Source: Robertmurraya dakarensis (GTDB lineage: Bacteria; Bacillota; Bacilli; Bacillales; Cytobacillaceae). From it: DNA of 64,000 nucleotides. The notes beneath the pieces are model-generated. The model ran no database searches. It saw nothing but the letters and a program-made list of their open reading frames with translations, and was not told the origin of the DNA. The translations under genes and the position numbers were made by a program. Where the stretch lies: assembly GCF_900156875.1 (NCBI RefSeq), contig NZ_LT707409.1:718113-782112 (forward strand). Direction: 5' to 3'. Below, one piece after another: positions 1 to 64,000 of this stretch; position 1 is the stretch's first letter; every line of letters begins with the position of its first letter.

Positions 1-175
1 AAGCCCAGTGGTAATATGTCAAGCACTAAAATTCAATGAATTGGAAATTAATATTGTCTTTCATTGAAAAGTGTTTAAAAAAGAGTATACCTAATAAACC
101 TCACACTATTTTCAATTTTTTACCAATACTTTCAAGTGTGAAGCTGGGTGTTTGAAAGGGTGTGAATGAGAAGTT

Positions 176-1411
176 TTAATCTCTCCTTTCGGGTGGTGTG
201 TACAACTGATTGGTGCGTAGTAGCGAAAACACCAATCGTACCAGTTTTCTTGCGGTTAAGACGAGAGCGCGTTTGTGTTTATGTTTTGGAACTTCATCGT
301 ACTTCTTTGTGTAAAAAGCTTTATATTCAGAGTCGTACTTTCGGATCTTATCGGCAGCTTGAATAAGGTAGTAACGCAGGTATTTATTACCTGTCCTCAT
401 TCTAGCCGTTTCCTGGGATTCGAATTCGCCTGATTGGTTCTGGTTCCATACCAAACCTGCATATTTCGCTAAGGCATGATGATCTTTAAATCGCTTTATA
501 TCGCTAATTTCAGCTATCAACCCTGCCGCATAAACGTCTCCAATTCCTTTTACAGACGTTAGGGTTTGCGGTATGCCTTTCATTAACTTGGCAATTTCTT
601 TATCCAGACGCTTTACCTGTGACTCGATATGTTGAATGGTACTTAAAGTAACAGACATCGAAATATTTACGGGGTCCTGCATAGCCTTATTCAGCCGGTA
701 AGATGATCTAGCCAACTTTTGAAGGTATTTTGCGATTTCCTCTGGCTTTTCAAATCGGTTTTTTCCTTTATCTTGCAGGAACTCGACGAGTTCCTCGAGG
801 CTCATTTCAGCGATCGTTTCGGGCTCTAGTTCCTCCATGACAGCCATACTCGTAGCTCCGAATTTATCTGAAAATGGATTATCCTGTCTCAGTCCACTGA
901 ACTTTAAAAAGAGCTGGTTAAGGAAATACGTTTTATTTCGGGCAATCTCCCGCATAAAATGAAACCTTGTTCGCGTTAAGCGCTGAAGAGCTTCATATTG
1001 TATGGCATCTTTCATTTGGGCTGGCAGTCGGCCAAAGCGCAAGTGGTCAGCGATGACCCAGGCATCTATGCGATCGTTTTTTACAAGAGAATCATACCCT
1101 TTTTTGAAACGAGCGACTTTTCTCGCATTTAGTACGTAGATAGAGGCTTGAAACTTAGGTTCATAGCCTTTCATTTGGTCTTGTAGATAATGGGCAAGGT
1201 GCCAACTGTAAAGATCAGTGGCTTCCATCCCAATCTTCAATTGGTTGGCCTGACTTTTTTCCGCAGTTTCTAGCATTCGTTTGATCAGGGTTTCGGCCCC
1301 GGTTTGATCATTAGAAACAGAAAAGTCGGCGAGTGTGGACCCGTCCTCCTTCATGAAATGGACATGATGGGACTTCAAGCTTACATCTACACCAACAAGC
1401 ATTTGTGACAT
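176..1411 (-). CDS. IS110-family transposase (DEDD recombinase)
   Basis: This is a full-length (411 aa) transposase of the IS110/IS1111 family, which moves circular element DNA through a RuvC-like nuclease guided, in the studied members, by a bridge RNA. The N-terminal DEDD domain shows D9 (VGVDVS), E63 (GMEATDLY), and D113/D116 (NDRIDA). The C-terminal half has the transposase_20 region, with a helix-hairpin-helix (SVKGIGDVYAAGL, about 286-298) and the conserved serine in NQSGEF (about S327). The start is ATG 1411, preceded by GGAGGTGATT; the frame runs 9 nt further upstream to a GTG inside that site. No frameshift is visible, so the element may be active. Confidence 0.95.
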   Translation of the reverse strand: MSQMLVGVDVSLKSHHVHFMKEDGSTLADFSVSNDQTGAETLIKRMLETAEKSQANQLKIGMEATDLYSWHLAHYLQDQMKGYEPKFQASIYVLNARKVARFKKGYDSLVKNDRIDAWVIADHLRFGRLPAQMKDAIQYEALQRLTRTRFHFMREIARNKTYFLNQLFLKFSGLRQDNPFSDKFGATSMAVMEELEPETIAEMSLEELVEFLQDKGKNRFEKPEEIAKYLQKLARSSYRLNKAMQDPVNISMSVTLSTIQHIESQVKRLDKEIAKLMKGIPQTLTSVKGIGDVYAAGLIAEISDIKRFKDHHALAKYAGLVWNQNQSGEFESQETARMRTGNKYLRYYLIQAADKIRKYDSEYKAFYTKKYDEVPKHKHKRALVLTARKLVRLVFSLLRTNQLYTPPERRD

Positions 1412-1590
1412 ACCAATCACCTCCAGTATGTAAGTTAATCAAGAACGTTCAGACCTGGGTGCCCACGGGAATCATCGATGTCTTCCTCGTCATCAGCACT
1501 CAAAGAAAAGAAGTCCATCATGAGCGCTACACTCACTTCTTTTACGGCGGCGCAACCAGTGGTTAGACCTTCAATAATGAACCATGGGTA
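1412..1590 (-). ncRNA. Candidate bridge-RNA region of the IS110 element
   Basis: This non-coding leader lies between the transposase start and the presumed element end, where IS110-group elements encode their bridge RNA. It contains small stems: AAGAAGT at 1508-1514 pairs with ACTTCTT at 1535-1541, and AACCAGTGGTT at 1554-1564 is self-complementary. Its GC content is higher than that of the flanks. The role is inferred from position and family; no guide loop could be assigned. Confidence 0.4.
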
Positions 1591-1591
1591 G

Positions 1592-1714
1592 CAGGCTTAT
1601 GAAGCAGTACACCAAAGTGTCCGCAAGGGGGAGAAGCAATATCCTGATACGATCCTGTCGGTTCCATTGTCCCATGAGCAGGTCTATGAACGCTATAAAA
1701 AAATGACGGAGTAA
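1592..1714 (+). pseudogene. 3' fragment of a gene truncated at the IS110 edge
   Basis: The frame from 1592 to the TAA at 1712 encodes about 40 residues that look like real protein (QAYEAVHQSVRKGEKQYPDT, then ILSVPLSHEQVYERYKKMTE). It has no start codon or ribosome binding site and is closed upstream by a TAG at 1589-1591. It reads as the C-terminal end of a protein whose upstream part was lost when the IS110 element inserted or when the region rearranged. The family was not recognised. Confidence 0.5.
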
Positions 1715-2024
1715 AACGCTGGAGCTTCCTCCATTCTCCGCCATTTCTCGATATTCAGTTAAAGGCATTTCAAAGAAGCAGTAGGGAAACTATCCCCCTG
1801 CGAAATAAGAACAACACATTAATCTATTATTGATAGTTTGAACTTTACCTCGGCTTCCCCATCAGGTGGGTGAAACAAGGGTAAAACTAAAATATTTAAG
1901 ATGGGGAAGCCGAAAGGCTAACCTTGATAACCTATAGGAATCTAGAGTGAATTTTAGAGGATCCGGATCAACTGGAAATTCTTCTAGAAAGAGCTCTTAC
2001 TAGTACTATACGAGGGGGATAACC
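1715..2024. other. Intergenic stretch with a long inverted repeat
   Basis: No gene is seen. A 14-bp perfect inverted repeat (TCGGCTTCCCCATC at 1850-1863, complement at 1900-1913) encloses a 36-nt loop. There is no T-run after it, so it is not an obvious terminator. It lies 110 nt upstream of the next gene and could be a leader structure or the remains of a mobile element end. Confidence 0.5.
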
Positions 2025-2942
2025 ATGACAAAGTCAAATCAAAAAATCGTTCCACATTTGTGGTATGACAAAGAGGCGAATGAAGCTGCAGCGTTTTATG
2101 CTTCCTTATTTCCAGATTCAACAATTATGAGTAATACGGAGCTTAAAGAAACACCATCAGGAGACGCGAATTTAGTTACTTTTGAATTATGGCAGCAGAA
2201 ATTTATGGCAATCAATGCTGGACCTTATTTTAAATTCAATCCATCAGTATCTTTCATGATAAATTTTGACCCATCTCGAGTAGAAGATGCGAGTGAAAAA
2301 ATAAATGATGTTTGGAGGAAATTGTCTGAAGGAGGCACAGTGTTAATGCCGCTTTATACATATCCATTCAGTGAGAGGTATGGTTGGATTCAAGATAAGT
2401 ATGGTTTATCGTGGCAGTTGATCCTTACCAATCCAGAAGGAGAAGAGCGACCTGAAATAATGCCGTCACTGATGTTTGTCGGTGATAAATGTGGAAAGGC
2501 AGAAGAGGCGATAAATTTTTATTTATCTGTATTTAAAAATGCAAAGCAGGGCCATCTTGCCCGCTATCCTAAAGGATTAGAACCTGACAAAGAAGGAACA
2601 ATCATGTTTTCTGATTTTTACATAGAGAATCAATGGTTTACTGCAATGGACAGTGCGCAAGATCATCATTTTAATTTTAACGAGGCAATCTCATTCATGG
2701 TATATTGCGACACACAAGAAGAAATTGATTATTACTGGGATAAGTTGTCGGCAGTTCCTGAGTCTGAGCAATGCGGATGGCTAAAAGATAAGTATGGGGT
2801 GTCTTGGCAGATTGTACCAAGAGAAATGGAAGAGATGATGACGAACAGTACAGCAGAACAGATTGCGCTTGTTAATGAGGCAACCCTTAAAATGAAGAAA
2901 CTTGATCTTGGCATGTTACAGAAAGCATACAAAGGAACTTAA
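2025..2942 (+). CDS. Tandem VOC-fold (PhnB / 3-dmu-9_3-mt type) protein
   Basis: A 305-aa protein made of two tandem vicinal-oxygen-chelate domains of the PhnB/3-demethylubiquinone methyltransferase-like type. The repeats are visible directly: PHLWYDKEANEAAAFYASLF (from about 10) mirrors PSLMFVGDKCGKAEEAINFY (from about 148), and YGWIQDKYGLSWQL mirrors CGWLKDKYGVSWQI. Members are cytoplasmic and usually of unknown substrate, often annotated as glyoxalase or bleomycin-resistance-like proteins. The ATG follows a strong site (GAGGGGGATAACC). It stands alone as a single-gene unit. Confidence 0.88.
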   Translation: MTKSNQKIVPHLWYDKEANEAAAFYASLFPDSTIMSNTELKETPSGDANLVTFELWQQKFMAINAGPYFKFNPSVSFMINFDPSRVEDASEKINDVWRKLSEGGTVLMPLYTYPFSERYGWIQDKYGLSWQLILTNPEGEERPEIMPSLMFVGDKCGKAEEAINFYLSVFKNAKQGHLARYPKGLEPDKEGTIMFSDFYIENQWFTAMDSAQDHHFNFNEAISFMVYCDTQEEIDYYWDKLSAVPESEQCGWLKDKYGVSWQIVPREMEEMMTNSTAEQIALVNEATLKMKKLDLGMLQKAYKGT

Positions 2943-3319
2943 AAAGGTATTCAGTTTAATATTCTAAAGGATAATCCTTAAAAAGTATCAAATTTTTATT
3001 TATCTTTTATCAGATTAATATGTGAAGTAATGGAATTAAAGTAAAAGATGCTTGATTCTAATAAGATTTAAGCAATGAACTTTAACAAAGGGGCGTATTT
3101 CTAAAGTAGAAATTGCGCTCTTTCTTTATGACACGGTTAAAACCAGTTAATTATGCCAGTACAAGTAAATGCGCAAAATGGAAAGTAGCTTTCCTTGTAA
3201 GTTTATTACTTTGTGATATTTTTCTATATTGGATATACTGATTTCTGAAAAGACCACTTTCGTTTTATTAGAAACGTTGTTTCAAGTAATGAAAAGAATC
3301 GTTGAAAAGGATGGTTCAC
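2943..3319. other. Intergenic stretch
   Basis: No coding frame was found. It contains one terminator-like hairpin (separate entry, 3091-3127) and a small stem GGAAAGTAGCTTTCC near 3180. Confidence 0.5.
3091..3127 (+). terminator. GGGCG-type terminator repeat
   Basis: GGGCGTATTTCT pairs with AGAAATTGCGCTC across a short loop and is followed by TTTCTTT. It resembles the other hairpins in this window that start with GGGCGC or CGGGTGCA. Confidence 0.55.
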
Positions 3320-3826
3320 ATGACAAAAACATCAATAACAACCCTTATTATGAAACGCATATTTGAAGTTTCAGCAGAAAAAGTGTTTGACGCATGGGCT
3401 AATGAAGAAATGATTAAAAAATGGATGTTCACCATGGAGCATACAAATAAAGTGGCAAAGAGTGATCCTCGTGTCGGCGGAACATGGGAAATTGTGGATC
3501 ATCGAGATGGGAAAGATTACCGAGCTATTGGAGAATACAAAGTGGTAGAGCCACCAACGAAACTCGTTTTTACATTCCAAATGCCGCAATTTAATGATAG
3601 TGATTTAGCAGATGTTATTACTGTGGAGATTCATCCGCTAGAATCAAGCTGTGAAATGACCTTCACACAAGAAATTAATGTGATCCATGAAGAAGGCTGG
3701 TCCATAGTAGATATTGAAAAAGCACATGAAGATTGGAAAAAAGAGACCGAACAAGGATGGTATTATATGTTTTTAGGTTTGAAGGAATTGGTGGAAACAG
3801 GAAAAATTACATATCCATCATTTTAA
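3320..3826 (+). CDS. SRPBCC / AHSA1-type protein
   Basis: A 168-aa START-like protein of the Aha1/AHSA1 C-terminal (SRPBCC) superfamily, a cytoplasmic hydrophobic-ligand-binding fold. Hallmarks are an N-terminal RIFEVSAEKVFDAWANEEMI, the WM motif (KKWMF), DPRVGGTW, and the YKVVEPPTKLVFTF strand pair. The C-terminal helix carries HEDWKKETEQGWYYMF. Start ATG 3320 is preferred because AAGG at 3307-3310 sits 9 nt upstream; in-frame TTG 3302 and ATG 3311 lack good spacing. Function is unknown beyond the fold. Confidence 0.85.
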   Translation: MTKTSITTLIMKRIFEVSAEKVFDAWANEEMIKKWMFTMEHTNKVAKSDPRVGGTWEIVDHRDGKDYRAIGEYKVVEPPTKLVFTFQMPQFNDSDLADVITVEIHPLESSCEMTFTQEINVIHEEGWSIVDIEKAHEDWKKETEQGWYYMFLGLKELVETGKITYPSF

Positions 3827-4067
3827 TATAAGTCAATGGTAGGCTTACTAAAATGGGTAAACCCTTTCTTATGTAAAGAATGTCCAAGAACGGGAGTATT
3901 CTTGCTCAAGGGTAAATGATGTAAACCATTCTGGAAAGATTCCTAAAGCCCAGAAAAGAAAGTTGAGAATGTAGGAAAAGGATGCAAGACTAGTACATAA
4001 GAGCCTGATTGGCAATGAAAACTCAGGACACTTTTTATTCAATAAAACCAGAAAGGAGGACCCAAAA

Positions 4068-6332
4068 ATGGCAGACGGGAAGGACGAGATTATTTTAAGA
4101 GGCCTAAAAGAAAACAACTTAAAAAATATTGATTTAAACTTACCGAAGGGAAAAATCATTGTATTTACGGGGCTTTCAGGGTCTGGGAAGAGCTCAGTTG
4201 TTTTTGATACTTTGGCAACAGAAAGTAGAAGGCAGATGACGTTGAATTATCCACTTTATGTCCGAAATCATATGCCGAGGTATGAAAGACCTCAAGCGGA
4301 TCTTATGCAAAACTTAAGCCCGGTGGTCGTAGTGGAACAAAGGCAGATCGGTGGTAATTCTCGATCGACCGTTGGCACCTATATGGATATCCATCCATTG
4401 ATTAGGCTTTTGTTTTCAAGAATCGGGAAGCCGTCGATTGGTTCAGCGACTGATTTTTCGAATCAAAGTTCCTTTGGCAGATGTCCAACCTGCAGTGGAT
4501 TTGGGGAGGTCATCGCGCCCGACCTTAACAAACTAGTTGATTTCAACCTGTCACTGCGGGAATATGCGGTGAAATTCAAGCCTTTATCCCCGTCTGGCTG
4601 GCAAGGAAGATGGATGATGGAAGGCGGATTATTCGATCCGGACCTGCCTATAGAAGACTACCCCGAAGATAAACTCCACTTGTTATTGTATGGTCCCCCG
4701 GAAGGTGAAAAAGTCTATGCACCGTTTCATACAAAAAATGGGCCGCAACCCCATGAGTGGGATGGCTTATTACCGAGATTTACCCGCCTTTATATCAATC
4801 GAGATGTCTCAAAGCTAAAAGAAGTATCCCAAGATGACGTCTTAGCCGTCACAACCCATTCTCTATGTCCAACCTGTCAAGGCTCCGGTCTCAACCCAAA
4901 GATATTGGAATGTAAGATAGATGGCCACAATATTGCAGACTATGATGCAATGGAGCTTACAGAACTACTGGAACAACTAACAAACATGAAAGAACCAATG
5001 GGAACATCGATTGCCAGTCAAGCCATCCCGCTTATCCAGCAACTTGTGCAAATGGGATTAGGTTATTTGAGCCTTTCTAGAAAGATGGGCACCCTTTCCG
5101 GCGGTGAAGCACAGCGGGTAAAAATCGCTCGCCATTTAGGAAGCAGCTTAAACAATTTGACCTACATTTTTGACGAACCTAGTGCTGGTCTTCATCCAGA
5201 AGAAGTGGATCTGTTAATAGCGATGCTAAAAAGTATTAAAGCCGCGCATAATACGGTCATTGTGATCGAACATGATTTATCCGTCATCAAAGCAGGTGAC
5301 GAAATCATTGAGATGGGACCGGGAGCTGGTACCAGCGGGGGAGAAGTAGTTTTTCAAGGAAAAGTAGATGGGCTGACAAACTCACTCGCCGCAACATCAT
5401 TACATCATCAGTTCATCATCAACAAGAATCCGAGGAAAACAAAAGAATATTTTACGATAAATGAAGCGAGTCATAATAACTTGAAGAATATCAGCGTTAC
5501 TATTCCCAAAAATGTCCTCGTTACAGTATGTGGTGTGTCGGGTTCAGGGAAAAGCTCGTTAATGACGGAAGCATTCCCTGAAAGTGTTCCAGAATGCATC
5601 ATGGTCGGACAAGGCAGTATCGGGATTTCGAGCCGTTCGACACTTGCGACCTATATGGGGATTATGGATGATATTCGTTCCATTTTTTCGAAAGAAACAG
5701 GCCAGCCAATCGGTTTGTTCAGCTTTAATTCCTTAGGGGCCTGTCCTGTCTGCAATGGGAAAGGCGTCACCACGCCAGACGTCGCCTTTGCAGATCCTGT
5801 GACGATTACCTGTGAAGCATGTGAAGGAACGAGATATTCAGATGAAGCGCTAGTCTATCAATATCAGGGAAAAAATATAATAGAAGTTTTAAAATTAACC
5901 ATTGATGAGGCTTTGGACTATTTTAAGCTGCCGAAGATATTAAAAAGAGTGCAGACGCTAGAAGACGCAGGATTAGGGTATCTATCGTTAGGACAGACGA
6001 CAAGCTCGCTAAGTGGAGGAGAAGTCCAGCGTCTTAAGCTTGCCAGCCATCTGCAAAAAGAAGGTCAAATATACATACTTGACGAGCCATCCTTAGGACT
6101 ACATCTAAAAGATAATGGAAAGCTATTAGAAGTCTTTCAAAAGCTAGTCAACAAAGGGAATTCGGTGATTCTCATCGAACATAATTTAGATTTTATCGCA
6201 GCGAGCGACTGGGTTATTGAATTGGGACCAGGAGGAGGAAAACACGGCGGGAACATCATCTTTGAAGGCACACCAGAGGAGATGTTACAGGCAGAGACAT
6301 TGACGGCGAAATGGTTACGGGATGGGATTTGA
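4068..6332 (+). CDS. Short UvrA-like ABC ATPase (UvrA2/DrrC type)
   Basis: A 754-aa UvrA paralogue with two ABC modules: Walker A GLSGSGKS at 35-42 and GVSGSGKS at about 489, and signatures LSGGEAQ (about 343) and LSGGEVQ (about 648). Zinc-finger-like motifs CPTCSGFG, CPTCQGSG and CPVCNGKG with CEACEGTRY are present. Housekeeping UvrA is about 950 aa; the shorter length indicates loss of part of the insertion region that in UvrA contacts UvrB and DNA. Such paralogues occur with antibiotic or DNA-damage tolerance genes. The start has AGAAAGGAGGA upstream. The next gene begins 38 nt downstream and may be cotranscribed. Confidence 0.9.
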   Translation: MADGKDEIILRGLKENNLKNIDLNLPKGKIIVFTGLSGSGKSSVVFDTLATESRRQMTLNYPLYVRNHMPRYERPQADLMQNLSPVVVVEQRQIGGNSRSTVGTYMDIHPLIRLLFSRIGKPSIGSATDFSNQSSFGRCPTCSGFGEVIAPDLNKLVDFNLSLREYAVKFKPLSPSGWQGRWMMEGGLFDPDLPIEDYPEDKLHLLLYGPPEGEKVYAPFHTKNGPQPHEWDGLLPRFTRLYINRDVSKLKEVSQDDVLAVTTHSLCPTCQGSGLNPKILECKIDGHNIADYDAMELTELLEQLTNMKEPMGTSIASQAIPLIQQLVQMGLGYLSLSRKMGTLSGGEAQRVKIARHLGSSLNNLTYIFDEPSAGLHPEEVDLLIAMLKSIKAAHNTVIVIEHDLSVIKAGDEIIEMGPGAGTSGGEVVFQGKVDGLTNSLAATSLHHQFIINKNPRKTKEYFTINEASHNNLKNISVTIPKNVLVTVCGVSGSGKSSLMTEAFPESVPECIMVGQGSIGISSRSTLATYMGIMDDIRSIFSKETGQPIGLFSFNSLGACPVCNGKGVTTPDVAFADPVTITCEACEGTRYSDEALVYQYQGKNIIEVLKLTIDEALDYFKLPKILKRVQTLEDAGLGYLSLGQTTSSLSGGEVQRLKLASHLQKEGQIYILDEPSLGLHLKDNGKLLEVFQKLVNKGNSVILIEHNLDFIAASDWVIELGPGGGKHGGNIIFEGTPEEMLQAETLTAKWLRDGI

Positions 6333-6370
6333 AATGTGAATGATGTCAGTTGGAGAGAGGATGTGCATTG

Positions 6371-6964
6371 ATGACAAATATGATACATGATCCAAAAGTG
6401 GATGAATTGATCAATAACGAGAAATCGTGGAAGGAAGAATTTGAGAGGTTGAGAAGAATCGCTCTTGAGTGTGGACTGAACGAAAGCTTGAAATGGAGAT
6501 TGCCTTGTTACACGGACCAGAAAAAGAACATCGTGATCATTCAAGGATTCAAAGAATACTGTGCGCTTATGTTCTTCAAGGGTGCGTTGTTACAAGATCC
6601 TAACGGGGTTCTCGTGAGACCTGGTGAGAATTCACAATCACAGCGTCAGATTCGGTTTACCAATGTTCAAGAAATAGTTAAGATGGAAGCCATTTTGAAA
6701 TCTTATATTCATAAAGCGGTTGAGGTTGAAAAAGCCGGCTTGGAAGTTCAGTTTAAAGAGACGGAAGAATACCCCATTCCTGAAGAATTGCAAGCGGAAT
6801 TCGAAGAGAATCCAGCTTTGAAGACTGCTTTCGAAGCATTAACACCAGGACGACAAAGAGCCTATATTCTCTATTTTTCAAAAGCCAAACAATCCAAAAC
6901 GCGAGAGTCAAGGATTGAAAAATATACGCAGAGTATTCTGGATGGAAAGGGTTTAAATGATTAA
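6371..6964 (+). CDS. YdeI/OmpD-associated (OmdA) family protein
   Basis: A 197-aa protein with an N-terminal DUF1801-like domain (KSWKEEFERLRRIALECGLN, LKWRLPCYT, ALMFFKGA) and the C-terminal OmdA-type tail (PEELQAEFEENPALKTAFEA, TPGRQRAYILYFSKAKQSKT). The family is cytoplasmic and of unknown biochemical function. ATG 6371 follows GGAGAGAGG (6352-6360); TTG 6368 is an alternative. Two partial copies of its C-terminal part occur elsewhere in this window (about 38257 and 50809), so this is the intact member of a local paralogue set. Confidence 0.88.
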   Translation: MTNMIHDPKVDELINNEKSWKEEFERLRRIALECGLNESLKWRLPCYTDQKKNIVIIQGFKEYCALMFFKGALLQDPNGVLVRPGENSQSQRQIRFTNVQEIVKMEAILKSYIHKAVEVEKAGLEVQFKETEEYPIPEELQAEFEENPALKTAFEALTPGRQRAYILYFSKAKQSKTRESRIEKYTQSILDGKGLND

Positions 6965-6999
6965 GCATTTGATTGTTCGTAGATCAGATGCTTTTTTTT
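6964..6999 (+). terminator. Rho-independent terminator
   Basis: AGCATTTGAT (6964-6973) pairs with ATCAGATGCT (6983-6992), followed by eight T. It ends the OmdA-type gene. Confidence 0.85.
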
Positions 7000-7037
7000 A
7001 GGGGAATAACAGTGGTTTATATTTTTTGGCTATGTAG

Positions 7038-7301
7038 GTTAATAGCGAATATAACCGTTCTGCAGATATTAGAGGAATAATTGTAAAAGTGGATGAAGAT
7101 AAAGCTCGACTGTTAATTAAAGGAAGTGGTTTTGGGCTGAATGATGTGGGCGAGGGAATTATTCAGTTAGATACAAAGTATTATTCATCTGCAAACTTCG
7201 AAGAAGAACAAAAAGTTGAAATATGGGTTGATAGTCAGGTGCAAATGTCAGAAGAGCATAACCTCCCGATTATTAGTGATGTTGCTAAAATTAAATTTTG
7301 A
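7038..7301 (+). pseudogene. DUF3221-like domain fragment
   Basis: An open frame from 7038 to the TGA at 7299 encodes a beta-rich domain (GIIVKVDEDKARLLIKG, then EEEQKVEIWVDSQVQ and SDVAKIKF). It resembles the C-terminal DUF3221 region of YobA-type Bacillus lipoproteins. No signal peptide, lipobox or convincing ribosome site precedes it; the only in-frame candidates are a GTG at 7038 or 7089. It is either a truncated relic or a small protein that lost its secretion signal. A lipoprotein with a similar domain occurs at 32003. Confidence 0.5.
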
Positions 7302-7366
7302 TCCTAAAAAGAAGAATAATTTATGGTTGTGAAAAAACTAATATACATTTTAAGAATTATAAATAG

Positions 7367-7396
7367 AGGAAACCTTATTTTTAAAGGTTTCCTTTA
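7367..7396 (+). terminator. Rho-independent terminator
   Basis: GGAAACCTT (7368-7376) pairs perfectly with AAGGTTTCC (7384-7392), followed by TTTAATT. Confidence 0.7.
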
Positions 7397-7520
7397 ATTA
7401 TATAGAAATATCAACATTAAAATATAACAGAGCCTATTTTTTAAATAAATTTGATTGAGTTTCAATAAGACAGTCTTCCGTAATCGGGCCATTTACTTGA
7501 ATAAGACTATATATATCATA

Positions 7521-7557
7521 AGTCGCTTTCCTTTACGTAAGGGAAAGCGACTTTTTA
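7521..7557 (+). terminator. Strong hairpin terminator
   Basis: AGTCGCTTTCC (7521-7531) pairs with GGAAAGCGACT (7542-7552); the stem can continue through TTACGTAA to a tiny loop, and a T-run follows. It isolates the padR unit from upstream transcription. Confidence 0.75.
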
Positions 7558-7627
7558 GATTGAGTTTTAACTTGTTATCAAGCTTTTTACTTTAAGTTCC
7601 TTTGACTGATTTGAAAATGTTGTTGAC

Positions 7628-7687
7628 TATTCAGTTGAACTGTATTATCTTTTTATTAAGTTGAACTATATAGTCAAACTGAATAGA
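7628..7687 (+). promoter_or_regulatory. PadR operator: two inverted 18-bp sites
   Basis: CTATTCAGTTGAACTGTA (7628-7645) and the reverse complement of TATAGTCAAACTGAATAG (7670-7687) match at 15 of 18 positions. They flank the likely promoter and end 10 nt before the padR start. PadR regulators typically autoregulate by binding such inverted sites, so this is the likely self-operator. Confidence 0.6.
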
Positions 7688-7697
7688 GGTTGAGAAT

Positions 7698-8015
7698 ATG
7701 AAACATAAATTATTGCCGTTGTCTGAAACCATGCATTATATTTTATTAGCTTTACGTGAGCCACTCCACGGCTATGCCGTAATGCAGAAAATTGAAAAAA
7801 TAAGTAATGGTACTGTTATTTTAGCAGCTGGTACATTATACGGTGCGATTGAAAACTTGAATAAGCATGGTTGGATTGAACCTGTTGGAGAGTCAGGCCG
7901 GAGAAAAGTTTATATGATAACTGCGGAAGGAAACGCCATTTTGAAAATGGAACAAAAAAGATTATTGCATATTTTATCCCTGTATGAAGGAAGTGAATTG
8001 AATGAAGAAATTTAA
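7698..8015 (+). CDS. PadR-family transcriptional regulator
   Basis: A 105-aa PadR-type winged-helix repressor. The family fingerprint is visible: an N-terminal LSETMHYILLALREPLHGYA, then AAGTLYGAIENLNKHGWIEP for the recognition helix and wing, and RRKVYMITAEGNAIL. The site GAGGTTGAG precedes ATG 7698. It overlaps the following DUF2812 gene by 14 nt, a very common pairing in Firmicutes in which the regulator and a membrane partner are cotranscribed. The paired inverted repeat upstream suggests autoregulation. Confidence 0.92.
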   Translation: MKHKLLPLSETMHYILLALREPLHGYAVMQKIEKISNGTVILAAGTLYGAIENLNKHGWIEPVGESGRRKVYMITAEGNAILKMEQKRLLHILSLYEGSELNEEI

Positions 8016-8571
8016 GATGTTTTTTGATATTGAAAAAGAGGAGCAATGGCTGAATGAGCAATTACAAAAAGGCTATCGCTGTACAAATATTAGTGGATTA
8101 GGAATATACACTTTCGAAAAAACCGATAAGAAATATGTGATGCGACTAGATTATCAAGATTATTTATCAAAGAAAAAACTCAATGATTACAAAGGGATAT
8201 ATGAAGACTTCGGTTGGAATTATATCAAAGGCTTCTGGCTTGGTGGAATTCAATATTGGCAAAAAGAAGATGACGATCAAAATGAAATTTTCTCGGATCG
8301 CCAATCTAGGAGTAATTATTATAAAAGATTGATGGGTTATTCATCTGGTTTAGCTATAGTATTCTTGCTTTTCTCTTATATGATTTACAAAGATTCAGGT
8401 TTATATTTAGCTGAAGGTCTTTGGAGTATGAAAGGTGCATTATTTTGGAAAGCATTTTTATTTGAAACTCCATTTGCCCTTTTGAGGTTGCTTCCCACCC
8501 TTATGGCTCTTTTCTATGGTATCAGTTACTATAAAGCTTATCGTAAGTATTCAATGTTAAAAGAAAAATAA
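8002..8571 (+). CDS. DUF2812 membrane protein
   Basis: A 189-aa protein. Residues 1-90 form the DUF2812 domain (KMFFDIEKEEQWLNEQLQKG, YTFEK, YVMRLDYQ, YKGIYEDFGWNYI). It is followed by a charged linker and two predicted membrane segments at about 112-129 and 155-176. Function is unknown; the family is nearly always next to a PadR regulator, as here, where the genes overlap by 14 nt. It probably serves as a membrane-anchored partner or effector of the PadR-controlled unit. Confidence 0.88.
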   Translation: MKKFKMFFDIEKEEQWLNEQLQKGYRCTNISGLGIYTFEKTDKKYVMRLDYQDYLSKKKLNDYKGIYEDFGWNYIKGFWLGGIQYWQKEDDDQNEIFSDRQSRSNYYKRLMGYSSGLAIVFLLFSYMIYKDSGLYLAEGLWSMKGALFWKAFLFETPFALLRLLPTLMALFYGISYYKAYRKYSMLKEK

Positions 8572-8638
8572 TGCGAGGTTAATTACGAACTTTTTTTGAT
8601 TCAAAGAAGTAATCGAGGATAATGTATCTACCACAGTC

Positions 8639-8673
8639 GGGCGCACTTCTTGAAGAGGTATTGTGCCTTTTTT
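8639..8673 (+). terminator. GGGCGCA-type terminator repeat
   Basis: GGGCGCA pairs with TGTGCC (8662-8667), followed by six T. It is followed by the sequence AATAGGACCATTTTGTTAA, which recurs in degenerate form after other hairpins of this family (near 23302 and 36797). Confidence 0.6.
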
Positions 8674-8742
8674 AGTAATAGGACCATTTTGTTAAACTAT
8701 ATACACACTAAATTTTGCATATAAAGCTGGTGAGTTTTTTTG

Positions 8743-9459
8743 ATGGAAGATTGGATCATACTTGTTTTAATTATATTAATAGCATCATTGCTACAAACAA
8801 GTACCGGTTATGGTTTCTCCATTATCGGTACCCCATTTTTATTGTTAATTTATCCTGCTCACACAGCAATTCAAGTTAATATTATACTTTCTATATGTTT
8901 GTCTGCTTTTATGATTTTTAAAATAAGAAAGGAAGTAGAAAAATCATTATTAATTAGATTGATTAAAGGCAGTATTGCGGGACTGTTTTTTGGTATTTTT
9001 ATTTATCTCTTTTTAGATATTCATTTATTAAAAATGACTGTTGGTGCGCTTATTCTTATTTTAACGATACTTCTTATTTTAAAATTGACAATAAACCAAA
9101 CGAGTAATAGGGATTTTCTAACTGGAGGAATATCCGGTTTATTAACTACAAGTATTGGTGTACCAGGTCCCCCTTTATTATTATATTTTTCTGGAGCGAG
9201 AATAGACAAAACAACCCTCCGTAGTACAACATTGGCTTATTATCTTTTTGTTTATTTTGCTAGTTTGGTTATGCAAATTTCGTTTGGAGGAACGAATAAA
9301 GAAACATGGATTTCCTCTCTTCTAGCTATACCGCCTTTATTTGCAGGGATTATACTAGGACAATTGTTTTTTAAGTGGATTAGTCAAAAAACGTTTCGAA
9401 TTATCACATATGTAATTTTGATATTTACGGGGGTATATTTACTGGTAACCAGCCTTTAA
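8743..9459 (+). CDS. TauE/SafE (TSUP) family membrane transporter
   Basis: A 238-aa polytopic membrane protein of the sulfite exporter TauE/SafE family, with about eight hydrophobic segments. The two-fold repeat is visible: SLLQTSTGYGFSIIGTPFLL near the N-terminus and GGISGLLTTSIGVPGPPLLL near the middle. The family exports small anionic organosulfur or related compounds; the substrate here is unknown. ATG 8743 follows GGTGAG by 8 nt; TTG 8740 directly before it is an alternative. Confidence 0.88.
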   Translation: MEDWIILVLIILIASLLQTSTGYGFSIIGTPFLLLIYPAHTAIQVNIILSICLSAFMIFKIRKEVEKSLLIRLIKGSIAGLFFGIFIYLFLDIHLLKMTVGALILILTILLILKLTINQTSNRDFLTGGISGLLTTSIGVPGPPLLLYFSGARIDKTTLRSTTLAYYLFVYFASLVMQISFGGTNKETWISSLLAIPPLFAGIILGQLFFKWISQKTFRIITYVILIFTGVYLLVTSL

Positions 9460-9532
9460 GACTAAAAAAAGGATATTAAGCAAACGGGCGCATTTGCGGA
9501 AAGGATAAAAAAATAATCGATCTTCAGAATCG

Positions 9533-9566
9533 GACGCTTTCCTGAAATCAGGGAAGCGTCTTTTTT
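9533..9566 (+). terminator. Rho-independent terminator
   Basis: GACGCTTTCC (9533-9542) pairs with GGGAAGCGTC (9551-9560), followed by TTTTTT. Confidence 0.85.
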
Positions 9567-9628
9567 AATGAAAAAAGCTGGATTTTGGAAATATTAAAAG
9601 AGAAGATACGCAAGGTGGTGGATAATAA

Positions 9629-10291
9629 TTGAATACTAAATACAACTATTTATTTATTTTAAGTCTCTTCAGTTTGGCCTTATTTGTTTTATTAGCTAAA
9701 ACATATAATTCCGGTTTCGTGGAATACATGGATATTCAAGCGATAAATAGTATCCAAAGGCTTGAGCAAGCAAACATAACGATCGTAATGAAATTTTTTA
9801 GTTATATAGGCGATACAATACGAGTAATATTTATTTCCATCATTATGTTATTAATTCTATACAAAGTCTTCCATCAACGAGTAGAATTAATTCTCTTTAT
9901 TATTGTGTTAATTGGTTCCACCACGTTTAACGTGCTGCTAAAAAATTTTTTCCAAAGAGAACGTCCTAATATTCTTAGGATGATTATAGAGGATGGGTAC
10001 AGTTTTCCTAGCGGGCACACTATGGCAGCACTATCTTTGTATGGAATCATTAGTTTTTTGATGTGGAGGCATATTCCTAAACAAAGCGGTCGTATCCTTT
10101 TAATTTGCTTAAGTGCACTTTTTATTCTTGCCATCGGGATAAGTCGGATTTATTTAGGTGCTCACTATCCAAGTGATGTAGTAGGTGCTTATTTAATAAG
10201 TGGATTTTGGCTAATGTTTACAATTTGGGGATTTATAAATGTTAAAGAAAGAATCTTTAGAAAGGAAAGAGTTACTTTGAAAAGGGTCTAA
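9629..10291 (+). CDS. PAP2-family membrane phosphatase
   Basis: A 220-aa type 2 phosphatidic acid phosphatase with the three catalytic motifs intact: K105NFFQRERP113, PSGH at 127-130 and SRIYLGAHYPSD at 162-173, interleaved with about six membrane segments. Such enzymes dephosphorylate lipid phosphates such as undecaprenyl pyrophosphate or phosphatidylglycerol phosphate on the outer face of the membrane. The start is TTG 9629 behind AAGGTGGTGG. It is a single-gene unit after a strong terminator. The substrate cannot be told from sequence. Confidence 0.92.
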   Translation: MNTKYNYLFILSLFSLALFVLLAKTYNSGFVEYMDIQAINSIQRLEQANITIVMKFFSYIGDTIRVIFISIIMLLILYKVFHQRVELILFIIVLIGSTTFNVLLKNFFQRERPNILRMIIEDGYSFPSGHTMAALSLYGIISFLMWRHIPKQSGRILLICLSALFILAIGISRIYLGAHYPSDVVGAYLISGFWLMFTIWGFINVKERIFRKERVTLKRV

Positions 10292-10303
10292 AAGTGGGTT
10301 AAC

Positions 10304-10345
10304 TTTAATGATGAAAGCGTGTGTTAAAATAAAGTAATCATTAAA
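10304..10345. promoter_or_regulatory. Inverted repeat before the NTF2-like gene
   Basis: TTTAATGAT (10304-10312) and ATCATTAAA (10337-10345) are perfect complements separated by 24 nt. They lie just upstream of the broken NTF2-like gene, in a stretch that includes a possible -10 (TTAAAAT). It could be an operator. Confidence 0.3.
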
Positions 10346-10372
10346 ATAAAAAGGGATGAGGGGTATGGGAGA

Positions 10373-10770
10373 ATGCATTTTGGAAACCAAAGCATAAAAT
10401 TAATTAGTCCTGCGGATTGTGAGAATGCGCCCAAGAAAAAGTTTCTTAAGGAATTCATAATGGCATTTGCTACAAATGATTTTCTTTTTGTATCTGAATA
10501 TACTAGTGAGGATAATTATTGGAATGGAATGAAGTAAATGACATTTCGATTCAAGGTCATGTAGAAGCAAAAAAGATATTAGCAACTACTTCAAGAATAT
10601 CTCAAATAGAAATACTAAATATCATTACACATGGTAAAACGGCATCAGTTAATGGTACTGTGAAATTTGAAGACGATAATATTTACTCTTTTTGTAACAT
10701 GTACACTTTTGTAAGTGCAGGAAAAAACACAGTAAAAGAAATAACTTCATATGTAATCAAAATGGATTAG
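10373..10770 (+). pseudogene. SnoaL/NTF2-like protein gene split by a 5-bp duplication
   Basis: Two overlapping frames together encode one NTF2-like protein. The first (10373-10537) begins MHFGNQSIKLISPADC and ends after EDNYWNGMK. The second continues NDISIQGHVEAKKILA to KEITSYVIKMD at 10770. The break lies in a tandem duplication GGAAT-GGAAT (10521-10530). Removing one copy restores a continuous EDNYWNEVNDISIQG, giving about 131 aa, the normal size. The family includes small ketosteroid-isomerase-fold proteins of unknown role. As it stands, the gene should give only a truncated product. Confidence 0.8.
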
Positions 10771-10805
10771 TGCTTTTTGTACTATCGGGTTGCAAGAGTT
10801 GAATG

Positions 10806-10834
10806 GAGCATTAACTAAACAGTTGCTCTTTCTT
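10806..10834 (+). terminator. Weak terminator of the CGGGTTGCA repeat type
   Basis: GAGCA (10806-10810) pairs with TGCTC (10824-10828), followed by TTTCTTT. The preceding ATCGGGTTGCAAGAG matches the repeat family seen at 21830 and 23193. Confidence 0.45.
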
Positions 10835-10957
10835 TAGTTTGTTTAGAAATAATACTGGTAAAATACCTTCCTGAGCTGACCACTTAGCTCAGCATATATT
10901 ATTAGATTCGTTTCACTTTTTTCAGTTATAATGGTATTTTGAATTCGAGGTGGTATG

Positions 10958-11197
10958 ATGACAAAATATTATATTGCAGTCACTTATGAAGTTTGTGAAC
11001 ACAATAATATTTATGAAGATATGAATGAATATCGTGTAGATTCTTCTGCTGATATTTATAAGCAAATAAAGGAATTTGCAAAAACGGATGTTGCTCCGTT
11101 AGTAAAGGTTTATGAATCAGATACAAGTGATTTTGAGGAGTTAAGACTGTACAAAGAATATCAATTTAAAGAATATGAGTGTGGTTGTAATCAATAA
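10958..11197 (+). CDS. Small conserved-type hypothetical protein
   Basis: A 79-aa acidic protein (MTKYYIAVTYEVCEHNNIYE at the start, CGCNQ at the end) with no signal peptide or membrane segment. It has a good ribosome site (GAGGTGG at 10947-10953) before tandem ATGs at 10955 and 10958; 10958 gives the better spacing. Coding-like composition supports a real gene. The family was not recognised. Confidence 0.6.
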   Translation: MTKYYIAVTYEVCEHNNIYEDMNEYRVDSSADIYKQIKEFAKTDVAPLVKVYESDTSDFEELRLYKEYQFKEYECGCNQ

Positions 11198-11289
11198 TCC
11201 TTGTGGACGGGGGCTTTAGTCAGACAAGGAGTTGTTACGGCAGCATCTTTTATTGCAGAAACGACGCAGTTTAATTGAAGAAGATGATG

Positions 11290-11546
11290 TTGTAAAATAA
11301 TTTTATTTTAAACACTATTATTCCGCTTTTTTCCAAACCCTTTACCAAAATACGCATATACACGCTAGGCACAATGATTTTAGCTTTTGGAAAGAAGCAT
11401 TTTGCTAGATTGGTAAAAGCAGATGGAACAGTATCACTTGTAAAAGTATGGTTAACAACTGAAAGATGGGACACTCTCTTTTCTGACGAAATCGTTTCTG
11501 TACATATATTCTTCTCCTTAATATCGGTTATAGATAGTATTAACAC
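11290..11546 (-). pseudogene. Relic of the winged-helix (DnaD/Rep-like) protein gene
   Basis: On the minus strand the frame contains NHTFTSDTVPSAFTNLAKCF and FPKAKII, nearly identical to the middle of the intact gene at 32252-33103. At the DNA level 11371-11515 aligns with about 32518-32670. The DNA-binding N-terminal half is absent. A short stretch with ATTATTCCGCT near 11320 is shared with another relic near 51040. Confidence 0.75.
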
Positions 11547-11677
11547 TTTTATTTATACATAGATTTGAAGTCACGCTTTTTCTACAAACAGGCCATAGTG
11601 TGGAACAACACCTTTTAATCAAATGTCATTTAGGTTAATATATAGTGAGTTTGAAATTATTATAGGAGGGTCCTAAA

Positions 11678-12559
11678 ATGAAAAAGCAAATGAACTATTT
11701 AATCTTACTTTTAATGACCATCCTTATGGTGGGTTGTACTAACGTAGAAGATGAGTCCATTATAGATGAAGAAACGATTAATACGGTTGTTGATGAACCA
11801 GTAGTAGAGGAAACACCAACCCGGTCAAATAATGAACTGTTCTCAGGATACAAACTTATTGAAGTTGATGGTGGTGATTTGTCTGGATATCGTGAACCTA
11901 ACGTCGTCGTTGACATTGGTTATGGGGATCGTGAATATTGGGCATTTACGAATGAATATGGGCAGCTAGTACGTATCATTGCTGACGAAATCATTTTACA
12001 AGATGACGAAAACGAGCCTGTATTATCGTCTGGCAGATATTACTCTGATGAGGCAAAGGTTCCTGGTGTCGAAAGTGATGTTTTAGATGAAGGACATATC
12101 ATTGCTGATTCTCTCGGAGGGGTATCGAATGCTTATAATATTACCCCGCAAGATAGTACGCTCAACCGACATGGTGACCAAGCTTATATAGAAGACGCGA
12201 TCCGCAAGGCAGGCGGAGCTGCTAATTTTGAAGCAATTATCACATATCCCAACACGGAAACGCAGATTCCTTCAAGTTATCAGTATACTTATACTTTAAT
12301 GGGTAAGGAGATTGTTGATACATTTGAAAATGTGAACCCTGATGAAGTAAACGAATCACTTGGTTTAACAGGCAGTGAGCCTTCCAATTCAACTAGTTCA
12401 AACACAAACGGTGATATTTCTAGTGTAGATACAAACGGTAATGGACAAGTTACGATTAAAGAAGCAAAAGAAGCAGGTTTCAGTATGCCAATAACAAGTG
12501 ATCATTGGTTATACCCCTATATGCACGATGCTGATAAGGACGGTATGGTAGGTGAGTAA
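11678..12559 (+). CDS. Secreted DNA/RNA non-specific endonuclease lipoprotein with EF-hand tail
   Basis: A 293-aa lipoprotein: a signal peptide ends in LMVGC (lipid-modified C20), followed by an acidic linker. A DNA/RNA non-specific nuclease domain (about 55-215) follows with the motif D137EGH140IIADSLGG in place of the classical DRGH, then N154 and TPQDSTLN. The C-terminus carries calcium-binding-type loops DTNGNGQVTIKE (251-262) and DADKDGMVGE (284-293), separated by SDHWLYPYM. It likely degrades extracellular nucleic acids at the cell surface with a metal ion. The ribosome site is TAGGAGGGT. Confidence 0.85.
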   Translation: MKKQMNYLILLLMTILMVGCTNVEDESIIDEETINTVVDEPVVEETPTRSNNELFSGYKLIEVDGGDLSGYREPNVVVDIGYGDREYWAFTNEYGQLVRIIADEIILQDDENEPVLSSGRYYSDEAKVPGVESDVLDEGHIIADSLGGVSNAYNITPQDSTLNRHGDQAYIEDAIRKAGGAANFEAIITYPNTETQIPSSYQYTYTLMGKEIVDTFENVNPDEVNESLGLTGSEPSNSTSSNTNGDISSVDTNGNGQVTIKEAKEAGFSMPITSDHWLYPYMHDADKDGMVGE

Positions 12560-12591
12560 GGCCCTGGAAATTTGAGGATAGTGAGAGATGA

Positions 12592-12614
12592 AGATCGCTG
12601 CGGCGGTCTTTTTT
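12592..12614 (+). terminator. GATCGCTGCGGC-type terminator
   Basis: AGATCGC pairs with GCGGTCT, followed by TTTTT and CTTGTTGTA. The same hairpin and tail recur at 17042 and 63331. Confidence 0.75.
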
Positions 12615-13112
12615 CTTGTTGTATTAAAGGACCAGGTTGGTTAAATATTAAACGCCCAGAATTAGCTTCAAGGCATTTAGTGAAATTTAAATATTAACGT
12701 TATGAATTGATGTATCTGTTTCATTATCATTTTATATAAGCATAACAGAGTTCCTTACTTTATTACCGTTGATTTTGCTCATGGTTGATTATTGGAAGTA
12801 CATGGAGGGAGATTGACAGGTGGATTTACTCGTCCCAATGCAATACAATTAGGATAAAAAAGGGGTGTGTCCTGAAGATCGTATACGATTGAGGGAGGAA
12901 AAAAGGATAACGAATAGGAAGCACAGGGAGATTAATAGCATCGTTGGCTATCTCAACTTCAGGGTGCAAGAATTTAGGAAATACATTCAAGGTTGGTTTT
13001 TTAAAGTATAGTAGCTTCTAAATATTTTTCCTCTTCTAATTATTATTTCTATATCTTAATCTACTTATTCCTCTATTTACCTTTTGACTATAAGCGAAAG
13101 AGAGGGGTATTT

Positions 13113-13139
13113 GAAGCATAGGATACGACCCTATGCTTC
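13113..13139. promoter_or_regulatory. Hairpin in the OsmC gene leader
   Basis: GAAGCATAGG (13113-13122) pairs perfectly with CCTATGCTTC (13130-13139), about 20 nt before the ribosome site. There is no T-run, so it may be a leader structure or operator rather than a terminator. Confidence 0.4.
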
Positions 13140-13173
13140 CTGAAGAACGATACAAATGTAAGGAGGAATGGAA

Positions 13174-13620
13174 ATGGCAGAACATCATTTTCATTTAAAG
13201 ACCCATTGGCCTGGGCTACGGAATGACGTAGGGAAAATTGAAGCAGAACATTTAGTGACAAAAATATCGATACCAAAAGAAATGGACGGTCCCGGTATTG
13301 GTACAAATCCTGACGAAATGCTCCTTGGGGCAGCATCGACATGTTACATTATTACATTAGCTGCGATGTTGGAACGTAGTCAGATAGAGAAAGATGGATT
13401 AACGATGGAATCAGAAGCAATTGTTGATGTGACAAATGGGATCTTTACATATAAAAAAATAATCCATCGACCAGAAATAGTATTGAAACAAAATGCTACC
13501 GACCGAGACAAAAAGATAGCACAAAAGCTTGCAGAAAAAGCGGAAAAATCTTGTATGATTAGCCGTGCAATTCAAGGCAATGTGGATATTCAATTAGAAG
13601 TAACGATTAAAACTGCTTAA
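13174..13620 (+). CDS. OsmC-family peroxiredoxin
   Basis: A 148-aa OsmC/Ohr-fold protein with the two redox cysteines C57 (GAASTCYIITL) and C127 (EKSCMISRAI), which in the family reduce organic or fatty-acid hydroperoxides with thiol cofactors in the cytoplasm. It resembles the SACOL1771-type subgroup. ATG 13174 is chosen because AAGGAGG ends 7 nt upstream; the ATG at 13168 is too close. A hairpin lies in the leader. It is a single-gene unit. Confidence 0.9.
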   Translation: MAEHHFHLKTHWPGLRNDVGKIEAEHLVTKISIPKEMDGPGIGTNPDEMLLGAASTCYIITLAAMLERSQIEKDGLTMESEAIVDVTNGIFTYKKIIHRPEIVLKQNATDRDKKIAQKLAEKAEKSCMISRAIQGNVDIQLEVTIKTA

Positions 13621-14191
13621 GTGTACAATCAAATGAAAAGAAATAGGGTTAGTCTCCGACGAATGAAAATGTTAATAGAGCAGGGACTGACCCTAAATCC
13701 CATTATTTATAGGCTGGTCGCTTTTCGCCGTTCAGTCTATTTGTATCAATGGAGTTTGTTCTTTTAAGACTGTGAAGAGGTACAATTAAACTAACGATGC
13801 TCCTTTAACCTAAAAAGGAATTGTCGATGCGGCAGCTTCTATGTGTTATATGGTAAAAGAGTTTAATAGGATATTTAAATTTTTATTTTGGCAATCATTC
13901 CGAATGAGTGTAGGTGGTATATCGACTATTTATTCTTTGATATTGAATAAAAAAAAAATCTAATTCCTGACTAGCCTGTATGGTCTGATCATGATTGAAT
14001 CCCAATGCCAAACCTAAGGCACTAAGTTTCAAACAGATGACGAGACCTGACCACCAGGATGATAAGGAATTAACGTATTAGTCAGGTGAGGAACTGACCT
14101 CGAATCTCTCCTCATTTATGATTGTCTATCTTGTTTTATCAGCTAGTCTATAAATATTGAACTAAATTAAGAAAGAACTGGGGTGTGAAGC
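13621..14191. other. Long intergenic stretch
   Basis: No gene is supported. A short patch around 13826-13870 could read DAAASMCYMVKEF but has no start, extent or partner. The stretch has no strong hairpin with a T-run. Confidence 0.45.
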
Positions 14192-14764
14192 ATGGTACAG
14201 GTTAAGAACTCTGAAGGAGTTATTAAAATAAACGAACTAAAAAAAGAGTTAAGGGAAATGGATCAGAAACAATTGATTCAATTGATCGTAGATTTATATA
14301 AGGCGAATAAAGATGTAAAACAGTTTTTATCGACTAAATTTATTGGAGAAGAAGCGGTCGAAGTGCTGTTTGAACAAACGAAACAAAGAATAAAAAATGA
14401 ATTTTTTCCTGATAGAGGAAATGGAAAACTTCGATTAGCAGAAGCGAAAAAAGCAATTACTGATTTTAAAAAGCTTGCGGATGATCGCATGAGAATCGTG
14501 GATTTAATGCTGTTTTATGTAGAAATGGGGACGGACTTCACTGACTCCTATGGGGCTATTGATGAGAAGTTTTATAACAGCATGGTATCCATGTTTGAGA
14601 AAGTAGTATCCGAGTGTGAGGACGATGAAACCTTATATAAAGTTTTTAAAGAGCGACTATACAACGTGGTCGAAGGGGGCGGTGGCATCGGTTGGGGATT
14701 TGGAGATGAGATAGCAGATTTATATTATCAACTTTATTATAGTTTTGAAGATGAGGAAGAATAG
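14192..14764 (+). CDS. DUF6155-type protein
   Basis: A 190-aa soluble, charged, helical protein. The features KINELKKELREMDQKQLIQL, NGKLRLAEAKKAITDFKKLA and the C-terminal GGGGIGWGFGDEIADLYY fit DUF6155. Function is unknown. The ATG follows GGGGTGTGAAGC. It precedes the small HhH protein gene by 85 nt and may be cotranscribed with it. Confidence 0.75.
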   Translation: MVQVKNSEGVIKINELKKELREMDQKQLIQLIVDLYKANKDVKQFLSTKFIGEEAVEVLFEQTKQRIKNEFFPDRGNGKLRLAEAKKAITDFKKLADDRMRIVDLMLFYVEMGTDFTDSYGAIDEKFYNSMVSMFEKVVSECEDDETLYKVFKERLYNVVEGGGGIGWGFGDEIADLYYQLYYSFEDEEE

Positions 14765-14849
14765 TCAGGATATCGATTCGGTCTGGGTTTGAGCCCTTTC
14801 AACAACGCGAAGGGTTCATCGGGGGGTGCCTGACACTAGGAGGGTAATA

Positions 14850-15140
14850 TTGAAAGCAGAAAAAAGTTTAAGAGTTTGTGATAAAGGGCATAGGTATTAC
14901 AAAAGTAGTGACTGTCTAAGTTGCCCTGCTTGTGATAAAGAGAATAAACCTGAAAGTGGCTTCCTATCTAAACTAAGTTCACCTGCCAGAAAAGCCTTAG
15001 TTCACGAAGGGATTGATACTTTGCAAAAACTCTCTAAATACACAGAAAAAGAAATTCTAAAAATCCATAGTATTGGACCAGCTTCCTTACCAATTATGAG
15101 AACTTCATTAGAAGAAGAGGGTTTATCATTTAAAGAATAA
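14850..15140 (+). CDS. Zinc-ribbon plus helix-hairpin-helix (RpoA-CTD-like) protein
   Basis: A 96-aa protein with an N-terminal cysteine cluster (C10, C22, C25, C28 with H14; CDKGHRYYKSSDCLSCPACD), then a domain like the C-terminal domain of the RNA polymerase alpha subunit: FLSKLSSPARKALVHEGIDT and EILKIHSIGPASLPIMRTSL, where GP is the HhH turn. It could bind DNA or a protein partner. TTG 14850 is the start, because AGGAGGG lies 5 nt before it; the frame also opens at GTG 14826 without a site. Confidence 0.8.
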   Translation: MKAEKSLRVCDKGHRYYKSSDCLSCPACDKENKPESGFLSKLSSPARKALVHEGIDTLQKLSKYTEKEILKIHSIGPASLPIMRTSLEEEGLSFKE

Positions 15141-15218
15141 TATTGTGTTTTCTTATAAATTCCAACAAAGATTGTGAAATTGACAAAAACTGTGCTATAA
15201 GGAAAGTAAGCAAGAATA

Positions 15219-15782
15219 TTACTTACTTTCTTTAGGTTTTTTTATTTCTTCGAAAGATGTTCGCGTTGTTAACCAGTGAGCGATCAGGTAAATCATTATG
15301 TAAATTGGAACTGAGTAAAAATACCTCCATTTTATTGGGTTGTAAATGTCAGTGAAAACGATCAGAGGCTCTCCTATAAGAGCGGTTAAAAACCCAAAAG
15401 CAATGGCTTTTTTTATAAGTGAGTAATTTGGTTTAAATTGGATTAGGCTCATTATTACAACAGGCATTAAAGCAAGGTCGTAGGGTAAATATGCAGGTAT
15501 AAAAGGAATTACTTCATATCGATATGACCACAAGCCAATTTGTACTCCTATTGAATCAAGGATAAGCGAAATAGCAATAACAAAAAATCCAGCAGTTAGT
15601 AACCTATATCTACTTTTTTTATTATGATATTTAATCCAAAATAGCCAAGCGAGAATTGAGATTATAACACCAAACCACCAGCGCCAAGAAAATAAAACTT
15701 CTTGATGCCATAGGTTTACTATTTGTTCAATTATATCTGTATGTTTTTTTGATAACTTGTCTATTGTTTCAATTGTGTTCAT
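15219..15782 (-). CDS. CBO0543-family membrane protein
   Basis: A 187-aa integral membrane protein with about five hydrophobic segments. Family hallmarks include WHQEVLFSWRWWFGVIISIL, LDSIGVQIGLWSYRYEVIPF, PAYLPYDLALMPV and the terminal YSVPIYIMIYLIAHWL. The family is widespread in Bacillaceae with no assigned function. ATG 15782 is preceded by GGTGAT; a GTG nine bases upstream lies inside that site. Confidence 0.8.
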   Translation of the reverse strand: MNTIETIDKLSKKHTDIIEQIVNLWHQEVLFSWRWWFGVIISILAWLFWIKYHNKKSRYRLLTAGFFVIAISLILDSIGVQIGLWSYRYEVIPFIPAYLPYDLALMPVVIMSLIQFKPNYSLIKKAIAFGFLTALIGEPLIVFTDIYNPIKWRYFYSVPIYIMIYLIAHWLTTRTSFEEIKKPKESK

Positions 15783-15934
15783 ATCAATCACCGGTCTCTA
15801 GTTCATTAGTTAATGTAAATAGGATATGTAAAAAATGAAAAAATACACTTTTGGATAGAGTTTATTGCTAACGGGGCGTTTCTTAATCTTCTTCCCCAGT
15901 AATTCCATGTAAAAGCTTTTTAAGTTAAAGGATA

Positions 15935-15967
15935 CGTTAATCCAAGAAGGATTAACGCTTTTTTTTT
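15935..15967 (+). terminator. Rho-independent terminator
   Basis: CGTTAATCC (15935-15943) pairs perfectly with GGATTAACG (15949-15957), followed by nine T. It sits between the minus-strand CBO0543 gene start and the next lipoprotein, with no + strand gene just upstream. Confidence 0.75.
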
Positions 15968-16053
15968 GAACTTGCTTAACTAAAGGCGCAGGTTAACGTA
16001 AAATGAAATGGATTTTTATGGTAAGTAGAGAGAAAAGCATAAAGAGGGACCTA

Positions 16054-16521
16054 ATGAAAATGAGGAAAATTACCTTTCTGGTTATTATTTTATTTTTAAC
16101 TGCCTGTGGTAATGGGGTTAACTCTAAAGACCATTTAGGAGAAGATTATAGGACTGCATTAGATTCAATCATGAATAGAAGCAGGGCATTACACAATGAT
16201 ATGAAGTTTATATCTATTGATATGAGCAATTTTAATGAATTGGATGAAGAAGATAAAGAAGAAATCATGAGTTTTTTCAAAGAAAAATATAAAGTTGATG
16301 TTATGGATGATGGTATCGAACAACTAAAGGAAATAGGTTTATATAATCGTAAAACGAATACTCTGGATGGAGTGCTTCTTGAAATTGAAAAAGTTGATTA
16401 TAAATTTAACGATTCTATTTATTTAGAGGGTTCCAAATTTCATTCAGGATTAGGTGTTACTGTTCACTTTAAGGATGGGGATTGGAAGGTCAAAGAAACT
16501 AAATTACTTTGGATTAGTTAA
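16054..16521 (+). CDS. Small lipoprotein, function unknown
   Basis: A 155-aa lipoprotein: a short signal peptide (KITFLVIILFLTAC) with lipobox LTAC and lipidated C18, then a soluble acidic domain. ATG 16054 follows AGAGGGACCTA; the frame is open further upstream to 16003 without a site. The body (YKVDVMDDGIEQLKEIGLY, VHFKDGDWKVKETKLLW) was not recognised but is coding-like. It is exposed on the outer membrane face. Another small lipoprotein follows. Confidence 0.75.
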   Translation: MKMRKITFLVIILFLTACGNGVNSKDHLGEDYRTALDSIMNRSRALHNDMKFISIDMSNFNELDEEDKEEIMSFFKEKYKVDVMDDGIEQLKEIGLYNRKTNTLDGVLLEIEKVDYKFNDSIYLEGSKFHSGLGVTVHFKDGDWKVKETKLLWIS

Positions 16522-16658
16522 TCATATTGTGCAAGCGGGTGCAATAGCAGTACAGAACTGTCGCTTCTTCAACTATTGGAGCAAGATAGTTTAAGAATTA
16601 AACAGAAATATAAGTCTATACCGACAAGTGATATTTTAGGGGTGATTAAAAGTTTAAT

Positions 16659-17006
16659 ATGAGAAAAGCACTTACCACTTTATATTTATTTTTGTTTATT
16701 TTGATTATAGGATGTTCAAATAATAATGAATTTGAAGAACTTAACGCAAAAGAATTTAATACTGTAGTAGTTTCATTAAATGGGTCGCAAATTTATAAAT
16801 CTAATAACAATGATGTAATAGAGGGTATTGTTAATGAAATAAACATAAACAGAAAAGAGTTTGCAACTGAAATGTCTTTTTCAAATGAACCAGAAGGAAA
16901 GATTAAATTCACTGGAGAGAATGAGGTCAAAGTATCTTTCTTTGAAGATACAGGTAGAAGTATTTATGGAAATTACTATATACATACAGAGTTTAAATTT
17001 GATTAA
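16659..17006 (+). CDS. Small lipoprotein, function unknown
   Basis: A 115-aa lipoprotein with signal peptide and lipobox LIIGC (lipidated C19), then a 95-residue beta-rich domain (FNTVVVSLNGSQIYKSNNND, EGKIKFTGENEVKVSFFED). The spacing from GGGGTGATT to the ATG is long. It follows another lipoprotein after 137 nt. The family was not recognised. Confidence 0.72.
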   Translation: MRKALTTLYLFLFILIIGCSNNNEFEELNAKEFNTVVVSLNGSQIYKSNNNDVIEGIVNEININRKEFATEMSFSNEPEGKIKFTGENEVKVSFFEDTGRSIYGNYYIHTEFKFD

Positions 17007-17041
17007 CTTGTTGTACTAAAGGGTGCAAGAGCTAAAGAAAG

Positions 17042-17066
17042 GGACCGCTGCGGCGATCCTTTTTTT
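17042..17066 (+). terminator. GATCGCTGCGGC-type terminator
   Basis: GGACCGC pairs with GCGATCC (one mismatch), followed by seven T and CTTGTTGTACTAA. It matches the repeats at 12592 and 63331. Confidence 0.7.
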
Positions 17067-17187
17067 CTTGTTGTACTAATGAAGCAGGTTAGTGCAAGAA
17101 TGGGGAGAGTTTAATTATACCTTGATAGTCGGGTGATCGGGGAGCAACTTATAATGTTGATATATAACGGTAAGAATTCTAATTATA

Positions 17188-17226
17188 AAAAACCCGATTT
17201 TACTTCAGGAATGAAGAATAATCGGG
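17188..17226 (-). terminator. Terminator of the MocR-type gene
   Basis: Read on the minus strand, CCCGATT pairs with AATCGGG and is followed by TTTTTT. It lies 34 nt beyond the stop codon of the regulator. Confidence 0.7.
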
Positions 17227-17259
17227 CTAAAATTTCACTATTCAGGTGAAAATCTTATA

Positions 17260-18738
17260 TCAAAAATATGGTGTAGCGTCACTCATTTTTTTAGATGAAA
17301 TTTCGGCATGAAGTATATTACATAAAGTTGTAATTCCTTGGGTTAATAGTTCCTCGTTCATATAAGAGTAACAGATTCGTAAATGATGATTTTCTTGCTC
17401 TACAGGGGAACATGCTGAACCTGGTAAGAATGTTAGTTGTTGTTTTTTCGCTTCTACTAGAAGGTGATTACTATCCATCCAAGATGGAAGACTGAGCCAT
17501 AGATTTAATCCCCCCTCTGGGATCACCCACGATATTCCTTCAGGCGAATGGTGTGAAAGTAACTCAAGAACCAAATCGCGTCGAATCCTTAGAGCAGTTC
17601 TCAATTTTTTTAAATGATCCATCATTCTTTTGGAATTGATAAAGCGTATAATTGATTTTTGTGTAAGTAAAGGACTTCCTAAGTCAGTATTTGCTTTAGC
17701 AGCCAATAGACGGTTAAATATGGAGCCGGAAGCAACTAATATTCCAATCCTACAACCTGGAGCTAGTGTCTTGCTCAAACCTTTCAAATAAATCACATGA
17801 CCGTTATGATCCATTTTTTTAATGGAAGCAGGTGGTTTCTTATTAAAGTAAATCTCATTACATGGGTCATCCTCAATAATAAGACACTGAATGCTTTGTG
17901 CTATATCGAGAAGCTGTCTACGACGTTTTGAAGTCATAACAGCACCAGTTGGATTATGAAAAGTAGGAATCGTATAAATAATTTTGGGTTTATGTTTGTC
18001 ACATAAATTTTGGAGTATGTCTATTCGCATTCCATCCTTATCAACAGGTACGGAGAGTATTGTAGCTCCTCTCCCTCGAAAGACATCAATCGCCCCTGGA
18101 TAAGTAGGAGTTTCCATCACTACCACATCTCCTGGTCCCACAAATGTACGAGCAATAAGATCAATACCTTGTTGTGAACCACTCGTAACTAATATGTTCT
18201 CAGGTGTAGTAGGGACTCCAAATCCTTTTAAATACTCATATATTGCCCTTCTAAGTTCTACATCCCCTTGAATTTCTCCATATTGAGATAAGATTCTTGG
18301 ATTATCAGAAAGCATTTTATGAATCTCTTGCTCTAAAAATCGATTAGGAAGTAATCCGGGATCAATCATCGAGGAAGAAAGGTGAATTTTCTCAGGTACC
18401 ATATGAAACCGGGCAAACTGAGACCTTGGTAAATAATCTTGAACAGACAGTTGCCAATTGTAAGAAAGTGATTCTTCTTTTCTTTCCTCTTCGGCTTTTA
18501 TTTTCTCTTTTACAAACGTTCCTTTTCCTTGGATAGAAGTGATAAAACCCTCTTGTTCCAATTGCTGGTATGCCCTTACTGCTGTAACCAAACTTACTCC
18601 TAGCTGTTTCGATAGTTCACGTACTGATGGTAATTGTATCCCTTCTTGTAAAAGTCCTGAACGAATCCGATCAACAATTGATTGGTATATTTGCTTGGAC
18701 AGTGGAACTTCACCATTTCGATGAATTTCGATTTGCAT
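17260..18738 (-). CDS. MocR/PdxR-type regulator (GntR HTH fused to aminotransferase)
   Basis: A 492-aa regulator. A GntR winged helix at 1-75 (LPSVRELSKQLGVSLVTAVR, GKGTFVKEK) is fused to a fold-type I aminotransferase domain (about 110-485). PLP contacts are visible: N262 in HNPTGAVM, D290, Y297, K323 in GLSKTLAPGCR, and R330. MocR proteins use PLP or an amino-compound adduct as effector and usually control a neighbouring divergent gene, here the PhzF isomerase. The start has AAAGGAG. Direct repeats in the shared promoter region are the likely operator. Confidence 0.93.
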   Translation of the reverse strand: MQIEIHRNGEVPLSKQIYQSIVDRIRSGLLQEGIQLPSVRELSKQLGVSLVTAVRAYQQLEQEGFITSIQGKGTFVKEKIKAEEERKEESLSYNWQLSVQDYLPRSQFARFHMVPEKIHLSSSMIDPGLLPNRFLEQEIHKMLSDNPRILSQYGEIQGDVELRRAIYEYLKGFGVPTTPENILVTSGSQQGIDLIARTFVGPGDVVVMETPTYPGAIDVFRGRGATILSVPVDKDGMRIDILQNLCDKHKPKIIYTIPTFHNPTGAVMTSKRRRQLLDIAQSIQCLIIEDDPCNEIYFNKKPPASIKKMDHNGHVIYLKGLSKTLAPGCRIGILVASGSIFNRLLAAKANTDLGSPLLTQKSIIRFINSKRMMDHLKKLRTALRIRRDLVLELLSHHSPEGISWVIPEGGLNLWLSLPSWMDSNHLLVEAKKQQLTFLPGSACSPVEQENHHLRICYSYMNEELLTQGITTLCNILHAEISSKKMSDATPYF

Positions 18739-18753
18739 GGTTTAACTCCTTTA

Positions 18754-18783
18754 AGTGTTATATTACTGCATTGAGTGTTATAT
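18754..18783. promoter_or_regulatory. Direct-repeat operator between MocR and PhzF genes
   Basis: AGTGTTATAT occurs at 18754-18763 and again at 18774-18783, exactly 20 bp apart (two helical turns) and on the same DNA face. MocR-type dimers are known to bind direct repeats in divergent promoters. The spacing and position make this a good operator candidate for both genes. Confidence 0.6.
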
Positions 18784-18848
18784 AGAGTTAGATATAAAAT
18801 GCTAATATATCAATAATTACAGTATAACATATGGAGGGAATAAAAATT

Positions 18849-19628
18849 ATGAAGTATTTTGTAGTCGATGCCTTTGCAGAAAGAGTTTTTGAAGGTAATC
18901 CAGCAGGGGTATGTATTATGGATGATTGGATTTCCGAAGAAACAATGCAAAAAATAGCTATTGAAAATAATTTATCTGAAACGGCATTTGCTGTAAAAGA
19001 TGGGGAGGGATATCGTTTAAGGTGGTTTACACCAGGGGGAGAGATCGACCTTTGCGGGCATGCCACTTTAGCAACGGCTTTTGTAATTTCAAACTATTAT
19101 GAAAACAATGCGGATAGAATCAAGTTTCAGACAATGAGCGGAGAGCTTGTAGTGGAAAGAAAAGATGAATTCTACGAATTGGACTTCCCTAGCAGAAATC
19201 CTGAAGAATTTTCACTAACAAAGGAAATGGTTGAGGCACTTGGAGTGAAACCTATTGAAACTTATTTAGGCAGAGATTTAATGTTTATCTTAGAAAATGA
19301 AGAAGCTGTTCAGAATGCATCTCCTGATTTTTCGAAAATGAAAAAATTACCTGATGGTTTAGGGGTGTTAATTACAGCCAAAAGTGAAGAGTATGATTTT
19401 GTTTCAAGATGTTTTTTCCCAAAGCTGAATGTAAATGAAGATCCTGTGTGTGGTTCTGCACATTGTAGTTTCATCCCTTTTTGGGCAGAACGTCTAGGTA
19501 AAGATGAAATGGTTGCAAGACAGCTTTCCAAGCGCGGTGGAAAATTATATTGCAAATTAGTTGGGGACAGAGTAACAATCGGCGGAACAGCAGTGTTATA
19601 TTCCATTGCAGATTTAAATATCCGGTAA
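18849..19628 (+). CDS. PhzF-family isomerase/epimerase
   Basis: A 259-aa PhzF/diaminopimelate-epimerase-like protein. Catalytic E44 is in NNLSETAFAV; the D67-x2-GH71 motif is in GEIDLCGHATLAT; the second-half EDPVCGSAHCSF lies opposite. The family isomerises small metabolites by proton shuttling in the cytoplasm; substrates outside phenazine synthesis are mostly unknown. ATG 18849 follows GGAGGG by 10 nt. Divergence from a MocR-type regulator suggests an amino-acid-like substrate, and a LysE exporter gene follows. A second PhzF gene lies at 35900. Confidence 0.9.
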   Translation: MKYFVVDAFAERVFEGNPAGVCIMDDWISEETMQKIAIENNLSETAFAVKDGEGYRLRWFTPGGEIDLCGHATLATAFVISNYYENNADRIKFQTMSGELVVERKDEFYELDFPSRNPEEFSLTKEMVEALGVKPIETYLGRDLMFILENEEAVQNASPDFSKMKKLPDGLGVLITAKSEEYDFVSRCFFPKLNVNEDPVCGSAHCSFIPFWAERLGKDEMVARQLSKRGGKLYCKLVGDRVTIGGTAVLYSIADLNIR

Positions 19629-19778
19629 TAGCCATGGGAATTTAAAATATATCGAAAAGAAAAGCAGCAAGGTAGAATGGGAGCTTTAAAAGCGGCTTTT
19701 TTGTCGCTTTTCCCCACACCATTCCAATGCCGATAAGTATTAAATATATTATAACACTAGGTCAAAGGTGGAGTTCAT

Positions 19779-20414
19779 GTGCCAAATTATTATTTATTTG
19801 TTGTTGTATCCATAATTTTGATTGTTACGCCTGGTCCCGACTTTGCTTTAATTACAAAAAATACTATCCTGCATGAAAAAAGAGGAGGACATGCCACTAC
19901 TTATGGAGTCATCACAGGACATATTTTACATGCAACAGCTTCGGTCCTCGGTATATCAGCCGTTATCGCTAAATCCATCGTGCTTTTTGAGATAGTAAAA
20001 TATGCGGGAGCTGTTTATCTTCTATATATTGGGATTAAAGCATTACTTTCTAAACAAAAAAATGACTCGGAGAACCAAGATTATACCAATACTGTGGCGC
20101 AATATCAGAATTCGAAAAAAAAATCATGCTTTATTCAAGGATTGTTATCTACTACGTTTAATCCTAAAGCTATTATTTTCTATATTACTTTTCTTCCTCA
20201 AGTTATTGAACCGCATAATAATGTTTTATTGCAATCCTTTGTTTTTTCTGGAATTTTTATTCTGATTGCATTGTTTTGGCTTCTACTATGTGTCTCTATT
20301 CTTAACCACATTCGTTCATGGTTTCGAAAGCCTTCTGTGCAACTTATCTTAGAAAGATTAACGGGAATTACATTGATTTCTTTGGGAATAAAGCTGGCTT
20401 TTGAAAAGAGATAA
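19779..20414 (+). CDS. LysE/RhtB-family amino-acid exporter
   Basis: A 211-aa membrane protein with six hydrophobic segments. The family signature is at the start: LIVTPGPDFALITKNTILHE, with GHATTYGVITGHILHATASV and FNPKAIIFYITFLPQVI. These proteins export amino acids or derivatives using the proton-motive force. GTG 19779 follows AGGTGGAG by 5 nt. It lies 150 nt after the PhzF gene, consistent with a MocR-PhzF-LysE functional set, though a separate promoter is possible. Confidence 0.9.
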   Translation: MPNYYLFVVVSIILIVTPGPDFALITKNTILHEKRGGHATTYGVITGHILHATASVLGISAVIAKSIVLFEIVKYAGAVYLLYIGIKALLSKQKNDSENQDYTNTVAQYQNSKKKSCFIQGLLSTTFNPKAIIFYITFLPQVIEPHNNVLLQSFVFSGIFILIALFWLLLCVSILNHIRSWFRKPSVQLILERLTGITLISLGIKLAFEKR

Positions 20415-20809
20415 TTTAGAACTATCCTAACTACCTATTAAAAGGTGTTTTTTTTCACACCTTTAATATACAGTGCCAAAAACCTTCTGTTAATTGAGGT
20501 CTCTATCCGTTTGGATATATGTATCAGCATAAATGAAGATTAACTGTGATCTTAGTACGAATCATAAAAAATGATTAGTGCTTGGTATGGAGAAATATTG
20601 TGAAATATTTCACTTAAAGTAACGGGTGCAATAGTGAAAGAACATTAAGATTATCTTGAAATCGAGTCTTCTGTTAAAGGGCGCTTATCTATAATTAGGA
20701 TCAGCGCTTATTTTCATATAAACCATTCAATTAATAATTAAAGCTGAAGGTCGATAATTTGAAGGTGATATAATTAAATAAATTACTTTGATTAAGGATA
20801 AGGAGACTA
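20415..20809. other. Intergenic stretch with a dispersed repeat copy
   Basis: No gene is seen. It contains a 65-nt repeat copy (20622-20686) shared with 23193-23264, ending in a GGGCGCT hairpin. Confidence 0.5.
20622..20720 (+). repeat. Dispersed intergenic repeat, copy 1 (CGGGTGCAATAGTGAAAG type)
   Basis: It shares CGGGTGCAATAGTGAAA, ATTATCTTGAAA, GAGTCTTCT and TTAAAGGGCGCT in order with the copy at 23193. It ends with GCGCT/AGCGC and a T-rich tail, so it may act as a weak terminator. Confidence 0.6.
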
Positions 20810-21808
20810 ATGGTTTTGGATGCAAAAAGTATTAAATTCTACGAATTCGGTAGTCCTAAAGATGTGTTAAAAGTTGAATATAAAGCTATTGCACCACCAA
20901 AAGAAAATGAAGTTCTTGTACGTATGTTAGCTCGCCCAATAAATCCCTCAGACTTAATACCGATTAGAGGATCTTATGCTCACAGAATTTCTTTACCTAA
21001 TATTCCGGGTTATGAAGGAGTAGGTATCGTAGAAGAAATAGGTCCTTTGGTTTCTAAAAATCTTATTGGTAAACGTGTATTACCTTTACGCGGGGAGGGT
21101 ACGTGGCAAGATTACGTTAAAACATCAGAAGAATATGCCGTTTGCATACCTGATACTGTTGATGATTTTACAGCAGCACAGATGTATATAAATCCAATTA
21201 CAGCATGGGTGGTTTGTACGGAAGTATTAAAATTAAACCCGAATGATGTTTTATTGGTTAACGCTTGCGGTTCTGCTATTGGGCATATTTTTGCTCAATT
21301 ATCTAAGATTTTAGGTTTCCGATTGATTGCAGTGACAAGAAATAATAAATATACAGAAGATTTAGTTCATCTCGGCTCTTCTTATGTACTAGATACTTCT
21401 AAATTTCCACTCCACGAAACAGTTATGGAATTAACAAATGGAAAGGGTGCAGATGCTGCAATTGATTCCGTTGGGGGTTCATCTGGAAATGACTTGGCTT
21501 TTTGTGTTCACCCTAATGGAAACTTTTTAACTATTGGTCTTTTATCAGGGGTACAAGTAAACTGGGCCGATATTGTAAATAAAGCCAGAGTGAATGCAAG
21601 TATATTTCATTTGCGGAATTGGAATAAAAATGTTTCGGCAGATAAATGGCAAGAAACTTTTAGTGATTTAATAAGGCTAGTAGCTGATAAAAAATTACGT
21701 TTGATGATGGTAGATTCTCAGTATGACTTAGCGGATGTAAAAAAGGCTATTGATGTTATTGAATCTTCTAAAATAACTAAAGGGAAAGTTTTTCTAACAA
21801 GCTATTGA
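20810..21808 (+). CDS. Zinc-independent MDR oxidoreductase (enoyl reductase-like)
   Basis: A 332-aa medium-chain dehydrogenase/reductase of the 2-enoyl thioester reductase / quinone reductase type. The N-terminal GroES-like domain has ARPINPSDLIPIRGSY and PGYEGVGIVEEIG; the Rossmann domain has NACGSAIGHIFAQLSKILG and ADAAIDSVGGSSG. The structural and catalytic zinc ligands of alcohol dehydrogenases are absent. It likely reduces an activated double bond with NADPH. The ATG has AAGGAG 5 nt upstream. It is a single-gene unit followed by a terminator repeat. Confidence 0.88.
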   Translation: MVLDAKSIKFYEFGSPKDVLKVEYKAIAPPKENEVLVRMLARPINPSDLIPIRGSYAHRISLPNIPGYEGVGIVEEIGPLVSKNLIGKRVLPLRGEGTWQDYVKTSEEYAVCIPDTVDDFTAAQMYINPITAWVVCTEVLKLNPNDVLLVNACGSAIGHIFAQLSKILGFRLIAVTRNNKYTEDLVHLGSSYVLDTSKFPLHETVMELTNGKGADAAIDSVGGSSGNDLAFCVHPNGNFLTIGLLSGVQVNWADIVNKARVNASIFHLRNWNKNVSADKWQETFSDLIRLVADKKLRLMMVDSQYDLADVKKAIDVIESSKITKGKVFLTSY

Positions 21809-21836
21809 GTTCTTCTTCAAGTAATTCAGCAATCGG

Positions 21837-21867
21837 GTGCATTTCAAAAATAAGAAATGTGCTTTTT
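21837..21867 (+). terminator. CGGGTGCA-type terminator
   Basis: GTGCATTTC (21837-21845) pairs with GAAATGTGC (21854-21862), followed by TTTTTCTT. It is preceded by AATCGG as in other family members. Confidence 0.7.
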
Positions 21868-22047
21868 CTTCATGCAAAGGCCCACTTAATGGAATAAGCT
21901 TTCCAGGCAATACTTGATATTTATATTAATTTCGTATGAGATTGTGAAGTAATGCACTTAAAATATAGGAGCAGTAGAGTTGAATGAGATTATTGCAATA
22001 TTTATCAGTTTTTGAGATGTTGTTATTGAACATCGAATGGGGGGATT

Positions 22048-22605
22048 ATGATTTTAATTTTATTTGGACTGTTAATATCTTTTATTACCGTTATATTATG
22101 TTTGATTTTATGTGTAAGAATAATAATTTCTTTAATTAAAAAGAAACCTTTTCCTAAAAAATTACTGATTGCAACGTTGTCTGGGGTTATTCTGGTATCT
22201 TCAATCTATTTATATGAAACGTACTTTTTTACATTTAGTGATATTGATAGAGAATCTACTCAAAAAGGACCTGGACCTATAACATCACCTGCTGGAGAAT
22301 ATACGGCTAATGCATATTATGAACTATATGGCGGTGCAGCAGGTGGTGTTAATGTGAGGGTTGAAATTACAAACAACAATGAGAAAAATAAAGTGCAAAC
22401 TGTTTATCATAGTGATGCAAAAAGTAATATCTCAATGGAATGGCTGGATGAGGAAACACTGTACATTCTAAATAATTCCGCAGATTATCCAAATTCAAAT
22501 AGAAGCATCGAATTAGAAATCGGTAAAGAAATTTATCACGAAAATGGTTTGGCTTGTAAAAGTTTGTTAATGAAAGACGAATATGAGACATGCTACCAAA
22601 ACTAA
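22048..22605 (+). CDS. DUF5412-family membrane-anchored protein
   Basis: A 185-aa protein with two N-terminal hydrophobic segments (about 2-28 and 41-60). An extracytoplasmic domain follows, marked by SPAGEYTANAYYELYGGAAG and GVNVRVEI, the signature of DUF5412, then SMEWLDEETLYI. It ends with paired cysteines (about C170 and C182). Function is unknown. The start follows GGGGGGATT. It is a single-gene unit. Confidence 0.8.
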   Translation: MILILFGLLISFITVILCLILCVRIIISLIKKKPFPKKLLIATLSGVILVSSIYLYETYFFTFSDIDRESTQKGPGPITSPAGEYTANAYYELYGGAAGGVNVRVEITNNNEKNKVQTVYHSDAKSNISMEWLDEETLYILNNSADYPNSNRSIELEIGKEIYHENGLACKSLLMKDEYETCYQN

Positions 22606-22630
22606 TAAATTTTATTGCACTATAGGGGTT

Positions 22631-22662
22631 CGAGTGTTCAATAAGAGCATTCGCTTCTTGTG
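22631..22662 (+). terminator. Weak hairpin of the intergenic repeat family
   Basis: CGAGTG (22631-22636) pairs with CATTCG, followed by CTTCTT. The tail TGCTAATGAAGCAG resembles the one after the 17042 terminator. Confidence 0.4.
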
Positions 22663-22724
22663 CTAATGAAGCAGAAGAGCAGAATGAGGTACATGAAAAA
22701 ACGTTCTTGCAAAGGAGAATACAA

Positions 22725-23180
22725 ATGCCTATTATCAAGCACAAGCAATTTATACAAGCATCTGTGATCGTATGCTTTGACCTTGCGAGAAACGTAGATA
22801 TACATACTAAAACTACTGCTAAAACTAAGGAAAAAGCTGTGGGTGGGGTTACACAGGGGTTATTAGAAAAGGGCGATACTATTACTTGGGAAGCTACTCA
22901 CTTTGGTATTAAACAAAGACTTACAGCAAAAGTAACACATATGGTAAAGCCTACGGTGTTTGTTGATATTATGGTAAAAGGAGCCTTTAGTTCTTTCACT
23001 CACACACATCAATTTGTAGAAGAACAAGGTGGAACTCTAATGATTGATACATTTGAGTATAAGGCACCGTTTGGTCCAGTTGGTATGATTGCTGACAAAT
23101 TGTTTTTGGAAAAGTATATGACAGATTTTATAATTTCTCGTGCAAGAGAACTAAAAAAAATTGCAGAAAATGCAAAATAG
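22725..23180 (+). CDS. SRPBCC-family ligand-binding protein
   Basis: A 151-aa START-like protein: FIQASVIVCFDLARNVDIHT at the N-terminus, the central EKGDTITWEATHFGIKQRLT, then FTHTHQFVEEQGGTLMIDTF, and a long C-terminal helix (MTDFIISRARELKKIAENAK). This is the subgroup often annotated as cell-division-inhibitor-like SRPBCC. It is cytoplasmic with unknown ligand. ATG 22725 follows AAAGGAG (22711-22717); the longer frame to 22707 has no site. Confidence 0.85.
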   Translation: MPIIKHKQFIQASVIVCFDLARNVDIHTKTTAKTKEKAVGGVTQGLLEKGDTITWEATHFGIKQRLTAKVTHMVKPTVFVDIMVKGAFSSFTHTHQFVEEQGGTLMIDTFEYKAPFGPVGMIADKLFLEKYMTDFIISRARELKKIAENAK

Positions 23181-23192
23181 ATTCTTTGACTA

Positions 23193-23292
23193 TTGGGTTG
23201 CAATAGTGAAAAAACATTACTTTTAAAATTATCTTGAAAGTGAGTCTTCTATTAAAGGGCGCTCTACTGCAACAAGGAAAGCGCCATTTTTT
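23193..23292 (+). repeat. Dispersed intergenic repeat, copy 2, ending in a terminator
   Basis: It matches the copy at 20622 over about 65 nt. Here the end is a good terminator: GGGCGCT (23258-23264) pairs with AGCGCC (23280-23285) and is followed by ATTTTTT. The motif AGGGCCATATTGTTGAG follows. Confidence 0.65.
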
Positions 23293-23589
23293 GCATACTA
23301 GGGCCATATTGTTGAGTAACTGATATGTCGTAGTAGACTTTAAATTACGCAATAAAATACTACTGCTTAAGACGAGTTTTTGAAGGTTTTCACTCAAACA
23401 AACAGCGAAGAATAGTTAAAAGTTATTTAAACCCATCCTACTTATAAAAGAATGGTTTTAAATAATGTTTAATAATTTCCTAATAATCAATCCTACTATT
23501 ATTCCAGGAATAACAAACAAGATTGGGAGCCAAACTGGCCCAATTAACACCCCAAAAAGCGTTAATTTTTGGGATAAGATCAATCCTGT

Positions 23590-23815
23590 GGTAACAAAGT
23601 GTTGATTTGAGAACTTCGGAATCCAAAGTTGACGATTCTGAAAGGTTTTCTTCAGATAAAATGTGAGCCATAAACACCACGACTTTACTAGCTATTTGAG
23701 ATCCTCTCGCCATATAATTCCGCACCTCTTGTACACCAGCAGTTTGTCCAAAACCTAGCAACAACGCTTTACCAATAGCATTTCCTGGAACATGAAACAG
23801 TGCTTTTTTTATTAT
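23590..23815 (-). pseudogene. DUF3231 protein relic
   Basis: The minus strand reads GNAIGKALLLGFGQTAGVQE, then VRNYMARGSQIASKVVVFMA and LDSEVLKST. This matches the C-terminal part of DUF3231 proteins, which are found in spore formers. The N-terminal half and true end are missing. Just beyond it (23470-23585, minus) another frame encodes a hydrophobic tail (GVLIGPVWLPILFVIPGIIV) from a different membrane protein, so two relics abut. Confidence 0.65.
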
Positions 23816-24074
23816 AGGATCATTTAATGGAGTAAGAATTCCTTTTCAGTTTTTCTATTGTAGGAGCCAGTTTAGTTTGAGGTCATATATCCTAAATGTC
23901 AGATGTACAAATAAAAAATGCGTACCGTTTAAAATTACATGGTAAATTATTAATAGGAGTATTCCTGTTAGAAGGATTTTTTTAGACTTGAATAAAAAGA
24001 GCCATCGTGCATCGTGGCCTAATGCTCCCTGTGTAACAAGGAAGAATCCATAATCGAAGAGAGAGGAAACAACT

Positions 24075-25052
24075 ATGAAACCAAAGGTAATTGTTTATAA
24101 AAAAGTGGACAAAAAGGTTTTGGATTATATTCAAAATACTTGTGAAGTTGTTTATTTTGAGAAACTAGATTCGCAGACTTATCCTATATTTCTTAAAGAA
24201 CTGAAGGATGCTCAAGGTATATTGGGATCAGGCTTAAAAGTAGACAAAGAATTGCTAAATCAAGCCCCTCACTTAAAAATAGTGTGTAACACGTCTGTTG
24301 GTTACGACAATCTTAACATATCAGAATTGACTAAACAGGGAATCATGGCGACAAATACCCCAGATGTATTGAACGAGACAGTAGCCGATTCCATTTTTGG
24401 ATTACTTCTGTCAACAGCCAGAAGGATGCCAGAATTAGATTGTTGGGTTAAGACAGGACAGTGGGAATCCAATCTCGAAGAAAAGTGGTTTGGGGTGGAT
24501 GTCCATCATAAAAAATTAGGGATTATCGGTATGGGAGGAATCGGGACTGCTATTGCAAAAAGAGCTCATTTAGGCTTTGACATGGAGATTGTGTACCATA
24601 ACCGGTCCCGGAACGAAGACGCAGAACAAAAGTATGGAGCTACGTACTGTTCCATGGAAGATTTGCTAAAACAGTCCGATTTTGTATGCCTAATGACACC
24701 ACTGACACCAAAGACTGAAAAAATAATGGGAAAAAGAGAATTCGAACTTATGAAAGATACAGCGATTTTTATTAATGGTTCAAGGGGGAAAACCGTGGAT
24801 GAGGACGCTTTAATTCACGCACTTCAAATGGGTGAAATTCTTGCGGCAGGACTTGATGTCTTTGTTCAAGAACCAATTAAGTTGGATAATCCATTGCTTT
24901 CTATGAAGAATGTTGTTACTTTGCCGCATATCGGCTCCGCTACCTATGAAACTCGTTTGAAAATGGCGACTCTAGCAGCAACTAATCTTGTTGCCGGATT
25001 ACAGGGAGAAATTCCGGCTACCTTAATAAATAGGGAGGTAAAATCAAAGTAG
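24075..25052 (+). CDS. D-2-hydroxyacid dehydrogenase (glyoxylate/hydroxypyruvate reductase type)
   Basis: A 325-aa NAD(P)-dependent D-2-hydroxyacid dehydrogenase. The dinucleotide motif GMGGIG lies at 152-157; the catalytic triad R237 (NGSRGK), E266 (FVQEP) and H285 (LPHIGSAT) is complete. The residues HNRSR after the second beta strand favour NADP, as in glyoxylate/hydroxypyruvate and 2-ketogluconate reductases. It is cytoplasmic. The start has GAGAGAGGAAAC. The convergent BCCT transporter gene follows, with a shared terminator between them. Confidence 0.92.
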   Translation: MKPKVIVYKKVDKKVLDYIQNTCEVVYFEKLDSQTYPIFLKELKDAQGILGSGLKVDKELLNQAPHLKIVCNTSVGYDNLNISELTKQGIMATNTPDVLNETVADSIFGLLLSTARRMPELDCWVKTGQWESNLEEKWFGVDVHHKKLGIIGMGGIGTAIAKRAHLGFDMEIVYHNRSRNEDAEQKYGATYCSMEDLLKQSDFVCLMTPLTPKTEKIMGKREFELMKDTAIFINGSRGKTVDEDALIHALQMGEILAAGLDVFVQEPIKLDNPLLSMKNVVTLPHIGSATYETRLKMATLAATNLVAGLQGEIPATLINREVKSK

Positions 25053-25164
25053 ATATTAACCAAGGTATTATTTAATAATAGAAGCATTCCTGTAATGAAA
25101 ATATTTGAGGTTTGAACAAAAAAAAGCCCCCTAGAGCCTGCACCTTATGCTGGGCACACAGGAA

Positions 25165-25197
25165 AAACCGTCTGATGGAATCTCCACCAGACGGTTT
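25165..25197 (-). terminator. Terminator of the BCCT transporter gene
   Basis: On the minus strand AAACCGTCTG pairs with CAGACGGTTT (10 bp, perfect) and ends in TTTTTCC. The stem overlaps the last bases of the stop codon. Confidence 0.8.
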
Positions 25198-26728
25198 AAC
25201 GGTTTACTGTCCTTGCGTTTTCCCGTTCTATTCGTTTTCTTGTGTTTACCTCTTTCTTAAAGGATTTAATCAACGAGAACATCATAAAGATTAGGATGAA
25301 CGCAAAAGGGAAGGCGGCGATAATTGATGCTGTTTGCAGGGCGGTCAATCCACCGGACCAAAGCAAAATCAATGCCGCTGCAGATACAATAATTCCCCAT
25401 ACAATTTTCGTGATGTTTGGAGGATTTAAACTTCCGTTTGTCGTTTGCATACCTAGAACAAAGGTGGCCGAGTCTGCCGAAGTAATAAAAAAGGTACTTA
25501 TAAGTATAATCGCTAATATAGACGTAAAAGTGCTCAATGGAAATTGCGCCAATACAGCAAATAACGATACTTCGATACCTAGGGTGTTGATCAAGTGCCC
25601 GAGGTTTACATCCATGACCCGTTCTAAGTAGATGCCCGAGCCGCCAAAAATGGAAAACCATAATGCACAGAAAATGGTTGGAACAACTAAAACACCAATC
25701 ATAAACTCACGTATTGTACGCCCCCTTGAAACACGGGCAATAAAAGTCCCTACAAATGGAGCCCAGGCAATCCACCAAGCCCAGTAAAAAAGTGTCCAGC
25801 CTTGCATCCATGTGCTGTGCTGCTGGTCAAATGGCGAGATGTTCAAACTCATCTCTGGAAGTCTTTGGATATAGCTTCCGAGGGTAGTTGTGAAATAATT
25901 AAGCAAGAAACCTGTGTTGCCAGCAAATAATAAAAATAGCATCAAAATCATTGCAACGATTACATTCGAATTACTTAGCCATTTTATTCCACGACCTAAC
26001 CCGGATATAGATGACAGGATAAATAATACCGTAACAATAGCAATAATAATAAATTGAATATTAATGCTTATTGGAATGTCAGGAAATATAAAATGTAAAC
26101 CGCCATTAATTTGGGCTGCACCAAGCCCTAATGACGTAGCGACACCAAATATCGTTGCAAAAACGGCAATAACGTCAATGAGCTTGCCTATCCACCCTTT
26201 GACCCTATCTCCTAATAGTGGATAAAATGTGGCACTAATTAATCCAGGTGCCCCTTTTCTAAATTTAAAATAAGCTAGGGCGAGGGCAATCACGGCATAT
26301 ATTCCCCAAGGATGAAGTCCCCAATGGAAGAAGGAATACCGCATGGCATTGTTTGCTGCCTGCGCTGTACCGGGATCTCCATAAGGCGGATTCATATAAT
26401 CCTGTAGCGGTTCGGCTACACCATAGAAAACAATGCCAATACCCATGCCAGCGCTGAATAACATGGCAAACCAACTGATGAGACCATATTCGGGCTTTTC
26501 ATCGTCCTTACCAAGTTTAATTTTGCCATATTTAGAGAAGATTAAGTAGATCGCGAAAATCAAGATGACACTTGCTACTATAAGATAAAACCAGCCAAAA
26601 TTCCTTTGCAGAAATTTTTGGATATTGCCTGTTACACTTGCAAGGTTATCGGGAGCGAAGGCACCCCAAAGAATAAATAAAACGGCAATAATAACAGAAA
26701 TCGTAAAAACAATCGTTACTTTTTTCAT
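25196..26728 (-). CDS. BCCT-family betaine/choline/carnitine transporter
   Basis: A 510-aa, twelve-helix secondary transporter of the BCCT family, which imports compatible solutes such as glycine betaine with Na+ or H+. The signature YWAWWIAWAPFVGTFIARVS is near residue 315, with the sodium-site-like AGMGIGIVFYGVAEP in helix 3 and HWGLHPWGIYA. ATG 26728 is used because AAAGGTGG lies 5 nt upstream; GTG 26737 is part of that site. The hypothetical gene upstream on the same strand may be cotranscribed (49 nt gap). Confidence 0.93.
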   Translation of the reverse strand: MKKVTIVFTISVIIAVLFILWGAFAPDNLASVTGNIQKFLQRNFGWFYLIVASVILIFAIYLIFSKYGKIKLGKDDEKPEYGLISWFAMLFSAGMGIGIVFYGVAEPLQDYMNPPYGDPGTAQAANNAMRYSFFHWGLHPWGIYAVIALALAYFKFRKGAPGLISATFYPLLGDRVKGWIGKLIDVIAVFATIFGVATSLGLGAAQINGGLHFIFPDIPISINIQFIIIAIVTVLFILSSISGLGRGIKWLSNSNVIVAMILMLFLLFAGNTGFLLNYFTTTLGSYIQRLPEMSLNISPFDQQHSTWMQGWTLFYWAWWIAWAPFVGTFIARVSRGRTIREFMIGVLVVPTIFCALWFSIFGGSGIYLERVMDVNLGHLINTLGIEVSLFAVLAQFPLSTFTSILAIILISTFFITSADSATFVLGMQTTNGSLNPPNITKIVWGIIVSAAALILLWSGGLTALQTASIIAAFPFAFILIFMMFSLIKSFKKEVNTRKRIERENARTVNR

Positions 26729-26777
26729 CAAATCCACCTTTCAAGCTCTTGCTGTTCATGACATGCCTCCTCCATGA

Positions 26778-27446
26778 TCAGTCCACTAGAAGACTATATT
26801 GAAACTCCCAGATGTCACTATCGTTTAATTCATTCAAGGAGACTTCTAAATTGTTTCCCAAAAAGATCGTTTCGCCGTTAATGGCAACTACCATCGCCTC
26901 AATGGAATGATTGCCATCTCGCTTTTTATACACATCACCAATATTCGGCATTTCACCTTGGATACCATTTGCAGAACGATCAGAACCGTTGTCTGTTAAA
27001 TCACCCTCTGCCATAGTTTTATCAAAATAATCAATAGGGTTACTGTCAGGATCACGGCCCGGGACCATCAATAAATATTCGATATGTTTGACCCCATTAG
27101 ACTTAGTTGTGATCACACCTTTGGATTCAACAGACGATACAATTTCAATTTCGTTTAATGTATAGTGATCCATGTAATCGGGACTTGGATTCGTAATTAA
27201 AATATGGTCGCCTTCTTCAGCTTTCTTATCCTTGTGAAGTGTATAAGCCTTATGGTTGAAAATAAAGCTGTCTAGATGATTGGGTTTATATCTCTCAACT
27301 TTTGAGGCATTGGTTAAATGCTGTGATAAATCTTTCAACTTAATAAGATGGACGGACTGTTTGTATATAGGCTTCACAGAATACACCTTGTGCAACTCAT
27401 TGTTAAAATAGACAAATTGTCCTTTTCTTACTTGATACAGTTTCAT
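26778..27446 (-). CDS. Hypothetical protein upstream of the BCCT transporter
   Basis: A 222-aa soluble protein of unrecognised family. It begins MKLYQVRKGQFVYFNNELHK with a beta-rich, SH3-like look, and the end (IGDVYKKRDGNHSIEAMVVA) repeats a similar pattern, suggesting two related beta-barrel units. No signal peptide, membrane segment or catalytic motif is seen. ATG 27446 follows GAAAGGAGAG. The 49-nt gap to the BCCT gene on the same strand suggests an operon and a role in osmotic response; this is inference. Confidence 0.75.
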   Translation of the reverse strand: MKLYQVRKGQFVYFNNELHKVYSVKPIYKQSVHLIKLKDLSQHLTNASKVERYKPNHLDSFIFNHKAYTLHKDKKAEEGDHILITNPSPDYMDHYTLNEIEIVSSVESKGVITTKSNGVKHIEYLLMVPGRDPDSNPIDYFDKTMAEGDLTDNGSDRSANGIQGEMPNIGDVYKKRDGNHSIEAMVVAINGETIFLGNNLEVSLNELNDSDIWEFQYSLLVD

Positions 27447-27923
27447 GTATAACTCTCCTTTCAAATGGATCAACTTTTATAAAGCTAAGTAAATTCATTA
27501 AATAATACCTGACCAAGGTTTAACTTTCCCCTAGAGTGATGTGAATATTAGCAGCTATAAAAAGTTTTCAGTATAGGATTTAAAACGTTTAAAATCGCCA
27601 CTGTTCACCTATTCCTGATAGGGAACGTCAAAACGGTAAATGCAATGAATTTTAGTCCAACATTATCTCTCTTTACAGAAGAAGACAGAAAGAAAATCTA
27701 TGATAAATTAAAACCAGATATGTATTAGAGAAGTGTATAAGTAAATTAGAACCCCACTCTTTCATGTGTGGGAGTATCAGGCCCATCCTTCTAAATATAA
27801 TAATTTCAAATAATACTCATTAAAAAAGACATAAAAACCTCCCCTTTGTTAAATAGCATTCCAATTGTTGATCTCTATGTGGAGCTTAGGATCATAATAA
27901 TCTAGTATATTGAAAACCCCATT
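27447..27923. other. Intergenic stretch
   Basis: It contains no complete gene. A coding-like patch at 27648-27728 (MNFSPTLSLFTEEDRKKIYD and a short tail) has no ribosome site and no recognised family; it is probably another relic. Confidence 0.45.
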
Positions 27924-27977
27924 ATGGCAGGAAGCGGTCGCGCAGCAGAATTTGGAATTTTGTTCATAAAATCATAG
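27924..27977 (+). pseudogene. Fragment of a metal P-type ATPase
   Basis: A short frame MAGSGRAAEFGILFIKS ending in TAG matches the GSGRAAEFGILFKGGEHLE-type segment that precedes the phosphorylation site of CopA-like P1B ATPases. Nothing else of the gene remains. It runs into the GntR-FCD relic. Confidence 0.45.
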
Positions 27978-28136
27978 AAATAGCACATAATGTTTACATT
28001 AAAAATTTATTATCATATATAGAGCCACATGTTTGGCGACTTTATTTCCATGATCAAATTATCCTTTCAAGAGATTCAATTGAAGATCATGAAGCTATTT
28101 TACAAGCATTTGAGAATGGAGACAAAGAGACTGCAT
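27965..28136 (+). pseudogene. Fragment of a GntR/FCD regulator (FadR-like C-terminus)
   Basis: The frame from 27965 reads HKIIEIAHNVYIKNLLSYIE, then PHVWRLYFHDQIILSRDSIE and DHEAILQAFENGDKETAF. This is the last helices of the FCD ligand-binding domain, including the conserved H-x3-L-x-A-x3-GD pattern. The winged-helix half is missing. After about 28136 the frame loses similarity, where a small membrane-protein frame takes over. Confidence 0.6.
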
Positions 28137-28355
28137 TTACCGCAAACCTTAATTGCAGGAACTATCAACTTTGCATTAGGTGTATTTGCAATTATAGGAT
28201 GGTTCTTCTTCGCTTGGGGTGTAAATGAATTTCTATTTTTTGGAGGATTAGTTTTAGGTATCGGTTTATTAGTTGTAGGTGAAGCCGTTTTGATTACAAC
28301 CTTAATTTTGAAACGAAAGAAATGGATACAAATTTACAATGATACCTTGAATTAA
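28116..28355 (+). CDS. Small two-helix membrane protein
   Basis: A 79-aa protein with two membrane segments (LIAGTINFALGVFAIIGWFF and LFFGGLVLGIGLLVVGEAVL) and a basic tail (KRKKWIQIYNDTLN). The in-frame region upstream to 28029 overlaps the FCD relic in another frame, so ATG 28116 is the latest sensible start. It has no good ribosome site, which suggests the native 5' end was replaced by the relic. The family was not recognised; it may not be expressed. Confidence 0.45.
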   Translation: METKRLHLPQTLIAGTINFALGVFAIIGWFFFAWGVNEFLFFGGLVLGIGLLVVGEAVLITTLILKRKKWIQIYNDTLN

Positions 28356-28573
28356 AAGAACAGTGATACTTTACGAACGGGTGCTTGAGTGAAAGCAGGA
28401 GTTCCGGCAATGTAATGGGGAGGATTTGTAAAGATCATCGTCACCAATAGGCAAAATTGTTAATATAGATTTAGAATCTTTTTATGTGTAGAATAAACAT
28501 TTTGTACCACCTAAAGTTGCAACTGGTTAATTTGATATGGTTTGCATACATCCGGTGTTGTAGGAGTGAAAAT

Positions 28574-28918
28574 ATGAAAACCAGAGAGGAAGCAATTAAT
28601 TATTGTCTGAAATTGGAAAACACTTATGAAGACTATCCGTTTAGTGATAAGAATTGGACATTAATGCGACATAAAGAAAACAAGAAGGTCTTTGCCTGGA
28701 TTTTCAAAAGAGATGATTATATTTGGATGAACCTTAAGTGTGAAAGCGACTGGTTGGATTTCTATCGTCAGAATTACCCTTCAATAGTTCCTGCCTTTCA
28801 TCTTAATAAGGATCATTGGAATTCCCTTATTCTTGACTGTACTATTCCAGAGGAAATTATATACGACTTGATTAGACGAAGCTATAACTTAACCAAGCCA
28901 AAAACTAAAGTGAGTTAA
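28574..28918 (+). CDS. MmcQ/YjbR-family protein
   Basis: A 114-aa MmcQ/YjbR-like protein with a double-wing fold: LKLENTYEDYPFSDKNWTLM, then KKVFAWIFKRDDYIWMNLKC, FHLNKDHWNSLILDCTIPEE and LIRRSYNLTKPK. The family is cytoplasmic and thought to bind DNA, with no defined role. ATG 28574 follows AGGAGTG; the frame upstream to 28484 has no site. Confidence 0.88.
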   Translation: MKTREEAINYCLKLENTYEDYPFSDKNWTLMRHKENKKVFAWIFKRDDYIWMNLKCESDWLDFYRQNYPSIVPAFHLNKDHWNSLILDCTIPEEIIYDLIRRSYNLTKPKTKVS

Positions 28919-29166
28919 TCATCAACTTATATTGTTAAACGAAACAAGAAAAACCAACTATTTTAATTAAAGAAAGATTGTGAAAAAATTCATTTAAACT
29001 ATAGGGGGTATTGGTCCAAGAAGGATTGAGGCCCTTTGAATTTCCTTATTTAAGGATAGTGGCAGGGTTTGTTTAATAAGGACTGTGTTTTTTAGTAAGT
29101 ATAGCAATTCTTTTATGAGGTAAAAGAAATGGTAGAAGGAGATAGACAGACTCCTACTGGTAAAAA

Positions 29167-29198
29167 TTAAGATGCTCTCACAAAGGAGGGCATCTTAA
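29167..29198. terminator. Bidirectional terminator
   Basis: TTAAGATGCTCTC (29167-29179) pairs with GAGGGCATCTTAA (29186-29198), flanked by A-rich and T-rich tails. It serves the convergent YjbR-type and ytbE-like genes. Confidence 0.75.
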
Positions 29199-29217
29199 TT
29201 TTATCTTAAACTTGGGA

Positions 29218-30060
29218 TTAAAAATCAAAGTTGTCAGGGTCTGGTCCTACCCGATGATTTTGATTCAGACTATTAATACGCTCCATATCTGCTTCAGATA
29301 GGTTGAAGTCAAAAACACTTGAGTTTTCCATAATTCGATGTTCTTTAGTTGATTTTGGAATCGTGATAACTCCATTTTGTAAATCCCAACGTAATATTAT
29401 TTGCGGTACTGTTTTGTTGTGTTTTTTAGCCATTTCTATTAAGATGGATTGATTTAATAGCTGCCCTTGCATTAAAGGTGACCAGGCTTCTAGTTGAATT
29501 CCATTATTTTTACAAAAAGTATGAACTTCTTTTTGTGTTAATCTTGGGTGGTATTCCACTTGATTGACCATTGGTTTTACTTTTGCATCTTTCATTAATT
29601 CCTCAAGATGATGGACTTGGAAATTACTAACCCCAATAGCTTTTATTTTGCCTTCTTTATAAAGGCTTTCTAGTGCTCTCCATGCCTCTTTGTATTTATT
29701 TTCCACAGGCCAATGAATAAGGTATAAATCTAAATAATCGAGGCCAAGTTTATTTAAGCTTGTTTCATAAGCTGCAATCGTAGATTCATAACCTAAATCG
29801 GAATTCCACACCTTAGAAGTGATAAAGAGTTCTTCTCTTGAGATACCGGCCTCTTTTACTCCTTCCTGAATCGCTTGTCCAACACTAGCTTCATTTCCAT
29901 AAATGGCGGCTGTATCAATGCTGCGATAGCCATGTTTAATGGCATATTTGAGTGTCTTTACCAGTTCGGGACCTTCTTCTACCTTAAAAACTCCAATACC
30001 CATCCAAGGCATTTTGACACCATTATGCAATGTTGTTGTACTTTGTAAACTTTTATTCAT
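29218..30060 (-). CDS. ytbE: Aldo/keto reductase (YtbE-like)
   Basis: A 280-aa NADPH-dependent aldo/keto reductase with the full catalytic tetrad: D49 and Y54 in SIDTAAIYGNE, K83 in TSKVW, H116 in LIHWP. It reduces small aldehydes and ketones in the cytoplasm. It has GGAGGAAA before ATG 30060. It follows an MFS exporter gene on the same strand, and an HxlR regulator is divergent, the same trio as ytcD-ytbD-ytbE of Bacillus subtilis. The likely role is removal of reactive carbonyl compounds under HxlR control. Confidence 0.9.
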   Translation of the reverse strand: MNKSLQSTTTLHNGVKMPWMGIGVFKVEEGPELVKTLKYAIKHGYRSIDTAAIYGNEASVGQAIQEGVKEAGISREELFITSKVWNSDLGYESTIAAYETSLNKLGLDYLDLYLIHWPVENKYKEAWRALESLYKEGKIKAIGVSNFQVHHLEELMKDAKVKPMVNQVEYHPRLTQKEVHTFCKNNGIQLEAWSPLMQGQLLNQSILIEMAKKHNKTVPQIILRWDLQNGVITIPKSTKEHRIMENSSVFDFNLSEADMERINSLNQNHRVGPDPDNFDF

Positions 30061-30152
30061 CTATATTTCCTCCAATTTTAATTTTAAGAGTGAGAAATTA
30101 ATATAAAAAAATTCTTCCACATCACCTCCTTATTTGCTTGAAAGAGAGCTTT

Positions 30153-31361
30153 TTAAATGACAAGTTCTTTTGTTTCTTGTCGCAGTTCTTTGCTTTCAAG
30201 TGATTGACTCCACCCTGTTAGAAGGACGGCTGCCAGAACCATGAGGGATCCGATCCATGTTGTATGGATGAGTCCAATTGAATCGGTAATAAGTCCGCCT
30301 AAGAAAGAACCGAGTGCAATTCCAGCGTTGAAAGCAGCGATATTAATGGCCGAAGCTACATCTACCGCAGCAGGGACATAACGCTCTGCTAATATGACTA
30401 CATATACTTGTAATCCTGGCACGTTCATAAAAGCCATAAGTCCCATAAAGAAAATGGTCATTAAGCCAACTATTTTAAATGGAGCAGTAAAATACAAGAT
30501 AAATAGGATAATTGCTTGGACAATAAACATATAAAATAATGCTTTAATCGGGTTTTGATTCGCAAGCTTTCCACCAACCATGTTTCCAATCGCAATGGCG
30601 ATACCATATATAAGTAAAATCACTGCAACGATTCCTTCTTTAAACCCAGTGATATTCTGTAACAATGGGGATAAGTAAGTAAAGACAACGAATGTTCCAC
30701 CATAACCCAATGCAGTAATGGTAAAGATAAGCAGTAAGCGACCATTTGTGATTAATTTGAACTGATCTTTAAGTGTAGTTGGATTTCCTTTTCGTAGATC
30801 TGATGGAACCAAGATGCTATTGGCAAATAGTGCAAGGATACCTACAGCTACAATAACGATAAAAGCAATTCTCCAGCCAAATTGGTTACCGATGAATGTT
30901 CCGAATGGTACCCCTGTTACAGTTGCTACTGTCAGCCCTGTAAACATAATTGATATCGCACTAGCTCTTCGACTTTCTGGCACTAGATCAGCCGCAATCG
31001 TAGAGCCGATAGACATGAAAATACCATGTGAAAAGGCGGAAATCACACGCGCTATAAGTAAAACGCCGATACTTGAAGCTGCTGCAGCGATACTATTTCC
31101 TATAATAAAAATCACCATAATCCAAAGCAGTAAAGATTTTCGTGACATCCTAGAAGTAATAGAAGTTAGGATAGGGGCTCCAAATGTTACTCCTAAAGCA
31201 TATAAAGAAACGGTTAAACCGGCTGTTGTTACAGATATATTTAAATCCTTAGCAATTAATGGCAAGAGCCCAACACTGATGAATTCTGTGGTGCCTATGG
31301 CAAATGCACTTATTGCTAGTGCAAGTAATGCGAAAGTACTTCGCTTTTTATCTAGAGACAT
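30153..31361 (-). CDS. ytbD: MFS exporter (YtbD-like, DHA1 type)
   Basis: A 402-aa, twelve-helix major facilitator of the drug:H+ antiporter type. Typical motifs are AIGTTEFISVGLLPLIAKDL in helix 1, the SRMSRKSLLLW loop between helices 2 and 3, and VATVTGVPFGTFIGNQFGWR in helix 5. The start follows AGGAGGAAAAAAG. It lies 92 nt upstream of the aldo/keto reductase on the same strand and is divergent from the HxlR gene, so it is probably induced with the reductase. The substrate is unknown. Confidence 0.9.
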   Translation of the reverse strand: MSLDKKRSTFALLALAISAFAIGTTEFISVGLLPLIAKDLNISVTTAGLTVSLYALGVTFGAPILTSITSRMSRKSLLLWIMVIFIIGNSIAAAASSIGVLLIARVISAFSHGIFMSIGSTIAADLVPESRRASAISIMFTGLTVATVTGVPFGTFIGNQFGWRIAFIVIVAVGILALFANSILVPSDLRKGNPTTLKDQFKLITNGRLLLIFTITALGYGGTFVVFTYLSPLLQNITGFKEGIVAVILLIYGIAIAIGNMVGGKLANQNPIKALFYMFIVQAIILFILYFTAPFKIVGLMTIFFMGLMAFMNVPGLQVYVVILAERYVPAAVDVASAINIAAFNAGIALGSFLGGLITDSIGLIHTTWIGSLMVLAAVLLTGWSQSLESKELRQETKELVI

Positions 31362-31507
31362 TCTTTTTTCCTCCTAAAATGATGGTGTTGTTGTTGGGTT
31401 ATTAAGATCATTTAAAGTAAACGATAGAAACAATAATGAATACTGTTATATTCAACCCGCAAATGCTATTATGGGATAAAAGGATATTGAAGAGAAGTAC
31501 GCACTTT

Positions 31508-31544
31508 AAAGTTATATAGATACTTAAAAGTTATATAGGTACTT
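31508..31544. promoter_or_regulatory. Tandem HxlR operator sites
   Basis: AAAGTTATATAGATACTT (31508-31525) and AAAGTTATATAGGTACTT (31527-31544) are 18-bp direct repeats with one mismatch, 19 bp apart. Each is itself an imperfect palindrome. They lie just before the ribosome site of the HxlR gene and about 150 nt from the ytbD-like start. Confidence 0.65.
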
Positions 31545-31575
31545 TTTGGTGCCTATGTATTGGGAGGAACTTACA

Positions 31576-31965
31576 ATGCAGCTTAAAAAATACAATATAT
31601 CGGTAGAAGCCACTTTAGAGGTAATTGGGGGAAAGTGGAAATGCGTGATTTTATGTCATTTAACACATGGAAAGAAACGCACCAGTGAATTGAAACGCCT
31701 CATGCCAAACATTACGCAAAAAATGTTAACTCAACAATTACGTGAGCTAGAAGAAGATGGAGTCATTAATCGAATTGTTTATAATCAAGTTCCACCAAAA
31801 GTGGAGTATGAGTTTAGTGAGTATGGTTGGAGTTTGAAGGGGATATTGGATTCACTTTGTGCTTGGGGAGAAAAACATATTACCAAAGTTTATGGGAATA
31901 AATTTGATGTACTAGAAGAGAACGTACTAAATGAACACTTAACGGGTAGCGATAGTAAGTTATAA
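31576..31965 (+). CDS. ytcD: HxlR-family transcriptional regulator (YtcD-like)
   Basis: A 129-aa MarR-like winged-helix regulator of the HxlR family: VEATLEVIGGKWKCVILCHL, RTSELKRLMPNITQKMLTQQ, LRELEEDGVINRIVYNQVPP and VEYEFSEYGWSLK. HxlR proteins sense electrophiles such as aldehydes, often via cysteines; C26 and C31 in KCVILC are candidates. ATG 31576 follows GGGAGGA; the open frame further up has no site. It is divergent from the ytbD-ytbE pair, with tandem operator repeats in its own leader. Confidence 0.9.
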   Translation: MQLKKYNISVEATLEVIGGKWKCVILCHLTHGKKRTSELKRLMPNITQKMLTQQLRELEEDGVINRIVYNQVPPKVEYEFSEYGWSLKGILDSLCAWGEKHITKVYGNKFDVLEENVLNEHLTGSDSKL

Positions 31966-32002
31966 TAACATTTTTTTCTGGATAAGTGAGGGAGTGTTTT
32001 TC

Positions 32003-32323
32003 TTGAGAAGGCTATCAGTAGCTTTAATGCTTATCGTCGGAATTTTATCAGGATGTGGGAACCCATTAAACAATATAACTTTCGAAGGGCATATTATTGA
32101 AAAACGAAATCAAAATGGATTCCAAATACTTGTTATGAAAAATATCCCAAAAGAGGATATAGAAAAAAAGTCAAGAGAAGAACTTATCAACCAAGCAAAA
32201 GATGACTTCTCTGCCACTTACTTTTTTGTCAAAGAGGGGAAATATAAAGAGTTAGAAGTGGGTCAAAAAGTTGTTGTCACAAAGGTCAGCCATCTCACTC
32301 GTACAGAAGCCTATGTCAAATAA
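32003..32323 (+). CDS. DUF3221-like small lipoprotein
   Basis: A 106-aa lipoprotein: a signal peptide with lipobox LSGC (about C18) followed by one beta-barrel domain (EGHIIEKRNQNGFQILVMKN, EELINQAKDDFSATYFFVKE, LEVGQKVVVTKVSHL) resembling the DUF3221 domain of YobA-type proteins. TTG 32003 is preferred, 9 nt after GAGGGAG; GTG 31994 abuts the site. Its 3' end overlaps the convergent DnaD/Rep-like gene by 72 nt, which suggests that one of the two ends has been displaced. Confidence 0.68.
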   Translation: MRRLSVALMLIVGILSGCGNPLNNITFEGHIIEKRNQNGFQILVMKNIPKEDIEKKSREELINQAKDDFSATYFFVKEGKYKELEVGQKVVVTKVSHLTRTEAYVK

Positions 32324-33103
32324 CTCTTCAAAGTAGAGCTCTTCAAACATCTTGTTCAAAATCCCATAGAAATAGGCAATCGGTTTACGGATGGAACTTG
32401 ATTTTAGCTTGCTGATTAGTTGTTTAAAAGCATGAATCGAGATTGAGAGCACTTCTTCCTTATCCTGTTCATAATTATGGTGATAGGCAGCAATGCTTGT
32501 CATTCTCCAGTATTCTTCAATGATTTTAGCTTCTGGAAAGAAGCATTTTACTAGATTGGTAAAAGCAGATGGAACAGTATCACTTGTAAAAGTATGGTCT
32601 AGAACAGAAGATTGAGAATCCTTTTGTTCTGCAGGAATCGTTTCTGTACGTTTATTATTCTCTTTAATATTAGTTTTAGAAAGATTAATAGTTTTATTAT
32701 GGTGGTTCAATTTATCCTCTTCAGGTGGTTCATTTTGAAGAAAGCGGTTGAACACATAAAGGTTGCTGGATTGTGAACCATTTTTTCTTTCTGTTTCGTG
32801 TACCGTTAAGATGCCGAACGCAATGGCTTTTTGGACCATTCTTTTAAAAGTAGAACGAGAGATGCCGTTGCCTTCATACTCCTCATGAATGGCTTTTAAC
32901 AATGTGCCAATCTTGGCATTCGATACCCCAGGAATTTTCGCAGCAAAACGAACCAGCCGCTTTAAGCCGACTAGCTCTCCCTTCGTAAATTCATATTTAT
33001 GTACCGCTAACCACATTTCCATATGGTTGTTGAACTCCTTCAGAGACTCAAACTGGGAAAAAGATTGAAACTGATCCATACTGCCTGATTTAATATTCAT
33101 CAT
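32252..33103 (-). CDS. Winged-helix DnaD/Rep-like cytosolic protein
   Basis: A 283-aa protein of a family that occurs in many copies in Bacillaceae and resembles plasmid replication or DnaD-type proteins. The N-terminal winged helix holds FTKGELVGLKRLVRFAAKIP, ISRSTFKRMVQKAIAFGILT and NGSQSSNLYVFNRF. A polar linker follows (about 125-165), then a helical C-terminal half (SAFTNLVKCFFPEAKIIEEY, IAYFYGILNKMFEEL). The last about 25 residues overlap a convergent gene and look unlike the family, so the native end may be lost. Relics of the same gene occur at 11290 and 51014. Confidence 0.7.
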   Translation of the reverse strand: MMNIKSGSMDQFQSFSQFESLKEFNNHMEMWLAVHKYEFTKGELVGLKRLVRFAAKIPGVSNAKIGTLLKAIHEEYEGNGISRSTFKRMVQKAIAFGILTVHETERKNGSQSSNLYVFNRFLQNEPPEEDKLNHHNKTINLSKTNIKENNKRTETIPAEQKDSQSSVLDHTFTSDTVPSAFTNLVKCFFPEAKIIEEYWRMTSIAAYHHNYEQDKEEVLSISIHAFKQLISKLKSSSIRKPIAYFYGILNKMFEELYFEELFDIGFCTSEMADLCDNNFLTHF

Positions 33104-33284
33104 TCTGCACTCCCTTCATTCTCTATATAGGGAGAATGAGGGGAAAAGGACAGGGGGGCTTCAAAAAAAATTTTTAAAGGCCCATTCAGTTATTGTTAGA
33201 TATCAACTTTATCTATTAAGAGCACATAACAGCAGTAGAATTGAATAAACTGGTCGAAACAGTTACATTTTAACCTAACAACCA

Positions 33285-33884
33285 TTACGGTTTCTTTAGC
33301 TCTACACCGTTTATCTCTAAATGTGCTTTGAATATTTCAAGACCTGAAGGAATTGCTTCATTGTCTGGCCATGAATCAGAGTTCCAAATTTTTGATTTTT
33401 TCAGAGCTCGAGAACAATGGATAAAACATTGTTCTACATCAACACCAATTCCAAGTAAGGGAGGTTTTTTATTATGATTTATTGTATCCAAGATTTCTCT
33501 ATTTCTAATAATTGTAGCTTTACCATTTATCCGTAGTACCTCATCTAGGCCTGGGATGATAAAAACTAGTCCTACATGGGGATTTGATAAGATATTGATT
33601 AATGAATCAACCCTTTTGTTACCTGGGCGATCAGGTATCACCAGCTGGGATTGGTTTAAGATTTTAATATCACTTGGTAGATCACCTTTTGGTGAAACAT
33701 CACATTTTCCGTCAGCATTTGATGTAGACAGGAAAAATAGAGGTGACATTGAAATAAATCTTATACAGTACTCATCCATTATTGTAATTTCCTTTTTTAT
33801 TACATGGTCATGGGGCATCCCGACTATTTCCCTAAGTTCTTCTTCGGTAGTAACTGCTTCACTAGTAAAATCTAATTTCTCCAT
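33285..33884 (-). CDS. PPOX-type FMN flavoprotein (MSMEG_1061-like)
   Basis: A 199-aa pyridoxamine-phosphate-oxidase-fold flavoprotein. Signatures are FISMSPLFFLSTSNADGKCD, VSPKGDLPSDI, LVIPDRPGNKRVDSLINILS and VGLVFIIPGLDEVLRINGKA, the MSMEG_1061 subgroup. Members bind FMN and probably act as small-molecule reductases or oxidases; the substrate is unknown. ATG 33884 has AAAGGA 8 nt upstream; TTG 33890 is an alternative. A PerR/Fur-like box lies just upstream. Confidence 0.85.
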   Translation of the reverse strand: MEKLDFTSEAVTTEEELREIVGMPHDHVIKKEITIMDEYCIRFISMSPLFFLSTSNADGKCDVSPKGDLPSDIKILNQSQLVIPDRPGNKRVDSLINILSNPHVGLVFIIPGLDEVLRINGKATIIRNREILDTINHNKKPPLLGIGVDVEQCFIHCSRALKKSKIWNSDSWPDNEAIPSGLEIFKAHLEINGVELKKP

Positions 33885-33937
33885 TTGCAATTTCCTTTCT
33901 ATAACAAACTGAAAAATTTATAACACTATTATGCAAA

Positions 33938-33952
33938 TTATAATCATTAAAT
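33938..33952 (-). promoter_or_regulatory. PerR/Fur-like box before the PPOX gene
   Basis: TTATAATCATTAAAT matches the Bacillus PerR consensus TTATAATnATTATAA at 12 of 14 specified positions. It lies 54 nt upstream of the flavoprotein start. AT-rich sequence makes chance matches possible. Confidence 0.35.
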
Positions 33953-34027
33953 TGAGATTAATAATTTTTATCAATTATAAGTAGTTTAACTTATTACTAT
34001 GGTGATTCCAATGTTTATTCTAATATT

Positions 34028-34058
34028 AGTGAGAATGATGGTATTGATCATTCTCACT
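34028..34058. promoter_or_regulatory. Perfect 12-bp inverted repeat
   Basis: AGTGAGAATGAT (34028-34039) and ATCATTCTCACT (34047-34058) are perfect complements with a 7-nt spacer. No T-run follows, so an operator or a protein-binding site is more likely than a terminator. The neighbouring + strand sequence is a gene relic. Confidence 0.45.
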
Positions 34059-34098
34059 AGATTGAATCCCTAGTAGTGGTTTTCTGAAAGTTGCTGCG

Positions 34099-34341
34099 TT
34101 GTCACCAATTTCATGTTTAAACATTTTATTAGTTGGTACATTCCGAATTCCAGCAAACGATTTAATTCAGTATACTTACGGATGTACGGCACTAATTGAA
34201 ACATTTGCATTAGAACGTGCTAACGAAGCATATGATAAAATGATGGCTGTATCGACTAGATTTTTACATATCTACGAATCTAACGGGTACATGAATAGAA
34301 AGAAGAATAAGGTTGCTATGGCGGACCTTTTTAATAAGTAA
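34099..34341 (+). pseudogene. C-terminal relic of a zinc alcohol dehydrogenase-like gene
   Basis: The frame encodes IPANDLIQYTYGCTALIETF and ALERANEAYDKMMAVSTRF. The ETFALERANEAYDKMM pattern is the C-terminal helix signature of MDR alcohol dehydrogenases (normally followed by K-x-RFR-VL). The cofactor and zinc domains are absent and the last residues are out of register. It has no ribosome site at the nominal start. Confidence 0.5.
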
Positions 34342-34408
34342 TATTATTATTTTTTATATTCGGGTATAGTTAGTTATAATAATATGTTATATCGAAAAGG
34401 GGGTTATG

Positions 34409-35623
34409 ATGATTCGAGGGTCTTGGAAAGCGTTAGCATGGATTGGAATAGCTGAATTATGCGCCTTAAGCTTGTGGTTTAGTGCTTCGGTTATAGCTCC
34501 CGAACTCGTTCAAGTATGGAATCTTGGCTCCAACTCGGAAGCTTGGTTGTCTGCTTCTGTCCCCATTGGTTTTGTGATAGGTGCATTCGTTAGTTCCTAT
34601 TTCGGGATAGCAGATCGTTTTAATCCTCGAAAAGTTCTTGCACTTTCAGCGTTTCTAGGGGCACTATTGAATTTCACACTTGTACTAGTAGATCATGCTT
34701 TTTTCGGTATCGCCCTTAGGATATTCACTGGTGTATCACTCGCGGGTGTATACCCGACCGCTGTAAAAATTTTATCTCAATGGTTTCCAAAAAATCGCGG
34801 GCTGGCTATTGGTATTTTAATAGCCGCATTAACTCTAGGGTCCTCTTTGCCGCATTTTATTGTGATGTTCTTTTCTTCTTTAAATTGGCAATTAGTGATT
34901 ATTTGTAGTTCAATATTGGCACTACTGGCAGCTATCATTGTCAATTGGATATTAGAGGATTCTCCAGTAACAACTAAAAAAGTACCTTTCTCTTTTAAAC
35001 TAATTAAAAAAGTAGTTTCGAATAAACCAGTTATGCTTGCGAACTATGGTTACTTTGGACATATGTGGGAATTGTATGCGATGTGGACGTGGATACCAAT
35101 CTTTTTGACCGCTAGTTTTACAAGCTATTCTCCAGGGGTTTCTCCTTGGTTCATTGCATTATCCTCTTTTATTACCATCGGAATTGCTGGGGGAATTGGT
35201 TGTGTAGTAGGTGGATTAGTCTCAGATAAAATTGGAAGAGCTAACTTAACGATTATTTCTATGTTGATCAGTGCTATTTGTTGTATCTTGATTGGATTTA
35301 CTTTTGGTCAATCTATTTGGTTAACGCTAATCCTTTCTATTATTTGGGGAATGTCTGTCATATCTGATTCTGCCCAGTTCTCTGCCGCGGTTTCAGAAGT
35401 TGCAGATGTTGAGTATGTAGGAACGGCCCTTACTTTTCAGATGTGCATTGGTTTTCTAATCACGATCTTTTCTATCAATCTAATACCCATTATTCAGAGT
35501 GTTGTTGGTTGGGAATGGGTATTTGCCTGTTTAGCAATTGGACCGGTTCTTGGTATCGCATCTATGGTCCAATATAAACGGCATGAAAAGAATAATGTCA
35601 AAGTACTATATTCAAAGAGTTGA
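34409..35623 (+). CDS. MFS transporter (CynX/NarK-like type)
   Basis: A 404-aa major facilitator with twelve membrane segments. Helix 1 has IGIAELCALSLWFSASVIAP; later motifs are FTGVSLAGVYPTAVKILSQW (helix 4-5 region), NRGLAIGILIAALTLGSSLP, and GGLVSDKIGRANLTIISM in the loop between helices 8 and 9. It resembles anion or nitrate/cyanate-type MFS proteins rather than multidrug pumps. ATG 34409 is preferred over 34406 because of AAAGGGGG spacing. It is a single-gene unit followed by a CGGGTGCA terminator. Confidence 0.85.
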   Translation: MIRGSWKALAWIGIAELCALSLWFSASVIAPELVQVWNLGSNSEAWLSASVPIGFVIGAFVSSYFGIADRFNPRKVLALSAFLGALLNFTLVLVDHAFFGIALRIFTGVSLAGVYPTAVKILSQWFPKNRGLAIGILIAALTLGSSLPHFIVMFFSSLNWQLVIICSSILALLAAIIVNWILEDSPVTTKKVPFSFKLIKKVVSNKPVMLANYGYFGHMWELYAMWTWIPIFLTASFTSYSPGVSPWFIALSSFITIGIAGGIGCVVGGLVSDKIGRANLTIISMLISAICCILIGFTFGQSIWLTLILSIIWGMSVISDSAQFSAAVSEVADVEYVGTALTFQMCIGFLITIFSINLIPIIQSVVGWEWVFACLAIGPVLGIASMVQYKRHEKNNVKVLYSKS

Positions 35624-35698
35624 GTTAGGTGAGGTATATCCTGGCCTTGAGGATAAAGCACAATTGTTTATCTCGGAATTTAAGTCTTCCACAATCGG

Positions 35699-35729
35699 GT
35701 GCATTCAGGGAATAAAGAATGCGCTTTTT
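35699..35729 (+). terminator. CGGGTGCA-type terminator
   Basis: GTGCATTC (35699-35706) pairs with GAATGCGC (35717-35724), followed by five T. The tail AATGGCCAAATGATTGAG resembles the tails after related hairpins at 8673 and 23300. Confidence 0.75.
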
Positions 35730-35899
35730 ACTTTTAATGGCCAAATGATTGAGAAGGTTAACCAGGACAATTGGATATTTATATAAATCTGGTATTGTAA
35801 AGGTTTGTAAAGTTTAATAAAAGTATATTTATTCCTTTAAATAAAAATGAAATAATTGGTCTATCGTTTAAAATAAGAAAACAATGGAGGAAGTGCCTT

Positions 35900-36784
35900 A
35901 TGGAGAAAATTCATTATTCTATTGTCGATGTGTTTTCAGAAGGAAAATATACAGGGAATCCAATTGCAGTTTTTAAAAATGCCGGGAAAATTTCTGATCG
36001 TGAAATGCAAAAAATAGCTAAAGAAATAAATTATTCGGAAACAACTTTTATCTTGTCTGATTCAAAAAATGATGGTGGTTATGATGTCCGAATTTTTACA
36101 CCTCTTGAAGAAGTTCCTTTTGCTGGTCATCCGACTTTAGGAACAGCATATATCATTCAAAACGAAGTATTAAAAGGATCATCAGAAAACCTTATTTTAA
36201 ATTTCAAGGGGGGAAAGATACCCGTTTCATTTAATCATCAAGAAGAAGTTTTATGGATGAAACAAAATGAACCGACTTTCGGTAAAATTTTAGATTTTAA
36301 TGAGGTTGCTGATGTTTTAAACATTGATAAAGAATACATCGATGATCGATTTCCTATTCAAGAAGTTTCAACTGGACTTGCAGTAATTATTGTACCTTTA
36401 AATTCCTTAGAGGCAGTTAAAAAGGTAACAATAAATAAAGAAAAATACTTTGAATTAATACAACATACGGAAGCAAAAGCAATAATGGTTTTTTGTCCGG
36501 AAGTATACCATTCGGAAAATGATTTAAATGTTCGAGACTTTGCAGATTATTATGGTATTCCTGAAGATGCAGCCACTGGCAGTGCTAATGGATGTTTAGC
36601 TTCTTATCTAGTTAAATACAAATATTTTAAAAAGAATAAAATTAACATTCGGGTAGAGCAAGGATATGAAATTCAAAGACCTTCTTTATTATTTTTAAAG
36701 GCAGATGAAGATAATAACGGGAAAATCAACGTTTATGTAGGAGGTAAAGTAGTAAAAATTGCTCAAGGGGAATGGCTTCTTTAG
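35900..36784 (+). CDS. PhzF-family isomerase (second copy)
   Basis: A 294-aa PhzF-type protein, longer than the one at 18849. Catalytic E47 is in INYSETTFIL; EEVPFAGHPTLGTA and PEDAATGSANGCLASYL are the paired active-site motifs. GGAGGAAG precedes the ATG. An AraC-type regulator gene follows on the same strand. A degenerate copy of its last about 40 codons, joined to part of the AraC-type gene, lies at 38837. Confidence 0.9.
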   Translation: MEKIHYSIVDVFSEGKYTGNPIAVFKNAGKISDREMQKIAKEINYSETTFILSDSKNDGGYDVRIFTPLEEVPFAGHPTLGTAYIIQNEVLKGSSENLILNFKGGKIPVSFNHQEEVLWMKQNEPTFGKILDFNEVADVLNIDKEYIDDRFPIQEVSTGLAVIIVPLNSLEAVKKVTINKEKYFELIQHTEAKAIMVFCPEVYHSENDLNVRDFADYYGIPEDAATGSANGCLASYLVKYKYFKKNKINIRVEQGYEIQRPSLLFLKADEDNNGKINVYVGGKVVKIAQGEWLL

Positions 36785-36796
36785 AATTTTCGCTCG

Positions 36797-36826
36797 TTTT
36801 GCCTTAGGGCCATATTGTTAAGGAAG
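36797..36826 (+). repeat. Remnant of the AGGGCCATATTGTTAAG motif
   Basis: TTGCCTTAGGGCCATATTGTT matches the sequence following the 23292 terminator. It appears without a full hairpin. Confidence 0.4.
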
Positions 36827-36975
36827 CTACAAGAACAGGAATAGATTATTTGTGAATTATTTTTTTAAAATGAAACGGTGGCAGATACATAGTATGAACC
36901 CGACAAAATGGTGCATGGAATGTCGGACTGACACATTCAACTCCTGTTATTCTATTGATGAAAGGAGGTCATTTA

Positions 36976-37848
36976 ATGGATTCGCTAAAAAGTATGAATG
37001 AATCAATGAGGTATATTGAGGATAACCTCACTAACGATATAGATTTCAAAGTGGTGGCAAGAATCGCTCAATGTTCAGAATATCATTTTAAAAGAATGTT
37101 TTCTTTTCTTGCAGGTGTAACATTATCAGAATACATTCGCCGTAGACGATTAAGCTTGGCGGCATTTGAACTTACAAATCGTAATTTAAGGATAATTGAT
37201 ATTGCGGTAAAATATGGATACAATTCACCAGACTCTTTTTCTAGGGCTTTTCAACATTTTCATGGTGTAACCCCATCAGAAGCAAGGAATAACGGACAGC
37301 AATTAAAAGCCTTTCCACCAATGACCTTCCAATTATCAATTAAGGGAGGAAATGAAATGAATTACACAATACAACAAAAAGAGGGATTTAGCATAGTTGG
37401 TATTATGAAAAGAGTTCCGATTATTTTTGAAGGGGAAAACCCAGAAATTTCAGCGATGTGGAAATCCTTGAATATGGAAAAAATAGAGCAATTAAAAAAA
37501 CTCTCAAATGTTGCACCGGCAGGGATTATTCAAGCATCAACAAACTTTTCTGAAGGACGTATGGAAGAAAAAGGAGAGCTTGATCAGTATATAGGAGTGG
37601 CAACCACACAAAAGTGCCCTGAAAACTTTTCAGAATTAGAAGTTCCTGCCTTAACTTGGGCGATATTTGAATCAACCGGACCTTTCCCTGGTACACTACA
37701 GGAAACTTGGGGCAGGATTTATTCTGAGTGGTTTCTATCTTCCCATTACCAAGTAGCAGAAGGACCAGAAATCTTATCGATTAAAACTCAAGATTTAACT
37801 TCACCATCTGTGACAAGTGAAATTTGGATTCCGGTTTTAAAAAAGTAA
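36976..37848 (+). CDS. AraC-family regulator with GyrI-like effector domain
   Basis: A 290-aa regulator. A double helix-turn-helix AraC domain at about 8-105 ([60 protein letters not shown]) is joined to a C-terminal effector-binding GyrI/BmrR-like domain at about 120-290 ([60 protein letters not shown]). Such regulators bind hydrophobic or cationic compounds and activate efflux or detoxification genes. ATG 36976 has a near-ideal AAAGGAGGT 6 nt upstream. Part of the effector domain is duplicated at 38960-39195. Confidence 0.92.
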
Positions 37849-37870
37849 TAAAATTTTAGATACCTTATTC

Positions 37871-37923
37871 TGGTGCCTTTCCCCCACTGCATTAACGCTT
37901 TATCACAGTGGGGCGCAGGCACT
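37871..37923. repeat. GGTGCC palindromic repeat, copy 1
   Basis: TGGTGCC pairs with GGCACTA, and CCCCACTG pairs with CAGTGGGG inside it, forming one long interrupted hairpin. Related copies are at 42431, 44722 and 52659. Confidence 0.65.
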
Positions 37924-37930
37924 ATTTTAC

Positions 37931-38216
37931 AGATTCCGCTGCTGGGATTAGGAGGGTCCGATCTATCGTTTAGGAGTACGGGTTAAGAACCCGTAGATAA
38001 ATAGAGGGAAAAATTCCGCTTAATCAGTAAAATGGATTGAGCATAGGCACTAATAGATGGAGAATTTCCCTTTATTGATTCTAAAAAAGTGAAAATAGGC
38101 TATTTTTCTTTGGATAAGTGGAAAATCTCCCTTTATATCCCACGAAACGAGCGTCATTCTGATTTTTACGGGAAATTCTCCACTTATTTTACTTTCGTTT
38201 GTTACCCATTTAAAAG
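37931..38216. repeat. Long extragenic repeat, copy 1
   Basis: A roughly 285-bp sequence containing AGAGGGAAAAATTCCGCTTA, ATTTCCCTTTATTGATTC, GGCTATTTTTCTTTGGATAA and CGAAACGAGCGTCATT. It is repeated at 42144 and 44364 with roughly 80-90% identity by eye. It contains several short self-complementary patches (GGAAAATCTCC, GGGAAATTCTCC) and no open frame worth calling. Confidence 0.8.
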
Positions 38217-38256
38217 GAATTGCGATGAGGACCATTGCTTTGGATTTAATTCCTTC

Positions 38257-38310
38257 TATTATCCTAAAAAAGCCAAACAATCCAAAACGCTAGAGGCAAG
38301 GATTGAGTAG
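38257..38310 (+). pseudogene. Relic of the OmdA-type gene 3' end
   Basis: The frame KKAKQSKTLEARIE matches SKAKQSKTRESRIE near the end of the intact gene at 6371; the DNA match (AAAGCCAAACAATCCAAAAC) is nearly exact. It abuts the long extragenic repeat. Confidence 0.7.
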
Positions 38311-38368
38311 CCAGGAGAGAATATAATCTCCTTGCTCTAATTTTTAAGCAATTTTATTACTTTTACTT

Positions 38369-38374
38369 TATAAT
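38369..38374 (+). promoter_or_regulatory. Likely -10 box of the HesB-like gene
   Basis: A perfect TATAAT lies 47 nt before the HesB-like start. No clear -35 was found at the right distance. Confidence 0.4.
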
Positions 38375-38415
38375 AAAGGAATGCTTAAAAGGAAATACAA
38401 GAGGTGGAAATGGAT

Positions 38416-38694
38416 ATGAAGATAACAGACGAAGCTCGTGATGAGTTTAAGAAAATGTTCAAAGAAAAGAATGCCAAAAACATTCGTATCTTTTTTGATG
38501 GTTTTGGCTGAGGACAGCCGAGGATTGGACTGGCTCTGGATGAGCCAGAAGCTGACGATATTATCGTTACTATAAATGATATAAAAGTAGCAATTGACCC
38601 TATTATTGAACCGAACACAGAAGATCTTATCCTTGATCGCAGTGGAAATGGTCATGGGATTTCAATGATCGGTAACACAGGAAGATGCTGTTAA
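38416..38694 (+). CDS. HesB-like selenoprotein candidate (in-frame UGA)
   Basis: Reading through one TGA at 38509-38511 gives a 92-aa HesB/IscA-related protein: MKITDEARDEFKKMFKEKNA, then IRIFFDGFG-U-GQPRIGLAL, DEPEADDIIVTINDIKVAID and a Gly-rich end with terminal CC. The UGA is residue 32, in the FGUGxP position where the HesB-like (seleno)protein family has selenocysteine or cysteine. The length fits that family, and 60 codons after the UGA are intact. A 7-bp hairpin with loop TGGAT starts 18 nt downstream. ATG 38416 has GAGGTGG 8 nt upstream. The role is unknown, possibly iron-sulfur or redox. A nonsense-mutant pseudogene is the alternative. Confidence 0.75.
38530..38548 (+). promoter_or_regulatory. 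SECIS-like hairpin in the HesB-like gene
   Basis: CTGGCTC (38530-38536) pairs perfectly with GAGCCAG (38542-38548) around loop TGGAT. The loop begins 26 nt after the UGA and has G at its second position, as expected for bacterial SECIS elements recognised by SelB (G in the first two loop bases, loop roughly 16-37 nt from UGA). Confidence 0.6.
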
Positions 38695-38735
38695 TAAAGA
38701 CGTTAAGGGTGTTTAATTAAATAACAAGACTGTCG

Positions 38736-38765
38736 ATCCATCTTTCAAATAGATGGATTTTTTTG
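38736..38765 (+). terminator. Terminator of the HesB-like gene
   Basis: ATCCATCT (38736-38743) pairs with AGATGGAT (38751-38758), followed by seven T. A near copy occurs at 39954. Confidence 0.85.
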
Positions 38766-38836
38766 TATTGAATTTGTATAAAGGCCTACAAGGAAATGAT
38801 ATGCTGTTATTGAATTAACGAACTGTCTATTTGAAG

Positions 38837-39195
38837 AAACATTCGGGTAGAGAAGGATATGAAACTGAAAGATCTTCTTTATTATTCTTAAAAGCAGATG
38901 ATGATAATTTTATGTCGGAGGTAAAGTAGTAAAAGTTTGCTAAAGATGAATGGCTCAATATTGAGCCGCTAGGGATTATTCAAGCATCAACAAACTTTTC
39001 TGAAGGATGTATGGAAGAAAAAGGAGATCTTGATCAATATATAGGAGTGGCAACCACACAAAAGTGCCCTGAAAACTTTTCAGAATTAGAAGTTCCTACC
39101 TTAACTTGGGCGATATTTGAATCAACCGGACCTTTCCCTAGTACACTACATGAAACTTGGGGCAGGATTTATTCTGAATGGTTTCCATCTGAAAG
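38837..39195 (+). pseudogene. Fused relics of PhzF tail and AraC effector domain
   Basis: 38837-38960 is a degenerate copy of the last part of the PhzF gene (compare 36648-36776). 38960-39195 copies the effector domain of the AraC-type gene (compare 37510-37740), including [20 protein letters not shown] and [20 protein letters not shown]. The order is the same as in the intact pair, but everything in between is deleted. The open frame running to 39256 is only the remnant with an unrelated tail. Confidence 0.8.
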
Positions 39196-39252
39196 ACGAA
39201 ATAATAGCATTAGTATTGTAATATTTGTATTCGTAAAGAGGAGGATATATTT

Positions 39253-39873
39253 TTGAATATTTTAATTTTAGGTGCAACTGGACGAGTTGGAAGTCAAATA
39301 GTAACTTATGCCCTTCATGATAGACATCATGTTACTGTATTAGTTCGCACTCCAGAGAAGATTCAAATAGATAATGAAAATTTAACCATTATTCAAGGGA
39401 ATGTTTTAAGTAAAAATGATATAGTACGTGCAATGCATGGGATTGATGTAGTTATTAGTGCACTAAATACTGATGGTACAACCACTCTATCAGAAAGTAT
39501 GCCGCTTATTTTCAAAGCAATGGAAGACGAAGGTATACAACGAATTATTACGATAGGAACTGCAGGGATCTTACAAAGTAGAACTAGTCCAACCGTACTC
39601 CGTTATCAGTCAAGTGAATCAAAACGTAAATCAACCCGTGCAGCAGAAGAACATCATAAAGTTTACGATATACTGAAACAATCAACACTCGATTGGACGA
39701 TTGTATGTCCTACATATTTGCCAGATGGAGAAAGAGAAGGTCACTATCGAATTGAACGTAATTTTTTGCCAGAAGGTGGTATGAAAATATCAGTTCCTGA
39801 TACAGCAGAATTTACTTATCGTCAGATAGAAAGTAAAGATTATATTCAATCACGTGTAGGTATCGCCTACTAA
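39253..39873 (+). CDS. NAD(P)-binding oxidoreductase (flavin reductase/BVR-B-like)
   Basis: A 206-aa atypical short-chain dehydrogenase of the NAD(P)H-binding (NmrA/BVR-B-like) group. The N-terminal Rossmann motif is [42 protein letters not shown] and [13 protein letters not shown] follow. It probably binds NADPH and reduces flavins or quinones, or acts as a sensor. TTG 39253 follows GAGGAGG by 7 nt. It lies directly after the fused relics, so its original promoter may have been altered. Confidence 0.88.
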
Positions 39874-39953
39874 TTTTGGCAAATAGATGATTTCAGGATG
39901 AAGTCTTTTTGTAGAACTATCTGGGCGCAGCTAAATAGAATAACGAAGAGCCG

Positions 39954-39982
39954 ATCCATCTTTCATATAGGTGGATTTTTTT
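39954..39982 (+). terminator. Rho-independent terminator
   Basis: ATCCATC (39954-39960) pairs with GGTGGAT (39970-39976), followed by a T-run. It is a close relative of the hairpin at 38736. Confidence 0.75.
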
Positions 39983-40055
39983 ATTTTTTCATAGAAAATG
40001 ACCGTTTAAAAACGGCCACTTCTTGCTAAATTAAACTGTGGATCACAGATCGAAT

Positions 40056-41291
40056 CTATCTACGAATCCCTTGTGGATGACGATGGTCAATCATTTTTAA
40101 TATTGGAGCAATTAATAGGATTGATCCTATAAGGAAGGCTCCGACAATATAAAAAGACATTTCAAGCCCTGCTTTCTCTACACATATCCCAAATAGAAGT
40201 GGTACAAAAACGGCCGCAAAACGATTGGACATCTCTCTCAGTCCAACAGCCAGCCCCTGAACTTCTGAGGAAACCGATTTCGAAAGAAGCGAGATTAATA
40301 CAGGCAAAGTCATACCAAGAAAAAAACCTGAGATGACAACAAGAATAAATAAAGGCCAAAAGCCTTCAAAAAGAGGTGTAATGACTAACGGCATTAAATA
40401 TAAAAATGCTATAACAAATAATAAATTTTTTTCATTAACAAATCGTGTAGCTATTTTTATAAAAAGAGGGGAGAATGAGCCAACCAATGAAAATAAAGAA
40501 TAAAGAATCGTGATTTCCATAACAGATAAGGAAATATCCTCTAGATAAACAAGGTAAAATGATCCTCTCATACTAAATCCAGCTAACCTCAAAAACGTAC
40601 CAAATACAACCATCAAAACGACGGGAATGGCTAAAAGGTGCAGTAATTTTTTAAACGTTCCTCCTTTCGATATGTCTCCTATATTTTCTGTTTGATCATC
40701 TTTATTACCTTTGGATTGTTCCTGCAAAAATAAGGAAGAAATGTATAAACAGAGCGCCCAAAAACAGATCAGTAAAAATCCTCCCCAAGGACCATATAAT
40801 TCCCAACAATATCCTGTCAACAATGGCCCTGCAAAAGTTCCTATATTTACGGAGAAGCTAAAAATACCAACCGTGTTCGTATCATCGTAATCTTTTCTGA
40901 TTTTGGCAATATGTGTTTGAGCAGCAATCCATATCATCGTCTGAACTTGGCCAACAATCAACTGAAGAACAATGATAACCCCAATAATTGGAATAAGGGG
41001 GTGTAAAAAGGTAAAAAGGATCATTAATAAAGCACAAATGCAAATAATCTTTCTTGACCCTACAAGATCGACCATTGAACCTGATTTGATTGCAAGGAGC
41101 AATGGTAGAATGGAGAAAGCACTGACTGCAAGTCCGATCATAAAAGGGGAAGCCCCTAGTGATAAAGCGTATAACGGAATAAGCAGAACCATCATTGTTT
41201 GCAGGCTTAAGCTGAAGAAACCAATGGAATAGATAGCAAGCTTTATAGTTTTTTCGGGTTTTGCTTGAATGATTTGCTGTGCTGTTTTCAT
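40056..41291 (-). CDS. MFS transporter
   Basis: A 411-aa major facilitator with twelve predicted membrane segments. Motifs include FFSLSLQTMMVLLIPLYALS in helix 1, KSGSMVDLVGSRKIICICAL in the loop between helices 2 and 3, and NTVGIFSFSVNIGTFAGPLL in helix 5. The closest type is a sugar-phosphate or drug efflux MFS; the substrate is not recognised. The start follows TGGAGGGAAAAC. A small hairpin (GACCGTTT/AAACGGCC near 40000) may end it. It is a single-gene unit. Confidence 0.85.
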   Translation of the reverse strand: MKTAQQIIQAKPEKTIKLAIYSIGFFSLSLQTMMVLLIPLYALSLGASPFMIGLAVSAFSILPLLLAIKSGSMVDLVGSRKIICICALLMILFTFLHPLIPIIGVIIVLQLIVGQVQTMIWIAAQTHIAKIRKDYDDTNTVGIFSFSVNIGTFAGPLLTGYCWELYGPWGGFLLICFWALCLYISSLFLQEQSKGNKDDQTENIGDISKGGTFKKLLHLLAIPVVLMVVFGTFLRLAGFSMRGSFYLVYLEDISLSVMEITILYSLFSLVGSFSPLFIKIATRFVNEKNLLFVIAFLYLMPLVITPLFEGFWPLFILVVISGFFLGMTLPVLISLLSKSVSSEVQGLAVGLREMSNRFAAVFVPLLFGICVEKAGLEMSFYIVGAFLIGSILLIAPILKMIDHRHPQGIRR

Positions 41292-41588
41292 GTTTTCCCT
41301 CCATTTATTTTCCGATAAATAAACTAGTAATCTATATTTACTTTTACAATATCATACATTCCGTTCGAAAAAAGACTAATTAGTAAGAATATTTTAAAAA
41401 ATAGAGTAAATTGCTGATACATGGATCCTACAATCCCTCATTCCTATTTCGCTATTCATCTGCATACATATTTATCGTACGCCCTTAAATGATCAGATTA
41501 AAGATGAAGAAAACATAATTAGATGCTCTTTGCTGAAAAGATATCCGAACAAAAGTAATACTTAAAAACTATGAAAAGGAGTAATTGT

Positions 41589-42128
41589 ATGCATTTTAAT
41601 ATGAAAGAAGCGATAGAGGTGCTTGAACGTACACCGCAAACGCTGGAGGTTTTTTTAACCGGCTTATCGGAAGGGTGGATGCACTGTAATGAAGGGGAGG
41701 GAACCTGGAGTGCTCTTGAAGTGGTGGAGCACCTCATTGAGGGAGAGAAAAATAATTGGATACCAAGGTTAGAATTTATTATTCAGGAAGGCTGCAATAA
41801 ACCATTTCCGTCATTTGACCGATTTTCACACTTAAACGATAGCACTCAAAGATCAATTAACCAAGCGTTGCATGAATTTAAAGCAATAAGAGCACAAAAT
41901 ATAAGTAAACTTAAGTCTCATATCGAATCTGATATTCATCTGGAGATACAGGGCTTCCACCCTGCATTTGGGATAGTTAAGATAAGAGAGCTGATTTCCA
42001 CGTGGGTAGTTCATGATCTAACACACATTGCTCAAATTGTAAGGGTAATGGCTGAGAGATACAGGGACGACGTGGGTCCTTGGATAGAATATTTAGGTAT
42101 TTTGAAAAAGCAGGAGAGTAAGGATTAG
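41589..42128 (+). CDS. DinB-family protein
   Basis: A 179-aa DinB/YfiT-like four-helix-bundle protein with a metal-site histidine pattern: H48 in VVEHLIEGE, and H142/H146 in [22 protein letters not shown] is the family signature. Members are metal-binding, possibly thiol-dependent transferases; function is usually unknown. ATG 41589 follows AAAGGAG by 7 nt; the frame upstream starts inside that site. Confidence 0.88.
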
Positions 42129-42143
42129 GTGTTACAGGCAGCT

Positions 42144-42425
42144 AGATGATAAAAAGATGCTGATACCCGCATCTGGGATCAATCTTTTCGTTTAGGAGTT
42201 CAGGGTAAAAACCCGTTGTTATATATAGAGGGAAAAATTCCGCTTAATCAGTAAAATGGATTGAGCATAGGCACTAATAGATGGAGAATTTCCCTTTATT
42301 GATTCTAAAAAAGTGAAAATAGGCTATTTTTCTTTGGATAAGCGGAAAATCTGCCCTTATATCCAGCGAAACGAGCGTCATTATGATTTTAACCGGAAAA
42401 TCTCCGCTTATTTTATTAACGTTAA
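42144..42425. repeat. Long extragenic repeat, copy 2
   Basis: It matches copies at 37931 and 44364. It begins with a small hairpin AGATGATAAAAAGATGC...GCATCT and holds the shared core from AGAGGGAAAAATTCCGCTTA to GAAAATCTCCGCTTATTT. The first 100 nt are closer to copy 3 and the core closer to copy 1. Confidence 0.8.
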
Positions 42426-42430
42426 GATTC

Positions 42431-42479
42431 TTGTGCCAGTCAACCGCTAGTGCATTAGCACATTGGGGGACAGGCACTA
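42431..42479. repeat. GGTGCC palindromic repeat, degenerate copy
   Basis: TTGTGCC pairs with GGCACTA; the inner CGCTAGTGCATTAGCACATTG part is a variant of the other copies. It closes the second long-repeat copy. Confidence 0.5.
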
Positions 42480-42540
42480 TCTCTTATATCGAACTCAAAC
42501 CAGCCAAACAACTGCATCATTAAAACTTTGGGGGTATTTG

Positions 42541-42981
42541 TTAATATCTATAAGCACTTTCGCATGTATTAGCCTGTGGTTCATAATAACAATGTTGTTT
42601 ATATTGTCCTGCAAATGGTTGACCGTACCAAGTAGGAGGACATGGGGCATAAGGATTAAAGTACCAAAGGGAATACTTAGAGGGGTGTTGTCTCCAAAAT
42701 TTCACAACTTTTCGTGCTAAATCTTTCTCTACGTCTCTTGCTGGACTATAAAATAAACTACCTTTTTGTACTGCTTCAAAAGAATAGTTTCCACCTTGAA
42801 CATGAAAAATCACATCCCTTATGGTTCTTACATCCTTAAAATCTAAACAATCAACTACTGCTCGGTTTACAATGACATTCCCAACCATTAGCATCCCAAG
42901 TCGTCCTTCACCCACCGCTTCTGCCCTTATCATCCTTGCTATTAAATCAATATCCTTGCTGGTATATTTAACTCTTGCCAC
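42541..42981 (-). CDS. cwlJ: Spore cortex hydrolase CwlJ
   Basis: A 146-aa SleB/CwlJ-type cell wall hydrolase. It aligns over its whole length with Bacillus CwlJ: SKDIDLIARMIRAEAVGEGR with catalytic Glu in RAEA, LMVGNVIVNRAV, TIRDVIFHV, FEAVQKGSLFYSPARD, and KYSLWYFNPYAPCPPTWYGQ with PFAGQYKQHCYYEPQA. CwlJ sits in the spore coat and breaks down cortex peptidoglycan in germination, usually with GerQ. GTG 42981 is chosen because AGAGGTGAT matches the anti-Shine-Dalgarno best at that spacing; ATG 42987 is an alternative. gerQ is not adjacent here. Confidence 0.93.
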   Translation of the reverse strand: MARVKYTSKDIDLIARMIRAEAVGEGRLGMLMVGNVIVNRAVVDCLDFKDVRTIRDVIFHVQGGNYSFEAVQKGSLFYSPARDVEKDLARKVVKFWRQHPSKYSLWYFNPYAPCPPTWYGQPFAGQYKQHCYYEPQANTCESAYRY

Positions 42982-43128
42982 GACCATCACCTCTAAATAA
43001 TTGTATGAAAGAACCTTTGAAAAATGTTAGCCTCTAATAATTTAATCTGATCGGGTATGTACCACTTTCACAAGGAAAAAATTCGTGTTAAATAAACCGA
43101 TTAAATTTAGATCTGAGGAAGGTGAGTT

Positions 43129-43395
43129 AATTTGTGAAGGGTAAAATTCTAAGACTTGCTTTTTAATCGCAGCGACTGTTATATATAATGGTTCTACAAA
43201 GGTACACGAAATGGAAAGTTAGGGTTGCTAGTTGGGGTAAATCGAGCAAGATCTGATTTTCTTATTTTAAAGACGCAAACAAATGTTTTTCCAACAACGG
43301 AAGAGAAGATTGAGGCTGCCACAAAAGGGGTTACTTTTATCAAGTACAAGCAGGGAAGGGAAATGAATATACCCATTAGCGGGGGAAGTAATTAG
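43129..43395 (+). pseudogene. Frameshifted small secreted-type gene
   Basis: A GTG at 43134 after GAGGAAGGTGAG starts MKGKILRLAF, then stops; another frame continues FLIAATVIYNGSTKVHEMES, and a third (to TAG 43393) gives GLLVGVNRARSDFLILKTQT and GREMNIPISGGSN. Together they look like one small protein with a signal peptide broken by two frameshifts. The family was not recognised. Confidence 0.45.
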
Positions 43396-43482
43396 TTAAA
43401 TGAGAACTATACCCTGACGTTAATCTAAAAAAGGCATTGCGAGTATTCGCCATGCCAATAATATTTATGTGGTCTATTCCTT

Positions 43483-44142
43483 TTAATTATTATAATCTTT
43501 TAGTGCCTCGATTACTTCCTTTTGTCTTTCCTTAGCAAGATTATAATTTGTGCTTAAGTCATAAAGGCTGGGAGCTTGTGGTAAACCGGCTAAGAGTGTT
43601 GCTTCATCATAATTAAGTTCAGAGGGGCTTTTACCAAAAAAATTTTCACTCGCTTCTTTAATACCGTAGTTACCGTCCCCGTAATAGATAATATTGACAT
43701 AAAGTTCAAGAATTTCATCTTTGTTATAGATCCTCTCAAGGTCAAATGCTACAAATAATTCTGCTGCTTTCCTAATGAAAGTCTGCTTACCACTAAAGTA
43801 AAGATTTTTGGCAACTTGTTGTGTTATTGTACTACCACCTTGTTTTAATTCATTCTCTTTCAAATTAATAAAAATTGCCCGACCGAGTGATATAACATCG
43901 AAGGCTCCATGATCATAAAATCGGTGATCTTCAATGGATATGATTGCATCCGTAAAAATGGGACTAATCTCTTCTAAAGGGACGTAATTTTCATTTTCTT
44001 TAATAAGTGCGACCTTTTCTTTGAGCGAAACCTCTGCAATGGCTTCTTTATATTTGAAATAACCAAATAATCCAATTACAAAAACGCAGCATACAATTAC
44101 AACTAAACCCAATCTAATTAGACCTCTAATAAACTTCCGCAT
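43483..44142 (-). CDS. Monofunctional GT51 peptidoglycan glycosyltransferase
   Basis: A 219-aa membrane-anchored transglycosylase. It has one N-terminal membrane segment (about 8-28), then a GT51 domain with catalytic E71 in ISIEDHRFYDHGAFD, the motif GGSTITQQVAKNLYFS (102-117), and E147 in ILELYVNIIYYGDGNYGI. It polymerises lipid II into glycan strands outside the membrane; no transpeptidase domain is present, so it acts like MtgA/SgtB. The gene is alone between extragenic repeats. The ribosome site is AGAGGTAAGGCG. Confidence 0.92.
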   Translation of the reverse strand: MRKFIRGLIRLGLVVIVCCVFVIGLFGYFKYKEAIAEVSLKEKVALIKENENYVPLEEISPIFTDAIISIEDHRFYDHGAFDVISLGRAIFINLKENELKQGGSTITQQVAKNLYFSGKQTFIRKAAELFVAFDLERIYNKDEILELYVNIIYYGDGNYGIKEASENFFGKSPSELNYDEATLLAGLPQAPSLYDLSTNYNLAKERQKEVIEALKDYNN

Positions 44143-44363
44143 CGCCTTACCTCTTACATTTTGACATATATTTTTAGTATAACAAACGCAAGGAAGTCCA
44201 TTAAAGGGTGGATTTTTGATCTGCCAGTCAAGTCCTTGTGAAGCTCATGTATGAAAGAAAATGAAGTAATTACATTTAATGGTGAGGTTGAAAATTATAA
44301 ATTTCATACAAGTCCAGATAATGATATGTAAATTAAGATACTGGTGCCTCTCCCCGCTGCATT
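44143..44363. other. Intergenic stretch with half a GGTGCC palindrome
   Basis: No gene is supported. A 27-codon frame at 44250-44331 (MKENEVITFNGEVENYKFHT) has no ribosome site. TGGTGCCTCTCCCCGCTGC at 44342-44360 matches the left half of the GGTGCC palindrome, directly before the long repeat. Confidence 0.45.
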
Positions 44364-44661
44364 TAGATGATAAAAACATGCTGATTCCCGCGTCTGGGAT
44401 CAATCTTATCGTTCAGTAGTTCAGGGTAAAAACCCGATCTGATTAATAGAGGGAAAAATTCCCCTTACTCAGTAAAATGGATTGAAAGTTGGCACAAATA
44501 GAAGGAGAAATTCCCTTTATTGATTCGAAAAAAGGGAAATTGGGCTATTTTTCCTTGGATAAGCGGAAAACTTCCCCTTATATCCCCCGAAACGAGCGTC
44601 ATTCAGGTTTTAACGGGAAAATCTCCGCTTATTTTTCTTTTGTTACTTACTCATTTAAAAG
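44364..44661. repeat. Long extragenic repeat, copy 3
   Basis: It matches copies at 37931 and 42144 along its length, including AGATGATAAAAA at the start, AAACCCGATC, AGAGGGAAAAATTCC, GGCTATTTTTCCTTGGATAA, CGAAACGAGCGTCATT and CATTTAAAAG at the end. A 73-codon frame inside is an accident of the repeat. Confidence 0.8.
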
Positions 44662-44721
44662 AGATGAAAACCAATTGCTATCCAAAAAACCCCAGAGTAA
44701 CCTCAAATAGAAGATTCTGGG

Positions 44722-44770
44722 GTCCCGTCCCCCACACCATTAATGCTCAAGCACATTGGTGCCTAGGCTC
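44722..44770. repeat. GGTGCC palindromic repeat, copy 3
   Basis: CCGTCCCCCACACCATTAAT and GCTCAAGCACATTGGTGCC match the core of the copies at 37871 and 52659. It closes the third long-repeat copy. Confidence 0.5.
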
Positions 44771-44935
44771 CATTTCTCCGATTCACTCCAAAATTTTCAG
44801 CAGAGAAGACAAGCAAATGATGCAAGTTATACGAAAAATTTAGAAGCATATAATGATCAATAAACATGGAAATTCCTGCCCACAATTACAGTAACTGCCA
44901 CTAAAGGCATAGTGGTTACACCGGGAGGTCATCAG

Positions 44936-45538
44936 GTGGAGTCGACGGAAGCAATTATCTTAGCAGCCGGCTATTCAAGCAGGGCAAATGATTTTAAAAT
45001 GACTTTAAAGATCGGGACGATGACCGTATTGGAGCACACCGTTTCTAAATTTGATGGAATATGTAAAAAGGTTATTATTGTAGGTGGATTTCAGTGGGAA
45101 CATATAAGAGAAACCATCACAACGATACAGAAGAATAACAAATATGACATGGATATCGTAAGTGTATTTAATCCAAGATTTGACGAGGGGATGTTTAGCT
45201 CCATTCAACGGGGATGTAGAGAAGTGCAAGCATCTAGTTTCTTCATTACACCCGGAGATTGTCCGCTTGTCGAAAAGGAAACGATTCGAAATTTAGCAAG
45301 AGTAGAGGGGAATATTCTCATTCCAAGTTACCACATGAAAGGTGGTCATCCGATTAAATTAGCGGGTGAGATCAAGAACATAATACTTGGAGCAAATGCT
45401 GCTTGTAATCTACGAAATATTCTTCAAGGCTTTGAAAAGCATTACTTAAATACAGCAGATCCTGGTATCCTGATGGATCTGGATACTCCAGAAGATATAA
45501 AAAAAGGAATAGACTATTACAGTAAAAGAATGTCATAG
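44936..45538 (+). CDS. pucB: MobA-like molybdopterin nucleotidyltransferase (PucB-like)
   Basis: A 200-aa NTP-transferase of the MocA/PucB type, which adds CMP (or GMP) to molybdopterin for molybdenum hydroxylases. It has the nucleotide motif ESTEAIILAAGYSSRANDFK (consensus LAAG-x2-SRM-x2-K), ITPGDCPLV for metal binding, and GHPIKL. GTG 44936 is the start, 7 nt after GGGAGGT. It is the first gene of the xanthine dehydrogenase operon, followed at 20 nt by the molybdopterin-binding subunit, matching its role in preparing the cofactor. Confidence 0.88.
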   Translation: MESTEAIILAAGYSSRANDFKMTLKIGTMTVLEHTVSKFDGICKKVIIVGGFQWEHIRETITTIQKNNKYDMDIVSVFNPRFDEGMFSSIQRGCREVQASSFFITPGDCPLVEKETIRNLARVEGNILIPSYHMKGGHPIKLAGEIKNIILGANAACNLRNILQGFEKHYLNTADPGILMDLDTPEDIKKGIDYYSKRMS

Positions 45539-45558
45539 ACCAAAAGAGGTGTTGCGTA

Positions 45559-47721
45559 ATGCTTAATAAAGATATAAGTACCTCTGTGAAGAAAAAAGAG
45601 CACGATGGGAAAGTATCAGGTCAACTCCCTTATATTAGCGATGTCAAATTAGATACTCTCCTGTATGGTGTGTTGTATCGATCACCTGTTGCCTACGGTA
45701 AAGTCCGATCCATCCAGCTGCCCCCATTGCCTGCAGGTTATGAAAAGATTGGAGCCGAACACATCCCTGGGAATAATTTTGTGAAAATTTTGAAAGAAGA
45801 CCAACCCATTTTTGCGAATGAGTGGGTCAATTATATCGGTGAACCCATGTTCATGCTTGTTGGACCAGAGTTAGACATTCTTTATCAATTGTTAGAACAA
45901 GTAGAAGTGGATATCGAAGAGCATCAAGCGATTTTTACATTAAAGGAAGCGATAGAACAAAAGGATCAAGCGGGGATATTTGCCAGTCATGAATTTGGTG
46001 AAGATCTGGACGTGATCCAATCTATTGAAAAAAATGCACATCAAGTGATCGTAGAAGAGTACGAGACGGGATATCAAGAACATGTCTATTTGGAACCTCA
46101 AGGAATGCTTGGGATTTACAAACAAGATGAGATTCTTGTAGAAGGATCAATGCAGTGTCTTTATTATGTGAAAAATGCATTGGTTAGCGCATTGGCATGT
46201 GAGGATGATGAGGTAAGGGTGATCCAAAGTCCTACAGGCGGTGGCTTTGGCGGGAAAGAGGATTTCCCCTCCATGATGGCTTGTCATGTTGCCGTAGCTG
46301 CAAAGGTTGTTAAAAAACCGGTTATGCTCTTGTTTGACCGTGCTGAGGATATGGAAGTAACGACGAAGAGGCATCCAGCAAAATTTAAATATCGCACTGC
46401 ATTAGACAAACAAGGAAATATACTTTGTATGAGTGTGGAGCTTTTTCTTGATAGCGGGGCAAATGCAGGCTTAAGTCCAGTCGTATTGCAAAGGGCACTA
46501 TTAAATAGTGCAGGGGTATATAAAATTCCGCACTTTCATGCGAAAGGTTATGCGCTAAAAACCAATACAGTCCCTAATGGGGCTTTTCGAGGCTTTGGCG
46601 CACCGCAAAGCTTTGCCGCAATTGAAAGTCATATGGGACACATCAGCAAAAAGGCCAATCGAGATTCTATTGAATATAAACGAAACTATATGGTGAAACA
46701 AGGCGACCCAACTATTACAAACGGGAAATTCAAAGATCCCGTTCTGTTAGAAGACATGATCATGGATTTAATGAAAGTCACGGACTATGCAAAGAAAAAA
46801 GCGGAGTATCGTAGTTTTAACCAAAAAAGTAATCGCTATAAAAAAGGGATAGGAGCTTCCTTTTTCCTGCATGGATGTGGATTTACCGGAAGCGGCGAAA
46901 GAGATCATATCAAAGCGACTGTTAAACTAGCAAAAACAGAAAATGATGGAGTGCAGATCAAGATCTCAAATGCAGACATTGGTCAAGGTGTGCTGACAAC
47001 CATGAGCAAAATTGTAGCCAAAGAGCTTGACTTGCCTTATGAAGACATATCCTTTCCATATCCCGATACGAAAGTAGTTCCTGACTCTGGTCCAACCGTT
47101 GCATCTAGAACCACGATGATTGTTGGAAAATTGCTAGAAAGGGCAGCAAAAAAACTGAAAGAACAATGGCAGTCGGGTGTTGCTCAAGAGGTCATCGAAC
47201 ATTATGTACATGAAGAAATGATTCCTTGGAATGAAGAAAAATTCTCTGGTGATGCTTATCCAGCTTATGCGTGGGGAATCAATTTTATTGAAGTGGAAGT
47301 GGATACCTTAACTGGGAACGTTAGAGTAGAAAAGGTTTACGGAAGTTTTGATATCGGAAAAGCGATTGATGAACGCATTGTAAAAGGGCAAATCGATGGC
47401 GGACTGGTTCAAGGAATTGCTTACGGTTTTATGGAAAAAATGACGTCTAAATCAGGCAGGATCCAACAAAAAAGCATTTCAGATTATGGACCCCCAACCG
47501 CTATGGATGTCGTTCATATTGAAAGCAAACTCTTTGATAATCCTTATGCTGGAGGACCTTATGGCGCGAAAGGTGTCGGTGAGTTGCCTTTAACTGGAGG
47601 AGCTCCTGCTGTGCAAGCAGCTATAGAGGATGCCTTGCAGATATCCTTTTATCAAATTCCTGTTACACCAGAATATATTATCGAAAGTTTGATGAAAAAG
47701 GCAGGGGAAGCGCTTGATTAA
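45559..47721 (+). CDS. pucD: Xanthine dehydrogenase molybdopterin subunit (PucD-like)
   Basis: A 720-aa large subunit of a molybdenum hydroxylase of the xanthine oxidase family. The N-terminal hammerhead domain (GKVSGQLPYISDV) leads to molybdopterin-binding motifs QSPTGGGFGGKEDFPSMMA (about 222), TVPNGAFRGFGAPQSFAAIE, and KGVGELPLTGGAPAVQAAIE with the catalytic glutamate (about E674). It oxidises hypoxanthine or xanthine toward urate as part of a three-subunit enzyme. GAGGTG precedes the ATG; the stop overlaps the next start by 8 nt. It is cytoplasmic. Confidence 0.92.
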   Translation: MLNKDISTSVKKKEHDGKVSGQLPYISDVKLDTLLYGVLYRSPVAYGKVRSIQLPPLPAGYEKIGAEHIPGNNFVKILKEDQPIFANEWVNYIGEPMFMLVGPELDILYQLLEQVEVDIEEHQAIFTLKEAIEQKDQAGIFASHEFGEDLDVIQSIEKNAHQVIVEEYETGYQEHVYLEPQGMLGIYKQDEILVEGSMQCLYYVKNALVSALACEDDEVRVIQSPTGGGFGGKEDFPSMMACHVAVAAKVVKKPVMLLFDRAEDMEVTTKRHPAKFKYRTALDKQGNILCMSVELFLDSGANAGLSPVVLQRALLNSAGVYKIPHFHAKGYALKTNTVPNGAFRGFGAPQSFAAIESHMGHISKKANRDSIEYKRNYMVKQGDPTITNGKFKDPVLLEDMIMDLMKVTDYAKKKAEYRSFNQKSNRYKKGIGASFFLHGCGFTGSGERDHIKATVKLAKTENDGVQIKISNADIGQGVLTTMSKIVAKELDLPYEDISFPYPDTKVVPDSGPTVASRTTMIVGKLLERAAKKLKEQWQSGVAQEVIEHYVHEEMIPWNEEKFSGDAYPAYAWGINFIEVEVDTLTGNVRVEKVYGSFDIGKAIDERIVKGQIDGGLVQGIAYGFMEKMTSKSGRIQQKSISDYGPPTAMDVVHIESKLFDNPYAGGPYGAKGVGELPLTGGAPAVQAAIEDALQISFYQIPVTPEYIIESLMKKAGEALD

Positions 47722-48181
47722 ATTTAAACTTAATGGAAAAGAAGTTGAAACTAGTGCTCCGCCAACTCTAAGATTAATTGATTTATTACGAGACGAATTT
47801 GATTTAATTGGTACAAAGGAAGGCTGTGGCGATGGGGAATGCGGGGCTTGCAGTGTGATGGTGAATAATCTTGTGCAAAATAGCTGTCTTATTCCGATCG
47901 GTGCTATCGAATGTGCAGACATCCTTACCATTGATGGCTATAGCAAAACGGAACTATTTAAGATTTTAAGTGATTGCTATTCTGAGGCAGGCGCCGTGCA
48001 ATGCGGCTTCTGTATACCGGGAATGGTCATGGCAAGTGCCGCATTATTATCTGAAAATCCAAATCCCACAGAAGAAGAAATACGAGAAGGAATCTCAGGA
48101 AATTTGTGTCGATGTACGGGCTATAACATGATTGTGGATGCCATTTCCTTAGCAGCGAAAAAGGGTGATGGCATATGGTAA
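47714..48181 (+). CDS. pucE: Xanthine dehydrogenase 2Fe-2S subunit (PucE-like)
   Basis: A 155-aa small subunit with both [2Fe-2S] clusters of the family complete: C38, C43, C46 and C58 (KEGCGDGECGAC) for the ferredoxin-type cluster, and C97, C100, C132 and C134 (QCGFCIPGM, LCRCTGY) for the helical cluster. It relays electrons from the molybdenum centre to FAD. It starts at TTG 47714 with GGGGAAGC before it, overlapping pucD by 8 nt, and its end overlaps pucC by 7 nt, so the three subunits are translationally coupled. Confidence 0.94.
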   Translation: MIKFKLNGKEVETSAPPTLRLIDLLRDEFDLIGTKEGCGDGECGACSVMVNNLVQNSCLIPIGAIECADILTIDGYSKTELFKILSDCYSEAGAVQCGFCIPGMVMASAALLSENPNPTEEEIREGISGNLCRCTGYNMIVDAISLAAKKGDGIW

Positions 48182-49059
48182 TGCATACAGTTTCATCTTA
48201 TCGATTTGAGAGTCTAGAGGAAACGATTTCTCAACTAAGCAAAGAAGACTGTCAAATTATTGCCGGCGGCACGGATATCATGGTTCAGCATAAAAGCCCA
48301 AGAGGGGTACCCGCAAAGTTTGAAAAACCGATTGTTTTTATTGATCATTTAAAAGAATTAAAGAAGATTTATCAAAACAATCAAGATATTCATATCGGTG
48401 CTTGTTGTTCCTATAGCGAATTGCTAAAACACCCCCTCATACCGAAAATCCTAAAGGTAGCAATACAACAAATCGCAGCGCCAGCTATTCGAAATAGAGG
48501 AACGTTAGGCGGGAATATTTGTAACGCATCCCCTGCGGGAGATACTTTGCCTCTATTATATATCTATAACGCAAAAATAAAACTGAGATCGTCAAAGGGA
48601 GAAAGGCTAATAGAAATTAAGGATTTTATCCAAGGACCTAGAAAGGTGAAAATATCAAAGGATGAAATACTTACAGAAATCATATTACCAGAGGTGCAGG
48701 AAGAAGGCACTCATTTTGTTTTTGAAAAAGTAGCTAACAGAAGAGCAGATGCCATAGCGAAAATATCGTTTGCGGGTTCGCTGCGTTTAGATGAAGGCAG
48801 GATTATTGATGCAAGATTTGCATTTGGTGCTGTGGGGCCAACTGTCGTACGTTTTATGGATATTGAACAAACAATCGTGGGGGAAGCATTTCCTTTGGAT
48901 AACATGGTGATTGATAGGGTCGTTGCTGGTTTTGATAGAAAAATAAACCCGATAGATGATCATCGTTCAACGGCTGTATATCGGAAAACAGTGGCACTAA
49001 ATTTATTGCGTTATTTCTTGAAAAAAAGAGCATTTAAAGAAGGTCACCGCATCAACTAA
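48175..49059 (+). CDS. pucC: Xanthine dehydrogenase FAD subunit (PucC-like)
   Basis: A 294-aa FAD-binding medium subunit: IIAGGTDIMVQHKSPRG near the N-terminus, AAPAIRNRGTLGGNICNASP with AGDTLPLLYI in the centre (the FAD-binding T-x-GGN motif), and the CO-dehydrogenase flavoprotein C-terminal domain (FAFGAVGPTVVR). It passes electrons to NAD+. Possible starts are ATG 48175 and ATG 48181; the former overlaps pucE. The accessory gene follows after 44 nt. Confidence 0.92.
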   Translation: MVMHTVSSYRFESLEETISQLSKEDCQIIAGGTDIMVQHKSPRGVPAKFEKPIVFIDHLKELKKIYQNNQDIHIGACCSYSELLKHPLIPKILKVAIQQIAAPAIRNRGTLGGNICNASPAGDTLPLLYIYNAKIKLRSSKGERLIEIKDFIQGPRKVKISKDEILTEIILPEVQEEGTHFVFEKVANRRADAIAKISFAGSLRLDEGRIIDARFAFGAVGPTVVRFMDIEQTIVGEAFPLDNMVIDRVVAGFDRKINPIDDHRSTAVYRKTVALNLLRYFLKKRAFKEGHRIN

Positions 49060-49103
49060 TGACCATCTTTTCTAAATTGGATTAAAGTGGTGAGGTAGTA
49101 TAA

Positions 49104-49910
49104 ATGATGAGCTCCGAAATGTTGCAAATGATGAAGAATAAGTTAAATCAGCAAAAAGTAACGGCTTTAGTGACAATTACCTTTCATCCGGAACCATCTT
49201 ATCTTGGAAAGATGTTATTAGTTTGTGAGGATGGAAGTTCATACTATGAACAATCTGAAATGGAATTTTTTGAGATTAGTATAAAAGAATGGTGTCAACA
49301 TCTTATTCAAAAGCGAAAATCGAAAACGATCACTATTCAGATTAATAACCTAGATGTAGAGTTTTTTGTCGAAGTAGTCCCTCCTCCGCCTCATCTTATC
49401 ATTGCTGGGGCGGGTCATGTTGGAAAGGCGCTCGTTCAAATGTCTTCTATGCTGGGGTACTATATTACGATTGTAGATGATCGCCCTGAGTTTGCGAGAC
49501 AGGATATCTTACCTTTGGCAAATGAAGTCATCTGTGAATCATATATAGAATTTTTCCAAAAATGCACCATTACCGCAAATACTTGGATCGTACTTCTAAC
49601 AAGAGGTCATCAATTTGATGTGTTTAGTCTTCAAGAATTATTAAAGAGGACGGAAACTCCTGCGTATATTGGAATGATTGGAAGTAGAAGAAGAATTGCC
49701 GGTGTGTTTGAGGAGCTGAGAGAGGAGTTCCCAGACAATATCTTCGATCACATTTATACACCAGTAGGTTTGGACTTAGGAGCTGAGACACCATCAGAAA
49801 TCGCCGTCAGTATTTTAGCAGAAATGTTAATGGTTAAAAACAACAAATCGGGACACTCACTGAGTACACAAATTCGCAGGTTAGCAAAATTAGGTTTTCG
49901 AGGTGGATAG
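49104..49910 (+). CDS. pucA: XdhC-type molybdenum hydroxylase maturation factor (Rossmann part)
   Basis: A 268-aa protein like the XdhC/PucA accessory factor that sulfurates and inserts molybdenum cofactor. The C-terminal XdhC Rossmann domain is clear: HLIIAGAGHVGKALVQMSSM, ITIVDDRPEFA, TRGHQFDVFSLQELL, YIGMIGSRRR and TPVGLDLGAETPSEIAVSIL. The first 90 residues are only weakly like the usual XdhC_CoxI domain, and that domain is instead encoded by the next gene, which overlaps closely. In Bacillus subtilis both parts are in one PucA. Confidence 0.85.
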   Translation: MMSSEMLQMMKNKLNQQKVTALVTITFHPEPSYLGKMLLVCEDGSSYYEQSEMEFFEISIKEWCQHLIQKRKSKTITIQINNLDVEFFVEVVPPPPHLIIAGAGHVGKALVQMSSMLGYYITIVDDRPEFARQDILPLANEVICESYIEFFQKCTITANTWIVLLTRGHQFDVFSLQELLKRTETPAYIGMIGSRRRIAGVFEELREEFPDNIFDHIYTPVGLDLGAETPSEIAVSILAEMLMVKNNKSGHSLSTQIRRLAKLGFRGG

Positions 49911-49911
49911 A

Positions 49912-50244
49912 TTGGATAATATCAAACTCATGGAGAAGGCTGTTTCATTACATGTAAGCGGTGAAACTGCAGCCCTTGCGACCATCATCTCCAAAAAAGG
50001 ATCGATACCAAGGAATGTCGGCTCTAAAATGATTATTTTTCGAGATGGACAAATCATCGGTACGGTCGGTGGAGGGTGTGGGGAAGGAGAAGTCATTGAA
50101 AAAGCGTTTGATGTAATCGACACTGGAATTCCTAAAAAACATAAGGTAGACCTGACGAAAGGATTATTTTACGAAGATGGCGGGATTTGCGGCGGAATCT
50201 TTGAGGTTTTTATTGAACCATTAAAAAAAGTGCATCCACATTGA
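49912..50244 (+). CDS. Stand-alone XdhC_CoxI domain protein
   Basis: A 110-aa protein matching the N-terminal XdhC_CoxI domain: ALATIISKKGSIPRNVGSKM, IGTVGGGCGEGEVIEKAFDV (with the conserved GGGC cysteine), and GGICGGIFEVFIEPL. TTG 49912 lies 5 nt after GAGGTGG, which is inside the end of the previous gene. It most likely acts with the Rossmann-type factor before it as a two-piece PucA/XdhC, in swapped order compared with the fused form. Confidence 0.82.
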   Translation: MDNIKLMEKAVSLHVSGETAALATIISKKGSIPRNVGSKMIIFRDGQIIGTVGGGCGEGEVIEKAFDVIDTGIPKKHKVDLTKGLFYEDGGICGGIFEVFIEPLKKVHPH

Positions 50245-50279
50245 AAGGATTTGACGTGAGAATGGAGAGGTGATTGGTT

Positions 50280-50750
50280 TTGCAGGAAATAGACTTTATG
50301 AACAGGGCAATAAGTATTGCTCATGAAAATGTCGTGACAAATAATGGAGGACCGTTTGGAGCTATTGTTGTGAAAGATGGAAAGGTAATCGGCGTTGGCA
50401 GGAATGAAGTGACCCGAACATATGACCCAACGGCCCACGCAGAAGTTCAAGCTATACGAGAAGCATGTAAATTTTTAGGAAGTTTCCAACTTACAGATTG
50501 TGAGATCTATACAAGCTGTGAACCATGCCCTATGTGTATTGGAGCTATTTATTGGGCTCGACCAAAGGCGGTATATTATGCATGTACAAAATCAGAAGCA
50601 GCTAAAATTGGATTTGACGATCAGTTTATTTATGAACAACTAGACTTACCCATCGAAAAACGCAGTATAAAAATGAAACAAATTTGCCCAACTAATTATG
50701 ACCACCCATTTGAAACATGGAAAAATTCGACGAGTAGGGTGGATTATTAA
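50280..50750 (+). CDS. guaD: Guanine deaminase (GuaD-like)
   Basis: A 156-aa cytidine-deaminase-fold enzyme that turns guanine into xanthine. The zinc site is H53AE55 (DPTAHAEVQAIR) with C83 and C86 (CEPCPMC). GGPFGAIVVKDGK, AIYWARPKAVYYA and FDDQFIYEQLDLP match Bacillus GuaD, and the C-terminal PFETWKN is the guanine-specific tail. TTG 50280 follows GGAGAGGTGAT. It supplies xanthine to the dehydrogenase encoded just upstream, so the cluster covers guanine to urate. Confidence 0.92.
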   Translation: MQEIDFMNRAISIAHENVVTNNGGPFGAIVVKDGKVIGVGRNEVTRTYDPTAHAEVQAIREACKFLGSFQLTDCEIYTSCEPCPMCIGAIYWARPKAVYYACTKSEAAKIGFDDQFIYEQLDLPIEKRSIKMKQICPTNYDHPFETWKNSTSRVDY

Positions 50751-50769
50751 CAAGTAAGTTTCCTGCAGA

Positions 50770-50798
50770 GCTTGGAAAAACACCAAGCGCTTTTTTTT
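50770..50798 (+). terminator. Terminator of the puc/guaD operon
   Basis: GCTTGG (50770-50775) pairs with CCAAGC (50783-50788), followed by GC and eight T. Confidence 0.8.
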
Positions 50799-50808
50799 GT
50801 GAAAAAAC

Positions 50809-50897
50809 CGGCTTGGATAGGAATACATCATCCATGAAGAATTCCAAGCAAAATTGAATGAGAACCCATCCTTGAAAGCTGCACTCGAAGCTATACA
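50809..50897 (+). pseudogene. Relic of an OmdA-type gene
   Basis: The frame HHPEEFQAKLNENPSLKAAL with EAI matches PEELQAEFEENPALKTAFEA in the intact gene at 6371 (compare DNA 6735-6840). Nothing else of the gene remains. Confidence 0.65.
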
Positions 50898-51013
50898 AAT
50901 TTGGATGGAAATGGATTTTGATCTCAATATAGTTCCATATTTACTAGTAATTTGAAAATTAGTAGGGATAAAATCAATTATAACTAGTTAGTTCCAAAAA
51001 ATGTTAAAAGGAG

Positions 51014-51195
51014 CGTTAAAACTTTTATTTTAGATCCTATTATTCCGCTATTTTCCAAATTATTTAACAATTTGAAGCTAAGCATGGGGGAAGGAGCTTA
51101 CGCTTCCTATAGTGTTTACAGCTGGAATCTCTCTTTTCTATCGAGAGCGTTTCTTTATGTTTATTACTCTCTTTAAGATGAGTTTAGAAAGAGTA
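51014..51195 (-). pseudogene. Second relic of the DnaD/Rep-like gene
   Basis: GTTTCTTTATGTTTATTACT and CTCTTTAAGATGAGTTTAGA align with about 32648-32690 inside the intact gene. An upstream piece with CTATTATTCCGCT is shared with the relic near 11320. It is heavily decayed. Confidence 0.5.
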
Positions 51196-51363
51196 CACAA
51201 ATAGTCTGAATATTTGTATAATTTTTAAATATATTTAACATATATTTAAAAAAATCAAGTTGTTTTATGGATGATATTTTCAAATGATAGCGTTTTCATT
51301 GAGCGAAAGAAAGCGGGTTTGGCAGTAAGAAAAATTTGATATAGAGGAAGAGGAGGAGTACAA

Positions 51364-52638
51364 ATGAGAGGAAAAAAGCTTTTTTTATGGGGGATTTTCA
51401 GCTTATTTATGTTGTTTATGCTAACAGCCTGTTCAGGTGAAACAACCAGCAGTGAAGACTCATCAAGTGTAAGGGACGAAGAAGCTGGCAATGTTGCACA
51501 GGGTGTGACAGAGGATGAAATTTTGATAGGCCATATTGGTCCACAAACTGGTCCTGTTGCTATTTACGACATTGTACGGAAAGGGATTGACTCCTATTTC
51601 AAGTACGTCAATGAAAACGGAGGAGTGAATGGGCGCCAGTTGAAACTGATTGCTTATGATGATCAGTATCAACCAGCTAAAACCGTTCAGGTGGCAAAAA
51701 GATTGGTAGAGGAAGATCAAGTATTTGCTACAGTGGGGAATGTGTGTACTCCTTGTAACACTGCCATAAAGGATTATATTGTTGAACAAGGAATACCAAT
51801 GGTATTTTTGGGGACTGGAGCGAATCAATTTTTTGATCCTGCACTACCAAACTATTTTGGGTCAGATATTTTAAACTATCGAATTGAAGCTCAAGTATTT
51901 CTCGATTTTGCCATAAACAAACTGGATGCCAAGACCATCGCCATTTCCTATCAAAATGATGATTATGGAAAAGAAGGCCTTGAGGCCGTTAGAGCAGCGA
52001 TTAGCAACTATCCTGGGGTGGAAATTGTCGCTGAGGTGGCACACCTTGCTACAGACACCGAATTTAGTTCGCAGGCACAAAAATTACAGGAGGCAAATCC
52101 GGATGCGATCCTGCAATTCTCGACTCCGAATCCGGCAGCTAATATGAAAAAAGCGATGCATAAAATTGGATTAACGGAACCAGCGTTTATTGTTTCTTCA
52201 GTAGGGGCAAATGATAACAATCTATTTGAATTAGCTGGTAAAGACGTTTGGGAAGGAACCTATTCTGGTGCAACATTCCCGATGCCTGAAGTCGTCCCTG
52301 ATGATGAAGAAATGCAGCTTTTTGTTGAACGCTTCTCAAACGATTATCCAAATGAACCTACAGCAGGATTTTCACAGGTTGGATGGGCTGCAGCACAAGT
52401 TTTAGTAGAAAATATTAAAAGAACTGGGGACGAACTCACTTGGGAGAACTTTATCGAGTCTTTCTATACATTTGATAATTGGGACGGTTCTCTTTATGCC
52501 GGGGTGTCCTTCTCAGAAAATAATCATTACGGTCTGACTTCCATGTTTATGACACAGGCGCAAAACGGCATTATCCAGCCGATTACAGACACGATTACAT
52601 TTGATCCAGAAACAAGAGAGGTTCAATATAATGAATAA
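51364..52638 (+). CDS. Branched-chain-amino-acid-type ABC substrate-binding lipoprotein
   Basis: A 424-aa Peripla_BP_6 (LivJ/UrtA-like) binding lipoprotein. The signal peptide ends with lipobox LTAC (lipidated C23). The mature part shows EILIGHIGPQTGPVAIYDIV, GGVNGRQLKLIAYDDQYQPA, QVAKRLVEEDQVFATVGNVC and YQNDDYGKEGLEAVRAAISN. It captures a small ligand outside the membrane. No permease or ATPase gene is adjacent, so it may deliver to a transporter elsewhere or present ligand to the sensor kinase encoded downstream. AGGAGGAG precedes the ATG. Confidence 0.9.
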   Translation: MRGKKLFLWGIFSLFMLFMLTACSGETTSSEDSSSVRDEEAGNVAQGVTEDEILIGHIGPQTGPVAIYDIVRKGIDSYFKYVNENGGVNGRQLKLIAYDDQYQPAKTVQVAKRLVEEDQVFATVGNVCTPCNTAIKDYIVEQGIPMVFLGTGANQFFDPALPNYFGSDILNYRIEAQVFLDFAINKLDAKTIAISYQNDDYGKEGLEAVRAAISNYPGVEIVAEVAHLATDTEFSSQAQKLQEANPDAILQFSTPNPAANMKKAMHKIGLTEPAFIVSSVGANDNNLFELAGKDVWEGTYSGATFPMPEVVPDDEEMQLFVERFSNDYPNEPTAGFSQVGWAAAQVLVENIKRTGDELTWENFIESFYTFDNWDGSLYAGVSFSENNHYGLTSMFMTQAQNGIIQPITDTITFDPETREVQYNE

Positions 52639-52658
52639 TTAATCCATAAAACTGATAA

Positions 52659-52712
52659 TGGTGCCTATCCTCCGCTACATTAATGCTTTAGCATATTGGG
52701 GGAAGGGCACCA
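52659..52712. repeat. GGTGCC palindromic repeat, best-preserved copy
   Basis: TGGTGCC (52659-52665) pairs perfectly with GGCACCA (52706-52712), with inner TAATGCTTTAGCATA self-pairing. It follows the binding-lipoprotein gene and may act as a 3' end hairpin. Confidence 0.7.
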
Positions 52713-52847
52713 TTTCTATGACATGAAGTTCCCAAAAATATATTAGAATGATAATATATAATACTAGTAGTAATAAAAAAATCAGGTGAAGGCTCTTTTT
52801 TTATCGGCGCATAAAAAATAAAGCTTATCGACAAGGAAAAATGCCCT

Positions 52848-54152
52848 ATGTTTAATAGAAAATTAAAACTCATATTTACAATATTCATTATTCTTTTATT
52901 ATTTTTTATAAGTCTAAACATTTATATGTCCTATTCCAAAATTACTCGAACGGTAGAAGAGTCTATCGCCAATCGAAGCCTTCAAGCAGCAGAGTCTATC
53001 GCTTCTTCGATGGATGTAGAAGGATATAAAAAATTTTTGGCTAACCCTGTTAAAAGCCAGGAGTATTGGGAAATTAGAAAGTATTTAAATGATGCACGGG
53101 AAAAAATTGGCGCCCTTCACGTCTATACTTTAGTTGTAGATAATCCTGTAGTATCGAGGGGCATGATCATTGGAATGCCTGAAGAGATTGATGAATTCGC
53201 CATAGGAGAAGTTTGTACAGTTCCAGAGAAGCAAGTGAAAATGGCCTATGAGGGAAAAACATACGTTACTGGCGTAATTACAGATCTAAAATATGGGGAT
53301 TATTTATCTGTCGGGGCACCGATTAAGGATCAAGAAGGCAATATTATTGGCTTTTTAGGAATTGATATTAGTGCAGATGTCCTTAACGATATTGGCCAAA
53401 AAATATTAAAGGATAGTGTTTGGCTATTAATTTTTAACGGTGTATTTGTCCTAATTGTAAGTATTTCATTTATTCTCATTCAGAGATGGTATCATCGAGA
53501 AGCAGCAAAAGAAATTAAGGATACTGAAAATATCTATCAGTCAGAGGTAACATCGTTAATATCTTCTGTTCAATCTTTAAGGCATGATTTTCTAAATCAT
53601 ATACAAGTTTTACATGGTCTTCTAAAAATAGGAAGTCATGAAATGGCTCTAGAATACGCAACTTCACTTTTTAAGGAAGCTCGTGCAATTGGGAAAATGG
53701 ATTTTAACATTAAGAACCCTGGATTGTCAGTTTTATTGCAAACAAAGAAATTTTCAGCGCAAAATTATAATATTGACATTGAATTCAATGTAACGAATCA
53801 TTCCTTTGAAGCAATCAAAACAGTAGATTTAATTAAGATTTTATCCAATTTAATCGATAATGCAATTGAAGCCGTTATAGAACTCCCGGAGGATGAACGG
53901 AAAATAGGCATAGAATGTAAGGCTGAATCAACTAAGTATTTGTTTAAGATTACTAATACAGGTCAGAAAATACTGGATAAAGAACTAATCTTTAAAAGAG
54001 GCTATTCGACTAAAAAAGAAGAGCAGGGAAAAATAAGGGGCCAGGGATTATATATTGTAAAGAATGTAATCCATTCATATGATGGGCAAATATTAATAGA
54101 CTCAACTGAGAATAAAACAACGATTGTTGTAGTAATCCCTATCAAATCCTAA
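52848..54152 (+). CDS. Orphan sensor histidine kinase (Spo0B/DcuS-like)
   Basis: A 434-aa membrane sensor kinase. The first membrane segment is at about 7-27; the extracytoplasmic domain (about 30-187) has a CACHE-like end (YLSVGAPIKDQEGNIIGFLG); the second segment is at about 189-211. The Spo0B-type phosphoacceptor helix SLRHDFLNHIQVLHGLLKIG places H246. The ATPase domain has LSNLIDNAIEAV (N box) and GRGQGLYIVKNVI-like IRGQGLYIVKNVI. No response regulator gene is adjacent. Neighbouring binding-protein and purine genes may hint at its signal, but that is only inference. Confidence 0.88.
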   Translation: MFNRKLKLIFTIFIILLLFFISLNIYMSYSKITRTVEESIANRSLQAAESIASSMDVEGYKKFLANPVKSQEYWEIRKYLNDAREKIGALHVYTLVVDNPVVSRGMIIGMPEEIDEFAIGEVCTVPEKQVKMAYEGKTYVTGVITDLKYGDYLSVGAPIKDQEGNIIGFLGIDISADVLNDIGQKILKDSVWLLIFNGVFVLIVSISFILIQRWYHREAAKEIKDTENIYQSEVTSLISSVQSLRHDFLNHIQVLHGLLKIGSHEMALEYATSLFKEARAIGKMDFNIKNPGLSVLLQTKKFSAQNYNIDIEFNVTNHSFEAIKTVDLIKILSNLIDNAIEAVIELPEDERKIGIECKAESTKYLFKITNTGQKILDKELIFKRGYSTKKEEQGKIRGQGLYIVKNVIHSYDGQILIDSTENKTTIVVVIPIKS

Positions 54153-54277
54153 GTTTTTAATTGTAAATATAAATGGACGGTGAACCGTACCATAAGTGAA
54201 AAAGGCCTGCTGAAATATAAAGGAGTCTATCCACTAGTTTCGAATAAGCCCGAGCCTAGTGGAAAGCGTTTGTTAAG

Positions 54278-55075
54278 TTATTCTTTCTCGCAGGAAGATT
54301 TTAAAAAAACTTTTAACCATCTATTTGTATTCTTGAATTTAGGTATACAATTACATCTCCATTCGTTTTGTTTCTTTATCACTAAATCTCTTCGTAATTC
54401 ATTGTATTTATGAATATTTTCTCTTTTCGTCAATCTTTCTCTGTTAAATCTTGATAAGTTATAGAGATGCTCATCTATCCAATGGAAATTAAAGTGCTCT
54501 ATAAGCTTGAACATGATCTGTAAATCTTCCATATGGCGCCCATTGAATTTATCATTTACATCCCATCCATTTACATAACGGAGGCAGGAAGTTCGGTAAA
54601 ACCTCGGATATACCGAATTTGCAGTAAGCAATATACATTTTTTATCACTGTAAAAGGATCTTGATCTTCTTAACTTCTTCCTATATTTAGATTTCCACGA
54701 CAGATGATTACCGTAGCATAAAGCTGTGGAATGAGGTTCTTTTTCCATAGCTTTCAAGAGTGTCTCAATACATTTTTCCTCTAACCAATCATCACTGTCC
54801 AGTTGTAACAGAAATTCGGTTTTCACCAGCTGTAATGCTTTATTCAGTACATGACCAATGCCCATATTTTGAGGCATGCAAAAATAGCTGATTTGATCAT
54901 ATTGTTTATGATAAGATTCAATGATTTCTATAGTATGATCTGTTGAAGCATCATCAATGATAAGTAAATTCCAATTTTGATGAGTTTGCGCTAATACACT
55001 ATCAATGGCCTTATGAATTAAATGGGCACGATTATATGTTGGAATTACAACAGTTACTTTATTTTCTTCGGGCAA
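54278..55075 (-). CDS. Family 2 glycosyltransferase
   Basis: A 265-aa GT2 enzyme with a GT-A fold: VVIPTYNRAHLIHKAIDSVL, LLIIDDASTDHTIEII for the nucleotide pocket, and the metal-binding DSDDW in LQLDSDDWLEEKCIETLL. RHMEDLQIMFKL holds the probable catalytic acid. It transfers a sugar from a nucleotide donor in the cytoplasm. TTG 55075 follows AAGGAGG by 9 nt. It is the last gene of a minus-strand group with a MurF-like ligase and YheC/YheD, suggesting spore or cell-surface glycan work. Confidence 0.88.
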   Translation of the reverse strand: MPEENKVTVVIPTYNRAHLIHKAIDSVLAQTHQNWNLLIIDDASTDHTIEIIESYHKQYDQISYFCMPQNMGIGHVLNKALQLVKTEFLLQLDSDDWLEEKCIETLLKAMEKEPHSTALCYGNHLSWKSKYRKKLRRSRSFYSDKKCILLTANSVYPRFYRTSCLRYVNGWDVNDKFNGRHMEDLQIMFKLIEHFNFHWIDEHLYNLSRFNRERLTKRENIHKYNELRRDLVIKKQNEWRCNCIPKFKNTNRWLKVFLKSSCEKE

Positions 55076-55187
55076 GGTATCTAGCCTCCTTAGGAGTTAC
55101 TCAGTATATCTCAACCAAAAGTGTAGTAATTGACCTACTTGGCTTTTTAAAATTAATTTTTTTATCTTAAAAGTTGGTTTTCCTTTT

Positions 55188-56558
55188 TTATTTAATGAAG
55201 AAGCTTCTTAAATAGGCATCTTCACCAGAAGTTTTTAGGAGTATAATAGAATCTTCTTCTACAATATTTGGAAGAAGCTCCATTAGTTCTGAACTGTCTT
55301 TACAAAAAAAGACTTTGTTCTCATTCATTCCTAAGTTTAGTGCTTTTCTGCCTATTTCTACAGCTTCATCACCGATTGACACAAGCACATCAATGCCTGC
55401 TTCTACGACTTTTTCGCCAATGCCAGCATGTAGTTTTCTGGTTGACTTACCTAGCAATGACATTCTGCTTATAACAGCAACCGTTTTTTTTCCATTAGAA
55501 ATATTCTTAAGAACGTTCAGTGCTGCTTCCATAGAGGTTGGGTTTGAACTCCAAGTATCATCAATAATGGTACACCCTTTGATACTAGAGTAAACCTGCA
55601 AGTGCCTTTCCACATGTTGGAAATCCCTTAATCTGTCTCCTGCTTCTTTGATTGGAAAACCCATTGTGTAAACTGCAGCTATTGCCGCCAAGGCGTTTTG
55701 CACATTATGTTCTCCAAACCCGGGAACATAAAGGTGCTCCATTTGATTATCGAAATGAAGTGTAAATTCCATTCCATTACAGGTATATCGAACATTAGAA
55801 GCCCTGAAATGGGCTTTCTCATTAAATCCAAAATAAATAACATTTCCTTTAAATGCATGCAGATCTAACTTGTTTAGGTGCTCATTGTCTGCATTTAAAA
55901 TGAGAGTTCCTGTTTGGGACATTCCCTTAATAATTTCAGTTTTTGCCTTAATATATGTTTCTACATTTTTACAGCCATTTAAATGATCAATTCCGATTGT
56001 TGTAATAACACTAATGTCAGGAACAAAATACTTGGAGCTTATCTTTAGATCTCTAGGACCGTAAACACCCATTTCAAATACAGCGGCCTGTGTATCCTGG
56101 TCAATTCCAAGTAAATAGGGGAGATTAGCGTCTAAAATATTGTGACTAAGATAAGTGGACTGGACTTTATACCGCTCCTTTAGAATATGCCTTATCATTT
56201 CTTTAGTCGTTGTTTTGCCGCAGGTTCCTGTTATTCCTATCACTGGAATATTAAAAAGGGAGCGATAGTAGTGAATAAAACTCCAATATGCTCTACGTAC
56301 ATTGGGGACTTTCACGACAGTGATATCTTGCTCAAGAGTCGTGAAATCGAATAACTTTTCTGAGACTAACACACAAGAACGGTAACTTTTAAACTGATTT
56401 AAGTTTAAGTTCTCTTTTGTGTTTAAGTGGAACAGTAAGGTACTATCTCGTAGCTCATATGGTTTCTTTACAACGTTCTCAACAAGGATGTTACTGGCTC
56501 CATAGACAACCTGTCCTTCTATATGTGTAAGGATATCTTTCAGAAATAAAGATTTCAT
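55188..56558 (-). CDS. MurF-like Mur ligase
   Basis: A 456-aa ATP-dependent Mur ligase. The P-loop is GITGTCGKTTTKE (108-120); TIGIDHLNG, the central domain LNADNEH, GEHNVQNALAAIAAVYTMGF and the C-terminal IIDDTWSSNPTSMEAALNVL (the MurF-type DxYNANPxSM equivalent, here DDTWSSNPTSM) are all present. The variant substrate motif and short N-terminal domain set it apart from housekeeping MurF, so it may join a different amino acid or peptide to a precursor. The neighbours point to spore-envelope synthesis. It starts with ATG 56558; the site is AAGGTTG. Confidence 0.88.
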   Translation of the reverse strand: MKSLFLKDILTHIEGQVVYGASNILVENVVKKPYELRDSTLLFHLNTKENLNLNQFKSYRSCVLVSEKLFDFTTLEQDITVVKVPNVRRAYWSFIHYYRSLFNIPVIGITGTCGKTTTKEMIRHILKERYKVQSTYLSHNILDANLPYLLGIDQDTQAAVFEMGVYGPRDLKISSKYFVPDISVITTIGIDHLNGCKNVETYIKAKTEIIKGMSQTGTLILNADNEHLNKLDLHAFKGNVIYFGFNEKAHFRASNVRYTCNGMEFTLHFDNQMEHLYVPGFGEHNVQNALAAIAAVYTMGFPIKEAGDRLRDFQHVERHLQVYSSIKGCTIIDDTWSSNPTSMEAALNVLKNISNGKKTVAVISRMSLLGKSTRKLHAGIGEKVVEAGIDVLVSIGDEAVEIGRKALNLGMNENKVFFCKDSSELMELLPNIVEEDSIILLKTSGEDAYLRSFFIK

Positions 56559-56696
56559 AATATCAACCTTTTATTCATATTTTTTGTCAGATCCTACGAG
56601 TTTTATAATCTTCATCAGTTTAGTAAAGAAAGGGCCAATCTAGTTTGCTAGGATATGGCCCCTTTCAATAAAAATTTACCCTATGGCATCATGAAG

Positions 56697-57671
56697 CTAT
56701 TTTCCAATTGGTTTTCCACCGACACCCCTAAATGCGAAAATGAATACATTTGGACCATCAATATCTTCACTTCCATCAGAGTTGGTTGGGAGTCCAAGAG
56801 AGTATACTTCTGCCCCTACCGATGATAGTGCAAGCAGTGCATCTGCCTTGGTAACTGCCCCTCCATAGAAGATGGTGAATGTTCTGGATTCACCAGGTGC
56901 GAGGGCTCCAAACTGAAAATCAAACAGTGCCCCTTGGTCACAAGGACCGTCTTCATAAAATGTTGTCCCCCCTGGTGTGAGAGGTTCTGGTATTGGACAA
57001 GTAAGGCTACCGCTAAAAGGTGGAGCAAGCGGATTCGCCGATGCAAAGCCATCGTTCGTAGCCTGTAATACATTAACGGCAGTACCAATGTTAATTTCAA
57101 CCCATTCGCTGAATGTTGTAGGGGGGATGTCCCAGTCCATGACACGACGGTATAGGAGATTTCCAATTGGTGTACCGGTATTGGTAATCGTTACATCACA
57201 TTGATACAGATTAGGTGAAGCTGAAGGGTGATAATCGTGAGTCACGTTCACTCGATTGCTAGCGGTTTCGTTCACAAGAGTTGTAAAGGTAGTTGCAGTA
57301 GAATCTGGTAAACTCCCGGTTCCACTGGTGTTAGCTGATACTATGGTCATATTATTAGGACCGCCATCGACTGAAACATTAGCGAAGAGAGAAAACTGTC
57401 CAGTAGCCATATCATTGTTGGCGACCCCCCATCCTTCACATAAACAGCCGGGTGCCGTGGCCTCACCATTCGTAGGAATAAAGCGCAAACCTACGTTTGT
57501 TGTCCCGTCCTGAAATGAAGGTTGAGTGACACCTGGAACGCCTGGAACGTTCAAATGTCCTTCCGGATTGATTCCCAATTGCACAAAACCTGCGGGTCCG
57601 TTGTCAATGATAGGATCTAAAGAACTGGATGATCTTGTAAGACTCTGGTTACAATTATTCATTGGATTCAT
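56697..57671 (-). CDS. Unknown surface-type beta-rich protein
   Basis: A 324-aa protein without a signal peptide or membrane segment, rich in G, T, N, P and D, with a Cys pair CLCEGW. Visible parts are an N-terminal Gly/Pro stretch (HLNVPGVPGVTQ), NVTHDYHPSASPNLYQCDVT and ITNTGTPIGNLLYRRVMDWD in a DUF11-like beta sandwich, and FTIFYGGAVTKADALLALSS with VGAEVYSLG near the end. Its GC content is visibly higher than that of its neighbours. AGGAGTG precedes the ATG. It could be a spore-coat or exosporium-type protein; not recognised with certainty. Confidence 0.7.
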   Translation of the reverse strand: MNPMNNCNQSLTRSSSSLDPIIDNGPAGFVQLGINPEGHLNVPGVPGVTQPSFQDGTTNVGLRFIPTNGEATAPGCLCEGWGVANNDMATGQFSLFANVSVDGGPNNMTIVSANTSGTGSLPDSTATTFTTLVNETASNRVNVTHDYHPSASPNLYQCDVTITNTGTPIGNLLYRRVMDWDIPPTTFSEWVEINIGTAVNVLQATNDGFASANPLAPPFSGSLTCPIPEPLTPGGTTFYEDGPCDQGALFDFQFGALAPGESRTFTIFYGGAVTKADALLALSSVGAEVYSLGLPTNSDGSEDIDGPNVFIFAFRGVGGKPIGK

Positions 57672-57892
57672 TTTAATCCATCACTCCTTTTTATATTGTA
57701 GAGGCACTAAAGGTGCAACTCCATTAATAAGGTATGATGGCGGGGAGGATTGGAGTGGACAAATATATGAAAGTGAGTGCCCAAATTATAGATATATTAT
57801 ATAACGAAAATGAAGTATAGCATTTTTCAACGGACTTAGTAAAAGGGGGCTAATTTATCAAAAAAACATTTTTGATAAAATGGATCATGTCT

Positions 57893-58981
57893 TCAAGAAT
57901 TAGTCATCTTTTCTAGAATATATCGAGCATACTCTAGTGGTTTTATCCATGAATCATCACGTATAGGTGAAGCAAAAGGAAATGGAAGAGGGTTCACTTC
58001 AAAAATCCATAGTTGCTCACTTTTATCTATACCTAGATCAATACCTAAATCTGCCATATGGTATCCCGATTGGTCAAATGTTTGACATATTTTATGACCA
58101 AGATTCGTTAAAGCATTTATCATTGCTGTTGTTTTGATTTCATCATTTAGAAAATGTAAACTTAAAAATTGCTTAATTTCAATTGGCAGATATTGTGTCC
58201 CCCGGCCAGCGGCAACATGACTGCCATTTAAGGCTATCCGTGCGAACAAAGACGAGACTGTCCATTCACCCTTGTTATTTTTATTCATATTCATCCGGAT
58301 ATCTGTTGGCTTTTCTTCTCCCCATCTTATTGTCTCTATACTTTGTTGTACGATATATGAGTTGGTTGCGAGCGTGGATTGGATTGATGACCAAAAACTA
58401 TTAAATGACTGAAACTCATCAAGAATTATTTTGTGGCCCTTTTGATATATGACCTTGATGTTTTCCTCATTGATTAATTTAACTCGTACAATACCTTTAC
58501 TACTGTGACCCTTAACGGGGTTAATTGGTTTTAAAAACACATCCTGATAAAGGGATAGGGATGTCTTAAGTTCTATTTCGGTACAAATTTTCTTTGTATC
58601 TGGAAGATGGGACATAAGAGTCTTGTTAGAAGCAAATAGGTTCCAAGCCTGCCATTTTTCAAATATAAAATTGTTGAAAATGATACACCCTACTGACTCT
58701 TCAATTTTCTTAAATAAATCTGGGTCTGCATAACTTTGCATATATAGGACTTTTGGTATTGGAAATGAGCCTTGGTAATGTTCTATTTTCCCTTCTTTCT
58801 TCTCGAAACAAGTGCCTTGTACTTTCTGTCTTTCTAAATTTAATTTTTCGATTCTAAAAGTTATAAGGGTAGCATCACAAGGATATCTTTTAAGTCTTTC
58901 TGCTACAATACGATGCAGATCACGTTTTACCTTCGATACACAGATTCCTATAACAGGAGTCTTCCCCTTGTTTGTGTACAT
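57893..58981 (-). CDS. YheC/YheD-family spore coat-associated ATP-grasp protein
   Basis: A 362-aa YheC/YheD-type protein with an ATP-grasp fold. The N-terminus has TPVIGICVSKV; the ATP-grasp core has FLKPINPVKGHSSKGIVRVK, TDIRMNMNKNNKGEWTVSSL, FARIALNGSHVAAGRGTQYL, and DLGIDLGIDKSEQLWIFEVN with the metal-binding E-x-N. In Bacillus subtilis the related proteins associate with the endospore coat. It likely ligates amino acids or similar groups. The start follows CAGGAGTGATCG. It is the upstream gene of the minus-strand surface group. Confidence 0.9.
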   Translation of the reverse strand: MYTNKGKTPVIGICVSKVKRDLHRIVAERLKRYPCDATLITFRIEKLNLERQKVQGTCFEKKEGKIEHYQGSFPIPKVLYMQSYADPDLFKKIEESVGCIIFNNFIFEKWQAWNLFASNKTLMSHLPDTKKICTEIELKTSLSLYQDVFLKPINPVKGHSSKGIVRVKLINEENIKVIYQKGHKIILDEFQSFNSFWSSIQSTLATNSYIVQQSIETIRWGEEKPTDIRMNMNKNNKGEWTVSSLFARIALNGSHVAAGRGTQYLPIEIKQFLSLHFLNDEIKTTAMINALTNLGHKICQTFDQSGYHMADLGIDLGIDKSEQLWIFEVNPLPFPFASPIRDDSWIKPLEYARYILEKMTNS

Positions 58982-59353
58982 AATCGATCACTCCTGGAAA
59001 TCAAATTTCATGGCTGCTTAGTTATAGTCATTTATTAAAAATTGGATATAATTTAATATATATAATGTCTTAAAAAGAAAGATGATTGTATACTTGACTA
59101 CAAATAATGATTATCGTTAATAAGGATGGTGCATAAGGCATCATCCTTATTATTTAACATTAAGTTGTTAATTTCTTAGATACATAAGCGAGGAAATATG
59201 GGTTTTCGGTCATAAACGATATCTTAAAAGCATAAAACCTCCTTTAGATACTCTGGTGAACCGTAAATAGGGTCGGTTTTTTCAAGAAATGATAATTTCA
59301 TCCGAAAAGGAGAAAGAGGTACGATCAAATTAATGATACAGTACCTCTTCTTT
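58982..59353. other. Intergenic stretch
   Basis: No gene is seen. It holds a hairpin AAGGATGGTGC/GCATCATCCTT (59122-59148) without a clear T-run, and the terminator of the downstream minus-strand gene (59315-59348). Confidence 0.5.
59315..59348 (-). terminator. Terminator of the metal-dependent hydrolase gene
   Basis: On the minus strand AGAGGTAC pairs with GTACCTCT and is followed by TTCTCCTTTT. Confidence 0.55.
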
Positions 59354-60139
59354 TTAACATTTTTCGAAAGACTTTACCTCTCCGTAACCTAAGGTGATCA
59401 CCTCGGTTTGTCGATAATCCTTTAACAATTCTTTCAACTCTTTGTCTTTATCAATCATATTTTCCACGACAGGGAAGGCTTTTAATAATTGATCTAGCCA
59501 TTCGGGTGATGCTGCCGTTTCTTTTGTCGGGAAGGTATGAATCGGGATCACATATTTAACATTTAATAGATTTTGTACAGCATATGCTGCTTCTTTTGGT
59601 CCCATCGTAAAATGTCCTGATGAAGATAATATGGCTATTTCCGGACGATAGACGTCTTGAATCAATTTCATATCTAACATCAGTGCTGTATCGCCTGAAT
59701 GGTAAAGGGTATAATCATTTTTAAAGTCAAAGATATAACCAGCTGCTTCACCAGCATATACTGGGGGGCCTTCTGTCTCGTTGTAGGAGGATGTATGTCT
59801 CGCCTGTACCATCGTGACAGTCACATCATCAAATAAAACGGAACCCCCTAGATTAATAGGAAGGACATTTTTGATACCCTGTTGAAGGAGCAGTAATGCT
59901 AATTCGTACTGAGCAACAATCATAACGTTTGGGTTGTGTTCAACCAGTTTAGCCAGTCCACTAGTATGATCGAAATGTCCATGTGTCAAAAATACACAAT
60001 CAATGGAATGGTAGAAATCCTTCCTGTTTAAATGTTGAGGAAATCCAGGGTTCAAATCAAAAAAAGGATCGATGAGATATTTTTTCCCTTCATTGCTTTC
60101 GAACATATACATAGCATGACCTAAGCGTGTAATATTCAT
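59354..60139 (-). CDS. Metal-dependent hydrolase (UPF0173-like MBL fold)
   Basis: A 261-aa metallo-beta-lactamase-fold hydrolase of the UPF0173 type. The metal ligands are H53xH55xD57H58 (LTHGHFDHTSG), with YHSGDTALM and VIPIHTFPT completing the site; the start is MNITRLGHAMYMFES as in the family. It is cytoplasmic; the substrate is unknown. ATG 60139 follows CAGGAGG, while the open frame upstream has no site. It is a single-gene unit. Confidence 0.92.
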   Translation of the reverse strand: MNITRLGHAMYMFESNEGKKYLIDPFFDLNPGFPQHLNRKDFYHSIDCVFLTHGHFDHTSGLAKLVEHNPNVMIVAQYELALLLLQQGIKNVLPINLGGSVLFDDVTVTMVQARHTSSYNETEGPPVYAGEAAGYIFDFKNDYTLYHSGDTALMLDMKLIQDVYRPEIAILSSSGHFTMGPKEAAYAVQNLLNVKYVIPIHTFPTKETAASPEWLDQLLKAFPVVENMIDKDKELKELLKDYRQTEVITLGYGEVKSFEKC

Positions 60140-60466
60140 ATAGTACCTCCTGCCCAATAAAAAAATCAAATTCATATCATTCTATTCTTACTTTTGATAA
60201 ATAAGAACGGTTAGTCCAAAACCGCCAGTTGAAGTAACAAAAGGTGGATGTGGCCTAGGATTCATATAATCTGGAATGGTATTTGGTTAATAGGATTCTG
60301 TTCTTGCAAAAAATTGTGAATAAATATTAAGAAGGAGAATGAATGAATATAAAAGCGAACATTCAAGTAAGTTGCAGATTTGCGGAAGAAGGGTAATGGA
60401 ATCTAGCAGACGAAAATATTAAATGTAATATTCTATTGAAACTTGATATCGTAAGGTGGGAATTCA
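60140..60466. other. Intergenic stretch with a tiny ORF
   Basis: It contains a 17-codon frame at 60342-60395 (MNIKANIQVSCRFAEEG) with a good site (GAAGGAGAATGA) that looks like the 5' end of a lost small gene. Nothing else is supported. Confidence 0.45.
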
Positions 60467-61060
60467 TTGAAAAAAATTTGGTTCAGGTTTGTCTTTCTGA
60501 TAATATGTTTTATTTTTATTTTCATAGCTTATTCAGCCTTTAGTATTTGGTCTTTTGGTCAGAAAGTTCAATTAGTTAAGACTGATGCAGCTGTGGTACT
60601 TGGAGCTGCGGTTTGGAATGATGAACCATCACCGGTTTTACAGGAAAGAGTAAATCATGCTATTTGGCTTTATGAAAATGGGTATGTAAATAGAATAATA
60701 TTTACTGGCGGTAAGGGGGATGGGGATAAGTTTGCAGAGTCAGAAGTTGCAAGGGACTACGCTGTTAAAAACAATGTCAACCCGGATGATATTTTGATTG
60801 AAACCAAGTCAAAAATCACCGAGGAGAACCTCAGATACGCATATGACATAGCAACTAAGGAAAACATTGAAACTTTTACCGTTGTAAGCGACCCGTTACA
60901 TATGAAAAGAGCCATTTTAATGGCAAAAAATACTGGTATGGAAGCATATTCATCACCTACCCAAAGTTCTGCATATAAGACATGGAACAGTAAAATTCCG
61001 TTCTTCATTCGAGAGTTGTTTTTTTATACAGGTTATATTGTCAGTCTCCCCTTTAGGTAA
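60467..61060 (+). CDS. YdcF/DUF218-family protein
   Basis: A 197-aa protein with one N-terminal membrane segment (about 4-24) and an outward-facing DUF218 domain: TDAAVVLGAAVWNDEPSPVL, RIIFTGGKGDGDKFAESEVA, ILIETKSKITEENLRYA, and VVSDPLHMKRAILMAKNTGM. SanA/YdcF-type proteins bind S-adenosylmethionine or act in envelope processes; the role is unknown. TTG 60467 follows AAGGTGGG by 8 nt. It is a single-gene unit. Confidence 0.9.
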   Translation: MKKIWFRFVFLIICFIFIFIAYSAFSIWSFGQKVQLVKTDAAVVLGAAVWNDEPSPVLQERVNHAIWLYENGYVNRIIFTGGKGDGDKFAESEVARDYAVKNNVNPDDILIETKSKITEENLRYAYDIATKENIETFTVVSDPLHMKRAILMAKNTGMEAYSSPTQSSAYKTWNSKIPFFIRELFFYTGYIVSLPFR

Positions 61061-61213
61061 TCAACATTAGGTGTGACTACCTAAAGTAAAAATTGTGTTT
61101 TTTTATCAGAGGGTTTGTCCCGTACAAAAAGCTCACATACGAATAGAATAATTATAGATTTAATAATAATTTAAATCTAAAACACTATTAATAGAAGGGA
61201 GTTTTTAGCTAGA

Positions 61214-62272
61214 TTGAAACGACATGACTATCTTTACATTGGAGACGGCTTCGACAACACGGTAAAGACATTTGATGCTGAATCGGGCAGGTTCCTTGGA
61301 AGATTTGTTCCATCAGGTGACAATGGTTTAAATGGTCCCCGAGGGCTTATCTTCGACCATAATGGCAATCTCCTTGTTACTAACCAAAACGTAGACCCTC
61401 CACCTCCTCCAGCACTTCAAAATGGAAGCATTTTAAAGTACGATGAACATACTGGTCAGTTTCAAGGATTTCTTGTCTCTCCCAATGACCCTAACGCCCC
61501 GTTCGCCCCGCGCGGAATCGTGCTTTCTAAACAAAATATTCTGTTTGTGGCAGACACTATTGTACAGAACGGACTGAATGGAGAAGTGCGGACATATGAT
61601 GGCACCACTGGGGTGTTTCTAGGGAATCTTGAACACCCGCCTGCAGTAGAGTTTTTCCCTCGAAGTGTAGTAATTGGTCCAGATGGCTTGTTATATGTGT
61701 CCGTCCGCAATAACCCGAATACTGCAGAAGGCCAGCTTGGTGGACGGGTAGTGCGCTATAATCCGAATACCGGGGAATTCATTGATGTGTTCATTGAGGG
61801 CGATTCTATCCCCGATTTTAACCGTCCGGAAGGTTTGGTCTTCGGCCCTGATGGCAACCTCTATATCACTAGCTTCAGAAGGGACTCGAACGACACAGAT
61901 AAAATTTTAATCTTCAATCGTAGGGGCAGACTTTTTGACATGATTGATCTCTATTCCGTCGGACAGCCCCGAGCTTTTGCGCAGGCAATCCTGTTTGGAC
62001 CAAACGGTAAGCTGTTTGTCCCTATTACAGGACCGGGTCCGTTTGTTACAGAAGAACCTTTGGGACCTGATACAGGTTCTGTACGTCGCTACAACGTAAA
62101 GACCAAAACATTTGATGTGTTTGTGCGTCCTGCTCTTCAGGGAGGACCATTATCGGAGCCGTGGTATTTGACATTTGGTAAGACGGATCCCGCAACCCTA
62201 GCTTACGGGCATAATCAGAAAAAAAACAGCGACCATGATAACCACCATGATGATGATGAAAGCAGTGACTAG
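61214..62272 (+). CDS. NHL/SMP-30-type beta-propeller protein
   Basis: A 352-aa beta-propeller with at least five blades. Repeats share a GPDG-type turn: NGPRGLIFDHNGNLLVTNQN, APRGIVLSKQNILFVADTIV, PRSVVIGPDGLLYVSVRNNP, RPEGLVFGPDGNLYITSFRR, and AQAILFGPNGKLFVPITGPG. There is no signal peptide. The tail (HDNHHDDDESSD) is rich in His and Asp and may bind metal. The composition is more GC-rich than most of the window. It starts at TTG 61214 after AAGGGAG (spacing 12). The role is unknown; such proteins include virginiamycin B lyase-like and coat proteins. Confidence 0.8.
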   Translation: MKRHDYLYIGDGFDNTVKTFDAESGRFLGRFVPSGDNGLNGPRGLIFDHNGNLLVTNQNVDPPPPPALQNGSILKYDEHTGQFQGFLVSPNDPNAPFAPRGIVLSKQNILFVADTIVQNGLNGEVRTYDGTTGVFLGNLEHPPAVEFFPRSVVIGPDGLLYVSVRNNPNTAEGQLGGRVVRYNPNTGEFIDVFIEGDSIPDFNRPEGLVFGPDGNLYITSFRRDSNDTDKILIFNRRGRLFDMIDLYSVGQPRAFAQAILFGPNGKLFVPITGPGPFVTEEPLGPDTGSVRRYNVKTKTFDVFVRPALQGGPLSEPWYLTFGKTDPATLAYGHNQKKNSDHDNHHDDDESSD

Positions 62273-62304
62273 TATAGTAGTTAAAATTTGAATATGTAAG
62301 GAAA

Positions 62305-62338
62305 GACCGCTATTTGTGAGTAGATAGCGGTCTTTTTT
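62305..62338 (+). terminator. Rho-independent terminator
   Basis: GACCGCTAT (62305-62313) pairs perfectly with ATAGCGGTC (62324-62332), followed by six T. Confidence 0.88.
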
Positions 62339-62434
62339 GGACAAGCTGCATTGTTAAAGGTACAATTTGAATTCTATTTTTACATAATAACAATTTAATA
62401 GGAAAACTGCCGTTTCCATCCTCCATTAAATTCA

Positions 62435-62566
62435 TTTACTATTGCCAAAGCAAATGAAAATCTTGCAGGAACTGAAAATACTAATTTACCATTGGTTATT
62501 ATGGGTGATTTGAATGCTCCTACGAATAGCAGTACCTATAATTTATTCATGCATTATGGTGCTTAA
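62435..62566 (+). pseudogene. Fragment of an endonuclease/exonuclease/phosphatase gene
   Basis: FTIAKANENLAGTENTNLPL with VIMGDLNAPTNSSTYNLFMH matches the GDxNA metal-binding motif of EEP nucleases. It ends in TAA and has no start or catalytic remainder. Confidence 0.55.
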
Positions 62567-62683
62567 CGATTGGCAGATGACACAGGGCCCGAAGCCTTAG
62601 AGCGTTTACTCCGTGAATGGGAAAAACGACAGCTGCCAAAGGAGCAATTGAAGGTCTTATCAATAGGGGAAACGGTGCTGTAA
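62567..62683 (+). pseudogene. C-terminal fragment of an unrecognised gene
   Basis: The frame right after the EEP relic reads RLADDTGPEALERLLREWEK, then RQLPKEQLKVLSIGETVL, ending in TAA. It is coding-like and helical but has no start codon or ribosome site. The family was not recognised. Confidence 0.4.
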
Positions 62684-62838
62684 TGTTAATGTATCTCCAA
62701 TAATTCTATCAACATCACCACCTTCTTTCGCTTGCTGATGCTTTAACAAGGCAGGAGGTCTACTGGGCAGCTCAGTTTAAGTAAATATGTTATATTTGTA
62801 GCGAATAAAAAGTGTGTTTCAGTACGGGGGTGGGATTG

Positions 62839-63291
62839 TTGAAAGCAAAAATTGGAATAGCAGTGGTTGTTCTAATTTTCTTAGGAGCAATGTATAATTT
62901 TATAGTCAATCCAGAAGGAGTAGACCAAACATATTTATTACCTTCGGGTTTTGAAGGTTGTGTAGTCATTAACTACAGTGTGGATGGTGCAAAACCATTA
63001 AAAATAGAAAACAATGAAATTGTTTATAAAGTTCCAAAGAGCGGAATTCTAAATACTTCTTCACCTTTTGATTTTGGATGGGTTAATGAAAAACATTCTG
63101 GGGCTTATCAATTACGTGCGTTTTATGTTAACGAAAAAGGAGAAATAATAGAAGAACTACCTCAAGAAAAAATTAGGTTTGGAGCGACCGGAGCTAGTCA
63201 GGAGGAAGGAAAACCAGAAAAACATTATTTCTATCAGATTTTTGGTGCAGAAGAAATCGAAAACAAAGGTTGTCCAGCACTTGGTTTATAG
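62839..63291 (+). CDS. DUF6843-type membrane-anchored protein
   Basis: A 150-aa protein with an N-terminal membrane anchor (KIGIAVVVLIFLGAMYNFIV) and an outer domain with YLLPSGFEGCVVINYSVDGA, NNEIVYKVPKSGILNTSSPF and GWVNEKHSGAYQLRAFYVNE, the DUF6843 pattern. Two cysteines (about C45 and C146) could form a disulfide. TTG 62839 follows GGGGGTGGGA; the longer frame from GTG 62812 includes that site. Function is unknown. It is followed by a repeat-type terminator. Confidence 0.78.
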   Translation: MKAKIGIAVVVLIFLGAMYNFIVNPEGVDQTYLLPSGFEGCVVINYSVDGAKPLKIENNEIVYKVPKSGILNTSSPFDFGWVNEKHSGAYQLRAFYVNEKGEIIEELPQEKIRFGATGASQEEGKPEKHYFYQIFGAEEIENKGCPALGL

Positions 63292-63330
63292 ATATAACTT
63301 TTATTGCAACCGGGTGCAATAGTTAAAGAT

Positions 63331-63353
63331 GATCGCTGCGGCGGTCTTTTTTT
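63331..63353 (+). terminator. GATCGCTGCGGC-type terminator
   Basis: GATCGC pairs with GCGGTC, followed by seven T and CTTGTTGTACAA. It is preceded by CAACCGGGTGCAATAG, so here the CGGGTGCA repeat and this hairpin are joined. Confidence 0.75.
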
Positions 63354-63461
63354 CTTGTTGTACAACGAGGCTGGTTTGTTGAAGATTATCTACATAGAAG
63401 TTACATGTTTGGATATTTTATCAATTGGGGAGTGTGTTTAATCAGAAGGGATGTTGTAACT

Positions 63462-63938
63462 ATGTCTAAAAATATTCAAAGATATATAAATTTTGCAATG
63501 GTCATATTAGCGTGGATAACACTTCCTTTGATGGGATCTAATAACATAAAAAGGTTTTTCCCAGCTTCATTGCTTATTTTTCTTATAGAATTACTTACGA
63601 CACTAATTGGGAAAAGACGAAAATGGTGGGTTTTTTATAATAAACCGAATTCCGTCTTAATTGGTGAATTTCCTTTTCTTGTCGGTCCATTTATGGCGAG
63701 CTCATTATGGATATTAAAATGGACGTATGGAAAACTTAAAATGTTTTTATTGATTAATGCAATTTTTGAAGCATTCTTTGCGTTTCTGTTTGCGAGGTTT
63801 GCAAAAAAAATAAAATATTGGCGATTAGTTCGATTTAATGGATCTCAATTTTTCATTTATTATTTTTTAAAGGCATTTTTACTTTATGGTTTTCAATATT
63901 ACTTTGAAAATAAAAAAAACAATCTTAATCAAGAATAA
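63462..63938 (+). CDS. Small multi-pass membrane protein
   Basis: A 158-aa integral membrane protein with about four hydrophobic segments (VILAWITLPLMGSNNI, FFPASLLIFLIELLTTLIG, FPFLVGPFMASSLWILKW, MFLLINAIFEAFFAFLFA). It resembles conserved Bacillus membrane proteins of unknown function. ATG 63462 is preferred; AGAAGGG is 11 nt upstream. The frame is open to 63405 without a better site. Confidence 0.65.
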   Translation: MSKNIQRYINFAMVILAWITLPLMGSNNIKRFFPASLLIFLIELLTTLIGKRRKWWVFYNKPNSVLIGEFPFLVGPFMASSLWILKWTYGKLKMFLLINAIFEAFFAFLFARFAKKIKYWRLVRFNGSQFFIYYFLKAFLLYGFQYYFENKKNNLNQE

Positions 63939-64000
63939 ATTTGATAACAAGTATACGGCAAAGGTTGAATATGGTTAATAATTGATTTCACTGGAAATTC

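Follow-up and report, generated by a model that had tools for sequence, protein, structure and literature searches.

Identification of the gene and its flanking signals

Does the reading frame at 38416-38694 (plus strand) of the window, i.e. the whole 64-kb stretch of DNA analysed here, encode a selenoprotein, and in what process could such a protein take part? The HesB-fold gene runs from an ATG to a TAA over 92 codons plus the TAA, with 31 codons before its single in-frame TGA (38509-38511, plus strand) and 60 after it, and the predicted selenocysteine, U32, is set in the sequence FDGFG-U-GQPRIGLALDEP. The initial annotation had described a HesB/IscA-like frame continuous through one TGA, with 60 codons after it, a good ribosome site, an upstream TATAAT and its own terminator, and the frame is as it was described. 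The ribosome-binding site AGAGGTGG is seen by direct reading of the sequence at 38400-38407 (plus strand). It lies 8 nt ahead of the start codon at 38416, which it fits better than the alternative in-frame ATG, at 38410; a start position equivalent to 38416 is used by many relatives. A terminator-like hairpin with a run of T behind it lies at 38735-38759 on the same strand (two terminator-like sites were found vs 0.6 expected in shuffles). The TATAAT string is likewise present, at 38369-38374, but its role as a promoter did not hold up, as a scan of 37850-38900 returned no sigma-70-like site on the plus strand and three sites, all on the minus strand (3.3 in shuffles). An AT-rich inverted repeat spans the string (z -1.33). 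The frame, the match to the TIGR01911 profile, an ortholog (locus L097) 98% identical to the product and the dN/dS values given below all bear on the reading of this stretch as a HesB-like selenoprotein gene, one which, judged from sequence, is almost certainly genuine.

Decoding of the UGA and conservation of the site

The genes for selenocysteine (Sec) decoding, which had been proposed as a check, are all four present in the same host genome (5.48 Mb in 11 contigs). These are selC, the tRNA-Sec with anticodon TCA (C10:1427044-1427136), selA (C11:1154769-1156154), selB (C10:1497237-1499096) and selD, which contains a TGA of its own (C11:1158287-1159213), each over its family cut-off. The idea that the machinery is kept solely for the gene at 38416-38694 was rejected, since the host also has the TGA-containing selD and a formate dehydrogenase match. 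The latter, over its cut-off, and one further partial match contain one in-frame TGA each (C11:1564144-1566165 and C11:3471889-3472644).

In a sample of 61 genomes, i.e. the host and 60 relatives, UGA-HesB matches occurred in 32 of the 47 genomes with a tRNA-Sec over cut-off vs none of the 14 without (Fisher P 3.4e-6) and, with selA taken instead, in 32/45 vs 0/16 (P 3.3e-7); these P values are overstated because related genomes are not independent, and two of the 32 positive genomes (G040 and G052) are counted solely on a UGA gene that belongs to a different HesB group. Contrary to the earlier remark that selenoproteins are uncommon in Bacillaceae, the genes for Sec decoding are common across this part of the Bacillales (selA in 45/61 sampled genomes, tRNA-Sec over cut-off in 47/61). 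Many members of the order are aerobes. How common the machinery is in the sampled members of the order bears on the statement, made in the available part of a 2026 review, that selenoproteins are rarely retained by aerobic bacteria (PMC13188914).

The species genome collection was scanned with the part of the protein that follows U32; 208 relatives were found and the nearest 80 were fetched, with names that are mostly those of Bacillaceae (the exceptions being two Paenibacillus, one Sporosarcina and one Bacillota bin). The codon equivalent to U32 is TGA in 78 of the 80, TAA in one (L163) and out of register in one (L143), and Cys occupies the U column in all three Cys homologues aligned, in agreement with the earlier placing of the TGA at the Sec/Cys residue of the HesB-like family. 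The 60 codons after the TGA gave dN/dS values of 0 to 0.115 against 10 close relatives, and those of L097 show 12 synonymous and zero nonsynonymous differences; purifying selection acts on the codons that follow the UGA. The exceptional L163 (Bacillus sp. V3-13), where the Sec site is a TAA (the codon before position 5001) and the hairpin is intact, sits behind arsR-arsB-arsC-arsD, and could be a case of decay, of sequencing error or of something else.

The SECIS-like hairpin

Bacterial SECIS elements follow a rule on the loop G and on the spacing from the UGA. A SECIS-like hairpin, CUGGCUC-UGGAU-GAGCCAG, starts 18 nt past the TGA at 38530-38548 (plus strand), with the same perfect 7-bp stem and the same 5-nt loop, its second base a G, that had been noticed at the outset, and it is backed by folding, by a synonymous-codon null and by covariation across relatives. 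Taken alone, its folding signal is modest, with a z of -1.97 and an equally good fold in 8 of 200 shuffles. In the synonymous-codon null, the best hairpin at the expected place was compared with 200 synonymous recodings per gene in 46 UGA genes, 7 of which belong to two further UGA groups. The mean z was -3.24, with P <= 0.05 in 38/46 and P <= 0.01 in 24/46 genes, vs mean z values of -0.06, -0.12 and 0.00 for control stretches 60, 90 and 120 nt further in the same genes. A hairpin beyond recoding was found in 0/5 non-UGA homologues, two of the five being ordinary IscA-type genes. The eight UGA genes in which the hairpin does not stand out are L016, L019, L022, L037, L087, L091, L092 and one L084 copy.

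For covariation, 30 sequences (the window gene and 29 of the 80 loci) were hand-picked to span the variants; their stem is paired in 96.2% of cells vs 18-45% for slid partners, and five of the seven pairs changed on both sides. In L117, L123 and L155 the protein sequence encoded by the stem, LALDEP, has become LRLDGV, LRLNGV and LSLDGS, respectively, with all seven pairs intact. A tandem second copy in L084 (G024:C15, 2909-3202) has the motif FSUNKTN, the end CGC and a canonical hairpin, and the hairpin of the adjoining copy is poor.

Family membership and fold

HesB-like selenoproteins are a known family in the accessible parts of earlier reports (PMC1794560, PMC5029168, PMC9312934, PMC13188914), and the 2026 review, in the sections at hand, counts HesB-like proteins among selenoproteins, the functions of most of which are described as not clear (PMC13188914). 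The initial annotation had placed the gene in this family. This is right in so far as the best NCBIfam match of the product is TIGR01911, HesB_rel_seleno (E 1.1e-14, 54.8 bits), but the score lies under the curated cut-off of 66.35 bits, as does that of the UGA paralogue on contig C10 of the host (58.4 bits). There were no TIGR01911 matches over cut-off in the 61 genomes, nor in 249 phylum-wide genomes searched at a strict limit, where the result shows just that no match reached E 1e-17 or the cut-off, and none among the matches listed for 397 order-wide genomes. The gene resembles the TIGR01911 family in size, in the Sec at the aligned position and in the hairpin right after the UGA. It differs in that many of its relatives are in ars operons and in the motif after U, which is U-G-Q-P in the window gene and U-G-G-P in the C10 paralogue vs the UxGP tabulated in the available part of the review (PMC13188914). 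Earlier surveys, as far as their accessible text goes, reported 11 HesB-like selenoprotein genes (PMC1794560) and 90 in 86 organisms, about one per genome (PMC5029168), whereas up to three UGA copies of the window gene's group are found in one genome (G035).

The AlphaFold2 model (window gene plus 49 loci) has a pLDDT of 90.5 overall and 62 for the last block, and its best Foldseek match is E. coli IscA (1s98; E 3.4e-5, TM 0.73), which places the product in the HesB fold. U32, C91 and C92 are invariant in 50 aligned proteins (the window gene and 49 of the 80 relatives, a set without L123), and the C-terminal CC is found in 78 of the 80 relatives, of the other two L123 ending CG and L143 being unreadable.

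Two further HesB-fold groups carry a UGA at the same site, with the motifs GUGGPQL and TTGUGATY (L087, L089, L091, L092, L093 and L088, L090). Among them the hairpin goes beyond recoding in L088, L089, L090 and L093 and not in L087, L091 and L092, and the two members that were scanned, L093 and L088, score under the NCBIfam cut-offs of their matches.

Arsenic operon context of the relatives

Among the 80 nearest relatives (of the 208 found), 54 are preceded on their own strand by ars genes, a context called by ArsC, ArsB, ArsA, ArsD and Acr3 only; ArsR was not used for it because the single-linkage cluster 0 mixes ArsR with rhodaneses. Clustering of the genes around the 80 loci, with names taken from NCBIfam and Pfam matches of representatives and not gene by gene, gave arsC, arsB, acr3, arsA, arsD, arsI, aquaporin, thioredoxin reductase and dual-specificity phosphatase. 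The nearest upstream gene in the 54 ars loci is arsC in 27, a dual-specificity phosphatase in 12, arsA in 12 and another gene in 3, and since the median gap to the upstream gene is 56 nt, hesB reads as the last gene of the operon. The arsA cluster is present in 24/84 neighbourhoods and the arsD cluster in 22/84, so that the ArsD and HesB genes are often side by side. A role as a chaperone of ArsA only cannot be general, because arsC is the nearest gene in 27/54 loci and arsA and arsD are found in part of the operons.

The tree of these genes, from which six of the 80 loci with an irregular frame or site were omitted (L126, L135, L139, L143, L148 and L163) and to which the window gene, the host's second copy and four rows without Sec (three Cys forms and the host's IscA-like gene) were added, requires 13-14 changes of context. 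Related genes are non-independent events, and the Fisher values on ars context given below ignore kinship.

A strict ars gene upstream is lacking in 26 of the 80 relatives; SpoVR adjoins 9 of these and 13 are without nameable context. Some of the SpoVR loci, as well as L116, L119, L125 and L127, are beside TauE, several with rhodanese, TusA or DsrE. UGA-HesB genes beside SpoVR and/or rhodanese, CsoR-like, DsrE, TusA and TauE genes were seen at L148, L149, L150, L158 and L168, and the same surroundings at L169, L172, L206, L218 and L223 and at the four TauE loci just named. Genes for a two-component system and PepSY-domain proteins recur upstream of the non-ars copies L148, L150, L158, L168, L172 and L223, and also at the host's second copy (L186, 5346-8698).

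Relatives are carried by six plasmid records; the two examined (H1 and H4) come from Cytobacillus plasmids and represent ars operons, with hesB at the end of an arsA-trxB-phosphatase run and no feature listed at its place. Genes of this kind, being read through a stop-like codon, are easily lost in annotation: their scores fall under the cut-offs of the curated models, and for five plasmid copies from Cytobacillus the feature table, which is incomplete, shows no gene at the site. A reading as phage or plasmid cargo was rejected, with no relative confirmed among viral contigs, zero matches in phage records and six plasmid records matched.

The 54/80 rate is that of the relatives nearest to the query, and the rate in the 61-genome sample is lower: all 39 UGA genes of the window gene's group were covered there, and ars context was found in 13/39, some flanks ending at contig ends (e.g. 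L209 and L228). When the genes are divided by their endings, ars context is seen in 13/28 CC-ending UGA genes vs 0/11 with other endings, i.e. 10 with a single Cys and one CGC (Fisher P 0.007), and the remaining 15/28 CC-ending genes are without ars context in the fetched flanks. The Cys forms whose motif is GCC or ACC (L178-L184), which all end CC, are at the end of an ars operon in 7/7 cases, and tRNA-Sec is absent from G042, G012 and G031, which are among their genomes. Cys genes of other HesB groups (L229-L243) have an ars gene nearby in 1/15 cases, on the opposite strand (7/7 vs 1/15, P 5e-5, all 22 Cys genes being hand-picked). This rate of 1/15 indicates that HesB genes in general do not share the ars link, and the split by ending together with the controls indicates that the link belongs to the CC-ending branch, where it is common but not general. 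L123 ends CG and yet is in ars context.

Proposed role and alternatives

The best explanation overall is probably that of an ars-accessory selenoprotein. SelB and Sec-tRNA(Sec) would decode the UGA at 38509-38511, aided by the hairpin at 38530-38548, into a 92-residue protein of the HesB/IscA fold with one selenocysteine, U32, and the C-terminal C91 and C92. The CC-ending branch would be an accessory part of arsenic resistance, many of its members being last in an ars operon, and Cys versions hold the same place in the ars operon as Sec versions. On what sequence and gene order can tell, an arsenic-related function of this branch is likely, and for the window copy the argument would be indirect.

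Three soft ligands suit As(III), as in ArsR and ArsD. The selenol and the two C-terminal thiols may bind trivalent arsenic as three soft ligands, and the bound As(III) could then be sequestered or passed on, or a client protein shielded. As an account of the chemistry, an As(III) carrier is conceivable, if on the doubtful side. The proposed three-ligand site is not universal because L123 ends CG and, among the 39 UGA genes, 10 have a single Cys at the C terminus and one has CGC. ArsD (NF033727) is similarly a small soluble protein of ars operons with three soft ligands and may work alike; the product of the 38416-38694 gene had no match to NF033727 among its NCBIfam matches up to E 1. Doubtful as well is the full proposal of an easily missed ars-operon selenoprotein that would bind As(III) in a site of one selenolate and two thiolates and then pass it on or keep it, by which the arsenic resistance of many Bacillaceae would be partly selenium-dependent and the Cys version would replace the Sec version where Sec decoding is lost. 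If this were true, arsenic operons would be one force that keeps the Sec machinery in these bacilli.

IscA-type proteins have three cysteines, arranged as C and CxC. A tentative alternative, which we consider rather doubtful, is that the gene encodes a real selenoprotein acting as an A-type Fe-S carrier that repairs or protects Fe-S proteins in arsenic stress, with iron or a cluster held by U32, C91 and C92. The common fold and a weak sequence kinship to IscA, SufA, AQ_1857 and HI1723 are in line with it, as is the alignment of the U column with a Cys of AQ_1857 and HI1723. However, the vicinal C91-C92 at the C-terminal of the window gene's product is not a CxC, the scores of this product fall under the cut-offs for IscA/SufA/ErpA proteins, both for PF01521, Fe-S_biosyn (20.7 vs 26.3 bits), and for TIGR00049 (25.5 vs 58.8 bits), and the host already has an ordinary IscA-like paralogue without TGA (C11:2793987-2794265).

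The order of the genes in the ars operons could also suggest a redox partner, i.e. a selenol-dithiol protein that takes electrons from thioredoxin reductase and reduces with them the arsenate reductase ArsC or arsenic-thiol adducts, given that arsC is the nearest upstream gene in 27/54 ars loci and a thioredoxin reductase cluster occurs in 8/84 neighbourhoods. The trxB of that cluster is nevertheless absent from the other 76/84, the fold found is HesB and not thioredoxin-like, and we regard this role as unlikely. Even less probable is a protein for the handling of sulfur, persulfide or selenium for which the ars operons are secondary. Such a function would agree with the minority context with a CsoR-like regulator, DsrE, TusA-rhodanese, MBL-rhodanese, TauE and SpoVR, which needs few origins in the tree (3 changes) and also surrounds the single-Cys member L206, but the ars context is that of the majority among the 80 nearest relatives (54) and of 7/7 GCC-type Cys forms. 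Finally, a pseudogene or a nonsense mutation in an IscA-like gene, for which just the in-frame TGA itself and the TAA at the site in L163 would speak, is scarcely credible, and on sequence grounds refuted, in the face of dN/dS values of 0 to 0.115 after the TGA, a TGA in 78/80 relatives, a covarying hairpin and zero TGA-containing matches in the 14 genomes without tRNA-Sec.

Relation to reported ars operons

In regards to the ars-accessory selenoprotein, HesB-like genes have been reported in ars operons before: in the portions of the papers available, orf7 is a HesB-like gene of the ars1 operon of Bacillus sp. CDB3 (PMC4562236, PMC5481582), and Exiguobacterium aurantiacum SW-20 has a hesB in its ars operon, HesB being tabulated as increased at 8% salt together with arsA, arsR and arsD (PMC8779447). 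Both genes are like the present ones in lying within an ars operon, and the GCC-type L178-L184 have the same kinds of neighbours. They differ in that, in those portions, no selenocysteine is named for them, whereas the present genes use a UGA and a SECIS-like hairpin; the string 'selen' is absent from the texts of PMC4562236 and PMC5481582 as available. In the open-licence literature we found no paper that joins Sec and the ars-operon HesB, and what is new is therefore a branch with encoded Sec and a link to ars operons that falls outside the curated limits of the family. A selenoprotein family without known role thereby gains a testable function, its position beside arsB/acr3, arsC, arsD and arsA pointing to arsenic, and there is a hint that selenium helps Bacillus-type bacteria to cope with arsenic.

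The window copy and its surroundings

The gene at 38416-38694 is not in an ars operon. Its neighbours, named by eye, are PhzF-like and AraC/GyrI-like upstream and NAD-binding-like and transporter-like downstream, and a tblastn search of the whole 64 kb with ars representatives gave nothing at E 1e-4; a local ars remnant in the window was rejected on these zero matches. The ars link was invisible to the initial annotation because the window copy has no ars genes beside it. The host's own arsR-arsB-arsC lies on C11 near 2,964 kb without a hesB beside it, and the second UGA paralogue of the host (C10:116885-117094) is also outside ars genes. Since only one arsC over cut-off is found in the 5.48 Mb of the host, a chance ars neighbour should be rare.

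In the tree, the neighbours of the window copy are L097, L099, L098 and L103, all of them ars-operon copies. In blastn, positions 4786-5193 of L099 (Neobacillus drentensis JC05) match 38299-38704 of the window with 86% identity, and the part upstream of the gene, 38299-38415 (plus strand), is thereby homologous to the arsC-hesB spacer of L099; the similarity starts 2 nt past the last base of the L099 arsC, which ends at 4784. Given the ars-operon copies among its relatives and a similarity that begins at the end of arsC, the window copy looks like the end of an operon that was moved or left behind, and it probably has a transcript of its own.

A 277-nt interspersed repeat is present three times in this part of the window (37914-38190, 42138-42414 and 44359-44635), the first copy directly upstream of the selenoprotein gene, and it has 7 matches in the host genome, 5 of them long. 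The ends of the AraC/GyrI-like and PhzF-like genes recur in degenerate form downstream of the selenoprotein gene (37507-37740 paired with 38957-39190, and 36660-36715 with 38853-38908), as if an insertion or a tandem duplication had placed the selenoprotein gene between two copies of its neighbours' ends.
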